In this document: piece by piece, positions 1-48,546 of the stretch
Numbering within the stretch: the first letter of the stretch is position 1
Layout: the number at the start of each line of letters is the position of its first letter
Source: Bacteroidales bacterium
GTDB taxonomy: Bacteria; Bacteroidota; Bacteroidia; Bacteroidales; JAIPAP01
Assembly: GCA_021740045.1 (NCBI GenBank)
Contig: JAIPAP010000013.1
Span: 1-48,546 of the forward strand
Length of the DNA stretch: 48,546 bases
Direction: 5' to 3'
The notes under the pieces: model-generated
What the model was told of the DNA's origin: nothing
The model's database searches: none
The model's input: the letters and a program-made list of their open reading frames with translations, nothing else
Translations under genes and position numbers: made by a program

Positions 1-272
1 TTAACGGACAATGCAATGAAATAATATCCGATTCACCCAGAAGATTTTCCAATGAGCGGTATTCAACGCCTTCTTTTTTCAAATCTTCTGCCGGATATGG
101 ATCAAAAGCCAGTATACGGCAACCAAATCCACGCATCATGATCGGTGGCAAGGCGTGCTGTATATTTATTCAAACGAGCTTCAAAAAAATTCAGCTCATG
201 ACCATAAGCTTCATTGCTGCTCGTGAAATATTCCTGATCATATGATTTCGAACTGAAAAAAGCGATCTTCAT
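1..272 (-). pseudogene. D-lactate dehydrogenase (2-hydroxyacid dehydrogenase family), internally deleted and frameshifted; 3' end beyond window
   Basis: Reading leftward from an ATG at 272, preceded by an AGGAG ribosome site, the first 47 codons give the N-terminus of a fermentative D-lactate dehydrogenase (MKIAFFSSKSYDQ..., ...GHELNFFEARLNK). At about 131-143 the match jumps, in another frame, to the NAD-binding domain (MRGFGCRILAFDPYPAED, then ...SDIISLHCPL at the window edge). Compared with E. coli LdhA from memory, roughly residues 48-163 are missing, about 115 codons. The original frame hits a stop shortly after the junction. The enzyme would reduce pyruvate to D-lactate with NADH, but this copy cannot make it. 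The junction motif ATCATGATGCG resembles what both sides would be expected to carry, so recombination at a short repeat is plausible. A mis-assembly at a contig edge is equally possible. Confidence 0.8.
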
Positions 273-396
273 AATCTTTCTCCTTTATGTTATTTCAACA
301 ACAAAACATCCTGTAAGGAACAATGTTTAGCGGATAGCTGACAGCATTCTTACAAAATATTTTTGTCCGATTGCGAACAATTTCTCAATAAGTTAC

Positions 397-404
397 TACA
401 TTTG
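397..404 (+). promoter_or_regulatory. Candidate Bacteroidota -7 box for the MORN lipoprotein gene
   Basis: TACATTTG is an exact match to TAnnTTTG, the -7 element used by the primary sigma factor of Bacteroidota, 33 bases before the ATG at 438. A weak -33 candidate (TTGC at 371-374) lies 22 bases upstream. No transcript data; assignment is by motif and position only. Confidence 0.45.
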
Positions 405-437
405 TAATTATTATAAACACAAGGCCAACGGATTCAC

Positions 438-1121
438 ATGAGAACATTAAATACATTGTTGAATGATAAGTTAGCAGTATTCCTCTTTCTGGTGGCTTTG
501 ATGATGATCGCTATTACATCATGTGACCCAAGAAAATCGGTGGTTATCGAACGCTATGAAGATGGGGCCGTTAAAAAGACCCATGAGTTCGGGATCAAAA
601 AGACTAACCGTGCATTGCTGCGCGAGATGGGATTTCATCGTGACGGCGATACCAGTTATATCGGTTATCTGGATGGCAGTAATTTGGATAGCACCTGGAG
701 AATTTGGTTCGAGAATAAACAGCAACTGTGGGAAATCCATACGTTTAATGATGGTGAACGTGATGGAAAGCAAATGCGATGGTATCAAAACGGAAATCCC
801 CGTAACCTCGATTTTTATTACGGCGAAGAAAGAGATAGCATACAAATAGCCTGGTACAAAAACGGCAACAAAAAGCTGGAAGGCTATTGGGAAGACGATG
901 AAAAAGTTGGTAAATGGACATACTGGTACCAAAACGGCGAAAAACAAAAAGAAGGTGTGATAAAAGGCGGTTGGTTTGAAGAAAAAACCTCGCTTAGCTA
1001 CTGGCGTCCTGAATTTGTCCCCATAAAACACGGAAAGTGGGTATACTGGAACCAACAAGGAAACATTGAAAAGGAGGAGTGGTATGATTGGGGTATATTA
1101 AGAAAACAAATAACATATTAG
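438..1121 (+). CDS. MORN-repeat (YwqK-like) lipoprotein
   Basis: This 227-residue protein begins with a lipoprotein signal peptide: a hydrophobic stretch at about residues 12-27 ends in the lipobox AITSC, giving Cys29 as the lipidated residue. The rest is a series of MORN_2-type repeats of the form W-x-x-W/Y-Y-x-N-G-x-x-x-x-E-G, for example around WYKNGNKKLEGYW, YWYQNGEKQKEG and YWNQQGNIEKE. Such proteins are often auto-named 'YwqK family antitoxin', but no toxin gene lies beside it and that name should not be read as function. MORN_2 repeats form extended beta-hairpin arrays that may act as binding surfaces. It lies 85 bp before the response regulator on the same strand and could be co-transcribed with it. 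Real function unknown. Confidence 0.8.
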   Translation: MRTLNTLLNDKLAVFLFLVALMMIAITSCDPRKSVVIERYEDGAVKKTHEFGIKKTNRALLREMGFHRDGDTSYIGYLDGSNLDSTWRIWFENKQQLWEIHTFNDGERDGKQMRWYQNGNPRNLDFYYGEERDSIQIAWYKNGNKKLEGYWEDDEKVGKWTYWYQNGEKQKEGVIKGGWFEEKTSLSYWRPEFVPIKHGKWVYWNQQGNIEKEEWYDWGILRKQITY

Positions 1122-1206
1122 GAAAAAATTGATTACCCATTGCGGTAAGTGGAAACGATAAAAAAAGCTGGAAATCAAAATCAACGATCAAAATAATTAA
1201 ACGATA

Positions 1207-2586
1207 ATGAGTAAACATGATGCTAAAATTCTAATAGTGGACGATGATCAGGATGTGCTGTTGGCTGCCAAGCTATTTCTGAAACAACATTTTATAACCG
1301 TTCACACCGAAAAAAATCCTGAAAACATTCCTGACCTGCTCAGGAATGAAGCCTATGACGTAATCTTGCTCGACATGAATTTCCAAAGGGATGCCACCAG
1401 TGGTAAAGAAGGTTTTCACTGGCTTAACAAAATATTGGAACTCGATCCGGCTGCTGTGGTGATCTTTATTACCGGATATGGTGATATCGAACTGGCAGTG
1501 CAAGGAATTAAAGAGGGTGCCACCAACTTTATCCTTAAACCCTGGGATAACAAAAAACTGCTGGCCACCATTACCGCCAACCTGCAGGTACGCAGTAACA
1601 AGAAAGAGATTGAGGGCCTCCGCTCCACTCAAAAAGTAATGATGGCCAGCCAGGATCAAGCCTACAGCAATATAATAGGGAAAGCACCTGCCATGCAACG
1701 GGTGCTTAATGTGGTTGAAAAAGTAGCCAAGACCGATGCCAATGTCCTTATTTTGGGTGAAAACGGAACAGGAAAAGAGCTTATAGCCCGTGCTATTCAC
1801 CGGGCATCGGGTAGGAAAGACCAGGTGTTTATTAGCGTAGACCTTGGAGCTATTAGTGAATCGCTATTCGAGGCCGAATTGTTTGGGTTTAAGAAAGGGG
1901 CCTTTACCGATGCCAAGGAAGATCGTGCCGGCCGTTTTGAGGCAGCCAGCAAGGGAACGATTTTCCTTGATGAAATCGGCAATCTTCCAGTTAATCTTCA
2001 AACAAAACTTTTGCGGGTATTGGAATACCGTAATGTAACCCGCTTGGGCACCAATAAGGATATCCCTATTGATGTGCGCCTGGTATGCGCCACCAATATG
2101 CCTTTATACCAAATGGTAAAGGACAATAAGTTTCGGCAGGATCTTTTGTACCGGATCAATACCGTAGAAATTCCATTGCCTCCCCTTCGTGAAAGAGTGG
2201 AAGACATTCCGGAACTCGTTGAGCATTTCCTCGAGATATATACCAAGAAGTACAACATGCCTCAAAAGCGCATAAATTCATCAACGATGAGGCGACTTGA
2301 AAAACATGACTGGCCGGGCAATATTAGGGAATTACAACATGCTGTTGAACGTGCTGTGATCATGAGCGAATCGAATGTGCTGGAACCCCGCGATTTTTTC
2401 CTGCCGCAAAGCAAAGAGGGCGAAGAGGAAGAGGTTATTACTACCAATACCAATTTGCAGGAAACCGAAAAAATTCTCATTCGAAAGGTCATTGATAAAC
2501 ACGGTGGCAATATCAGCCGTGCTGCCAATGAATTGGGTTTAACCAGGGCGTCGCTCTACCGAAGAATAGAAAAGTATGGTCTTTAA
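1207..2586 (+). CDS. Sigma-54-dependent response regulator, NtrC family
   Basis: A 459-residue protein with the full three-domain architecture. The receiver domain (about 5-125) has the acidic pocket VDDDQD and phospho-acceptor Asp56 in VILLDMNF. The central AAA+ domain (about 155-385) has Walker A GENGTGKE at 185-192, Walker B TIFLDEIGN at 251-259 and an arginine-finger region. A C-terminal Fis-type helix-turn-helix (about 418-457) ends the protein. The sigma-54 contact loop reads GAFTDA (231-236) instead of GAFTGA, a variant seen in part of this family. Phosphorylated Asp56 would drive oligomerisation and ATP-dependent opening of sigma-54 promoters. Its 3' end overlaps the start of the histidine kinase by 11 bp, so the two are almost certainly a cognate pair. 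Target genes cannot be told from the sequence. Confidence 0.93.
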   Translation: MSKHDAKILIVDDDQDVLLAAKLFLKQHFITVHTEKNPENIPDLLRNEAYDVILLDMNFQRDATSGKEGFHWLNKILELDPAAVVIFITGYGDIELAVQGIKEGATNFILKPWDNKKLLATITANLQVRSNKKEIEGLRSTQKVMMASQDQAYSNIIGKAPAMQRVLNVVEKVAKTDANVLILGENGTGKELIARAIHRASGRKDQVFISVDLGAISESLFEAELFGFKKGAFTDAKEDRAGRFEAASKGTIFLDEIGNLPVNLQTKLLRVLEYRNVTRLGTNKDIPIDVRLVCATNMPLYQMVKDNKFRQDLLYRINTVEIPLPPLRERVEDIPELVEHFLEIYTKKYNMPQKRINSSTMRRLEKHDWPGNIRELQHAVERAVIMSESNVLEPRDFFLPQSKEGEEEEVITTNTNLQETEKILIRKVIDKHGGNISRAANELGLTRASLYRRIEKYGL

Positions 2587-3934
2587 ACGCTTCAGGATCA
2601 GGATAGCCGCACGTGTATTGCTGCTGGCTGTTACCATGTATGTTTTCATCTATGTTATGAAGCAAACCGGACATGTAGTTACGCTTATTATTCTTGGGGG
2701 ACTTCTTGTTTTCGAAACCATTGATTTGATCCGTTTTGCAGAACGCACAAATCGCAGGCTAAGTCAATTTTTGGAAAGCATTAAGCATGCCGATTTTTCC
2801 ACTTCTTTTTCCGATCGGGGATTGGGTAGAACCTTTGAGGGGTTGAACCTTATGTTTAATGACGTGATCAATGAATTTAAAAAATACCGGGCCGAAAAAG
2901 AAGAGCATTACAACTATCTTCAAACGGTTGTTCAGCATGTAAGCATCGGGATAATAGCTTATAGGCGCGATGGGAGTATCGATATTTTTAACAATGCCGT
3001 AAAACGATTGCTCAAGATCAATCGATTGCGAAATATCAACGACCTAAAAGAAGTGAAAAAGGATTTGCCCGAGATGCTCCTTAAGATGCATGCCGGTGAC
3101 CGTAACCTGGTTAAAATCTTTATTGATGATGAATTGCTGCAGGTTTCAATTTATGCCACCGAATTCAGGATGCGTGGCGAAGAGTTTATCCTGGTATCCC
3201 TTCAAAATATAAATAGCGAACTGGAAGAAAAGGAAATTGAATCGTGGCAGAAATTAATCCGGGTGCTTACGCATGAGATCATGAATAGCATCACCCCTAT
3301 CTCCTCCCTGGCATCAACAGTTGAACAGTTGCTCATCAGCAATGGTGAAGGTAATCAACCCAAGCTTAATGAAGTTGATGAAGAGGATATCGAAAGTGTT
3401 CATTCGGCCCTCACCACCATTAAAAACCGTAGCCAGGGGCTGCTCAATTTTGTGGAGATTTACCGCAATCTTACCCGTATTCCTAAACCCAACTTCAGGT
3501 ATTTTGCGGTAAATGATTTATTTGAAAGAGCCTCGCAATTGCTTAAACCAAAAATGGAAGAATTGGGCATTGATTGCTCAGTAAAGGTTGCCCCCCAAGA
3601 CCTCAAGGTTACAGCCGACCCCGATCTCATTGACCAGGTTGTGATTAACTTGTTAGTAAATGCCATTGATGCAGTTAAAGAAAAAGAAAATTCGGTAATA
3701 TCAGTAGTTGCCACCCTAAACAGTCAAAACAGAGTGATTGTGGATATTGCAGATAATGGCAGTGGCATCAAACCTGATATTATGGATAAGATATTTATGC
3801 CCTTTTTCACTTCAAAAAAGCATGGATCGGGGATTGGTCTTAGCCTATCAAGGCAGATTATGCATCTTCATAAAGGAAATATTACCGTAAAATCAAAACT
3901 GGAGGAAGGAACGGTTTTTACGTTGACATTTTAG
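2576..3934 (+). CDS. Sensor histidine kinase, partner of the NtrC-type regulator
   Basis: A 452-residue membrane kinase. Two N-terminal membrane helices (about 10-28 and 33-50) have almost no periplasmic loop between them, so sensing is probably membrane-internal or cytoplasmic. A HAMP-like linker and a PAS-like segment (about 115-210, starting YLQTVVQHVSIGI) follow. The dimerisation/phospho-acceptor motif is LTHEIMNSITPI with His233. The ATPase domain has N-box NLLVNAIDAV (near Asn362), G1 DNGSGI, F-box FMPFFTSK and G2 GSGIGLSL. All catalytic motifs are intact. The start overlaps the regulator by 11 bp, in the usual regulator-then-kinase order, implying translational coupling. The signal sensed is unknown. 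Confidence 0.92.
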   Translation: MVFKRFRIRIAARVLLLAVTMYVFIYVMKQTGHVVTLIILGGLLVFETIDLIRFAERTNRRLSQFLESIKHADFSTSFSDRGLGRTFEGLNLMFNDVINEFKKYRAEKEEHYNYLQTVVQHVSIGIIAYRRDGSIDIFNNAVKRLLKINRLRNINDLKEVKKDLPEMLLKMHAGDRNLVKIFIDDELLQVSIYATEFRMRGEEFILVSLQNINSELEEKEIESWQKLIRVLTHEIMNSITPISSLASTVEQLLISNGEGNQPKLNEVDEEDIESVHSALTTIKNRSQGLLNFVEIYRNLTRIPKPNFRYFAVNDLFERASQLLKPKMEELGIDCSVKVAPQDLKVTADPDLIDQVVINLLVNAIDAVKEKENSVISVVATLNSQNRVIVDIADNGSGIKPDIMDKIFMPFFTSKKHGSGIGLSLSRQIMHLHKGNITVKSKLEEGTVFTLTF

Positions 3935-4063
3935 GCGATTCAATAAATTTTAACTTTCAACTTGATATATAAATGATAACTGATAATTTCGCCTGGTAGC
4001 GTGTTACGAGTTAGAAACATGCAAGGTGCAACCCACCACGCAAAACTGACTTATGGCGTGCAC

Positions 4064-4963
4064 CTATTCAACCATCAATTTTCTGCTAACTCGCTCACCT
4101 TTTTCCGATATAATATTTATAAGATAGATTCCGGGCCTTAGGTCCGGCAACGAAATAGTTTTTGCTTCATTAATGTTTTTGTACTCCTCTATCAGTTTAC
4201 CCGTCAAATCGCGTAAGGTAACCAATTTTGCATTAACCTGCCCCGGGTTCTTAATACGGATGTAATCGGTTGCCGGATTGGGTGCTATTTTGATCTTCTC
4301 TATGGAGGGTTGCTCTTCAACTCCTACCAGCTCATAATAACAAGTTTCATAATCCGGATTGCTGTATATCAGATTGTTGCTTTCCATCATACAAAGAAAC
4401 TCCCAGGCGCCACAGGACTGACCGAACAGAGGATACGTGCTGTTTAACACACTGGCAATGCTGCCGATTTCTTCATACCAGATATCTTCACCACTATATT
4501 CAACCCCAGCCATAGTGTATTTGGTAAGATAACCCTGTGATGATGGCACAGAATCCACCTCACTTACATACATGACTACCGGTTGCATCATTAAGCGGGG
4601 ATTTACCACACTTACCGTGTCATTTAATTCAATATCGAAATCATAAAGCATTCCTTCATCGCTGTTAAAAGTCCGGAAAAACACCTGTTTTTCGTCATTT
4701 TCGCGGATCAAGCCGGAAAAAAGTTCCCATTCACTGTGATCTTCGGTGTAGCTTACATGAATTTTCTTGTAATTGTGGGATTCCACAACTGTGTCGCCTG
4801 AAAATTTCATATAAAAGGTGGTATAGGTATTGCCCCAGGGATGGCAGTTTTCCTGAACTATGCTCCATATCTTATTGGTATCAACAATCACATTCTCCTG
4901 TTGTGAAAAACCCATCACTGGAGCAAGAACAAATAGCAGCAAGGTATAGTAGACTTTTTTCAT
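4064..4963 (-). CDS. T9SS type A sorting-domain protein, function unknown
   Basis: A 299-residue secreted protein. An N-terminal signal peptide (MKKVYYTLLLFVLAPVMGFS, then QQ) is followed by about 195 residues without a recognised fold, containing several cysteines. The last 75 residues are a T9SS C-terminal domain: the start motif IAPNPATDYIRI, the middle RDLTGKLI, the RPGIYLINI strand and the closing SRKLMVE. The C-terminal domain would direct passage through the type IX secretion pore and is usually removed on surface attachment. It faces the histidine kinase convergently. A -7 box lies at 4989-4996. Secretion route is confident; function is unknown. Confidence 0.85.
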   Translation of the reverse strand: MKKVYYTLLLFVLAPVMGFSQQENVIVDTNKIWSIVQENCHPWGNTYTTFYMKFSGDTVVESHNYKKIHVSYTEDHSEWELFSGLIRENDEKQVFFRTFNSDEGMLYDFDIELNDTVSVVNPRLMMQPVVMYVSEVDSVPSSQGYLTKYTMAGVEYSGEDIWYEEIGSIASVLNSTYPLFGQSCGAWEFLCMMESNNLIYSNPDYETCYYELVGVEEQPSIEKIKIAPNPATDYIRIKNPGQVNAKLVTLRDLTGKLIEEYKNINEAKTISLPDLRPGIYLINIISEKGERVSRKLMVE

Positions 4964-4988
4964 AGCAATACATTTAGTTATCTATATA

Positions 4989-4996
4989 CAAATATA
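4989..4996 (-). promoter_or_regulatory. Candidate -7 box for the T9SS protein gene at 4064-4963
   Basis: On the minus strand this reads TATATTTG, an exact TAnnTTTG match 25 bases before the start codon at 4963. No good -33 TTTG is visible at the expected distance. Confidence 0.4.
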
Positions 4997-5145
4997 GTGC
5001 AATTTAGACTCAATTAGAATAATGCCGTACAAATTTAACACCGGCCCGGGCTAATTGTTTGATTATAAGAATAATAGTTAACCGGTTAAGCCAATATTTT
5101 AATATAATCAATGGTGAAACCAAGGGAAAGGAGTATGAGGTCACC

Positions 5146-5616
5146 TTAACGATCCGTCCACCCGGAATATGGATTTTTAAAGAGATTTGCATTATAGTAG
5201 CGCGGGTCTTCCGTTACTTCTTTCCCTATCCAGGGTGGTTTTGGAAATTGCTGGCCGGTTTTATCAAGCTCTATCTCGGCAACAACAAGTCCTTCATTTT
5301 CACCGTGAAATTCATCCACTTCCCAGGTAAAACCCTTATAATCTATAATGTAGCGGTGTTTTTCGATCAAGGGCCATTGGACCAAATGTTCCATCATGTA
5401 TTCAGCATCATTCATAGGGATTTCATATTCAAATTCGGCTCTTTCGTTTCCTTTGGTAGGCCCTTTGATGTTAAGATGCGCTTTATTATCAGCAATTCTT
5501 ACTCTTACGCCCGCTCCCATGCAATTAAAATAGCCTTGCTTGTAATAGTTGCCTCTTGCCAAAGATCTGTAAGACCGGTCCGTCACTAAAAATTTCCGCT
5601 CAATTTCCCTTGCCAT
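5146..5616 (-). CDS. CYTH-domain protein (triphosphate tunnel metalloenzyme family)
   Basis: This 156-residue protein is a single CYTH domain. The N-terminal EIERKFLV is the ExExK motif that binds metal and triphosphate in the tunnel. Alternating charged strands follow, as expected for the eight-stranded barrel (VRVRI, AHLNIKGPT, EFEYEIP, HRYIIDY, WEVDEFHG, LVVAEIEL). Bacterial members of this size are inorganic triphosphatases or related phosphohydrolases; some relatives are class IV adenylate cyclases. The sequence cannot separate these activities. It is cytoplasmic, with no signal peptide. It sits 88 bp downstream of the S46 peptidase, with a strong terminator between them, so it is probably transcribed separately. 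Confidence 0.85.
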   Translation of the reverse strand: MAREIERKFLVTDRSYRSLARGNYYKQGYFNCMGAGVRVRIADNKAHLNIKGPTKGNERAEFEYEIPMNDAEYMMEHLVQWPLIEKHRYIIDYKGFTWEVDEFHGENEGLVVAEIELDKTGQQFPKPPWIGKEVTEDPRYYNANLFKNPYSGWTDR

Positions 5617-5653
5617 AGCTTTTTGATCATAAAGGTAAACAACTTCAGCCCAT

Positions 5654-5681
5654 AAAAAAAGAGCCCCCTTGGAGCTCTTTT
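5654..5681 (-). terminator. Rho-independent terminator after the S46 peptidase gene
   Basis: On the minus strand: stem AAAAGAGC(t)CC, loop AAGG, GG(g)GCTCTTTT, then a T-run. It starts 24 bases past the stop codon at 5705. Confidence 0.85.
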
Positions 5682-5704
5682 AAATGAGTTAGTTCAACAA
5701 TGTT

Positions 5705-7930
5705 TTATTCCACCATTGTTTCTTCTTCCGTCATTGCTTTTTCGGTTTTTTTGCTTTTCATCACCCGGTCAGGCTTTGCTGCAACGATATCCATTTCGTC
5801 GATTAAACGTTGTGCTCCGGCATATTTATCGATAACAAAAAGTACGTAACGAATGTCGACATTGATGGTACGCTGTAATTCCGGTTCAAAAGCTATATCG
5901 CCACTCATGGCTTCCCAGTTACCGTCAAAGGCAATGCCGATAAGCTCGCCATTTCCGTTAATTACCGGGCTGCCCGAGTTACCACCTGTAATGTCATGAT
6001 TGGTAAGGAAGGCAACCACCATTTTACCATCTTCACCATAACGGCCATAATCCTTGGCATAGTAGAGTTCTTTCAACTTTTCCGGCACATGGAATTCATG
6101 ATCACCCGGAACTTCTTTTTCCATAACCCCATCCAGGGTAGTAACAAAATCGTAATAAACCGCATCGCGGGCCTCATAACCCATTACATTGCCATGTGTA
6201 AGGCGCATAGTGAAGTTGGCATCGGGGTAATAATTCTTCTCAGGATTCATCTCCCGAAGGCCGGCAACCAATAAGCGATACCCTTTATCCAACTGCTGTT
6301 CGTATTGGGAAGTCTTTTGTTGCAATGCCCTGTACTTGTTAAAAAATGATTCCTGTATCCTGATCACCGGATCACGCTCCAGCTTACTTGCTTTCGGATT
6401 GGCTAGAAACTTATCCACTTTCTCTTTGCTCGAAAAGATCGTTTGATCGAAAACATCTTCAGCATAGGCTTCAAAATCACCCCTTGATTCCTTAATGATT
6501 TCGCGCATCACTTCCGGATGATGATCCATGGGCACATTTTGATAATACATTTCCAGCATGGCTGCCATCAACTTTTGATCGGTGGGCGCATTATAATCCT
6601 TAAAGAACCCTTTACTTCTTTCCTTAATACGCTCCATAGTAGCTTCTATCTTTGCATTGTCAGGTTCATCGGCGTTCAGGAATTTTTGCAGCCTGCTGAA
6701 ATTACGCGAAAAGCCTATTATTTCACTACCGCGATAAACGGCCTCGTAAAAATACCATCTTGACAAGTCGTATGGTTTAATGTTCTTATACGCATTCGCA
6801 ATCAAATCAAGCGTTTCGCCATATTTTTCCTTGCGCTTGGGATCCTGGTTCACCCACTGCAGAAATTTGTCTTCGAGCTTTTGTTTCTTGCCATATACGT
6901 CCAGGTTTTTCAAGCCTTTGGTTTGCCCAATGTAATATTTCCAGTAATTGGCAGTGCGGGCATACTTGGAAGCATATTTAATGCGAATGTCTTTGCTGGC
7001 ATCCATATCCTCGCGCATGATGTTAAGTTTCTTATCCCTGATCTTAACTATGGTAGGGTTTTTCTGATCGATGGCAAGCTTTACACCGTGAGAAGTAAGA
7101 TAACGCTCAGTGCCACCGGGGTAGCCCATTATCATGGCAAAATCATTTTCTTTTTTGGGCGCTATGGAAATGGGCAGATAATGCTTAGGTTTAAGCGGCG
7201 CATTATCATCCGAGTATTCTGCGGGGTTACCATCTTTATCGGCATAGATACGAAAAACAGAAAAATCGCCGGTATGGCGGGGCCACATCCAATTATCAGT
7301 ATCAGCACCGTATTTTCCTATGGAGGATGGAGGCGCACCAACCAATCTTACGTCTTTAAAGGTTTCATAAATAAACAAGTAAAACTCATTGCCCTTGTAG
7401 AAACTTTGTACCCTTGCGCTGTAATGATTTTCTTCAGTAGCTTTTTCTTCAATCTTATTGGCGATTTCACGGATCTTATTACTACGCTCGGTTTCGGTCA
7501 TATCGTTGTTAAGCTCATTCACGATTTGTTCGGTTACATCTTCCATCCTGACCAGGAAGCGGGCTGTAAGGCCTTCATTGGGGAGTTCTTCTTCCATTGA
7601 TTGAGCCCAAAAGCCATCACTCAAATAATCGTGTTCAACCGTACTATGCGATTGGATAACACCGTATCCACAATGATGATTGGTAAGTACAAGACCTTTA
7701 TCGGAGACCAGTTCACCGGTACATCCACCACCAAAAATGATCACCGCATCCTTAAGACTTGAGTTGTTGATGCTGTATATTTCCTCAGGCGTTAGATTAA
7801 GTCCCTCTTCCTGCAGGTCAACATAATTCAACCGGTCAATAAACATTGGGAGCCACATCCCCTCATCAGCTTTAAGAGTAGACCCAAAGCCGAGCAAAAC
7901 AATAAATAAAATGGCAAGTGTTCGCTTCAT
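5705..7930 (-). CDS. S46 family dipeptidyl-peptidase, DPP7-like by specificity residue
   Basis: A 741-residue exopeptidase of the length expected for family S46, with a signal peptide (first about 21 residues) that places it in the periplasm. The chymotrypsin-like triad is visible: His85/86 in TNHHCGYG, Asp222 in HTGDFSVF and Ser652 in GGNSGSPV. These enzymes release dipeptides from peptide N-termini for uptake and amino-acid fermentation. In P. gingivalis DPP11, acidic specificity depends on Arg673, 18 residues after the catalytic Ser655. Here the residue 18 after Ser652 is Gly670 (AFDGNWEA), as in DPP7, which predicts a preference for hydrophobic rather than Asp/Glu P1 residues. It lies 30 bp after manC and may share its transcript. 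A terminator follows it. Confidence 0.93.
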   Translation of the reverse strand: MKRTLAILFIVLLGFGSTLKADEGMWLPMFIDRLNYVDLQEEGLNLTPEEIYSINNSSLKDAVIIFGGGCTGELVSDKGLVLTNHHCGYGVIQSHSTVEHDYLSDGFWAQSMEEELPNEGLTARFLVRMEDVTEQIVNELNNDMTETERSNKIREIANKIEEKATEENHYSARVQSFYKGNEFYLFIYETFKDVRLVGAPPSSIGKYGADTDNWMWPRHTGDFSVFRIYADKDGNPAEYSDDNAPLKPKHYLPISIAPKKENDFAMIMGYPGGTERYLTSHGVKLAIDQKNPTIVKIRDKKLNIMREDMDASKDIRIKYASKYARTANYWKYYIGQTKGLKNLDVYGKKQKLEDKFLQWVNQDPKRKEKYGETLDLIANAYKNIKPYDLSRWYFYEAVYRGSEIIGFSRNFSRLQKFLNADEPDNAKIEATMERIKERSKGFFKDYNAPTDQKLMAAMLEMYYQNVPMDHHPEVMREIIKESRGDFEAYAEDVFDQTIFSSKEKVDKFLANPKASKLERDPVIRIQESFFNKYRALQQKTSQYEQQLDKGYRLLVAGLREMNPEKNYYPDANFTMRLTHGNVMGYEARDAVYYDFVTTLDGVMEKEVPGDHEFHVPEKLKELYYAKDYGRYGEDGKMVVAFLTNHDITGGNSGSPVINGNGELIGIAFDGNWEAMSGDIAFEPELQRTINVDIRYVLFVIDKYAGAQRLIDEMDIVAAKPDRVMKSKKTEKAMTEEETMVE

Positions 7931-7960
7931 AATTTTCGTTATTATAGTTAATTATTTCAT

Positions 7961-9052
7961 TTAAATATACTTATCGCCCTTTTCAGCCTTCACATCATTA
8001 ACAAATTGCCTGATTTGCTGCTCATCTTGTTTGCGGCACACCAATAAAATGTTGTCGTCTTCCACCACAATGTAATCATCGAGGCCTTGCAACACCGCCA
8101 ATTTATTTTTAGGCATATTGATGATGCAATTTTGGGTATCGTAAGTCAGCACATTGCTACCTACAATGGTATTAGCGTTTTCATCCTTTTCACGTACATC
8201 ATACAAAGAGCCCCAGGTACCGAGGTCGGACCATCCGAAATCGGCCATAAGAACATACACATTATCGGCTTTTTCCATTATGCCGTAGTCAATGGAAATG
8301 TTGCGGCAACCGGTATAGGCTTTATTAATAAAGTCTTGTTCTTCGGGTGTATTATATTTTCCAATGCCCTCTTTAAAGAGCGAATCGACCTCCTCGAGGT
8401 GTTGTTGAAAGGCATTCATAATCACATCGAGGCGCCATAAAAAGATGCCAGAGTTCCACAGGAAATCACCACTTTTAAGAAATGATTTGGCCATTTCCAA
8501 CTCCGGTTTTTCGGTAAAGGTCTTTACCTTTTTAATGCGCTCATCCTGTTGATAGGTTTGACTATCGTCAAATTGTATGTAGCCATAACCGGTATCGGGG
8601 CGGCTGGGCTTAATACCGAGGGTGAGCAGCCATTCATTTTCCGAAACGGCATTAAGTCCTGATTTGATAACTTCGGTGAAATTATCTTCCTTTAAAATAA
8701 TATGATCGGAAGGAGCCACTACCACATTGGCTTTTGGATTGCGCTCGGCAATTTTATAATTGGCATAAGCAATACAAGGCGCTGTATTTCGCCGGGCCGG
8801 CTCACACAACACCTGTTCCTCAGTAATTTGCGGGAGTTGTTCCAGGATAAGGTCTTTGTAAATGCCATTGGTTACAATATAGATGTTCTCCGTGGGACAA
8901 ACACGCTCAAAACGCCTGAAGGTCATCTGTATAAGGGTTTCGCCTGTTCCCAAGATATCAATAAATTGCTTGGGATGTGACTGTCGGCTCATGGGCCAGA
9001 ACCTTGCTCCTATGCCACCGGCCATTATTACGCAAAAATTATTGTTATTCAT
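7961..9052 (-). CDS. manC: Mannose-1-phosphate guanylyltransferase (GDP-mannose pyrophosphorylase)
   Basis: A 363-residue cytoplasmic nucleotidyltransferase. The N-terminus carries the pyrophosphorylase signature IMAGGIGARFWPMSR followed by HPKQF, which binds GTP and metal. Also typical are the metal-site segment VVVAPSDHII, EKPELE, the sugar-binding FLWNSGIFLWR and the SIDYGIMEKADNV block. The length matches the short form lacking the phosphomannose isomerase domain. It makes GDP-mannose from mannose-1-phosphate and GTP, a precursor for GDP-fucose, O-antigen and capsule. That fits the Wza/Wzc export genes about 4-6 kb upstream on the same strand, though they are not in one operon. Confidence 0.94.
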   Translation of the reverse strand: MNNNNFCVIMAGGIGARFWPMSRQSHPKQFIDILGTGETLIQMTFRRFERVCPTENIYIVTNGIYKDLILEQLPQITEEQVLCEPARRNTAPCIAYANYKIAERNPKANVVVAPSDHIILKEDNFTEVIKSGLNAVSENEWLLTLGIKPSRPDTGYGYIQFDDSQTYQQDERIKKVKTFTEKPELEMAKSFLKSGDFLWNSGIFLWRLDVIMNAFQQHLEEVDSLFKEGIGKYNTPEEQDFINKAYTGCRNISIDYGIMEKADNVYVLMADFGWSDLGTWGSLYDVREKDENANTIVGSNVLTYDTQNCIINMPKNKLAVLQGLDDYIVVEDDNILLVCRKQDEQQIRQFVNDVKAEKGDKYI

Positions 9053-9102
9053 ATTCCCTTTTTTTGGGTTAACTTGAGTATTTTACATTGTGGCTGAAAG
9101 CA

Positions 9103-9110
9103 CAAAAATA
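9103..9110 (-). promoter_or_regulatory. Candidate -7 box upstream of manC
   Basis: Minus-strand TATTTTTG matches TAnnTTTG, 50 bases before the manC start in the 75-bp gap after the SprT-like gene. No clear -33 element. Confidence 0.33.
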
Positions 9111-9127
9111 ACAAAACCCCCTGATGT

Positions 9128-9742
9128 CTATTCCTGTTCTACAGGAATTATTTTTGCCATGGGGTGTATCGTATAACTTCGTTTGTTGGTGACACAATAG
9201 CAACGATAACGGGTTCGCAGCTTTTCCCCTTTAATAAACACTTTTCCATCGGCCGATTGAAATTTGGTTTTTATGGGGATTTCTTCCAGAGAATAACCGT
9301 TTGTTTTTTTATGGTCATATTTTTCAAGGGCTTTCATCAGTTGAATATCCGAAGTAAAGGAAGCATGTGCTTTTATCATATGGTGCTTTAAAGGCAATTC
9401 CAAACCGGGAGGAAACACTCCTGAATCCATATATTCTTTTAAAAGCCCCCGGTAACAAGCTTTCCATTCTGCCCCATGCGGCTTTGCCTTTCGCTTGTAG
9501 CGCATCCAAATTTGCATGTGAGCTATTTCGTGAAGAAGTATAATTAGGAAAGCATATCGATTGAGGTTGAGATTAACAGAAATCCGGTGAAAACGTCCCT
9601 GACGTGCCGGAGGCCTGTAATCGCCAAGCTTGGTCTTTCGGCCAGGCACCAGCCGCAACTGAAGCGGGTATTGTTTTAAGAGCTCTATAACCTTTTCACC
9701 ACTTCCTTCGGGCAGGTATTTTGCAAGCTTTTCGTATGCCAT
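9128..9742 (-). CDS. SprT-like domain metalloprotein
   Basis: A 204-residue cytoplasmic protein with the zincin motif HEIAH (in ILLHEIAHMQIW) and a downstream His in KPHGAEWKACY, the arrangement of the SprT/Spartan family. The C-terminal half carries the family's beta-rich zinc-ribbon-like segment, but only one Cys pair is evident (YRCYC near the end), so zinc binding there is uncertain. Family members include the eukaryotic DNA-protein crosslink protease Spartan; the bacterial substrate is not established. Its ATG overlaps the stop of the upstream small lipoprotein gene (TGATG), so translation is coupled. Confidence 0.87.
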   Translation of the reverse strand: MAYEKLAKYLPEGSGEKVIELLKQYPLQLRLVPGRKTKLGDYRPPARQGRFHRISVNLNLNRYAFLIILLHEIAHMQIWMRYKRKAKPHGAEWKACYRGLLKEYMDSGVFPPGLELPLKHHMIKAHASFTSDIQLMKALEKYDHKKTNGYSLEEIPIKTKFQSADGKVFIKGEKLRTRYRCYCVTNKRSYTIHPMAKIIPVEQE

Positions 9743-9894
9743 CAGCCCTGATCTGTTTTTTGCTCAACCGCCGAGAAGCATCCACAATCATCATATTGAT
9801 CATTTCCCTTTTTCAAAATACTGCATGAAAAACAAATGCTTATCAGAAAAGCTGCAACTACCAAAAGCACAAAAGTCCTAATGAAGCGTTTCAT
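9742..9894 (-). CDS. Small lipoprotein (50 residues) translationally coupled to the SprT-like gene
   Basis: A short gene starts at the ATG at 9894 and encodes 50 residues. It has a basic start (MKRFIRTF), a hydrophobic run (VLLVVAAFLISICF) and a lipobox-like site SICFSC giving Cys24. The mature part is only about 27 residues, is hydrophilic, and contains the pair CGC (Cys37 and Cys39). The stop TGA overlaps the ATG of the SprT-like gene as TGATG. The classical lipoprotein pattern and the overlap make this a real gene rather than chance. No function can be assigned. Confidence 0.72.
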   Translation of the reverse strand: MKRFIRTFVLLVVAAFLISICFSCSILKKGNDQYDDCGCFSAVEQKTDQG

Positions 9895-9957
9895 AAAAAT
9901 GGTATTAAACAGATAAATAACGGGGTAGGAGGTTTTATTATTTTCTTTATGATATAA

Positions 9958-9989
9958 TTGAAAAGGGCGTTCAAAAACGCCCTTTTCAA
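9958..9989 (-). terminator. Terminator after the coiled-coil membrane protein gene
   Basis: A perfect 14-bp inverted repeat, TTGAAAAGGGCGTT and its complement, around the loop caaa. Read on the minus strand it ends in a T-rich tail 16 bases after the stop at 10005. It is symmetrical and may work in both directions. Confidence 0.85.
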
Positions 9990-10004
9990 TTTAAATTCCA
10001 ATTT

Positions 10005-10958
10005 CTACCTAAAGGTAAATGAAGTCTGCCCGATTTCCTCCCGCCGCGAGAACAGGGTAACTACATATTGGCCTTCCAGCAGATAATCATCGTCTTTCAG
10101 GTTTTCCCAATACAAACAATGATCTTCGGCTGTTTGTTGATAATTGATTGTTTTCTTCAAAGTGTACTGCAAAGTATCGCCTTTGAATTCAAAGGCATAC
10201 TCGTCAGTATTCACATTGGTAAGAATGAGATTATCGGGGCGTGCTATTCGGATAAAAATGTCTTTTTGTCCCGGCGACACCAATGAATTTTCACCAATGG
10301 TAAAGCAAAGCTTGATCTTCTCTACGCGCCTTGCTTTATCTTCCACCGTTTCCTTATCACCGAACCAACGGCTGCGCACACCCATCGCTTCAATGTCATA
10401 GGCTCTTAAAACAGCAGCTTTATCCACGCGTTCATTAAGAACTTGCTTCTCCTCCGTGAGTTCACGGGCCTTTAATCGCTCTTCCTGAAGCTGATTTTTA
10501 ATGGCAATGTTTTCTTCCTTAAGCTGATCATTAACCCGGTATAACGAATCGATATCCTTGAGATATCCCTGCGCAATTTCGCGCAAACGCTCCAACTTGC
10601 GCTGAACTTTTACATAATTCCATTGCACATCAAGCAGGCGATCAATTTCCTTAGCATTTTCCTGGATGATGCTGTCCTTTTTCGAAAGGGAATCGGCCAG
10701 TGCACTATATTCTTGCTTCACTTCGTTATGCTGCGCCATTAGTGAATCCAGCTCGGATTCAAGCATTTCTTTTTGTTGCTTTTTCTCCTGCAGGAACATA
10801 TCGGCCTTTTCCTTTTCCGACATGTACAACAAAACAAAGGTTACCGTTGCAATAGCTAATAAGACTATAATAATGATGAACTTACCGCTTTGCTGTTTTT
10901 TTTTATTACCGTTATTCTTTTGGTTGTTTTGCTGTTGATTTTGCTGCTGATCGGCCAT
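10005..10958 (-). CDS. Coiled-coil membrane-anchored protein with Gln/Asn-rich N-terminus
   Basis: A 317-residue protein with an unusual layout. Residues 1-25 are a Gln/Asn/Lys-rich cytoplasmic stretch. One membrane helix (about 27-45, FIIIIVLLAIATVTFVLLY) follows. Residues about 48-180 form a long coiled coil rich in Glu, Lys, Leu and Gln (EKKQQKEMLESELDSL, KEIDRLLDVQW, LERLREIAQGYLKDID). The C-terminal domain of about 130 residues is probably a beta-sandwich (KLCFTIGENSLVSPG..., ending GQTSFTFR). The topology puts coiled coil and domain in the periplasm. This type is usually annotated as hypothetical in Bacteroidota. A structural role across the periplasm is only inference. Confidence 0.75.
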   Translation of the reverse strand: MADQQQNQQQNNQKNNGNKKKQQSGKFIIIIVLLAIATVTFVLLYMSEKEKADMFLQEKKQQKEMLESELDSLMAQHNEVKQEYSALADSLSKKDSIIQENAKEIDRLLDVQWNYVKVQRKLERLREIAQGYLKDIDSLYRVNDQLKEENIAIKNQLQEERLKARELTEEKQVLNERVDKAAVLRAYDIEAMGVRSRWFGDKETVEDKARRVEKIKLCFTIGENSLVSPGQKDIFIRIARPDNLILTNVNTDEYAFEFKGDTLQYTLKKTINYQQTAEDHCLYWENLKDDDYLLEGQYVVTLFSRREEIGQTSFTFR

Positions 10959-11059
10959 ACTTCCAGTTAATTTTAATTAAATCCCCTTTTTAACGTTTCT
11001 GTACAATATTGATTGTACCCCATAAGATATTTTAAATGAAACCGCTAAATTAATGAATT

Positions 11060-12769
11060 TTAATGCGATGGTCCTTCAGGCATTTTAAATTTATCGCCGG
11101 TTTCATCAACTATCTTCCGGTACCAATTTTTTCCATACCCGGGCTGATCGGGATATTTCAGCACGCCATGACCGTTTCTAAGAAACTCTCTGCCATCGGT
11201 TTTCTTGATATTCCCATCAACAAATTTCATAAACAGAAAACGATACAATTCCTGCCATTCCGACACAACGTTATTGGCGGTTTTTACAGAATAATCGGTA
11301 AGAAAGGCCCGTGCTTTTTCTTCATCCTTATTGTAAAGTTTCCTGGCAGCCTCATCAATGGCCGGTGTATATTCGAAGAAACTGTTTTCGAATGATTGCT
11401 GCACATCTGAAATAATGGGGTGGATCTTACTATAACGGGTATAAGCCAGGTTTGATACCTGGTTAAACGCCCAAAATGCTGAGTTATCGCCCCATTCACT
11501 CATTGATCCGTTTCCTTTAGCAAAAGTTTCGGGGACCTCATATATACCGCAATAGATGGGGAGATACACCGTACTGGCGGCATCATCAACGCTAAACCAA
11601 TGAATACCTCCAATGGGATCGGGTAACCAAGAACGCATTTGGGAGATGAATGAGAATCCGGTTTGTTGCGTGGCAACTGCACGCTCATTGCAGTAGCTGG
11701 CTTCGTCGACTTTCCAGGTAAGGGGTCTCCAGCGGTAAGGACGGTCAAAAGGTCCGGCGCCCATATCTTCGGTCATGTCCAGGTCCGTTCCCTCGAAATG
11801 ATCGCGCATGAAAGAGAACATATCACTTACGGACACCTTCTTTTCAGGCTTGATCCAAAGCGGCATGCGGTTATCAAGGTCGTGCCCTTTTACATAATCA
11901 ACATATTTGTCCATACCACCTTTTACCTGACGGAACATGCTCCAAACGCGAGCTTCACAAAAGCGGGCACCGCCAAAGCTAACCGGCGCATAAGTATCGG
12001 AAAAGCTGAAGTTTTTATCCTTTCCTTTGTAAAAGCCCCGATCTTTGGCAAAAGAAATTACATCATGAGCATAAACAGTTGTAATTTCCTTATCGAAAAT
12101 TTGATCGATATTTTCAGATGTGATTGAGCTTTTACTGTTAGCAAGCGGGAAAGTGGTAATTCGGGCTTGGTTAGCATGTCCGCATACATATCCGTCGGGG
12201 ATCATGCGGGCTACCCAAACAGCACCTTTTTCCTTTTCACCTTTACCGATCATCTCCATGATCCATACTTCGTTTTCATCGGCAATAGAAAAAGATTCAC
12301 CTGAGCTATAATAGCCATGTTTTTCAACCAGTCCGGTCATAACTTTAATAGCTTCGCGGGCTGATTTTGAGCGCTGAAGAGCAATATACATCAAGCTTCC
12401 GTAATCGATCTTTGCTTCGGGTTGGCTTTGAAGTTCATCAAGACCTCCGTATGTGGTCTCACCGATCGAAACCTGGTGCTCGTTCATGTTTCCGGTAACG
12501 GAATAGGTTTCACTGGCCTGGGGAATCTTACCCAAAAATTTACCGGTATCCCATTCGTATACTTCAAGCATAGTTCCTTCTTCATAGTTAGCTGCCGGCC
12601 AGAAATAGAGTTCCCCATAGAGCACATGGGAGTCGGCAGCATAAGAGATCATTGTAGATCCATCGGTTGAGGCACCTTTTGTAATCAAAAAATTAGTGCA
12701 AGCATTTGTACTGAGCTGTATTCCACTCAGTAAAATAACAGTCATCAAAATTGAGACGATTCGTTTCAT
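11060..12769 (-). CDS. C69 family dipeptidase (N-terminal nucleophile hydrolase)
   Basis: A 569-residue secreted peptidase. The signal peptide (about 1-22) runs into ACTNFLITKGASTDGSTM, where Cys24 is the family's catalytic N-terminal nucleophile, exposed by processing. Downstream YGGLDELQ, the GESFSIADENEVW block and WVARMIPDGYVCGHANQARI match the PepD/C69 pattern. Members cleave a broad range of dipeptides, and a periplasmic enzyme would complement the S46 dipeptidyl-peptidase by finishing the released dipeptides. The gene has its own -7 box and is separated from the Wzc gene by a terminator. Confidence 0.9.
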   Translation of the reverse strand: MKRIVSILMTVILLSGIQLSTNACTNFLITKGASTDGSTMISYAADSHVLYGELYFWPAANYEEGTMLEVYEWDTGKFLGKIPQASETYSVTGNMNEHQVSIGETTYGGLDELQSQPEAKIDYGSLMYIALQRSKSAREAIKVMTGLVEKHGYYSSGESFSIADENEVWIMEMIGKGEKEKGAVWVARMIPDGYVCGHANQARITTFPLANSKSSITSENIDQIFDKEITTVYAHDVISFAKDRGFYKGKDKNFSFSDTYAPVSFGGARFCEARVWSMFRQVKGGMDKYVDYVKGHDLDNRMPLWIKPEKKVSVSDMFSFMRDHFEGTDLDMTEDMGAGPFDRPYRWRPLTWKVDEASYCNERAVATQQTGFSFISQMRSWLPDPIGGIHWFSVDDAASTVYLPIYCGIYEVPETFAKGNGSMSEWGDNSAFWAFNQVSNLAYTRYSKIHPIISDVQQSFENSFFEYTPAIDEAARKLYNKDEEKARAFLTDYSVKTANNVVSEWQELYRFLFMKFVDGNIKKTDGREFLRNGHGVLKYPDQPGYGKNWYRKIVDETGDKFKMPEGPSH

Positions 12770-12809
12770 ATAGTTTTTCCTTTTTCTGTTAGATATTTAT
12801 TGTCAGGGA

Positions 12810-12817
12810 CAAATATA
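12810..12817 (-). promoter_or_regulatory. Candidate -7 box for the C69 dipeptidase gene
   Basis: Minus-strand TATATTTG, an exact TAnnTTTG match 40 bases before the start codon at 12769. No convincing -33 TTTG. Confidence 0.42.
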
Positions 12818-12881
12818 GTAATGAACATGAATTTATATGATCTAAAAGTTGAATTTATTGTTCATTTGAGATTGCAGGCAG

Positions 12882-12913
12882 TAAAAAAACCCCGCCAAAA
12901 CTGGCAGGGTTGG
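12882..12913 (-). terminator. Rho-independent terminator after the wzc-like gene
   Basis: Minus strand: AACCC(t)GCC stem, loop agtttt, GGC(g)GGGTT, then seven Ts. It lies about 28 bases beyond the stop codon at 12941 and ends the polysaccharide export operon. Confidence 0.87.
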
Positions 12914-12940
12914 TTTTATTAATAAGGTCTTTACTGTTAG

Positions 12941-15445
12941 TTATGATTTTTTAAACAGGCGTTTAAATACTGATTCTTTTTCCATTTCCTTGTCATCGGA
13001 ATAGTAGCCATAACCATAACCGTAGCCGTAGCCATAACCGTAGCCGTAACCGTAGCCATAACCGTAGCCGTAACCATAGCCATAACCGTAGCCATAGGTG
13101 GTTTTACTAAGTTTAATGTCGTTGATCAGAATATTCATATTCGGAATATTTCGCCGTTCCACATCTTTCATAATGGAACCGAAAATATTCTTGTTTGAAT
13201 AGTTCTGGCGGGTTACAAATACTTTGGCATCGGCATATTTCATCAGAAGGAGCGCATCGGTAACCAAGCCCACCGGCGGAGTGTCGATAATGATATAGTC
13301 AAAATCCTCTTTAAATTTTTCGAACAGCTCCTGTGTCTTATCCGAAGCTATGAGCTCGGCTGGGTTCGGCGGAACCGGCCCGGCCATAACAATATCCAGG
13401 TTGGCAATAGAAGATTCCTGTATAATATCTTCATAGTTACTTTTACCGATCAAATAAGAACTAATTCCTTCGGTGTTGGTAAGGCCAAAGTCTTGATAAA
13501 TTTTCGGTTTACGAAGGTCGAAGCCAAGAAGCAAGGTTCGTCTTCCATAAAGTGCATAAATGGAAGCCAGGTTTATGGAAACAAATGTTTTTCCTTCACC
13601 TACCATTGTTGAGGTAACAAGGATAATTTGTTTATCCTTTGCCTCACCAAAATACTGCAAGCTAGTACGGATAGCCCTGAACGATTCCGAGATGGATGAT
13701 TTTGGTGATTCGGCAACTACTGTAGCTGTTTCTTTGCGGCTGTGGATAATATGGCCTAAAATAGGCAAACTGGTGAGCTTCTCCACATCCTGCCGCTCAA
13801 TGATCTTGTCATTAAAATAATCCTTACCCACTATATAAATAATCGGCAGTATAATCCCTAAAACAATGGCAATAATATAATTAAGGCTTTTCTTTGGGAA
13901 AACTGTACTCGCTGCACTGTCACGTGCTTTATCAATTATTTCATTATCTGGCAAATTAGAAGCTTTGGTGATCTGGGCTTCCGAGCGTTTTTCCATCAAA
14001 AGGGTATAAATGGCATCGCTGAGCTTAAACTTTCGTTCAATGCTGAATAATTCCCGCTGGGTTCGTGGAAGATTGCCGATCCTGGATTCAAGTTCATCAA
14101 TACGGCTATTAATATCCTTAAGGGCAATTTCTGACGTATTGATTATGTTATTCACATTCTCCAGAAGATTCTGTTTTACCGTTTGAATCTTCTGGTTCAA
14201 GGCCTTCACTTTGGGATATTCCGCCTCGGCAGCAAACATAAGCTCCGATTTTTCGGAATAGAGCTTAGTAAGCGTTTTAATCAATTCTCCAAGAACCTCA
14301 TCTTCAATACCCATTGAAGAAGGAACGATCACATCATCAATTTTACCCTGGCTGTTTTGGATATAATCCTGAAGGTATTTATAATACTTTGCCTTTACCA
14401 AAAGCTCCGATTTTTTGGTTTGAAGCTCTCTTACATGCTCAAACACTTGCTGCGCCTGAAACTCGAGGTTCATAACTTCATTATTAGCCCTGAAGGTTTG
14501 GAGTTTCATTTCAGCTTTTTGCAAAGAGTCTCTGATCTCTTCCAACTGAGAATTAATAAAGTCAATTGTTTTAATGGAAACCTGATTCTTTTTTTCAACA
14601 TCGCGCTGGAGATATTCGTTGGTAAGCCCGTTAAGAAAATCCACCGATTTTTTAACATTACTCCCTCTGTAGGAAAGTTCAAGCAACGAGGCCTCCCGGT
14701 CAACAGGCTCGACTGTAAAGCTATTAAATTGCTTGGTTAGTGCATTCAGGTTGTTAAAAACAAAGTAGAGCTTTTTATTTTTAGTTTCGCCTGTAAAGAA
14801 TTTGGCGTTCTTTATGAGCTTAAACTTGTAATTCTCATCTGTGAGCCATTGTCCAAAAGCAGCCTTTTTGTCAATGCTCAGGCTAATTTCTTCCCCATTT
14901 TCATTCTCGACCTCTTTATATTCGGTATAATCGTATAATTTTACATCTTCAGCTTCTACTTCCAGTTCATATTGGTTGTCATTATTTATGGTCGTATAAA
15001 ATTTTACATTGGCCGGCTGAAGGTGGGTGGAATCGAAAACCACACGGAAGGGGCTCTCATCATATAATTCCTTAGTAATAAAATCATCTTCACTGTAGTA
15101 TGAAACATTTAAATCGAGTTTTTTAACCGTTCGGTTGGTTAAAGTATACGATTTTAATATCCCGATCTCATTCTGAAGGTTCTGCTCTTGCCGGCCACCC
15201 ACACTAAACCCTATTAATGCTTGCGGATCAAGGGCTGAAGACTGATCCTCCACCAAAACGGTAGATTTTACTTCATACACGGCTTTTGTATACCGGTTAA
15301 AAAGAAAGGCAATAATCAGTGCTACAAATATAGTAAGTACAAAAAAGTACCAGTAGCGATAGAATTTAAAAAATAACGCTTTATAGTCGACTGATTCTTC
15401 TCTTTGTTGCTGGTCAATAAAGTCTTGCCTTGTATCCATGTTCAA
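12941..15445 (-). CDS. wzc: Wzc-type polysaccharide co-polymerase / tyrosine autokinase with (Tyr-Gly)n tail
   Basis: An 834-residue inner-membrane protein. It has an N-terminal Wzz domain with a first membrane helix at about 35-52, a long periplasmic coiled-coil region (about 270-480) and a second helix near 525-545 (PKKSLNYIIAIVLGI). The cytoplasmic BY-kinase domain follows: Walker A TSTMVGEGKTF near 615, Walker A' GFDLRKP near 642, Walker B DYIIIDTPPVG near 723. Such proteins control chain length and export of capsule or exopolysaccharide through cycles of C-terminal tyrosine phosphorylation. The tail here is Y(GY)15Y, 17 tyrosines in 32 residues, followed by a basic end (FKRLFKKS). It lies 15 bp after the Wza-like gene, in one operon. 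Confidence 0.93.
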   Translation of the reverse strand: MNMDTRQDFIDQQQREESVDYKALFFKFYRYWYFFVLTIFVALIIAFLFNRYTKAVYEVKSTVLVEDQSSALDPQALIGFSVGGRQEQNLQNEIGILKSYTLTNRTVKKLDLNVSYYSEDDFITKELYDESPFRVVFDSTHLQPANVKFYTTINNDNQYELEVEAEDVKLYDYTEYKEVENENGEEISLSIDKKAAFGQWLTDENYKFKLIKNAKFFTGETKNKKLYFVFNNLNALTKQFNSFTVEPVDREASLLELSYRGSNVKKSVDFLNGLTNEYLQRDVEKKNQVSIKTIDFINSQLEEIRDSLQKAEMKLQTFRANNEVMNLEFQAQQVFEHVRELQTKKSELLVKAKYYKYLQDYIQNSQGKIDDVIVPSSMGIEDEVLGELIKTLTKLYSEKSELMFAAEAEYPKVKALNQKIQTVKQNLLENVNNIINTSEIALKDINSRIDELESRIGNLPRTQRELFSIERKFKLSDAIYTLLMEKRSEAQITKASNLPDNEIIDKARDSAASTVFPKKSLNYIIAIVLGIILPIIYIVGKDYFNDKIIERQDVEKLTSLPILGHIIHSRKETATVVAESPKSSISESFRAIRTSLQYFGEAKDKQIILVTSTMVGEGKTFVSINLASIYALYGRRTLLLGFDLRKPKIYQDFGLTNTEGISSYLIGKSNYEDIIQESSIANLDIVMAGPVPPNPAELIASDKTQELFEKFKEDFDYIIIDTPPVGLVTDALLLMKYADAKVFVTRQNYSNKNIFGSIMKDVERRNIPNMNILINDIKLSKTTYGYGYGYGYGYGYGYGYGYGYGYGYGYGYGYYSDDKEMEKESVFKRLFKKS
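13001..13096 (-). repeat. In-frame Tyr-Gly coding repeat (96 bp, 15 GY units)
   Basis: Fifteen 6-bp units, each a Tyr codon and a Gly codon (GTA/ATA with GCC/ACC on the plus strand), arranged partly in 12- to 18-bp higher-order periods. It encodes the tyrosine tail of the Wzc-like kinase. Mixed codon choice shows it is not a perfectly clonal microsatellite. Confidence 0.95.
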
Positions 15446-15460
15446 TATCTGTGAATTAGG

Positions 15461-16261
15461 TTATTTGAAATAATTGATTAACAGTAAAGCTGTTGAAATA
15501 CTTGAAAACACCACGCTGTAAGGGAATGACTGAAACACAAAGTTTTTTCCCTTTATGGGTTTGATATAAATGACGTCATCCGGCATCAGGTAAAAATCAT
15601 CCGATTCCAGGATATCCTCATCGGTAATATCTAAAATATGTACCTCAGATCCTTTATCGGTTTTTCTTACCAGTTTAATATTATCGCGATCGGCATAGTT
15701 TGTGATCTCACCTGCCAATCCAATAGCTTCAAAAATATTAATGTCATTTTGATACACATAAAACTGCCCCGGCCGGTTAACTTCCCCCAGGATGGTGAAC
15801 TTAAAGTTTACCAGGCGAACCATTACAGTAGTTTCCTTCAAATACTTGTCCACATGTTCCTGTATAAGCGCCTGGGCTTCTTCAATGGTAAGGCCTGAAA
15901 CTACTACCTTCCCGATTATAGGAAATGTAATGAATCCATTGGGGTCTATTTGGTAACTCTGAAGGTAAATGTTAGAGTTTGTTTGACCACCACCACCTAA
16001 ATTCCGCTGGTTTGTATTAAAAACATTATTAACCGTTTCATCCAGGCTTACAACCCTTATATACAAGTTATCACCCGATTTAAGCTTATAATCCGGGGGC
16101 TTGGGGTTCTGAAATTCGGTTTTCGCTTCACCTTCTTCGGGTGTTTTATCCTGTAGATAGAAAATGTCCTTTTGAGGTACACAAGAAGAAAACAACAGTA
16201 TTGTTAAAAAGAATAACAGACTTTTAGTGAGCCGGGGTAATTCAAATTTTTTCATCAGCAT
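15461..16261 (-). CDS. Polysaccharide export outer-membrane lipoprotein (Wza-like, poly_export/SLBB)
   Basis: A 266-residue lipoprotein. The signal peptide ends in the lipobox LLFSSC (Cys27 from the first Met), followed by VPQKDIFYLQDK, typical of Bacteroidota members. The poly_export domain (about 55-150) includes YKLKSGDNLYIRV and DPNGFITFPIIGKV. The SLBB-like part follows (FTILGEVNRPGQFYVYQ, IFEAIGLAGEI). A C-terminal membrane-type helix (YSVVFSSISTALLLINYF) corresponds to the Wza outer-membrane alpha-helix. It would form the outer-membrane exit channel for the polysaccharide handled by the downstream Wzc-like kinase. The start may be either 16261 (MLMKKF) or 16255 (MKKF); the ribosome site does not decide. 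Confidence 0.9.
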   Translation of the reverse strand: MLMKKFELPRLTKSLLFFLTILLFSSCVPQKDIFYLQDKTPEEGEAKTEFQNPKPPDYKLKSGDNLYIRVVSLDETVNNVFNTNQRNLGGGGQTNSNIYLQSYQIDPNGFITFPIIGKVVVSGLTIEEAQALIQEHVDKYLKETTVMVRLVNFKFTILGEVNRPGQFYVYQNDINIFEAIGLAGEITNYADRDNIKLVRKTDKGSEVHILDITDEDILESDDFYLMPDDVIYIKPIKGKNFVFQSFPYSVVFSSISTALLLINYFK

Positions 16262-16808
16262 CTAATTATTTACTAATATCGCTTTTGTTACTATTATCGA
16301 TATGAAATGGCAAAAGTAATATTTTTGTCCTTTATACAATGCTTATTTTATGGTTATTACCTTGTTAAAAATTTATTAAACAACTGTAACTGCAAAACTA
16401 AGCCACTTATACCAAAGTTCACATTAATTATGCGAATATAAGAAAACATTCCATTGATAAGACGAATGAAACAGGCACAAATATGAATTTCTTTCCGTTT
16501 TTATATCCCATCAATATTATAAAGCGTGTTTTCAATATTCTTTTTCCATGATTTTGATTAACCATTAACACACTAAAAAGTTTAGATAAGGGATTATTAA
16601 AAGGTATTTTACCGGATGACCCATAGCGTTTTCATCATCATAACCGGAAGAAAATTTTCTTTACCAAGTGCCGAATGAACAGTGCTTCGGTAGTGTTGTT
16701 AGTTAGAAAATTAAATTTGAGTTACTCTGGTACATATTAATTACTTTATTTTGTCGCCCCAAAACCAATTTAGTTTGGATATAACATTTGTAAGAAAGGA
16801 TATAAAAT
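16262..16808. other. 547-bp divergent intergenic region between the export operon and topA
   Basis: AT-rich DNA with no credible gene; the longest reading frames are about 20 codons. It holds the promoter for the minus-strand export operon at 16311-16340. For topA, TTTG near 16774 and AACATTTG near 16783-16790 resemble -7 boxes with one mismatch. No repeat or RNA gene was recognised. The space is large for two start regions and could hold further regulatory sites. Confidence 0.6.
16311..16340 (-). promoter_or_regulatory. Candidate promoter of the wza-wzc operon
   Basis: Minus strand: TACTTTTG at 16318-16311 matches the -7 TAnnTTTG exactly. ATTG at 16340-16337 resembles the -33 TTTG with an 18-base spacer. 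The implied leader is about 45 bases. Confidence 0.5.
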
Positions 16809-19277
16809 ATGTCTAAAAATCTTGTTATTGTAGAGTCACCGGCCAAAGCCCGAACCATAGAGCGCTTTTTAGGAAAGGATTATGAAGTGAGGTCTAGTTT
16901 TGGGCATGTACGTGATCTCTCAAAAAAACAATTAGGTGTTGATATAGAACACGGATTCAAGCCGAATTATGAAATTACCCCGGATAAAAAGAAGGTGGTA
17001 ACCGATTTAAAAAAATCAACCAAAAAAGCCGAAAAGGTTTGGCTGGCTTCTGATGAAGACCGTGAAGGAGAAGCCATTGCCTGGCACTTGATCAAAGTTT
17101 TGGAATTGAATGAAGAACGAACCAATCGTATTGTTTTTCACGAAATCACGCAGTCGGCCATTGAAGATGCCATTAAACAGCCCCGAACCATTGATAAAAA
17201 CCTGGTAGATGCCCAGCAAGCGCGTCGCATTCTCGACCGGTTAGTAGGGTTTGAATTATCACCAGTGTTGTGGCGCAAGGTCAAGCCTGCCCTTTCAGCT
17301 GGACGCGTGCAATCGGTAGCCGTTCGGCTGATTGTTGAACGGGAGAAGGAGATCAAGAATTTTAAGCCCACTTCTTCTTATAAAATTACCGCCTTATTTG
17401 ATGTTAAAACCGATAAAGGCAAGGGAGAACTTGCTGCTGAACTTCCCAAGCGATTTAAAACCAAGGAAGAAGCGATGGCTTTTCTGCAAAAATGCCAGAA
17501 AGCTTCCTTTACCATTGAGAAGATTGAAAAAAAGCCGGGAAAAAAGTCTCCCGCCCCACCTTTTACAACCTCTACCTTGCAGCAGGAAGCCAGCCGTAAA
17601 TTGGGTTATCCGGTATCAAAAACCATGACTGTTGCGCAGCAGCTTTATGAGTCAGGGAAGATCACTTACATGCGTACCGACTCGGTTAATCTATCGAACA
17701 TGGCACTAGCTAATGCCAAAAAGGAAATTATGAAACAATACGGGGAACAATATTCAAAAACCCGGAAATATTCCACCAAGTCGAAAAGCGCCCAGGAAGC
17801 CCATGAAGCAATACGCCCCACTTATCTGAACCACCAGACCATCAGTGGTGATGATTCTCAAAAACGGCTTTATGACCTTATCTGGAAACGAACCATTGCC
17901 TCTCAAATGGCTGATGCTCAGCTGGAAAGAACCAATGTAACCATTGGTATTTCAACCACCGATGAAAAATTAAGCGCAAAAGGAGAGGTCATCAAGTTTG
18001 ACGGTTTCCTTAAAGTTTATATGGAAAGTAGCGACGATGATGAGCAGGACACCCCCAAAGGCGTTCTTCCTCCCTTAACTAAGGGTCAGGTACTCGATCT
18101 TAAAAAGATGGATGCCATACAGCGCTTCTCCCAGCATCCACCTCGCTATACAGAAGCCAGCTTGGTGAAAAAGTTGGAAGAGCTTGGCATTGGAAGGCCA
18201 TCAACTTATGCTCCCATTATCTCTACCATTCAAAAAAGAGGTTACGTGACTAAGGAAGACCGGGACGGATACCCCCGTAAGTTTGAACAAATATCGCTTT
18301 CGAAGGAACGTAACATTAATGAGGAAACTAAGACTGAAAAAACCGGTTACGAAAAGAACAAAATGTTCCCTACGGACATCGGCACTGTGGTCAATGATTT
18401 TTTAATGCAGTACTTTCAAAATATCATGGACTACAACTTTACAGCCCGCGTGGAAGAGGAATTTGATGAAATTGCCATGGGCAAAAAGAAGTGGGATGAG
18501 ATGATCAAAGAGTTTTATCACCCTTTCCATGAGCGTGTTGAAGAAACCCTCGAAAAATCGGAGCGAGCCAAAGGGGAACGATTCCTGGGCGTTGATCCCA
18601 AAACCGGTAAGAATGTTTATGTAAAAATTGGTCGTTATGGCCCTATTGCACAAATAGGGGATACGGAAAGTGAAGAAAAACCCAAATTTGCCGGTTTGCG
18701 AAAAAACCAAAGCATCGAAACCATTACCCTGGAAGAAGCGTTGGAGCTTTTCAAGTTCCCTCGTACAATCGGTGAATATGAAGACAAAGAACTTGTTGTA
18801 TCCATCGGTCGCTTTGGCCCCTATGTGAGGCATGATTCCAAATTCTATTCATTAAAAAAGGAAGATGATCCCTTTACCATAGAAAAAGACCGCGCCATAG
18901 AGTTAATAGAAGAAAAGCGTGAACGGGAGCGTAAGAAAACCATCAGGGATTTTAATGACGAAAACGGAATTAAAATACTGAAGGGGCGGTATGGACCCTA
19001 CATCTCAATGGGACGTGAGAACTACCGCATTCCCAAAGGAAAAGAAGCCGAGAAACTGACCTTGGAAGAGTGTAAAGAAATAATCGAAAAATCGGCCAAG
19101 TCGGGTAAAGGTACAAAAACCACTACGAAGACTGCCGCTAAATCAAATAAATCGCCTGCTAAAACGGCATCGAAAACAAAATCGACAAAATCGAAAACAA
19201 AATCTTCTTCGGGTGGTAAAACAACGGGTAAAAGTAAAACCGGCTCAAAAAGCACGTCAAGGAAAAAAACAGGCTAA
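16809..19277 (+). CDS. topA: DNA topoisomerase I (type IA)
   Basis: An 822-residue enzyme that relaxes negative supercoils by single-strand passage. The Toprim domain begins LVIVESPAKARTIERFLG, with acidic residues SDEDREGEAIAWHL. The catalytic tyrosine lies in GKITYMRTDSVNLS near residue 287. The conserved RYTEASLVKKLEELGIGRPSTYA is intact. The C-terminus has topoisomerase C-terminal repeats (GRYGPIAQIG, GRFGPYVRHD, GRYGPYISMG) without zinc-binding cysteine clusters. It ends in a Lys/Ser/Thr-rich tail of about 60 residues that probably binds DNA non-specifically. The ATG is preceded by AGAAAGGA. Confidence 0.97.
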   Translation: MSKNLVIVESPAKARTIERFLGKDYEVRSSFGHVRDLSKKQLGVDIEHGFKPNYEITPDKKKVVTDLKKSTKKAEKVWLASDEDREGEAIAWHLIKVLELNEERTNRIVFHEITQSAIEDAIKQPRTIDKNLVDAQQARRILDRLVGFELSPVLWRKVKPALSAGRVQSVAVRLIVEREKEIKNFKPTSSYKITALFDVKTDKGKGELAAELPKRFKTKEEAMAFLQKCQKASFTIEKIEKKPGKKSPAPPFTTSTLQQEASRKLGYPVSKTMTVAQQLYESGKITYMRTDSVNLSNMALANAKKEIMKQYGEQYSKTRKYSTKSKSAQEAHEAIRPTYLNHQTISGDDSQKRLYDLIWKRTIASQMADAQLERTNVTIGISTTDEKLSAKGEVIKFDGFLKVYMESSDDDEQDTPKGVLPPLTKGQVLDLKKMDAIQRFSQHPPRYTEASLVKKLEELGIGRPSTYAPIISTIQKRGYVTKEDRDGYPRKFEQISLSKERNINEETKTEKTGYEKNKMFPTDIGTVVNDFLMQYFQNIMDYNFTARVEEEFDEIAMGKKKWDEMIKEFYHPFHERVEETLEKSERAKGERFLGVDPKTGKNVYVKIGRYGPIAQIGDTESEEKPKFAGLRKNQSIETITLEEALELFKFPRTIGEYEDKELVVSIGRFGPYVRHDSKFYSLKKEDDPFTIEKDRAIELIEEKRERERKKTIRDFNDENGIKILKGRYGPYISMGRENYRIPKGKEAEKLTLEECKEIIEKSAKSGKGTKTTTKTAAKSNKSPAKTASKTKSTKSKTKSSSGGKTTGKSKTGSKSTSRKKTG

Positions 19278-19291
19278 GCTGTGACAGGATA

Positions 19292-19331
19292 TACATTCAT
19301 GTAATTTTGGCTACTTTTGAATGTAATTTTT
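19292..19331 (+). terminator. Possible weak terminator between topA and the arginase-like gene
   Basis: An 8-bp inverted repeat, TACATTCA at 19292-19299 and TGAATGTA at 19318-19325, with an 18-base loop and followed by ATTTTT. The long loop and AT-rich stem make it weak; read-through into the next gene is likely. Confidence 0.35.
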
Positions 19332-19344
19332 AAACGGCAAATAA

Positions 19345-20517
19345 ATGGAACTATCGGTATATCTCAATCCGGTTGAAGGTCTTCCGGAATATGAAGGCCC
19401 CGTCAGAGGTAGATTGCTTGGAGCCTATATCAAGCGATACATGACTAATGATGCCTTTCCCGATCTGTCGGATTCTAAAATAGCTATTGTTGGTGTGGAA
19501 GAAGACCGGCAGTCGCTTAATAATAAGGGCGCTGCAAAAGCTCCCGATCGCATAAGACAGCACCTTTACGAATTGTATCCTGAACGGGCTTCCATCCAGG
19601 TTGCTGACATTGGAAACATTATACAGGGTAATACCGTTGTTGATACTTATTTTGCCCTTTCATCGGTGATGACTACACTGCTCGAAAACAATATTATTCC
19701 GGTTGTCATCGGGGGAACCCAGGATTTAACATACAGCATGTACCAGGCTTATGCCACCATGAAAAAGATCATCAACATAGCTGCAGTCGACAGCCGTTTT
19801 GATCTGGGCGAACTTGAAAAGGAAATTACACCGACATCCTACCTTAGCCACATCATTAAAGAGAAACCCAATTATTTATTCAATTTTACAAACCTGGGGT
19901 ATCAAACCTACTTTGTTGACCAAACAGCCATCAAAACCATGAGCAAACTTTTTTTCGACACCTACCGCCTGGGGTCGGTGAGAAGCGATATTTATGAGGC
20001 AGAACCGATTATCCGGAATGCTCACTTGTTAAGTTTTGATATCTCGGCCATACGGCAGTCAGATGCACCGGCCAATGCCAATGCAACGCCTAATGGGTTT
20101 TACGGTGAAGAAGCTTGCCAGATATTGCGCTACGCCGGATTAAGTGATCGCCTTTCTTCCTTAGGCATTTTTGAGGTCAACCCGGATTATGACAATCATG
20201 GCCAAACGGCTCACCTTGCTGCTCAAATGATCTGGTATTTTATTGACGGGTTTCTTTGCCGCACTCCTGAATCACCCTTTGAGAGACATGAAAAATTTAT
20301 CAAGTACCATGTACAAGTGGAAGATCACAAGGAGAATATTACCTTTTACCGCAGTAAAAAAAGTGAACGGTGGTGGATGGAAATCAAAGCACCCGACAAT
20401 ATAAAACCCCAGTACCGGCACCATTACATGATACCCTGCTCCGAAGCCGATTACCAGGCTGCTTGTAATAACGATATACCGGACCGTTGGTGGAAAGCTT
20501 ATCAAAAACTGATGTGA
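19345..20517 (+). CDS. Arginase/formimidoylglutamase-fold protein with lost metal ligands
   Basis: A 390-residue protein with the ureohydrolase fold. Recognisable elements are IAIVGVEEDRQSLNNKGAAKAPDRIRQHL near the start, VVIGGTQDLTYS and the SFDISAIRQSDAP block. The dimanganese site of the family is GGxHD/S, DAHxD and SxDxDxxDP. Here these read GGTQD (Gln126 for His), DSRFD (Arg151 for His) and FDIS (Ser234 for Asp). Three of six ligands are gone while the fold signature remains, so hydrolysis of formimidoylglutamate or arginine is unlikely despite the automatic name such proteins usually receive. It follows topA by 67 bp on the same strand and ends 1 bp from ruvC, which is convergent. Its role is unknown; a binding or structural function is inferred. 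Confidence 0.85.
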   Translation: MELSVYLNPVEGLPEYEGPVRGRLLGAYIKRYMTNDAFPDLSDSKIAIVGVEEDRQSLNNKGAAKAPDRIRQHLYELYPERASIQVADIGNIIQGNTVVDTYFALSSVMTTLLENNIIPVVIGGTQDLTYSMYQAYATMKKIINIAAVDSRFDLGELEKEITPTSYLSHIIKEKPNYLFNFTNLGYQTYFVDQTAIKTMSKLFFDTYRLGSVRSDIYEAEPIIRNAHLLSFDISAIRQSDAPANANATPNGFYGEEACQILRYAGLSDRLSSLGIFEVNPDYDNHGQTAHLAAQMIWYFIDGFLCRTPESPFERHEKFIKYHVQVEDHKENITFYRSKKSERWWMEIKAPDNIKPQYRHHYMIPCSEADYQAACNNDIPDRWWKAYQKLM

Positions 20518-20518
20518 T

Positions 20519-21094
20519 CTATGCCAGGCGGCCGGGGTTTTGGCTGATGTAGGTTTTCCAACCGCTATAGCGGCTTCCGCCCTGGCTGTTTCCCCGTTGA
20601 AAATAATGACAAACGGCGGCTGCAAGGCCATCAGTAGCATCTAAATATTCAGGAGGTTCTGTTACTCCAAGAATTTTTATCAACATACCGGCAACCTGCT
20701 CTTTGGATGAATTGCCCCTGCCGGTAATGGACTGCTTTATTTTTTTGGGCGAATATTCAAATATGGGGATGGATCGCTGAAGTGCTGCCGACATAGCAAC
20801 CCCTTGTGCACGGCCCAGTTTAAGCATCGATTGAATGTTTTTTCCGTAAAACGGAGCTTCTATGGCCAATTCATCGGGATGATACTCGTCGATTATAGCT
20901 GTAGTTCTTTCGAAAATTTTTTTTAGCTTTAACGCATGATCGCTGTATCCACCCAGCTTAAGTACACCCAGGGTTATCAAATTGAGTTCCCGGCCTTTCT
21001 GGTGAACCAATCCGTAACCCATGATGTTTGTACCCGGGTCGATACCTAATATGATGCGCTCTGTTGCCAAATTAAATGCTATGATTTTGATCAA
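20519..21094 (-). CDS. ruvC: Crossover junction endodeoxyribonuclease RuvC
   Basis: A protein of about 183-191 residues that resolves Holliday junctions with RuvAB. The RNase H-like core starts ERIILGIDPGTNIMGYGLV (first catalytic Asp), followed by DELAIEAPFYGKN (Glu), KLGRAQGVAMSAA, KKIKQSITGRGNSSKEQV and DATDGLAAAVCHY (final acidic residues). No ATG or GTG lies between the preceding in-frame stop and the conserved start of the fold. Only TTG codons are available, at 21094 or at 21070 (the latter giving MATERIILG). The true start is therefore uncertain. The 5' end overlaps the divergent YbhN-like gene whose ATG is at 21081 if the longer form is used. Confidence 0.93.
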   Translation of the reverse strand: MIKIIAFNLATERIILGIDPGTNIMGYGLVHQKGRELNLITLGVLKLGGYSDHALKLKKIFERTTAIIDEYHPDELAIEAPFYGKNIQSMLKLGRAQGVAMSAALQRSIPIFEYSPKKIKQSITGRGNSSKEQVAGMLIKILGVTEPPEYLDATDGLAAAVCHYFQRGNSQGGSRYSGWKTYISQNPGRLA

Positions 21095-22118
21095 AGGTAA
21101 GACAAAATTACGGAAACGCTATAACATACTCATTCAGGTATTGATCATCATCCTGGCGTATGGGTTTATTTACCGTGAGATATTTTATGAACGCGATATT
21201 CTCCACACCCTGGAACTTATCGGTCAATCGGTTTCTTCCCCAAAATTCCTGCAAGGACTTATCCTTGTTTTCCTCATTATGTTCATAAACTGGGGCGTTG
21301 AGGCCTGGAAGTGGCGCTACTTAATAAAGACCATTGAACGAATTTCCTTTTTACGATCATTCAAAGCTGTTTTTACAGGCATAACCGTGAGCTTTTTTAC
21401 CCCAAACCGCATCGGGGAGTTCTTTGGCAGGGTATTTATCCTTGATAAGGCCAAGCCCCTTAAGGCAATTCTCATAACCATAATCGGGAGCATGGCTCAA
21501 CTTCTCACCACCCTGCTGGTGGGCTCCATCTGTATGTTGATCTTTATTCCCAACTATTTTCCTGAGTTTTACTCCGATTATTTCTACCTTTATATTGCTT
21601 TGATTTTCATCGTATTTATTCTCGACCTTTTTTTAGTGCTCCTTTTTCTTAATATTTCCATTATCACATCTTTTACCCAAAAAATAATCAGCTCACGGTG
21701 GCAGAAACTGCGTAACTATTTTAACGTCTTTGCCGAGTACCATAGCCGTGAATTATTGATTGTATTACTTCAAAGCATTTTACGCTTCTTGATCTTCTCC
21801 ACCCAGTTTTATCTTTTGCTTCGCATATTCGATGTTAATATACCTTATCCCGAAGGGATGATGCTGATTGCCCTGGTATTTTTCGTGCTCACAGCTATTC
21901 CCACGATAGCTCTCTCTGAAATTGGCGTGAGAGGCTCGGTGGCGATCTATTTTATCAGTCAATTCTTTACATCCTTTGGCGAACTACCCCAACCAATAAA
22001 GATAGGAATACTTTCCTCAGCCACAGCCTTATGGTTTATAAACCTTGCACTACCAGCCATTGTGGGAGCCATCTTTGTGTTTGACTTGAAGTTTATTCGA
22101 AATCGCGAACAGGTATGA
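21081..22118 (+). CDS. YbhN/LPG synthase transmembrane-domain family protein
   Basis: A 345-residue inner-membrane protein with about eight hydrophobic segments (first at YNILIQVLIIILAYGF). The family pattern includes INWGVEAWKWRYL, FFTPNRIGEFFGRVFIL and TAIPTIALSEIGVRGS. The reading frame is open upstream to 21021, but that part lies inside ruvC coding sequence; ATG 21081 (MILIKGKTKL) places the first membrane helix normally. Family members resemble the flippase part of lysylphosphatidylglycerol synthase and are thought to move lipids or affect lipid metabolism. The stop overlaps the start of the glycosyltransferase by 4 bp (ATGA), which suggests a joint function in glycolipid handling. Confidence 0.82.
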   Translation: MILIKGKTKLRKRYNILIQVLIIILAYGFIYREIFYERDILHTLELIGQSVSSPKFLQGLILVFLIMFINWGVEAWKWRYLIKTIERISFLRSFKAVFTGITVSFFTPNRIGEFFGRVFILDKAKPLKAILITIIGSMAQLLTTLLVGSICMLIFIPNYFPEFYSDYFYLYIALIFIVFILDLFLVLLFLNISIITSFTQKIISSRWQKLRNYFNVFAEYHSRELLIVLLQSILRFLIFSTQFYLLLRIFDVNIPYPEGMMLIALVFFVLTAIPTIALSEIGVRGSVAIYFISQFFTSFGELPQPIKIGILSSATALWFINLALPAIVGAIFVFDLKFIRNREQV

Positions 22119-23254
22119 CGGGAGATATCATCATTACATATATGGTTTTCATTCTGCCGGCCCTGCTATATGGTTATTTGATTATCTGGTTTACCTATGG
22201 CTGGCAAAGCTTGCCCGATTTTAGCACATCCTCTCAAAAAAAACATACTACCACCATTAGCGTGATCATTCCTGTTCGAAATGAAGAGGAAAACATCGCA
22301 AAATGCCTCCAAAGCATTATAAACCAAGACTTTCCAACAGAAAAATTACAAATCATCATTGCTGATGATCATTCCACTGATAATACGTTAAAACTATGCC
22401 GCTCGTTTCAAAATCAGCATAGTAGTTTCAATATTAAAATTGTGGAAAACCAATCAAAAGGTAATGGGAAAAAGAAAGCGATAACCCATGCCATTTCCCA
22501 TGCTTCAGGCAATTTAATCGTAACTACCGACGCCGATACCACAACAGGCCCATACTGGCTTAGGGCATTAGTAGCCTTATATGAGCAGGAAAAACCCAAG
22601 ATGATCCTGGGACCTGTAGCCTTTTACCCCGGTAATGGGTTCTTCTCACGATTTCAATCCCTTGAGTTTTTAAGCTTGATAGGCGCTTCAGCAGGTGCTG
22701 CCGGCATTGGGCATCCCATTATGTGCAACGGCGCCAACCTGGCTTATGAAAAAAAGGCGTTTATGGAGGTTAACGGCTTTACGGATAATGAAAACCAAGT
22801 TTCGGGTGATGACATCTTTTTAATGATGAAGATCAAAAAGCACTTTGGGGCATCTTCTATTAAATTTTTGAAAAACCGGGAAGCTATTGTTCAAACCTCG
22901 GCACAGAAACAAACCTCGGGATTCTTAAACCAGCGATTGCGCTGGGTTTCGAAAAGCGCTCATTATACGGATGCCTTTGTGATTTTTACCGCCATTGCGG
23001 TTTATTTATATAACCTTTTTTTACTCATCTCTCTTTTACTAGCCCTGTATTCATTAACCTATGTACCATTGGCGCTTTTTCTTTGGTTGATTAAATTCGG
23101 GGTTGATCTTCCATTGTTATCAAAAGTTACTAAGTTCTTCAACCACGATTCATTATTGAAAGATTATTTTCCCATACAACTTCTAAATGTCTTTTATACA
23201 ACCTTTATAGGAATAATGGGACATATACTCCCATATAAGTGGAAAGGAAGATGA
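22115..23254 (+). CDS. Family 2 glycosyltransferase, membrane-anchored
   Basis: A 379-residue GT-A enzyme. One N-terminal membrane helix (about 6-25) precedes the catalytic domain: ISVIIPVRNEEENI, IIADDHSTDNT, TTDADTTTG (the DxD metal motif), the acceptor motif VSGDDIFL and the processive-type LNQRLRWVSK (QxxRW-like). Two or three C-terminal membrane helices follow (about 290-375). This resembles inner-membrane enzymes that add sugars to lipid or polysaccharide on the cytoplasmic face. Donor and acceptor cannot be predicted. It is translationally coupled to the YbhN-like gene. Its stop abuts the stop of the convergent CDF gene with no base between. Confidence 0.88.
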   Translation: MTGDIIITYMVFILPALLYGYLIIWFTYGWQSLPDFSTSSQKKHTTTISVIIPVRNEEENIAKCLQSIINQDFPTEKLQIIIADDHSTDNTLKLCRSFQNQHSSFNIKIVENQSKGNGKKKAITHAISHASGNLIVTTDADTTTGPYWLRALVALYEQEKPKMILGPVAFYPGNGFFSRFQSLEFLSLIGASAGAAGIGHPIMCNGANLAYEKKAFMEVNGFTDNENQVSGDDIFLMMKIKKHFGASSIKFLKNREAIVQTSAQKQTSGFLNQRLRWVSKSAHYTDAFVIFTAIAVYLYNLFLLISLLLALYSLTYVPLALFLWLIKFGVDLPLLSKVTKFFNHDSLLKDYFPIQLLNVFYTTFIGIMGHILPYKWKGR

Positions 23255-24121
23255 TCATCCTTTTCCATAGGGTTCCATATGGATAGTAGCCGAAATTTCC
23301 ATTTTATTCCATATGCTTCTTTCGATACGCGAGGCAATTTCATGAGATTCATGCAGTGTCATGCCAGGGGGAAGCTTGATATGAAGGGTCATCTCCGTAT
23401 GATCACCATAATTATGAACATGAAACTGATGAGGATACACATCGATGGACACCTCATCAGAACATACCTGCTTAATTTGGCTAATCATAGGGTCATCCGG
23501 CTTCTCCCCCAAAATAATATGTGTGGTGTCGCGCAAAATATCATAGGTGGCATAAATGAGCATGCCGGCCACTGCCAATCCCAAAGCACCGTCAATCCAC
23601 CAAAAATAGCGACCGAGAAATATCCCTACCAAAATGATCAATGAAGAAATGGCGTCGGTGCGATGGTGCCAAGCGTCAGCCCTTACCGACTTCGAGCCCG
23701 ATTTCTTATATGCCCAAAATGCATATTGTGCCATACCTTCTTTTCCAAGGATGGATATGACGGTTACAATTATGGCCAGTTTTCCATAAACGACTTCCTC
23801 ATGTGAAATCAACCGGTCAACCGATTCGACTATAAAGTTGAATGCAATTACCGCAAGCAATACTCCAATGATGAGGGAACTAATCCATTCGGCACGGCCA
23901 TGACCAAAAGGATGCTCGTGATCGGCGGGTTTGTTGGAGATGCGGGTACCAATCAAAAGCACCAGGGAGGTCAATGAATCGGAAAGGGTGTGCCAGGCAT
24001 CGGCTATAATGGCAATGGAACCGGTAACGATACCTGCCCAATATTTAAGGCCGAATAAAATAATATTGGTGGCAATGGCGAGCCAGCCTTCTCTGTACGC
24101 ATAACTTTGTTTACTTCGCAT
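23255..24121 (-). CDS. Cation diffusion facilitator (CDF) family transporter
   Basis: A 288-residue inner-membrane exporter with about six membrane helices in the first 200 residues. Metal-binding helices carry DAWHTLSDSLTS (TM2) and DAWHHRTDAISS (TM5), giving an HxxxD site in each, a pattern associated with zinc and related divalent ions. A cytoplasmic ferredoxin-like domain follows (about 210-288, VHNYGDHTEMTLHIKLP). It exchanges the metal for protons. The first codons overlap the end of ispD by 11 bp, so it is probably expressed from the ispD promoter. Exact metal unknown. Confidence 0.9.
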   Translation of the reverse strand: MRSKQSYAYREGWLAIATNIILFGLKYWAGIVTGSIAIIADAWHTLSDSLTSLVLLIGTRISNKPADHEHPFGHGRAEWISSLIIGVLLAVIAFNFIVESVDRLISHEEVVYGKLAIIVTVISILGKEGMAQYAFWAYKKSGSKSVRADAWHHRTDAISSLIILVGIFLGRYFWWIDGALGLAVAGMLIYATYDILRDTTHIILGEKPDDPMISQIKQVCSDEVSIDVYPHQFHVHNYGDHTEMTLHIKLPPGMTLHESHEIASRIERSIWNKMEISATIHMEPYGKG

Positions 24122-24806
24122 GAGGCCCGTTTTTGGTTTGGTTAAGCTTCAGCAATGCTTCAGCCAATGGAATATCTGCCGGATGCGTAATTTTAATATT
24201 TTCATAATTACCTTCAAAGAGATGGATTCGTTTGCCCAAGTTCTCAACTACCGAAGCATCATCGGTAAATGCTGGCTTGTAAGCTTGCTCATATGCCTTT
24301 TTGATCAGTTCAGTCCGAAAGGTTTGCGGGGTTTGTATCAAGCGAAGAGATTCACGAAACATTGGATGATTGGTATCATCGATTACCTCTCTAACCGAAT
24401 CCCGGGGCATTACAGCCGGAACGGCATTTCCATATCGCTCGGCCAACCTGAAAGAATTTGTTATCACCTGTTGATGAACCAATGGTCTTACCGCATCATG
24501 AATGGCTACCAAACCGGCCTCGGGCAGCAGGTCAAGTCCGTTTTTTACGGAATCGAATCGCTGCTTTCCTCCTTCCGCTATTTTTACAGGTGCATCGAAT
24601 CGGTACTGCTTCTTTATTTCTTCCCAACGCGATATTTCGGTTACCGGTAGAACAATTACCATCTCAATGCCTGCAACAGCTCTAAAGAATCGTTCTATGG
24701 TGTGCAAAATAACAGGTTTCCTGCCGAGCTGCATGAATTGCTTTGGAACATCATGGCCCATACGCTTACCTTTACCTCCGGCTACCAGCACTACATATTT
24801 CTTCAC
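24111..24806 (-). CDS. ispD: 2-C-methyl-D-erythritol 4-phosphate cytidylyltransferase
   Basis: A 231-residue cytoplasmic enzyme of the non-mevalonate isoprenoid pathway, joining CTP and MEP to give CDP-ME. The nucleotide-binding start VLVAGGKGKRMGHDVPKQF, the ribose-contact AEGGKQRFDSVKNGL, VAIHDAVRPLV and the C-terminal NIKITHPADIPLAEALL match the family in order and length. It supplies isoprenoid precursors such as the undecaprenyl chain whose phosphate form is recycled by UppP, encoded about 2.2 kb upstream. It follows queA after a terminator and has a -7 box of its own. Confidence 0.96.
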   Translation of the reverse strand: MKKYVVLVAGGKGKRMGHDVPKQFMQLGRKPVILHTIERFFRAVAGIEMVIVLPVTEISRWEEIKKQYRFDAPVKIAEGGKQRFDSVKNGLDLLPEAGLVAIHDAVRPLVHQQVITNSFRLAERYGNAVPAVMPRDSVREVIDDTNHPMFRESLRLIQTPQTFRTELIKKAYEQAYKPAFTDDASVVENLGKRIHLFEGNYENIKITHPADIPLAEALLKLNQTKNGPHAK

Positions 24807-24825
24807 GGGATATCAGTTATGTGAA

Positions 24826-24833
24826 CAAAAATA
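24826..24833 (-). promoter_or_regulatory. Candidate -7 box for ispD
   Basis: Minus-strand TATTTTTG matches TAnnTTTG, 20 bases before the ispD start, directly after the queA terminator. No clear -33 element. Confidence 0.35.
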
Positions 24834-24836
24834 AAA

Positions 24837-24865
24837 AAATCCCCTTGCCTGAAGCGAGGGGATTT
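24837..24865 (-). terminator. Rho-independent terminator after queA
   Basis: Minus strand: AAATCCCCT(c)GC stem, loop ttcag, GC(a)AGGGGATTT, continuing into a T-run. It begins about 23 bases past the queA stop at 24888. Confidence 0.85.
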
Positions 24866-24887
24866 AAATATTATATGATTTCATGTT

Positions 24888-25943
24888 CTATATGATCATC
24901 ATTGCATCACCATATGTAAAGAATTTGTATTCGTTATCCACAGCTTCTTTGTAAGCCTTCATTACAAAATCATAACCACCGAATGCAGCAACCTGCATCA
25001 ACATAGGTGACTGTGGCAGGTGAAAATTGGTGATCATAACATCGGCAATGCTGAATTTATAGGGGGGAAAGATAAATTTGTTGGTCCAACCCCTATAGGG
25101 CTTCAATCGTCCGGATATGGAAACCGACGTCTCCACGGCCTTCATGGTAGTGGTCCCCACAACACATATCTTTTTCTTTTCATCCTTTGCCTTGTTCACC
25201 CTCTTAGCCGTGCTTTCTTCAATGGCCATTTCTTCGGAGTCCATTTTATGCTTGGTAAGGTCTTCTACATCAATATTGCGAAAATTACCCAAGCCGGCAT
25301 GGAGGGTTACCTCGGCAAAGTCGACCCCTTGTATTTCAAGACGTTTCATTAGCTCACGGCTAAAGTGCAATCCGGCCGAGGGAGCAGCTACAGCGCCTTC
25401 ATGCTTGGCATAAATGGTTTGATAACGCTCCCGGTCTTCGGGCTCAATTTCTCTTTTGCTTTGCAATGGCGAGGGAAGCGGTGTTTGTCCCAGGGACTCT
25501 ATGGTCTTCTTAAAATCCTCGTAAGGCCCATCATATAAAAAGCGCAAAGTTCTTCCACGCGAAGTTGTGTTGTCAATGACCTCAGCGACCAGGGATTCAT
25601 CCTCCCCAAAATATAACTTGTTTCCAATACGGATCTTGCGGGCCGGATCGACCAATACATCCCATAGCCTTGATTCACGGTTAAGTTCCCGCAACAGGAA
25701 CACGGTGATCTTAGCTCCGGTCTTTTCCTTCTCGCCTCTCAGCAAAGCAGGGAATACTTTTGTATTGTTCAGCAAGAAGACATCTCCATTACCGAAATAA
25801 TGTAATACATCGTTAAAGTGCTTATGCTCAATAGTTTGGTTAGCTCGGTCCATCACCATCAGCCGACATTCATCTCTGTTCTTCGGCGGACGATCTGCGA
25901 TCAATTCTGGTGGCAGACGGTAATTGAATTGCGATAGTTTCAT
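24888..25943 (-). CDS. queA: S-adenosylmethionine:tRNA ribosyltransferase-isomerase
   Basis: A 351-residue enzyme that moves the ribose of SAM onto preQ1 in tRNA to give epoxyqueuosine. The start [35 protein letters not shown], the [21 protein letters not shown] signature, [13 protein letters not shown] and the C-terminal [17 protein letters not shown] are all present, and the length is normal. It is the last of the ftsX-to-queA group but separated from truB by 374 bp, with its own candidate promoter. Confidence 0.97.
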
Positions 25944-26317
25944 CTGTTTTTTCTTAATTTTACGCTTTGTTCAAATTCAATAAAAGGTGTGCAAAGATAA
26001 TGAATTTGCCCCCCTTGCGCAAGTATTTCTACTATTATTTATCCCTCAGTTGCAATATTTTAACGCACCCACCGATTGAAATAGTATTCAGAACAATAAA
26101 GCAAGTTATACGGGAGGAATGGGCAAAATAGATTCAACATGGTGATAATCAGCATTAAAAACCCATGACAGCTAAGATTATATTTAGAAGCAAATTAGGA
26201 AAGATTTTCAAAAATGCAGATGCAGCACTATAATAGCGTTTAAGAGTAGCTTATTTAATGTGTCCTTTGCCTCCCTATGGGGATCCGGAATTTCAACCTG
26301 GTTTTGATAATTTATAA
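25944..26317. other. 374-bp gap between truB and queA
   Basis: AT-rich intergenic sequence with no supported gene. It holds the queA promoter at 25992-26023. The part nearest truB (26050-26317) shows no gene, strong hairpin or recognised repeat. Confidence 0.6.
25992..26022 (-). promoter_or_regulatory. Candidate queA promoter
   Basis: Minus strand: TATCTTTG at 25999-25992 is an exact -7 TAnnTTTG. TTG at 26022-26020 may be the -33 element with a 20-base spacer. The leader would be about 45 bases. This is the best-formed promoter in the window. Confidence 0.52.
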
Positions 26318-27028
26318 TTACAACCCAACCTCCCCCAGCACCTTCTCTCGAAATTGCTGAATAGACATGGCATCTTCTACTTTGTAATCCCCTATACGGG
26401 TTCTTCTCAATTCCGAAAGATAGGCGCCGCTTTCAAGCATCTTTCCAAAATCCCGGGCAATGGAGCGGATGTAGGTCCCTTTGGAGCATTCAATGCGAAA
26501 ATCAATTTCAGGAAGGGCCATGCGTGTAATTTCAAAACTATGAACCTGCACTTTTTTCGATTTGATCTCAATTTCTTCATTGTTACGGGCGTATTGATAC
26601 GCCCTTTTTCCTTTGATCTTAACAGCAGAATATGTTGGGGGTACCTGCTCCAGTTCTCCGGTAAGCTTTTTAGTTGCCTCCATAATGTTTTCGTCCGAAA
26701 TGTGGTCAATAGGGAAAGATTGATCCACATCAGTCTCCCGGTCAAATGAAGGAGTAGTTTCTCCCAGCTGAATGGTTCCTGTATATTCTTTGGTTTGCTG
26801 CTGTATGGTTTCTATTGATTTGGTGTATTTTCCGGTACATAAAACCAACAAGCCGGTTGCCAGTGGATCGAGAGTGCCGGCATGTCCTATTTTTAGTTTC
26901 TTAAGACGAAACATCCGCTTTAGAAAAGCACGTACAAAATTCACCACATCAAAGGAAGTCCACTCCTTTTCCTTGTCGATAAGCAATATGGTTCCTTCCT
27001 GGTATATGGCAGGTTGTTGTTCACTCAT
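26318..27028 (-). CDS. truB: tRNA pseudouridine(55) synthase
   Basis: A 236-residue enzyme that makes pseudouridine 55 in the T-loop of tRNAs. The catalytic motif KIGHAGTLDPLATGLLVLC contains Asp54. YTGTIQLGETTPSFD, VPPTYSAVKIKGKRAYQYAR and CSKGTYIRSIARDFG are the family's other blocks. It is short compared with E. coli TruB because it lacks a PUA domain, as is usual in this phylum. It begins 12 bp after uppP ends, so the two are in one operon. Confidence 0.96.
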   Translation of the reverse strand: MSEQQPAIYQEGTILLIDKEKEWTSFDVVNFVRAFLKRMFRLKKLKIGHAGTLDPLATGLLVLCTGKYTKSIETIQQQTKEYTGTIQLGETTPSFDRETDVDQSFPIDHISDENIMEATKKLTGELEQVPPTYSAVKIKGKRAYQYARNNEEIEIKSKKVQVHSFEITRMALPEIDFRIECSKGTYIRSIARDFGKMLESGAYLSELRRTRIGDYKVEDAMSIQQFREKVLGEVGL

Positions 27029-27040
27029 ATGAATAATTCA

Positions 27041-27823
27041 TTAACCGGCAATGATGGCAATTATGCCAATGATAAAACAGTAGATGGCAAAGTAGATCAG
27101 TCCACCTTTTTTCACAATACCAATCATCAATTTGCAAGCCAGCAACCCCGAGATAAAAGCTGCCAGAAAACCCACCACCAACGCCAATGGAGAAACCGAG
27201 GATGAAGCAGTGAGATTTCCTTCAAAAGCATCTTTTAGATTAGCCCCCATTATTGGGATCAACACCATTAGGAACGAAAATTTGGCGGCAAGCTCCCGGC
27301 GAACACCCAGCATAAGCGATGTGGAAATGGTAGCTCCCGAACGGGAAATACCCGGCAACACAGCTAAAGCCTGGGCAATACCGATCACTATGGAATCGAG
27401 GAAGCCCACCTTCCGGTCTTTCGATTTGCGCAAATAGGTGAATGTTAACAGCGAGGCCGTTACAATGAGCATAAAACCTACAAATACAATATCGCCCTCG
27501 AAAAAGGCTTCCACTTCTTTTTTAAAGAAAAGACCAAGAACTGCAACCGGTAACATTGAAAGGAGCAATTTGGTAATATAAGCCGTGTCTTCATTCCATT
27601 GGAATTTAAAAAGCTGCCTGATCAATATTCCTATATCCTTATGAAAAACCACTATAGTGCTTAGCACTGTGGCTCCATGTACTAAAACCGTAAACATGAG
27701 GCTTTCTTTGGGATTAACCCCCAATAGTGCTTTACCTATCTCCAGATGTCCACTGCTGCTAACCGGTAAAAATTCAGTAAGGCCTTGTACCAAGCCAAGA
27801 ATAAGAGCTGACAACCAATCCAT
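27041..27823 (-). CDS. uppP: Undecaprenyl-diphosphate phosphatase
   Basis: A 260-residue, roughly eight-helix inner-membrane enzyme of the BacA/UppP family. The active-site motifs are QGLTEFLPVSSSGHLEIG near the N-terminus (acidic Glu plus Ser/His) and VLPGISRSGATISTSLML in the middle. It removes one phosphate from undecaprenyl diphosphate, recycling the carrier for peptidoglycan and polysaccharide export; members also give bacitracin resistance. It lies between the DUF3098 gene (30 bp) and truB (12 bp). Confidence 0.96.
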   Translation of the reverse strand: MDWLSALILGLVQGLTEFLPVSSSGHLEIGKALLGVNPKESLMFTVLVHGATVLSTIVVFHKDIGILIRQLFKFQWNEDTAYITKLLLSMLPVAVLGLFFKKEVEAFFEGDIVFVGFMLIVTASLLTFTYLRKSKDRKVGFLDSIVIGIAQALAVLPGISRSGATISTSLMLGVRRELAAKFSFLMVLIPIMGANLKDAFEGNLTASSSVSPLALVVGFLAAFISGLLACKLMIGIVKKGGLIYFAIYCFIIGIIAIIAG

Positions 27824-27853
27824 TCCCGCGGTTTTGATAGAAGTTTATACGTG

Positions 27854-28150
27854 TTAATCTTTGGGTTTTTTCATAATGGCAAAGATCTCAACCACATATC
27901 CTGCCAGAATCAAGATGGGCGCCACTGTAATTCGTCGATGATTGAATATGGCTTCATTGAATTCATTGGGGTTATCGGAACCGCCACCGATCATCAACAG
28001 GAATCCCACTGAAATTAATGCCAGTCCGATAAGCAGGAGCTTGTAATTCTCCCGGTTAAAGGCAAAGTCCTTGCCCGACTCTTGAGAAGCCTTCTCCTTT
28101 TGCGATTGCTGAGTTTGATGAGGCTTATGTTTATGCTTTGCTTTTTCCAT
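27854..28150 (-). CDS. DUF3098 small membrane protein
   Basis: A 98-residue protein with two membrane helices (YKLLLIGLALISVGFLLMIGG and a second ending AGYVVEIFAIM) separated by a conserved loop DNPNEFNEAIFNHRRIT. This is the DUF3098 pattern of Bacteroidota. The N-terminal 40 residues are Lys/His/Gln-rich. The frame is open to 28174, but ATG 28150 (MEKAKHKHK) has a GGAA-type ribosome site and avoids crowding ftsX. It consistently occurs between ftsX and uppP in the phylum (established knowledge), so a role linked to division or wall synthesis is inferred. Function unknown. Confidence 0.85.
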   Translation of the reverse strand: MEKAKHKHKPHQTQQSQKEKASQESGKDFAFNRENYKLLLIGLALISVGFLLMIGGGSDNPNEFNEAIFNHRRITVAPILILAGYVVEIFAIMKKPKD

Positions 28151-28187
28151 ATTTTTCCAAGCGATTTTGTGCAAATATATAAATCCT

Positions 28188-29063
28188 TTAGTACAAATAA
28201 TCGGTTTTTACCCTCAAGAACTTCCTAACAGCCATAAAGGTGGAAAACCATGAAATGATAATACCTATAAGTATTACCGATCCAAAAAGCGTGAGAAAAA
28301 GATCGAGGTCCTGCAGTTCGATCAATTCGGGTATTTCGCGGCGGGCGAGATAAAGCGTGCCAACTAATAGCAGTATGGCAAAAAACGATCCGTAAAGCCC
28401 ATGTAAGATGCCCTGCCAAACAAAAGGCCTCCTGATAAACCGTTCGGTTGCTCCAACTAGTTGCATGGTTTTTATAAGAAAACGTTTCGAATAAACCGAT
28501 AGTCGTATCGTATTATTGATCAATGCAATAGCTATGATCAGCAATAAAACACTAAACCCCAGAATAATGATGCTAAGCTTGCGGATATTGTCATTGACAA
28601 CATGCACCAATGATTTCTGATAATCAACTTCTTTTACCGTCTCATGAGCCACCAATTCATTTTTGATCTGCTCAAGACTATCCACATTGGCATATTGAGC
28701 TTTCAGCCTCACATCAATGGAAGGCAATAAAGGGTTATATCCGATAAAATCGATAAAATCCTCTCCTAATTCCGCTTTAAGCTCGCTGGCTGCTTCTTCT
28801 TTGGTAATGTATTCGGTGCTTTTTACATAATCGGTTATGTCGAGCTCTTTCTGAAACCTGATAATCCTTGCCTCTTTAGTGTTTTCTTTCATGATGATAT
28901 GAAAACCAATGTTTTCCTTCACATAATCGGAGATCTTTTTGGCATGCAGCACGATCAATCCCAGCAGGCCCAACATGAAAAGCACCAGGGTAATGCTGAT
29001 CACCGTGGTAAGATATGATGTCTTAAGCCTTCGGCGGTTATATTTTTCTTCCTTTTTATTCAT
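28188..29063 (-). CDS. ftsX: Cell division ABC permease FtsX
   Basis: A 291-residue permease-like protein. It has a cytoplasmic N-terminus, first membrane helix near 20-42 (TVISITLVLFMLGLLGLIVL), an extracytoplasmic domain of about 120 residues and three C-terminal helices in the FtsX-domain pattern (LINNTIRLSVYSKRFLIKTMQLVGAT, then RRPFVWQGILHGLYGS). With FtsE it regulates peptidoglycan hydrolases at the division site. ftsE is not adjacent, which is normal in Bacteroidota. It heads the minus-strand group ftsX-DUF3098-uppP-truB. Confidence 0.94.
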   Translation of the reverse strand: MNKKEEKYNRRRLKTSYLTTVISITLVLFMLGLLGLIVLHAKKISDYVKENIGFHIIMKENTKEARIIRFQKELDITDYVKSTEYITKEEAASELKAELGEDFIDFIGYNPLLPSIDVRLKAQYANVDSLEQIKNELVAHETVKEVDYQKSLVHVVNDNIRKLSIIILGFSVLLLIIAIALINNTIRLSVYSKRFLIKTMQLVGATERFIRRPFVWQGILHGLYGSFFAILLLVGTLYLARREIPELIELQDLDLFLTLFGSVILIGIIISWFSTFMAVRKFLRVKTDYLY

Positions 29064-29140
29064 AGTCAGCGGCTACGAAATTATAAAAAATATACGCTCA
29101 GAAGGAGGAGATGTTTTATTTGATAATAATGCAATCTGAT

Positions 29141-29306
29141 TAATACCTAAGTTGAGCGATTTGAATGCAGTGAAAAATCGCTTTACTTAGGTATAATCCC
29201 GTCCCGAAGGTTTTCGGGATAGAAATTGTTGCTTTTCACCGAATGGGTGAGGTGAAAAGCTTACAATTTCTTTATCGTGAGCGAGAATCGCTCAATTTGG
29301 GTAATA
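29141..29306. mobile_element. MITE-like palindromic element with terminal inverted repeats and 5-bp flanking duplication
   Basis: A 166-bp non-coding element between ftsX and leuS. Its ends are 21-bp inverted repeats with three mismatches (29141-29161 TAATACCTAAGTTGAGCGATT and 29286-29306). It is flanked by an exact 5-bp direct repeat, CTGAT at 29136-29140 and 29307-29311. The inside is almost entirely hairpins: 29144-29193, 29202-29219 (TCCCGAA/TTCGGGA), 29221-29271 (arms AGAAATTGTTGCTTTTCACC and partner, one bulge) and 29278-29294 (TGAGCGA/TCGCTCA). It has no open reading frame. The structure is that of a miniature inverted-repeat transposable element moved by a transposase encoded elsewhere. 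A dispersed palindromic repeat is the alternative. Confidence 0.72.
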
Positions 29307-29431
29307 CTGATGCTTATTCGCCAAATCCACAGCAATCTCCCGGAAATATTCTTACTAAGTTTCTTAAATTCGCAAGCTGAAAAATTTTACGTGGAGATAA
29401 TAGTTATCAATAGCAAAGTATAAGGCGCATC

Positions 29432-32245
29432 ATGGAATACAACTTCAGGGAAATCGAAAAGAAATGGCAGAACTACTGGCTGGAGAAAAAATCCTTCAAA
29501 GTAGGGATCGATCATCAAAAACCCAAATATTACGTTTTGGATATGTTTCCGTATCCCTCAGGAGCCGGATTGCATGTAGGCCACCCACTGGGTTACATTG
29601 CTTCCGATATTTTTTCACGTTATAAGCGGCTCAAGGGTTACAATGTGCTTCACCCTATGGGCTATGATGCTTATGGCCTGCCGGCTGAGCAGTATGCCAT
29701 ACAAACCGGACAGCACCCTGCCATCACCACTGAGCGCAATATTAAACGCTACCGCGAGCAGCTCGATCAAATCGGTTTTTCTTATGACTGGGACCGTGAA
29801 GTACGCACCTGTGACCCCGTGTATTATAAATGGACGCAATGGACATTCATCCAGCTGTTTCATTCATGGTTTAATAACCACCTTCAAGCGGCCGAACCCA
29901 TTAACACCCTGATTGAAGAATTTGAGAAAAATGGAAATACCAAGGTAAATGCAGCCTGCGGTGAGATTGATAAATTTACAGCCGAAAATTGGAACAGCTG
30001 GGATGAAAAACAACAGCAGGAGACCCTGATGTATTACCGGCTGGCTTACCTCTCGGACACATGGGTGAACTGGTGCCCGGAACTGGGAACCGTTTTGGCT
30101 AATGATGAAGTTAAAGAGGGCTACTCGGTACGTGGAGGTCATCCGGTGGTCAGAAAATTGATGAAACAATGGTCATTGCGTGTTACGGCTTATGCCGAGC
30201 GCTTGTTACAAGGGCTGGAAGAAGTCGATTGGTCCGAATCGCTCAAGGAGATCCAGCGTAACTGGATTGGTAAGTCAGAAGGAGCTTCGGTAAACTTTAA
30301 GGTGAGCCATCATGAGGAAGAAATAGAAGTATTCACTACACGCCCCGACACCTTGTTTGGAGCCACCTTTATGGTATTGGCGCCCGAGCATGAAATGGTT
30401 GAAAAGATCACCAAGCCCGAGCACCGCGAAAAAGTTGACGAATACGTTAAAATGGCCAAAAACCGCTCCGAGCGCGAACGTATGGCCGAGGTCAAAAAGA
30501 TCACCGGGGAATTTACCGGCGCTTATGCCATCAATCCGCTGAGCAATGAGGAAATTCCCATATGGGTGGCCGATTATGTACTGGCCGGATACGGAACCGG
30601 CGCCATCATGGCCGTTCCGGCACACGATAGCCGCGATTATGCCTTTGCCAATCATTTTAATATTCCTATCCGTGAAGTTGTTTCCGGTGGGGATATTTCC
30701 AGGGGATCATACGATGCCAAAGAAGGAACCCTTATTAACTCCGGTTTTCTTAACGGCATGGATGTTAGTAAGGCTATCAAGGCGACTATCGATAAAATTG
30801 AAGAATTGGGTGTAGGTTACGGGACGGTAAACTTCCGCTTGCGCGACGCCATCTTTAGCCGCCAGCGCTACTGGGGAGAGCCGTTTCCCATTTATTACAA
30901 GGATGGCATCCCTTATGCCCTTAGTGAAGACAAACTTCCGTTGGAGCTTCCCGAAGTGGAATCCTTCCTGCCCACCGAAACAGGTGAACCGCCACTGGCA
31001 AGGGCCAAGAATTGGGAAACGGAGGAAGGCTACCCACTTGAAACCAACACCATGCCTGGCTTCGCCGGATCGAGCGGCTATTACCTAAGGTACATGGACC
31101 CCCGCAACGATAAGGAATATTTCTCCAAAGAAGCTATCGAATACTGGCGGGATGTGGATCTTTATATCGGCGGTATAGAACACGCCACCGGGCATCTTAT
31201 GTATGCCCGCTTCTGGAATAAATTTCTGTATGATCTGGGCTACGTGGTGGAAGAGGAGCCTTTCAAAAAACTGGTGAACCAAGGCATGATACAGGGGCGT
31301 TCAAATATTGTTTACCGCCTTAAAGGCACCAACACTTTTATCTCGAAAAACCGGCTGGATACGGACTTGACCGATGAGGAGATGAAAAAAGCCGGTGTAA
31401 GCGAGCGTCGCCCCGAAGTAATTCCCATGCATGCTGATGTAAATATTGTAGACAACGATGTGCTCGACACCGCGGCCTTTCGAAACTGGCGTCAGGACCT
31501 GGCGGAGGCACAATTCATCCTTGATGATGAAGGCAAATATGTTTGCGGTTATGAGATCGAAAAGATGTCAAAATCGCTTTATAATGTGGTTAATCCCGAT
31601 GACCTGATCGCCAACTTCGGAGCCGACACCCTGCGTATGTACGAGATGTTCCTGGGCCCGCTTACCGATTCCAAACCCTGGGACACTAAAGGGATTGAAG
31701 GTGTATATCGGTTCATTCGCAAGTTCTGGAGACTCTATCATGACAATAACGGAAATCTGAATGTAACGGAGGAAGAGCCCACAAAGGAAGAGTTTAAGGT
31801 GCTTCATAAAACCATCCAAAAGGTGGAGGATGACATCGAGCGGCTTTCGTTCAATACAGCGGTGAGCGCTTTTATGATCTGTGCCAATGAGCTCTCCGAT
31901 CTGAAATGCACCAAACGGGCTATCTTAGAGCCTTTAGCGGTATTGATCTCACCTTATGCCCCGCATATTGCCGAGGAACTCTGGCATAAGCTCGGTCACC
32001 GGCCCAGCGTGGCTTACGCCGAATTTCCGGAGTTCAAAAAAGAATATGTGATCGAAAACACCTTTAACTATCCGGTTTCCTTTAACGGCAAAAAGCGGTT
32101 TGAACTCGAGCTTCCCCTTGATATGCCCAAAGAGGAAATAGAAAAGGCAGTGCTCGAGGCCCCCGAGGCACAAAAGTGGATCGAGGGAAAAACCCCGAAA
32201 AAGATCATCATTGTTCCCAAACGCATTATCAATGTGGTGGTTTAG
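29432..32245 (+). CDS. leuS: Leucyl-tRNA synthetase
   Basis: A 937-residue class Ia synthetase charging tRNA-Leu. The HIGH motif appears as HVGH in [16 protein letters not shown]. The CP1 editing domain (about 280-480) includes [19 protein letters not shown] and [16 protein letters not shown], needed to clear mischarged isoleucine and norvaline. The KMSKS loop is intact ([15 protein letters not shown]). The anticodon-binding domain follows, and the C-terminal domain ends PKRIINVVV. Length is normal. It begins 125 bp downstream of the MITE-like element, whose palindromes may affect its leader or promoter. Confidence 0.98.
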
Positions 32246-32341
32246 AGCTATACTATCGGGCTATAAAACAATTATCAGCGGCTTTCGTTAATCAAATTAA
32301 AGTCTTCAGCCCGATTTGCTTAACTTGTGAAACAACGATCT

Positions 32342-33130
32342 ATGAAGAAATTACTGGTTGCCCTGATTGTGCTGCTTACTGTCAAAGCTATTAGCCAGGA
32401 ATTCCGCGTGATCGATAACAATGCTTTTTCCACCGGGGAGCAGCTCGAATACAAAGTTTACTACCATTCGCGGCTTACCGGTAAGGTTAAAGCCGGTGAG
32501 GCGCAGCTTCACATTAAACCGGAAGTAAAAAGCCTGCAGGACCGACCGGTTTATCATATTGTGGGAAAGGGCAGGTCTACCGGTTTGTTTAACTTATTCT
32601 TTAAAGTCCGTGATCGCTTCGAAACCTTTATCGATACTTCGGCCATGGTTCCCTGGATGTTCATTCGCCGGACGAATGAGGGGAGCTATACCAAAAACAA
32701 CGAAGTCCGCTTTTATCACCGGAAGCAAATTGCCGAAAGCCGTTACGAGACCAATCCTATTCCTAACGATATCCAGGACATCATATCGGCATTTTACTAT
32801 GCCCGTACCATCGACTACTCCAATGCCCAGCCCGGCGATGTTTACCCTGTGGATTTTTATATCGATGATACTACCTACATTTCCCGCATTGTTTTTAAAG
32901 GCCGGGAAGTGATCAAAACAGACCTGGGTTATTTCAAATGCCTCAGGTTCCAACCCGAGGTGGCCACCGGCAACGTCTTTAGCCAGGAATACCCAATGGA
33001 TTTGTGGGTTTCCGATGATGAAAACCATATCCCCGTAATGGCCAAATCGGAAGTAATTGTGGGGTCGGTGAAGATGGAATTGATCGGTTATGCCAACCTG
33101 CTTAATCCGCTCTCAGCATTGATGTATTGA
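32342..33130 (+). CDS. DUF3108 domain secreted protein
   Basis: A 262-residue protein with a signal peptide (MKKLLVALIVLLTVKAISQ) and a single DUF3108 domain: EQLEYKVYYHSRLTGKVKAGEAQL near the start, GKGRSTGLFNLFFKVRDRFETFID and YEGS/TNEGSYTKNNEVRF-like strands. The prediction is a periplasmic or outer-membrane-facing beta-rich protein of unknown function. The frame is open from a GTG at 32327, but ATG 32342 gives the standard signal peptide. It follows leuS by 96 bp and precedes the macroglobulin-like gene by 125 bp on the same strand. Confidence 0.82.
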   Translation: MKKLLVALIVLLTVKAISQEFRVIDNNAFSTGEQLEYKVYYHSRLTGKVKAGEAQLHIKPEVKSLQDRPVYHIVGKGRSTGLFNLFFKVRDRFETFIDTSAMVPWMFIRRTNEGSYTKNNEVRFYHRKQIAESRYETNPIPNDIQDIISAFYYARTIDYSNAQPGDVYPVDFYIDDTTYISRIVFKGREVIKTDLGYFKCLRFQPEVATGNVFSQEYPMDLWVSDDENHIPVMAKSEVIVGSVKMELIGYANLLNPLSALMY

Positions 33131-33255
33131 ATCAGGGTTTGTTTTATTTTTTTAAAACACGAATTTTAGATTGAAAATTGGTTTGATGTTTGTTATTTTA
33201 ACAGTTCATAAAAAACCGCCGGCTGTATATGCAGTGGCTACTTAAATGCAATCGT

Positions 33256-36200
33256 ATGAAAATCGCTCATGTTTTAAAAGGCGTTTTAGTCGTGATGGCG
33301 ACTGCCATGATAACCCTATCGTTTATGAATCCACAACAAGACAAAGCCTTCGAAAAACAATGGAAACAGGTTGAGCAACTGGAAAAGAAAGGCCAGCCCC
33401 GTTCGGCATTGGAGATAGTTGAAAATATCTACGCACAGGCGAAAAAACAAAACGATGATCCCCAGTTTTTGAAGGCTGTCCTCTACCGTATCAAGCTTAA
33501 AGCCGAATTCGAGGAAGATTTTATGATCAAGTTGATCGATGATTTGAATCATGAAATTAAATCAGCCGGCCAGCCCGAAAAATCGGTCTTGCATTCCATC
33601 ACAGCCGAAATGTACTGGCGCTATTACCAGGCCAATCGCCATAAAATCCTCGACCGGGAGGTCAGCTTTGAACCATCTTCCGAAGACCTGAAAACCTGGG
33701 ATGCCCGGCAGCTTGTCAATGCCGTTTCAATCCATTACAAGGCATCCCTCCGGGACGATCAAAAAGCCAAAAGCATCCAGCTAAAAGATTATGCTCCAAT
33801 CCTCGAGGAGCAAAAGGGTTCTAAAAAATATCGCCCCACCCTCTATGATTTTCTGGCACATCGTGCAGCCGGCTTTTTTATGCAGGAAGAGCCAGGCATC
33901 ACCCGGCCGGCAGCTTATTTTAAGTTTGATGATGAACAATACCTTGCTTCTGCCGGTGAATTCGCTAATACCGAAATTGCCGCCGATGATACTGCTTCAC
34001 TCGATTACCAAGCCATTAAGATTTTACAGGAATTAACCCGCTTCCACCTCGATGATGAAGACCCTGCCCCGCTTACCGATATTGACCTCATCAGGCTGGA
34101 GTACGTCCACAATAAAAGCATACTGTCCAAGAGCGATAGCCTTTATTTAGCATCGCTGGAAACACTAAAGGAAAAAAATCCCGGGCATCCGGCGACGGCC
34201 AGGGTATTTTTTAAAATTGCTTCCTTTCTCAATCAACAAGGCGCTGCCTACCATCCCTATCAAAATCAGGAAAACCGCTGGGGTAAGAAAAAAGCGCATG
34301 ATGTTTGCCAGGAGGCAATGGAAAAATATCCCGATTCCGAAGGCGCCCATAACTGCAAAATTCTGGCCGGACAAATAGAAACCACCGATCTGCGATTTGA
34401 AACGGAATATGTAAATCCTCCGGGGGAAGCTTTCCGTGCTTTGGCGTCGCATAAAAACATTGATAACCTTTATGGCCGGGCTATTCCTATTGACCCCGAA
34501 GAATACCGTCAAATCCAGCGAAACTACAGGGGAAATGAGGCCGTCATCAAACAATTTGTGAAAATGGAGCCGGCAGAGGAGTGGCAGCAAAAACTTGAAA
34601 ATGAAGGTGACTTCCAGCAGCATTCGGTGGAAATAGCCATCCCCAGGCTGGATAAAGGCTTTTATGTGCTATTGTTGTCCGACAATGAAAACTTTAACAC
34701 CGGTGAAAACCGTGTTGCCGAAGCCACTTGCTGGATTTCCAACATTGCTTACATTCACCAGGCTAAAACCGACGGTTCAAAGGACTTTTTTCTGCTAGAC
34801 AGGAATACCGGCGAACCTTTAAAAAATGCCAAAGCCCAACTATTTTACCGGGAATATAATTACCGTGAACGGCAATACCTGATGGAGGCCGGAAAGCTTT
34901 ATGAAGCGAACAATAACGGCTTTTTACACATTGAAAAAGATGCTGCGGGCTCCCGTTCTTTTTCCATGGCCTTTTACCATGAAGATGACACCTTGCTGAG
35001 CAAGAGTTATTTCCGCACCTATTCCCGGGAACGTGATGAAAAAACCCGTATCAAAACACATTTCTTTACCGATCGCGGAATTTACCGGCCGGGCCAAACC
35101 ATATATTTCAAAGGTATCATGATCGAAAACAAGGGAGAGGAGCATAATATCCTTCCTGGCAAAAGCACCACGGTAACTTTTCACGATGTGAATGGTAAGA
35201 AGATCAGTTCTTTAGAATTGAAGACCAATGAATACGGCTCTTTTAGCGGATCATTTACGGCTCCCGTTGGCCGCCTCACCGGCCAGATGCGAATAGCCGA
35301 TGATCATGGCAGGGTTTACGTATCGGTTGAAGAATACAAACGCCCCAATTTTGAGGTGGAATTCCAACCCATTACCGGCAGCTATAAGCTGAATGAGGAA
35401 GTAAGTGTAACAGGAAAAGCCATGGGTTACTCGGGCAATCCCATTATCAATGCCGATGTGAAATACCGCGTGGTGCGAACCACCCGCTTCCCTTTCTTTT
35501 TCTTCAATTGGTATAACATTTACCCTTCAAGCCCTGAGCTTGAGATTGCCCAGGGATTGACCCAAACCGATCAATCGGGTGCCTTCACTGTTGATTTTAA
35601 AGCTATTCCCGATCTGCAGGTACCCCAGCGTACCAATCCGGTTTTTGATTACCGCATCGAAGCCAGTGTAACCGACATTGCCGGAGAAACGCATTCGCAG
35701 CAAACCGTAGTGAGTGTCGGTTATCAATCGCTTGAATTTGATTTGGGTATTGATGAAAATGTAAACCGTCAGCAACAAGATTCGATTCCCTTTGAGATTA
35801 CCAATTTAAACGGGGAACCCCAGGAAGTTTCGGGCACCCTGGCCATCTACCGCCTGGAGCAGCCTGAGCGCTTAATCCGCGAACGAAAGTGGCAACGACC
35901 GGACCAGTTTGTGATGAATGAAGGAAAATATAAACGGTGGTTCCCGTATGATGAATACAACAATGAAACCGACTACCGCGAGTGGCCCAGGGCAGAGAAG
36001 GTGCTCGAAAAGAAGTTTTCCCTTCCGGCCGATTCCATCATCCAACTTGAAAACTTAACATCTTGGGAAACCGGGCGATATGCCATCGAAATAAACACCA
36101 CCGATGCTTTTGGTGAAGAAGTTGAGCACGAAGCATTTTTCAAGCTGTTCGATCCGGAAGCCGCCAAAATCCCTTTAAGCGATTATGCTTGGTTTTACCT

Positions 36201-39200
36201 TCCGCAAAAGGAAGCTGAACCGGGAGAAAAACTCATGCTACTCATGGGCACTCAGGCTGATGATGTGTGGGCATTATTTGAAATTGAGCATAAAGGAGAA
36301 ATCCTCAAAAGGGAATGGCATAAGCTGGATAAGGAACAAAAGCAAATCGCAATTCCGGTAGCGGAGAAATACCGCGGTAATTTCGGCATTAACGTGGTTT
36401 TTGTCAAACAGGGACGCGTATACACATACACTGAAACCATTCAGGTTCCGCATAGCGATAAAAAGCTGGATATTGCATTCGCCACTTATCGCAATGAGTT
36501 AAAACCCGGCGCCAAAGAGGAGTGGCATGTCACCATTAAAGATCATAAGGGCGATGCGGTTGCTGCCGAAATGCTTACGGGCATGTACGATGCCTCGCTG
36601 GATGTATTTAAAGGAAACCACTGGAAATTCGATATCCTGGAAAGCTATTCCCCCCGCCTCAACTGGAAGGGCAGGGATGCCTTTGGTGTTGCTTCTGCCC
36701 GTTCGGTTACGGGGATGCGCAGGCATTATGGCCGTTATGAATTCCCCCAATACGATCATCTCAATTGGTTTGGTTTCGACTATTACGGGGGACGGCCAAT
36801 CATTCTGCATGCACAGGGCGGTATGGAAATGAAAGGAAGACAAGCTATGCCCGGGGTAAGAAAGGAGAAAGCGGCTGAAATGGTTGAAGATGAAGAGCAA
36901 CAAACTGCAAAAGGAGAACCGGCCAGGGAAACTGACAAGCAGCAAAAGGTAGCCAAGCAACCCCCGGTCAGAAAGGATTTCAGCGAAACCGCCTTTTTCT
37001 ATCCGCATATACACACCGATACCAATGGCAACGTGGTGTTGAAATTTACCATGCCGGATGCTTTAACCCGCTGGAACTTCATGGGACTGGCGCATACAAA
37101 GGATTTAAAATTTGCCCGTTTCCGTAAAGAGCTGGTCACCCGCAAGGAATTGATGGTAATTCCTAATGCTCCCCGTTTTGTAAGGCAGGGCGATACCATC
37201 CAATTTACTACCAAAGTTGTCAACATGTCCGGTAAGGCTATTTCAGGTACGGCGCAACTGGAGTTATTCGATGCCGTCGATCGGCAGCCTGTTGATACGG
37301 CCTATCAAAACCTCGACACAAAAAAAGTTTTCACCATTGATAAGGAAGGCAGCGCCATTGCCCGGTGGAGGCTAATTATCCCCGATGATCATTTCGGTGC
37401 ACTTACCTATCGCATTAGTGCGACAACAGAGGTTTTTACCGATATCATGGAAAATACCCTGCCGGTGATCACCAACCGCATGCTGATTACCGAAACCAAG
37501 CCTTTGCCGGTGGACGGCTCAGGAAGCTTTGATTTTACCTTTAACCGCTTATTACAATCCGGTGAGTCGGCTACGTTGAAGAATCATCGCTTAACCCTGG
37601 AGTTTACTTCCAATCCTGCCTGGTATGCCGTTCAGGCTATGCCTTATGTGATGGAAGGGGATTCGAAGAATGCCTTATCTATTTTCCACCGCTTTTATGC
37701 CAACATGCTGGCATCGCATATTGTGAATTCCAATCCAAAGATCAAACGGGTTTTCGAGGCCTGGAAGCAACAAAGCCCGGATGCCTTCCTTTCGAATTTG
37801 GAAAAAAATGAAGAGCTGAAAAACGTTATCCTCAGTGAAACGCCCTGGGTAATGGATGCCGAGAGCGAATCGGAGCGTAAAAGGCGGATTGCCCTGTTGT
37901 TTGATTTGAACAAGATGTCAAGGGAAAAGGAAGCCACCCTGCAACAGTTGATCAATCTGCAATCGCCCAATGGCGGTTGGCCCTGGTTCGAAGGCATGCG
38001 CGAAAGCCGTTACATTACCCAGCAGATCGTTAGTGGTTTCGGCCATCTCGATCACCTGGGCATTGATATTTATAAGGGTGAAAGCTGGGAGATGGTGAAA
38101 GATGCCGTTGAATACCTGGATGAGCGCATCAAGGATGATTATGAACGGATTAAGAAAAAAGATTCGGAAAACCACGTGGGCCGGTCCAATATTCAGTACC
38201 TGTATGCCCGCAGCTATTTTGCCAGTACCATTGAAATGCAGTATCATCAGGCGTTCAATTACTTCAAGAAAAAAGCCTGGGAGCATTGGACCGCTCAGAA
38301 TGAGTACCTGCAAGGAATGATCTCCCTGGCCCTTCACCGTTACGGTGAACGCGACCAAGCAGAGGCCATCATTACATCGCTCAAGGAGCGGGCGCTGCAT
38401 TCGGAAGAAATGGGCATGTATTGGCGCGACATTAACGAAGGCGGGTATTACTGGCATGAAGCAGGCATCGAGAGCCAGGCGCTTCTGATTGAAGCCTTCG
38501 ATGTGGTGACCAATAACCGGGAAGCGGTTGAAGACATGAAAAAGTGGCTTTTAAAACAAAAGCAAACCCAGCATTGGAAAACCGCCAAAGCCACTGCCGA
38601 AGCTGTTTATGCCCTGTTATTGCACGGCACGGATTGGCTTGCCGAAACGCCTGATGTAACCGTTAAACTGGGCGAAAAAAGCATCGATCCGCAAGAAAAC
38701 CCTGATATACAAACTCAGGCCGGCACCGGCTACTTCAAGACTTCCTGGGAAGGTGAAGCGATTGATCCGGCAATGGGCGACATTACGGTTGCCAAAAAAG
38801 GAAAAGGCGTTGCCTGGGGAGCTGTTTACTGGCAGTATTTTGAAGACCTCGATCAGATCGAGCGCCATGAAACACCTATGAAAGTAACCAAGCAGCTCTT
38901 TATAAAGCGCAATACGGAGAGCGGACCGGTAATAGAACCGGTAAGCCCGGATAATCCATTGACTGTGGGTGATGAGTTGATAGTCCGCTTGAAAATCGTT
39001 TCGGACCGGAACATGGAATATGTTCATTTAAAAGATATGCGGGCCTCGGCCTTTGAGCCTGCCAAAACACTTTCGGGAGCCGGGTACAAGGAAGGGCTTT
39101 CCTACTACCGTTCCACCCGTGATGCCGCCACTCATTTTTATTTCGACCGGCTGCCGCGCGGAACCTATGTATTCGAATATCCCTTGATCGTGAGCCAGCA

Positions 39201-39297
39201 GGGGCAGTTTTCCAATGGGATTGCCACCATACAGTGCCTGTATGCCCCGGAGTTTGCAGCGCATAGCAAAGGCATCAGGGTTGAGGTGAAGGAGTGA
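33256..39297 (+). CDS. Bacterial alpha-2-macroglobulin-family protein lacking the thioester motif
   Basis: A 2013-residue secreted protein. The start at 33256 (MKIAHVLKGVLVVMATAM) gives a clean signal peptide; an in-frame ATG at 33229 adds nine residues. After a helical N-terminal region of about 300 residues come macroglobulin (MG) domains, with the MG2-type KTRIKTHFFTDRGIYRPGQTI near 600. A bait-like, charged, low-complexity stretch lies near 1200-1235. The complement-type block FYPHIHTDTNGNVVLKFTMPDALTRW follows, then an alpha/alpha-toroid thioester domain. The usual CxEQ thioester site is absent: PYVMEGDSKNALSIFHRFYAN has Asn1472 and Ser1475 where Cys and Gln would be. It probably acts in the envelope as a protease trap or scaffold without covalent capture (inferred). 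Confidence 0.9.
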   Translation: MKIAHVLKGVLVVMATAMITLSFMNPQQDKAFEKQWKQVEQLEKKGQPRSALEIVENIYAQAKKQNDDPQFLKAVLYRIKLKAEFEEDFMIKLIDDLNHEIKSAGQPEKSVLHSITAEMYWRYYQANRHKILDREVSFEPSSEDLKTWDARQLVNAVSIHYKASLRDDQKAKSIQLKDYAPILEEQKGSKKYRPTLYDFLAHRAAGFFMQEEPGITRPAAYFKFDDEQYLASAGEFANTEIAADDTASLDYQAIKILQELTRFHLDDEDPAPLTDIDLIRLEYVHNKSILSKSDSLYLASLETLKEKNPGHPATARVFFKIASFLNQQGAAYHPYQNQENRWGKKKAHDVCQEAMEKYPDSEGAHNCKILAGQIETTDLRFETEYVNPPGEAFRALASHKNIDNLYGRAIPIDPEEYRQIQRNYRGNEAVIKQFVKMEPAEEWQQKLENEGDFQQHSVEIAIPRLDKGFYVLLLSDNENFNTGENRVAEATCWISNIAYIHQAKTDGSKDFFLLDRNTGEPLKNAKAQLFYREYNYRERQYLMEAGKLYEANNNGFLHIEKDAAGSRSFSMAFYHEDDTLLSKSYFRTYSRERDEKTRIKTHFFTDRGIYRPGQTIYFKGIMIENKGEEHNILPGKSTTVTFHDVNGKKISSLELKTNEYGSFSGSFTAPVGRLTGQMRIADDHGRVYVSVEEYKRPNFEVEFQPITGSYKLNEEVSVTGKAMGYSGNPIINADVKYRVVRTTRFPFFFFNWYNIYPSSPELEIAQGLTQTDQSGAFTVDFKAIPDLQVPQRTNPVFDYRIEASVTDIAGETHSQQTVVSVGYQSLEFDLGIDENVNRQQQDSIPFEITNLNGEPQEVSGTLAIYRLEQPERLIRERKWQRPDQFVMNEGKYKRWFPYDEYNNETDYREWPRAEKVLEKKFSLPADSIIQLENLTSWETGRYAIEINTTDAFGEEVEHEAFFKLFDPEAAKIPLSDYAWFYLPQKEAEPGEKLMLLMGTQADDVWALFEIEHKGEILKREWHKLDKEQKQIAIPVAEKYRGNFGINVVFVKQGRVYTYTETIQVPHSDKKLDIAFATYRNELKPGAKEEWHVTIKDHKGDAVAAEMLTGMYDASLDVFKGNHWKFDILESYSPRLNWKGRDAFGVASARSVTGMRRHYGRYEFPQYDHLNWFGFDYYGGRPIILHAQGGMEMKGRQAMPGVRKEKAAEMVEDEEQQTAKGEPARETDKQQKVAKQPPVRKDFSETAFFYPHIHTDTNGNVVLKFTMPDALTRWNFMGLAHTKDLKFARFRKELVTRKELMVIPNAPRFVRQGDTIQFTTKVVNMSGKAISGTAQLELFDAVDRQPVDTAYQNLDTKKVFTIDKEGSAIARWRLIIPDDHFGALTYRISATTEVFTDIMENTLPVITNRMLITETKPLPVDGSGSFDFTFNRLLQSGESATLKNHRLTLEFTSNPAWYAVQAMPYVMEGDSKNALSIFHRFYANMLASHIVNSNPKIKRVFEAWKQQSPDAFLSNLEKNEELKNVILSETPWVMDAESESERKRRIALLFDLNKMSREKEATLQQLINLQSPNGGWPWFEGMRESRYITQQIVSGFGHLDHLGIDIYKGESWEMVKDAVEYLDERIKDDYERIKKKDSENHVGRSNIQYLYARSYFASTIEMQYHQAFNYFKKKAWEHWTAQNEYLQGMISLALHRYGERDQAEAIITSLKERALHSEEMGMYWRDINEGGYYWHEAGIESQALLIEAFDVVTNNREAVEDMKKWLLKQKQTQHWKTAKATAEAVYALLLHGTDWLAETPDVTVKLGEKSIDPQENPDIQTQAGTGYFKTSWEGEAIDPAMGDITVAKKGKGVAWGAVYWQYFEDLDQIERHETPMKVTKQLFIKRNTESGPVIEPVSPDNPLTVGDELIVRLKIVSDRNMEYVHLKDMRASAFEPAKTLSGAGYKEGLSYYRSTRDAATHFYFDRLPRGTYVFEYPLIVSQQGQFSNGIATIQCLYAPEFAAHSKGIRVEVKE

Positions 39298-39606
39298 ATA
39301 AGAATGGGGATATTGGATGACGCTGAAGTTAAACGCGTACAAGAAACCAAATGCCGGATGGTGAATGATAGCATTGAGTGTCTTCTATATCAACCTCCTG
39401 TGGCGAGTTTATATTATATCCGGTTCATAAAACACAAATCACACGGATTTTAAACTCTTTGCACTGAACTCGTTACAAACGAGGAAATTAACGGGGCACG
39501 CGTTAAGTTTCTGCCAACCGATAGGTCAGCGCATTTACTTATCTATACTGCAATTCGCTTCAAACGCGCGCCATCCATCCCTTTAGCTATAAGCTTGGTG
39601 TAGTCC

Positions 39607-39673
39607 GCTAATCAACGCGAATTACCCGCGAATTTTCGCTAATAGGTATTAGCATTAATTTGCGTTGGATAGC
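39607..39673. repeat. Inverted-repeat element A (67 bp)
   Basis: Outer arms GCTAATCAACGCGAATTA (39607-39624) and its imperfect complement (39655-39673, about 15 of 18 positions) surround a perfect inner hairpin GCTAATA-gg-TATTAGC at 39638-39653. Non-coding. No flanking target duplication was found. Confidence 0.7.
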
Positions 39674-39686
39674 CGCTACTTGCTTG

Positions 39687-39752
39687 AGCGGATTTGTAAT
39701 CCGCTTAATTTGTAATCTGCTCACGGGTTTATGGCGTGGATTACAAATCCAC
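39687..39752. repeat. Paired palindromes B (GGATTTGTAATCC type)
   Basis: Perfect hairpin AGCGGATT-tgt-AATCCGCT at 39687-39705 and perfect hairpin GTGGATT-aca-AATCCAC at 39736-39752. The two share the core GGATTTGTAATCC in opposite senses, with a partial core (TTTGTAATCTGC) between. A near copy of the core lies at 42881-42897. Confidence 0.7.
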
Positions 39753-39777
39753 ACCAGCTCGACACTTAGCAGGGCTT

Positions 39778-39896
39778 AAGGTTTCCAACCCTTCACCCGG
39801 CCCAAAGGCGCAGGCTCAGGGATTTGAAACCTCGCTCCAAAAAAAACATTATAGCAACGCATGGGTTTCAAATCCCCGAAGGGGTTGGAAACCCTT
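39778..39896. repeat. Nested inverted-repeat element C (119 bp)
   Basis: Outer arms AAGGTTTCCAACCC (39778-39791) and GGGGTTGGAAACCCTT (39881-39896). Inner arms GGGATTTGAAACC (39819-39831) and GGGTTTCAAATCCCC (39863-39877). The right half also folds alone through CCCC-gaa-GGGG. The two-part, mirror-ordered arrangement indicates one long cruciform unit. Confidence 0.72.
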
Positions 39897-39970
39897 CTCC
39901 CTTTTTCATAATTTTGTAGTGTTTTGAGGTTAATTAATGAATTAATTGACTTCCAGCCGGGAGCATTGAT

Positions 39971-41491
39971 TTAGCGGTTTGTGCCCCGGCTGTTTTTTAT
40001 GATCTTACCGGAATAATGTTGATTATCCAGTACTAAATCCAATATATAGATGCCGGACTTAAGGCCTGAAATATTCACCCTGAACTGCTGTTTATCCCGG
40101 GAAATCATGTTTTTGCTTATAACACAATTTCCTGCCATATCATAGATTGTTAAAAACCCTTCTCCCTGCTTTTGGGGGCAATACACGGTAATCTGGTCAC
40201 CGGCGGGAACCGGGCTTATGGTAAGTTGTTTATTCGTATTATGATCATTCTGTATTCCGGTTGTGGTATCAACATTAATATAAACCGGCTCTCGCCAAAG
40301 ATATAAACCGTGAACCAGGGAATTTACAATACTGCAGGTGTATTTTCCCGAATCGGCATAGGTGACATTTTCAAGATACAGGGTATCGTAACCTAGCCCT
40401 TCAAGAAAAGGAGTGCCGTCTTTATACCAGGTGTAAATAGTAAACTCACCTCCGCTTCCTGAATAAATACTGTAATCGCTTCCTGCTTTTAGCGTGGTAT
40501 CGATTTCTTCCATCATATCGGCCTGCGGGTAATAATAAAAATAATAATAAAAACCTGCTTCATAGGCTTGGTAGTGCGATTCGAGATCTTCAAAGGTAAA
40601 ACGGTTCCCTTCCGTATTGAAGAATGTCATCATCCAATTGTTATTGACCTCCGGCAGGGAAGTAAAATCATTGTATGATAAATTCATGGCATCAATTAAA
40701 AAAGTTATATCACCCCATGATTCGGGTACCGCCCCGGCAAAATTATTATCTGACAAATCTAGAGAAATGGAAATCCCTTCAATTTGAAAAAACAGGTTGC
40801 TGACATAAGTTGGCAAAATCCCTGACAACAGGTTGTTTTGCAGGTATAAAATATAAAGGTTATCCAGTAAGGTGATTGCTTCGGGTAAGGTACCTGTTAG
40901 TTGATTATCATTCAACCTGATTTCCCATAGGTTTGAACAATTTCCTATTTCAGGCGGAATAGGGCCGTTGAGCTGGTTATCGTGCAGGTCGAGAAACTGC
41001 AGGCTGTCGAGGTTGCCGATTTCAGGAGGTATGGAGCCGGTGAGGTTGTTTTCCCATAAATTGATAAATTCTAATTTAGAACAATTCCCAATAGTATTGG
41101 GAATTGTTCCTGTAAGGGAACAATTCCCAATTCCTAATCCTATTAAAAATTGAAGATTTCCTATTTCATCAGGAATTGAATCAGTCAACCCATCTTCATA
41201 ACCAATAAATAACCCTTTTAGTGCCGTCAAGTTACCAATATCCCCAGGTAAATATCCTTGTAAGTTATTATGGTCAATATCTAATTCTGTAACCCTGTCC
41301 CCTTCCACGGTCACCCCGTACCATGTATTCACCGGGCCGGTAAGCCAGTTGGAATTATCATACCAGTTGGGGCCGCCGGTGCTGTTGTAAAAAGCCACCA
41401 GGGCCAGGGAGTCCTGTTCTATTACCTGGGAGTGGGAAAAAAAAGGAATTGTCATTATAAGAATGCATGTAATTAAGGGGACTTTTTTCAT
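39971..41491 (-). CDS. Leucine-rich-repeat protein with Ig-like domain and T9SS sorting domain
   Basis: A 506-residue cell-surface protein. Signal peptide at 1-22 (ending FFSHSQ). A cap (DSLALVAFYNSTGGPNWYDNSNW) precedes about eight leucine-rich repeats of the plant-like type LxGxIPxxIGN (about 65-275), for example LTGSIPPEIGNLDSLQFLDL. An Ig-like domain (about 335-405) has the YADSGKYTCSI signature. The C-terminal 75 residues are a T9SS type A domain (ISPVPAGDQITVY, YDMAGN, LKSGIYILDL). It probably acts in adhesion or binding on the cell surface. Its start overlaps the stop of the upstream BNR-like gene by 4 bp (ATGA), so they are co-translated. Confidence 0.92.
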   Translation of the reverse strand: MKKVPLITCILIMTIPFFSHSQVIEQDSLALVAFYNSTGGPNWYDNSNWLTGPVNTWYGVTVEGDRVTELDIDHNNLQGYLPGDIGNLTALKGLFIGYEDGLTDSIPDEIGNLQFLIGLGIGNCSLTGTIPNTIGNCSKLEFINLWENNLTGSIPPEIGNLDSLQFLDLHDNQLNGPIPPEIGNCSNLWEIRLNDNQLTGTLPEAITLLDNLYILYLQNNLLSGILPTYVSNLFFQIEGISISLDLSDNNFAGAVPESWGDITFLIDAMNLSYNDFTSLPEVNNNWMMTFFNTEGNRFTFEDLESHYQAYEAGFYYYFYYYPQADMMEEIDTTLKAGSDYSIYSGSGGEFTIYTWYKDGTPFLEGLGYDTLYLENVTYADSGKYTCSIVNSLVHGLYLWREPVYINVDTTTGIQNDHNTNKQLTISPVPAGDQITVYCPQKQGEGFLTIYDMAGNCVISKNMISRDKQQFRVNISGLKSGIYILDLVLDNQHYSGKIIKNSRGTNR

Positions 41492-42777
41492 AACTTAATT
41501 ATTTTTTCGGTTAGAGAATGGATATGTTTATTGAAACGGTATTCCAGGTTAAGGAAATAGATGCCTTCCGGTTGACTGGAAATGTCAATAATTGTATTGC
41601 CTACAGGAAAACTAAGTTCTTTAACAATTCTACCTTGTATATCAACAATGGTAATTTTCTCTCCTTGGTATTCAGCAGGTATTGAGAGATTAAATTTTCC
41701 ATGCGCAGGATTGGGATAAATGCCTATACCAATCGGTTGTATTTCATCATCACCTACTATGAAGCTACCGTCTGTGGTGTAATATATAAAATCGCCGCCA
41801 ACAGCCCATCCAGTGTCCCGGTTTAGCATTTGAATATCATAAATGGGATCCATGAAATTCTCCTGTGCATACCAGGTTTCCCCTCCATCATTCGTGGCAT
41901 AAATAATTCCATAATCCGAATAAGATTCTGTTCCCCCTAACCAGCCGGTTGAATCATTGATAAAATATGCACAATTTACTTTTTCCGGCGGATAATCTTC
42001 AATTATTTGTTCTTCCCAGGTTTCGCCGCCATCGGTGGTTTTTAAAATAAGATAAGTGTACGAACTTTTTTGGCCTACAGCCCAGCCAACAAAAGGATTA
42101 TAAAAATAAATATCATTAATAGCATAAAATGTATTTTGGGAAAGATAGGATATGTTCCAATCTTCTCCCCCGTTTTCGGTTTTTACGATGGCAGTATAGT
42201 GATCATCATTTTCCATATCAATATATGCTCCTCCCCCAAAACCAATACTGTCATTAATAAAGTATATTGAGTAAATGCCACTTGTATTAATATCAAACAC
42301 TTGCTGAGGCTCCCAGCTATTGCCGCCATCAATTGTATGCACAAGTTGGAAGGTATCTGACTGGTTGTCAATTGTTGCCCAACCCTTGTATTCATCCCTA
42401 AAAAACAACCTGGAAAGATTGTATTGAGCGGGAGTTTGTATATCAACCCAGTTATTACCCCCATCCACCGTTTTAAGAATTATTCCGTTAGAGGCAGCAA
42501 TAAAGCCCGTATCCTGATTCACAAAAGCAATGTCAACACCTTGTATATTCCACCAATCTCCCAGATACCAGTTTTGGCCCCCATCTGAAGTAAAATAGTA
42601 GGGTCCACCTGTACCGATTGTAAAACCACCTATAGCCCATCCATGGTCTTTATCCAGAAAGAAAATACGATCCAAATGAGCAAAGTTTTGGGCATCAAGT
42701 TGTATTTCCCATGGGGGCTGTGCCATTACTGTATTGTTAAACAGCATCAGGAAAAGGAATAGTTTTATTTTCTGCAT
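41488..42777 (-). CDS. BNR/YCF48-like beta-propeller protein with T9SS sorting domain
   Basis: A 429-residue secreted protein. After a signal peptide (about 1-19) come seven or so propeller blades with the Asp-box-like motif S/T-x-DGGxxW (TSDGGQNW, TVDGGNNW, TIDGGNSW, TENGGEDW, TTDGGETW, TNDGGETW) and GWAVG strands, the layout of YCF48/BNR proteins. The final 75 residues are a T9SS domain (IYPNPAHGKFNL, VDIQGRIVKEL, PEGIYFLNL). Sequence similarity to photosystem II assembly factors is structural only; this is a surface protein with no link to photosynthesis. It is first in a two-gene operon with the LRR protein. Confidence 0.9.
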   Translation of the reverse strand: MQKIKLFLFLMLFNNTVMAQPPWEIQLDAQNFAHLDRIFFLDKDHGWAIGGFTIGTGGPYYFTSDGGQNWYLGDWWNIQGVDIAFVNQDTGFIAASNGIILKTVDGGNNWVDIQTPAQYNLSRLFFRDEYKGWATIDNQSDTFQLVHTIDGGNSWEPQQVFDINTSGIYSIYFINDSIGFGGGAYIDMENDDHYTAIVKTENGGEDWNISYLSQNTFYAINDIYFYNPFVGWAVGQKSSYTYLILKTTDGGETWEEQIIEDYPPEKVNCAYFINDSTGWLGGTESYSDYGIIYATNDGGETWYAQENFMDPIYDIQMLNRDTGWAVGGDFIYYTTDGSFIVGDDEIQPIGIGIYPNPAHGKFNLSIPAEYQGEKITIVDIQGRIVKELSFPVGNTIIDISSQPEGIYFLNLEYRFNKHIHSLTEKIIKL

Positions 42778-42867
42778 GGTTTAATGTTTTGGTTAATTCG
42801 TTAAGAAGCGATTAATGGCTAAATTAGTTGAAGCTGTAGTAAAATCCAAGTAATTATTTGAAAATAA

Positions 42868-42897
42868 AGCCCCTCCGTGGGGCGGTCTTGTAATCCG
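42868..42897. repeat. Hairpin plus diverged copy of repeat B
   Basis: GCCCC-tccgt-GGGGC at 42868-42882 is followed by GCGGTCTTGTAATCCGC at 42881-42897. The latter differs at two positions from GCGGATTTGTAATCCGC at 39688-39704. The surrounding 267-bp gap between the divergent BNR-like and dus genes holds no other recognisable feature. Confidence 0.55.
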
Positions 42898-43044
42898 CGA
42901 ACCCACATATTTCGAAGCTGTTTTACGTTGACACAATCCGATAATTGGCGGCTCGTGGCATAACGATAATGCAACCACATAACCGTCTTTATCTAAAACA
43001 ATTCCAAATAGTTTGCGTTTGATTTTGAAAGCTTTGATTAACCC

Positions 43045-44064
43045 ATGAAAGAGAATTTCTGGAAAGCATACCAACCGGTTTTTGCATTGGCCCCTATGGA
43101 GGATGTGACTGATACGGTATTCCGGGAGCTGATCCTGGAACTGTCGAACCCGGAGCATCTGCATGTGGTGATGAGCGAGTTCACCTCCACCGACGGGCTG
43201 TGTCATGAAGAAGGCCGGCACAAGGTAGCCCAGCGCTTGCAGGTGAATGAATCGGAGAGAAGGTTGCTGCAGGAAAAGGGCATCAAACTGGTTGCCCAGA
43301 TATGGGGCACCGATCCTGAAAAATTCTACCGCTCCGCCCGAATGATTAGCAACGATATGGAGTTCGATGGCATCGACATTAACATGGGGTGCCCGGTAAG
43401 CAAGATCATTAAGCACGGTAGCTGCTCCGCCCTGATCAATGACCCCGAAAGGGCTAAAGCCATCATACAGGCGACCAAAGAAGGAAGTCCCGGACCTGTT
43501 AGCGTTAAAACACGCACCGGGTTTAACGAGGTGGTCACCGAAAGCTGGATGAGCAATTTGATCGAAGCCAAGCCGACCGCCATCACCTTGCATGGCCGCA
43601 CCCAGAAGATGCAATCCAAAGTGCCGGCCGACTGGAACGAAATTACCAGGGCCGTCAGGGTGAGGGACGAAATGCACGTGGATATTCCGGTTTTGGGTAA
43701 CGGCGATGTGGAGAGCCTACCCGAAGCTCTTGAAAAAGTGAAGCAGACCGGCGCCGATGGGGTTATGATCGGGAAGGGTGTGTTTAAGAACCCGGCACTG
43801 TTCAATGAGGGCTACCCGGAACTCACGCCAAAGGAAAAGCTGGACCTGTTGTGGAAACATACCCTCCTGTTCACCGAAACATGGGGTGAGACCAAGAACT
43901 TTGCGATACTTCGAAAGTATTTTAAGATATACGCATCAGGATTTTCCAATGCAAGCGCATTGCGGAATAGCCTTATGAGTACGCATTCGATTGACGAGGT
44001 GAAGGAAATACTGGAAATGTTTAACATTAATGAGAACAGACCGGAGCCCTCACCGGTATCATAA
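43045..44064 (+). CDS. tRNA-dihydrouridine synthase
   Basis: A 339-residue flavoenzyme reducing uridines in tRNA D-loops. The FMN-barrel start VFALAPMEDVTDTVFR, the motif DINMGCPVSKIIKHGSCSAL with conserved Cys116, VSVKTRTGFNE, ITLHGRTQKMQSKVPADW and the phosphate-binding VLGNGDVES...GADGVMIGKGVFKNP are all visible. The C-terminal helical domain binds tRNA. The positions modified, and thus the DusA/B/C type, are not clear, so no symbol is given. An antisense open frame over this gene is a shadow. Confidence 0.95.
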   Translation: MKENFWKAYQPVFALAPMEDVTDTVFRELILELSNPEHLHVVMSEFTSTDGLCHEEGRHKVAQRLQVNESERRLLQEKGIKLVAQIWGTDPEKFYRSARMISNDMEFDGIDINMGCPVSKIIKHGSCSALINDPERAKAIIQATKEGSPGPVSVKTRTGFNEVVTESWMSNLIEAKPTAITLHGRTQKMQSKVPADWNEITRAVRVRDEMHVDIPVLGNGDVESLPEALEKVKQTGADGVMIGKGVFKNPALFNEGYPELTPKEKLDLLWKHTLLFTETWGETKNFAILRKYFKIYASGFSNASALRNSLMSTHSIDEVKEILEMFNINENRPEPSPVS

Positions 44065-44069
44065 ATTAT

Positions 44070-44077
44070 TATTTTTG
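44070..44077 (+). promoter_or_regulatory. Candidate -7 box for the C25 peptidase gene
   Basis: TATTTTTG matches TAnnTTTG, 29 bases before ATG 44106 in the short gap after the dus gene. No -33 element is visible; co-transcription with dus is an alternative. Confidence 0.33.
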
Positions 44078-44105
44078 CCGGGTAGGCTCATCAAAACATT
44101 ATGTG

Positions 44106-47100
44106 ATGAAAGCGCTTTTCACTTCTTTTCTGTTGTTGACGATTCTGTTGGCTGTGAATATCCAGGCTCAGCATGTACAGTTATCGGCCGAACAAAATGA
44201 GCTGCAGATTACCGAACGGCATAAAGACCAACTTCAGATTTCCAATAGCATCGCTTCTTTTTCCATTGAGAAAACAAGGCTGAAGAATACCGGCTTCTTT
44301 ACCCTGAATTTACCGGCTTATTCCAGGAGTTTCGATATTGGTCACCCTCAACTCCCGGTTCAGACCAAGTTGATTGAAATTCCATTCAACGCCACGCCTG
44401 AGATTTCAATCATCGATACCTCTTCAGCTATCTATAATCTTAAGGATTGGGATGTAACCAAAAAACTGAAACCGGTTCACCCGCCGGTTGCCAAAAACGG
44501 CAAGGCTCAGCAATCCGTTCAGTTAAAAAATAAAATTTACAACCGGGATGAATATTACCAAAAACCACTGGTTAGCATTGAGGTACTGGGCGTAATGCGG
44601 GATAAACGGCTGGCACGAATTGTCATTTCACCATTTCAGTATAATCCGGTAACCAGTGAATTGAATATTTACAAAGAGATTGATTTTAAAATCCATTTTA
44701 AGGAAGCCGACCATCGGCAAACCCTAAAACACAAGCAGCGATATCAGCATCCTTACAGTGAAGCCAATAATGATCGGTTGCTCAATGCTTCCTCCCTCGA
44801 TACCATCACCCAATATCCCATAAAATACCTCATTGTTTCCGACCCGATGTTTGAGGACATGCTACAGCCCTTTATCCAATGGAAAACCCGCAAAGGCTTT
44901 AAGGTGATCGATGTGTACACCGATAATCCGGAGGTGGGAAACACGCCGGAATCGATAAAGGCATTTCTGCAGGAACATTATGAGGAAAGTGAAGAACCGC
45001 ATTCCTTTATTTTACTGGTAGGCGACGATGATCAAATACCCTCATTCACCGCCGGTTCCAGTGATCATTATGCTGATTTTTATTTTGGCGAATACACCGG
45101 CGACCTGTTGCCGGATGCCTATGTTGGCCGTTTTTCGGCGAAAGACCCCGGGCAGCTTCAGCCGCAAATCGACAAAACATTGCAATATGAGCAATACACC
45201 TTCCCCGATGCTTCCTTTTTGGATGAAGCGGTGATGATCGCCGGAGTCGACAGCCAATATGGCCCGGTTCACGGTAACGGGCAAATGAATTATGCCACCG
45301 ATTACTATTTTAATGAGGATCATGACATTACCTCTTATACGTATCTTTATCCCGAGTCGGGTCAAAGTGATGAGGAGATCATCTTTCATGTGAGCCAGGG
45401 GGTGGGATTTGTCAATTATACCGCGCATGGAAATGCCCTTGGGTGGTCCGATCCGGCTTTCTCGGTGCAGGATATTGATGATCTGAACAATACCGATGAA
45501 TACCCCTTAATGATCGGGAATGGCTGCTCGACCAACGAATTCAGCGTGGATGCATGTTTCGGTGAAGCGCTACTACGGGCCGAAAACAAGGGGGCAATGG
45601 GCTATATCGGCGCTTCCAACGATACCTATTGGGACGAAGATTATTACTGGAGTGTAGGCTTGGCATCGGAGATCACAGAAAACCCAACTTATGAAGAAAC
45701 CGGTCTTGGGGCTTACGACCGTTGGTATCACGATCACGGGGAGCCGCAAAGCGAATGGTATACCACTATGGCCCAAATGCAGGTGGCCGGTAACCTGGCG
45801 GTAACGGAATCGGGATCGCCACTGGAACAATACTATTGGGAGGTTTATCACTTAATGGGCGATCCTTCACTTATGGTTTACTTCTCACAACCTCAACCCA
45901 TCAGCATGGCCCATGATACCACTATACCAATAGGTGTTGATCATTTTGAGGTGACTACCGAACCAAACACCTATGTAGCTCTCTCTGCCGATGGAGTATT
46001 ACACGGAGCTGCAATGGCAGGACAGGATGGTATTGCCGAAATAGAAATCAACCCCTTTTTAACGGAGGCAGATGTTGAGCTGGTAGCCACAGCTCAAAAC
46101 CGTCAACCATACATCGATACCTTATCGGCTATAACCCCCCAAGGACCTTACGTTTTGTATGCCGATGCAGTGATCAATGATGAAACAGGCAATAACAATC
46201 AGAAAGCCGATTACGGCGAGACCATCAGAATTGATATAACATTTAAAAATGTCGGCAATAAGTCTTCAGATAGTGCAACGGCCATCATTTCAGCCAATGA
46301 TCAATACATAACCATCAATGATTCTAGTGAGCAAAACTTAAGCATACAGCCCGGTGAAAGCCTGATGATTGAGGATGCTTTCGAAATATCAGTAGCCGAT
46401 TCCATACCCGATGAACGTACGGTTCAGCTTATCCTGGAGGTGTCGCAAAACGATACGGTGTGGAATTCATCCTTTACTATCACCTTGCATGCCCCGGTGC
46501 TTGAAGTTACCGAATGGATCATCAACGATGTAAACGGCAATGACAATGGCCGGCTGGAAGCCGGGGAAGTAGCAGAACTCAGGGTGATCAATGAGAATAC
46601 CGGCAGCAGTTATGCCACCGGCTTGCAAGCCTCGCTCGAGTGCAATTCTTTATACCTTAGCATTGATGATGGATACATCGCCCCCGGAAACTTCCATCCC
46701 GGTGAAATGCGCACAGCCATTTATACTGTTGCTGTTGATGAAGAAGCGCCCCTTGGAGAAAACCTTGACTTTTTATATGAGCTTAATGCCGGATCATACT
46801 CAGCCATAATGGAGCAAACCGAAATCATCGGCATATTGGATGAGGATTTTGAAACCGGTGATTTTTCGAAATACGACTGGCAAACAGCCGGTGATTCAGC
46901 CTGGATGATTGATGAAAGTAATGCCTATGAAGGAAGTTTCTCTGCCCGCTCCGATGAAATAGGGCATGGAAGAACATCAGGTTTGAGGATAGAGGTAAAA
47001 GTGCTTGAGGACGGACCGTTGACCTTTTTCCGCAAGGTTTCGTCGGAGGAGGATTACGACTGGTTGCGGTTTTATATCGACGGTGAAAAAATGGATGAAT

Positions 47101-47534
47101 GGTCAGGGGTGAAGAATTGGGAACAATTTGAATACCCGCTCGCCAAAGGAGAGCATACGCTTAAGTGGGTTTATGAAAAAGATGCCACGGTGAATGAAAA
47201 CCTTGATGCCACCTGGATCGATTATATTGTTTTCCCGCCTATGAAGAACAGCCTGAATGTGGAGGAAATCAGGGCCGATTCCCTCAAGTTTTCAATATAT
47301 CCCAATCCGGCAGTGAACCAGGTGAATTTCGACCTGCAAATGCCGGTGCGCGATTTTGTCACCCTGGAACTTTATACCATGCAAGGTATCAAGCTGGAAA
47401 CCCTCCTGCAGGAAGAGGTCATTGTTCAGAAAAAGATAGGGATGAATATTTCGCAGCTTAAATCCGGGATTTACGTTGCTGTACTGACTTATGGTGACCG
47501 GCGGATTGTGAAAAAGCTGGTCGTTAGCCAATAA
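44106..47534 (+). CDS. C25 (gingipain-family) cysteine peptidase with T9SS sorting domain
   Basis: A 1142-residue secreted protease. ATG 44106 gives the signal peptide MKALFTSFLLLTILLAVNIQA; a GTG at 44103 adds one residue. A propeptide-like region (about 25-235) leads into the C25 core (YLIVSDPMFEDMLQPFIQWK, SFILLVGDDDQIPSF). The catalytic His441 is in NYTAHGNALGW and Cys474 in IGNGCSTNEFS. Their spacing of 33 equals that of RgpB His211/Cys244. CARDB/Ig-like repeats follow (about 680-910), then a jelly-roll-like region (EDFETGDFSKYDW, about 915-1050) and a T9SS C-terminal domain (IYPNPAVNQVNFDL ... KKLVVSQ). A broad surface or secreted protease is expected; Arg/Lys specificity is not predictable. 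Confidence 0.92.
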   Translation: MKALFTSFLLLTILLAVNIQAQHVQLSAEQNELQITERHKDQLQISNSIASFSIEKTRLKNTGFFTLNLPAYSRSFDIGHPQLPVQTKLIEIPFNATPEISIIDTSSAIYNLKDWDVTKKLKPVHPPVAKNGKAQQSVQLKNKIYNRDEYYQKPLVSIEVLGVMRDKRLARIVISPFQYNPVTSELNIYKEIDFKIHFKEADHRQTLKHKQRYQHPYSEANNDRLLNASSLDTITQYPIKYLIVSDPMFEDMLQPFIQWKTRKGFKVIDVYTDNPEVGNTPESIKAFLQEHYEESEEPHSFILLVGDDDQIPSFTAGSSDHYADFYFGEYTGDLLPDAYVGRFSAKDPGQLQPQIDKTLQYEQYTFPDASFLDEAVMIAGVDSQYGPVHGNGQMNYATDYYFNEDHDITSYTYLYPESGQSDEEIIFHVSQGVGFVNYTAHGNALGWSDPAFSVQDIDDLNNTDEYPLMIGNGCSTNEFSVDACFGEALLRAENKGAMGYIGASNDTYWDEDYYWSVGLASEITENPTYEETGLGAYDRWYHDHGEPQSEWYTTMAQMQVAGNLAVTESGSPLEQYYWEVYHLMGDPSLMVYFSQPQPISMAHDTTIPIGVDHFEVTTEPNTYVALSADGVLHGAAMAGQDGIAEIEINPFLTEADVELVATAQNRQPYIDTLSAITPQGPYVLYADAVINDETGNNNQKADYGETIRIDITFKNVGNKSSDSATAIISANDQYITINDSSEQNLSIQPGESLMIEDAFEISVADSIPDERTVQLILEVSQNDTVWNSSFTITLHAPVLEVTEWIINDVNGNDNGRLEAGEVAELRVINENTGSSYATGLQASLECNSLYLSIDDGYIAPGNFHPGEMRTAIYTVAVDEEAPLGENLDFLYELNAGSYSAIMEQTEIIGILDEDFETGDFSKYDWQTAGDSAWMIDESNAYEGSFSARSDEIGHGRTSGLRIEVKVLEDGPLTFFRKVSSEEDYDWLRFYIDGEKMDEWSGVKNWEQFEYPLAKGEHTLKWVYEKDATVNENLDATWIDYIVFPPMKNSLNVEEIRADSLKFSIYPNPAVNQVNFDLQMPVRDFVTLELYTMQGIKLETLLQEEVIVQKKIGMNISQLKSGIYVAVLTYGDRRIVKKLVVSQ

Positions 47535-47546
47535 TGCTTATCCGGT

Positions 47547-48546
47547 CTAATACAGCACTTTATCCCCAAGTGGCGATATATTCACATTAATCTCAATCAC
47601 AAAGTGCAATCCATTAGCCAGCCCAAACCGGTACCCGATAAGCAGTACGATCATGATCAACAGATAAACCCAGGCCAATCTCCCGCGCCTGGTTTTGCTG
47701 GTTTGGATCAACCGGCTGGGTTTAGCGTTGTAATTAAATACAGGAGGTATGGTTAAAAAGGCCATTGTCAGCAGCATGTAGGTTTCGTAATGGAAATCCT
47801 GCGGTAATTTGATCAAGTACATCAATCCGGCTCCAACGGCATAAGGAATGGTTACCTGGCTAAGTATAAAGTTGATTTTTTGTTGTTTTTTGATCTTGTG
47901 TTTTGAATCGTAGGTTTCCAAAATTCTGGAAGCTGAAAAATACCCGATCAAAGCTAAAATGAATAAGGCCACCAGGGCCAGGAATATCTGGACAAAAGCA
48001 TTCATATACAGCCAGTTTGCCACATATCCGAAACCCTCATCGGTACTGATGCCTGCTGCCCAGGCCCCAAAAAAGCGGTTAAAACCATGAAAGCTCAACC
48101 ACAAGACAAACATGGCTTTCATCCGGCTCGATTTGATCTTTTGAAAAAGCAGCTTAAAGAACCATAAACCGATCAAGAAACAAACAAAAGGTCCCGAGAA
48201 GGTAATCAGGATAATGTTAAAACGGGTCCAAATAGGTGAAAGATCGTTAAAGGCCAGATCATAATAATATAAAACCGAATCGAGGCCATAAAGCGAACCG
48301 ATAAAAAGGATGGTAAATTCATACACCAGGTAAATGATCATATAACTGATCATGAACAGCACCAGCGAGTTTACACCATTCATCACATAACGCCTTATCC
48401 GGTCTCTTTTAATCTTAGGGTCTTCTTTGGTGCCCAGCACAATACTACCTATTTGCTGCGAAAAAGCAGGCTTCTTCTTTTTCTTTTTTTTGCGGGCGGT
48501 GGGGTTTACAATGCGCTGGAACCAGTTTCTTCGTTTATGATGACGC
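47547..48546 (-). CDS. Multi-pass membrane protein of unknown function; 5' end beyond window
   Basis: The frame stays open from the stop at 47547 to the window edge, so 332 residues are visible and the start lies outside. The GTG at 48440 is internal, not the start. The visible N-terminal part is very basic (RHHKRRNWFQRIVN, then seven lysines, KKKPAFSQQ). About six membrane segments follow (near LVLFMISYMIIYLVYEF, FNIILITFSGPFVCFLIGLWF, VQIFLALVALFILALIGYF, IPYAVGAGLMYLI, LTMAFLTIPPVF and WVYLLIMIVLLIGY). HGFNRFFGAWAAGIS contains a His and resembles no motif I can name firmly. It is convergent with the C25 peptidase gene, 12 bp apart. Confidence 0.75.
   Translation of the reverse strand, partial: RHHKRRNWFQRIVNPTARKKKKKKKPAFSQQIGSIVLGTKEDPKIKRDRIRRYVMNGVNSLVLFMISYMIIYLVYEFTILFIGSLYGLDSVLYYYDLAFNDLSPIWTRFNIILITFSGPFVCFLIGLWFFKLLFQKIKSSRMKAMFVLWLSFHGFNRFFGAWAAGISTDEGFGYVANWLYMNAFVQIFLALVALFILALIGYFSASRILETYDSKHKIKKQQKINFILSQVTIPYAVGAGLMYLIKLPQDFHYETYMLLTMAFLTIPPVFNYNAKPSRLIQTSKTRRGRLAWVYLLIMIVLLIGYRFGLANGLHFVIEINVNISPLGDKVLY

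Follow-up and report, generated by a model that had tools for sequence, protein, structure and literature searches.

MITEs that carry the ends of an IS are an already familiar class. MITECca01 in Cardinium has IS982-type ends (PMC9769881), MITE239, MITE464, MITE700, and BrickBuilt of Porphyromonas gingivalis have IS5-type ends (PMC4596501), and MITEPye1 of Paracoccus yeei, which has IS1182-type ends and direct repeats, is predicted to fold into a stem-loop (PMC11578231). All of them are short and non-coding and bear repeats at their termini that resemble those of a full IS. A further type are the Tn3-derived miniature elements (TIMEs) with 38-bp Tn3-type ends, which are usually single copy and show 5-6-bp duplications and a predicted secondary structure (PMC4133298). 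Among complete elements, the IS1380 family (NCBIfam NF033539; IS1247, ISPme1, ISEcp1) has to be considered, for which IS1247 with its 16/13-bp IR and 5-bp DR is an example (PMC3281130).

The window analyzed here is the whole stretch of 48,546 nucleotides that forms contig C156 of a Bacteroidales genome of 3.90 Mb in 161 contigs (G000). Its genes ftsX (28188-29063, minus strand) and leuS (29432-32245, plus strand), which had been named from the sequence alone and were borne out by Pfam, are divergent, and the gap between them contains a non-coding element of 156 bp with IS1380-type ends (29146-29301, plus strand). The element shares its general build with the MITEs mentioned above, but differs from them in the type of its ends and in its interior, where hairpins follow one another and some modules are optional. 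It resembles the TIMEs in its duplication and predicted secondary structure, whereas these have 38-bp Tn3-type ends and mostly occur as single copies. With the IS1380 family it has in common 16-bp repeats starting with CC and a 5-bp duplication, and a transposase of this family is encoded in an element with near-identical ends (L187). Unlike IS1380 elements, it is only 156 bp long, codes for nothing and has little in common with them past the termini. In a limited search of the open-access literature, no description of an IS1380-type MITE was found. Judged by sequence comparison, the element very probably belongs to a MITE family dispersed over the genome, and a DDE transposase of the IS1380 family, provided in trans, would recognize its ends. 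The sequence-only reading had called it MITE-like, which is supported by the multicopy spread, the target duplications, and the IS1380-family ends.

The borders 29146 and 29301 were fixed by comparison of the copies. Inverted ends of 21 bp with 18 matching positions, bounded by CTGAT as target duplication, had been proposed before. The count holds, but the outer five bases (TAATA) are themselves the target duplication, so that the true terminal inverted repeat (TIR) is 16 bp long with 14 matching positions. Its left copy CCTAAGTTGAGCGATT (29146-29161, plus strand) and its right copy CCCAAATTGAGCGATT (29286-29301, read on the minus strand) were both identified by the TIR pattern search, and the left one can be compared with the end CCTAAATTGAGCGATT present on both sides of the IS1380-family element. 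The two copies of TAATA are located at 29141-29145 and 29302-29306. The CTGAT pair is real, but lies one step outside this duplication; of the 25 two-ended copies that were compared in the own genome, the window copy alone has an exact 5-bp flanking repeat at this offset (5). Immediately next to the ends (offset 0), an exact repeat of 5 bp flanks 18 of these 25 copies (1.06 on average and at most 6 with shuffled flanks), seven lack an exact duplication, and at offsets 1-4 and 6-10 none of them has an exact flanking repeat. The 18 exact duplications prefer the form T-N-N-N-A, with T in the first position in 16 and A in the last position in 16. The 25 copies are a curated set, which leaves out 46-bp sub-pairs, a second pairing in L008, the degenerate pairs L079 and L082 as well as one-ended and contig-end copies. 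When all retrieved loci are taken together, an exact duplication is present at 56 of 83 end pairs (shuffled mean 4.26, maximum 12), a count lowered by several spurious inner pairs, as the 83 rows include the 46-bp sub-pairs within the full copies L007, L011, L032, and L105, the second L008 pairing, L079 and L082. An IS1380-family transposase would have placed the element at a TAATA site in the gap of ftsX and leuS, and this insertion would have left the TAATA duplication on both sides.

A BLAST search of the own genome resulted in at least 48 matches, with 40 of 66 candidates scored. Among the matches listed, 20 cover at least 150 of the 176 query bases with 69-100% identity. With up to two mismatches, the TIR pattern was found 46 times in forward and 45 times in reverse orientation, compared to 6 and 2 times for the reversed control, and some of the hits fall on the inner arm of the left hairpin, which is TIR-like. 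The search for further copies, which the sequence-only reading had recommended, therefore yielded many dispersed ones with target duplications. None of 24 copies in the own genome lies wholly within an ORF of at least 80 aa, and five overlap one at its edge. They are located in tandem (13), divergent (6), and convergent (3) gaps, two being undetermined; since the copies occupy all gap types, the divergent position of the window copy is not typical.

Related MITEs are present in 8 of 393 sampled genomes of the order Bacteroidales (7 of 206 genera), the own genome included. An exact pattern search over the GTDB contigs gave 53 stretches, of which 40 belong to Salinivirgaceae MAG14 (JAEINW) and 10 to GH44 (JAQICA); these matches and the order sample are not independent, as G359 is GH44 and G250 is C17_metabat.bin.6, with identical leuS coordinates. 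The records with an exact match to a part of the element are MAGs titled Salinivirgaceae, Marinilabiliaceae, or Bacteroidales. The exact 20-base pattern had no match in the IMG/VR viral contigs, and the plasmid and phage searches gave no match to the element.

In the genome G013, a longer repeated element has the end CCTAAATTGAGCGATT, and several contigs begin at a distance of about 120 bp from it. Traced across the order, this end is present in 7 of the 393 genomes, and a complete IS of 1,741 bp was identified in another Bacteroidales genome, G052 (L187, 136-1876). This IS has identical 16-bp ends, a TTGAA duplication on both sides, and codes for a transposase of 462 aa, which matches Pfam PF13701 with 73.4 bits and the NCBIfam IS1380 model with 181.4 bits, barely over the cut-off of 180. 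The MITE end CC[T/C]AA[G/A]TTGAGCGATT and the IS end CCTAAATTGAGCGATT differ by one mismatch per end. Target duplications of the IS1380 family range from 4 to 5 bp. Both the near-identical ends and the 5-bp duplication associate the MITE with this family. The two elements are alike at the termini and in little else, and the interior of the MITE is, as judged by eye, not evidently derived from the IS.

The 462-aa transposase was searched in 18 genome entries (16 distinct genomes), of which five matched, G303, G168, and G328 with fragments only. In G393, which is rich in MITE copies, a transposase with 61-63% identity is interrupted by a stop and spread over two frames; this broken copy has one perfect end, three mismatches in the other one and the flanks TTCTC/TTTTT without a duplication. 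In G328, a C-terminal piece of the transposase adjoins the same IS end. A tblastn search over the loci collected at that stage detected no more than the G052 element and a piece of 23 aa in L179, and no transposase was seen in the ORF lists of L178-L180. The own assembly has no match for PF13701 or for the 462-aa transposase, but this absence is not certain, because the assembly is divided into 161 contigs; a lone remnant of the IS end (117 bp, 84% identical) is located at C119:8439-8555. A transposase with the same ends, as suggested for verification earlier, was hence found as an IS1380-family IS in other genomes of the order, but not in the own assembly. Because the parent IS was not found there, the copies of the own genome may be immobile, unless the transposase is hidden in assembly gaps or is re-introduced.

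Two DDE_Tnp_1 matches in the own genome were set aside as transposase source. The one in C6 (8473-8916) is located far from the only TIR-pattern hits of this contig (160-205), and the one in C161 is under the family cut-off. A 2.9-kb stretch in C129 was rejected as autonomous element, as no transposase was seen and its flanks TAAAA and TATAA differ. It corresponds to L070 1061-3948 (G000:C129), where a peptidase M14 gene separates the two halves of a MITE by 2.9 kb and the flanks TAAAA and TATAA differ by one mismatch. That it represents a mobile gene cassette with MITE ends is possible but unproven. In addition, a short MITE-like palindrome was observed in L185 from position 1471 (G168), in which two IS1380-type end-A sequences seem, by eye, to stand face to face. 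It may represent another, separate miniature form derived from this IS group.

Four internal hairpins had been described for the window copy, and four were found, all on the plus strand. The left hairpin (29146-29191, 46 bp) is based on the fold, the TIR pattern, and the copy alignment, and its inner arm (29176-29191) is TIR-like; the pairing of this subterminal arm with the left end, noticed before, is borne out by the fold. It is followed by an optional hairpin module (29202-29219), seen in the alignment of 30 copies and in genome-wide palindrome counts, by the central hairpin (29221-29271), which is kept with paired base changes in helices 2 and 3 of the covariation test, and by the right hairpin (29278-29294), which was identified by fold and covariation and overlaps the right terminal repeat. 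The fold energy is -47 kcal/mol compared to -14.5 ± 2.9 for shuffled sequences (z -11.2), and none of 200 shuffles equals it. An Rfam scan of 28000-30500 gave no match at the gathering score and two weak matches. As already stated in the sequence-only reading, no ORF covers the 156 bp in the ORF list, which starts at 80 aa, so a transposase gene of that size is absent from the short element.

The alignment consists of 30 copies (28 distinct), which were hand-picked for diversity from the two-ended copies in eight genomes. In its consensus structure, 96.7% of the cells are paired. Eleven pairs are changed on both sides, compared to 4.5 in shuffles and at most 3 with slid partners, and 37 cells are changed on both sides, compared to 7.1 in shuffles and at most 7 with slid partners. 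Since the paired changes exceed both controls, the palindromes are evidently maintained. It is possible, though somewhat doubtful, that selection for structure, either for RNA stability or for recognition in transposition, and not a mutation bias is the reason, which would be compatible with a MITE; the 37 two-sided cells against 7.1 and the high proportion of paired cells fit with this. However, template switching between palindrome arms can produce and preserve hairpins without selection (PMC8794818), and could explain the paired changes as well as selection does. In L011, which is outside the alignment, a change of two bases has made the inner arm perfectly complementary to the TIR; this looks like a template-switch event, and such an arm occurs in none of the 30 aligned copies. 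The excess of G-T over A-C mismatches that selection at the RNA level would produce is small and not significant, with 17 types of the former and 9 of the latter (p 0.17).

The form common to several genomes has a length of 140-142 bp. The window copy contains an additional 18-bp palindrome, TCCCGAAGGTTTTCGGGA, in the junction past the left hairpin, which is the optional module missing in the 141-bp form. In other copies, different palindromes occupy the left-hairpin loop, the junctions or the central loop, and they vary from genome to genome, with CCCGA...TCGGG in the own genome and GCCTG...CAGGC in G343. Palindromes of the type CCCGA-N2..10-TCGGG, MITE-borne ones included, were counted 121 times in the own genome compared to 25 in the control. 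Some stand-alone ones sit, by eye, within other hairpins, clearly in L207 and L212, less so in L205 and L208, as if they preferentially entered palindromes. Two copies near contig ends, L015 (G000:C52:32680-32912) and L026 (G000:C155:48273-48558), are broken in or beside a small palindrome, and both run on into the identical foreign sequence TTCAGCCATTTTTCAGGGGC..., possibly the terminus of a different IS that has inserted into the hairpin. Furthermore, a second MITE subfamily of 161-162 bp with the left end CCTAATTTGAGC was observed in L236 1318-1479 (G343:C189), L162, and L163. The L236 copy has a TAATA duplication of its own and is located 21 bp upstream of leuS.

Shorter forms also occur. 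Two 31-bp copies with the duplications TATAA and GTTTA consist of the fused right and left ends with 0 and 1 mismatch, and a 46-bp copy with a TATCA duplication is a right end fused to the left hairpin (2-4 mismatches). G343 has a 46-bp form with a TTAAA duplication, and solo hairpins of 46 bp similar to the left one are represented by L028 and L167. At the 31-bp junction, a 6-bp direct repeat is present in comparison with L001 and L002, and no repeat in comparison with L009 and L012. At the junction of the 46-bp copy with TATCA, a 7-bp direct repeat was found in three of four comparisons and one of 3 bp in the remaining one. As a repeat of 6-7 bp is present in 7 of the 12 junction comparisons, the simplest reading is a deletion between short direct repeats, before or after insertion. 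A more far-reaching explanation, which we consider unlikely, is that of a modular hairpin element, the loops and junctions of which, like those of other hairpins, are repeatedly entered by host-specific palindromes, while basal deletions give two-ended and maybe mobile 46- and 31-bp forms. If true, there would have to be a second mini-element that seeks palindromes, and the short forms would be among the smallest known transposable units.

It is very improbable that the element is a fixed regulatory structure, in which RNA hairpins or a cruciform control ftsX and/or leuS. The position between the divergent genes, with 82 bp to the start of ftsX and 130 bp to that of leuS, as well as a fold far better than that of the shuffles would fit with such a role, but the element recurs at numerous unrelated sites, whatever the arrangement of the flanking genes. 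The proposed influence of the folding on the neighboring genes is also unsupported: promoter-like sites are at the chance level (one found, 1.1 expected), no terminator-like site was found, and a search of the gap for the Bacteroidota-type promoter pair of a -7 box and TTG, which allowed one mismatch in the former and a spacing of 17-23 bp but required TTG itself to be exact, gave no hit. A single genomic copy kept at this locus in relatives had been named as the finding that would speak against a MITE. Besides the many copies, two relatives keep the ftsX/leuS pair without element ends in the gap: leuS was located in 30 genome entries (28 distinct genomes), and ftsX was seen divergent in the flanks of G116 and G250. 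Both are distant relatives (about 70% leuS identity) and not exact empty sites; the search for relatives yielded no genome from the same genus or family. Their gaps are 374 bp (G116) and 196 bp (G250) long, while the window gap minus the element has 207 bp. In global alignments, the G250 gap scores 95.5 against the joined empty site and 69.0 against the filled one, whereas the longer G116 gap scores 155.5 against the filled and 63.5 against the empty site. As these scores are split, the absence of the ends alone was used. As far as comparison of sequences goes, the insertion at ftsX/leuS is most likely neutral. That the element is a REP sequence, mobilized by an IS200-like transposase of the RAYT type, is extremely unlikely, although it is palindromic, short, intergenic, high-copy, and contains nested small palindromes. 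Two inverted ends with a 5-bp duplication fit a DDE transposase, while RAYT/IS200-like enzymes are not known to make a target duplication, which strongly disfavors them.

The reading as a dispersed MITE family with IS1380-type ends links repeats that are scattered in the genomes of uncultured Bacteroidales with a family of transposases. The exact ends together with the target preference T-N-N-N-A can be used for the annotation of such repeats. Moreover, the graded copies from 31 to about 190 bp, many of them with kept duplications, form a series for studies of MITE erosion and palindrome mutation. To the class of MITEs with IS ends, the IS1380-ended family adds a new example.
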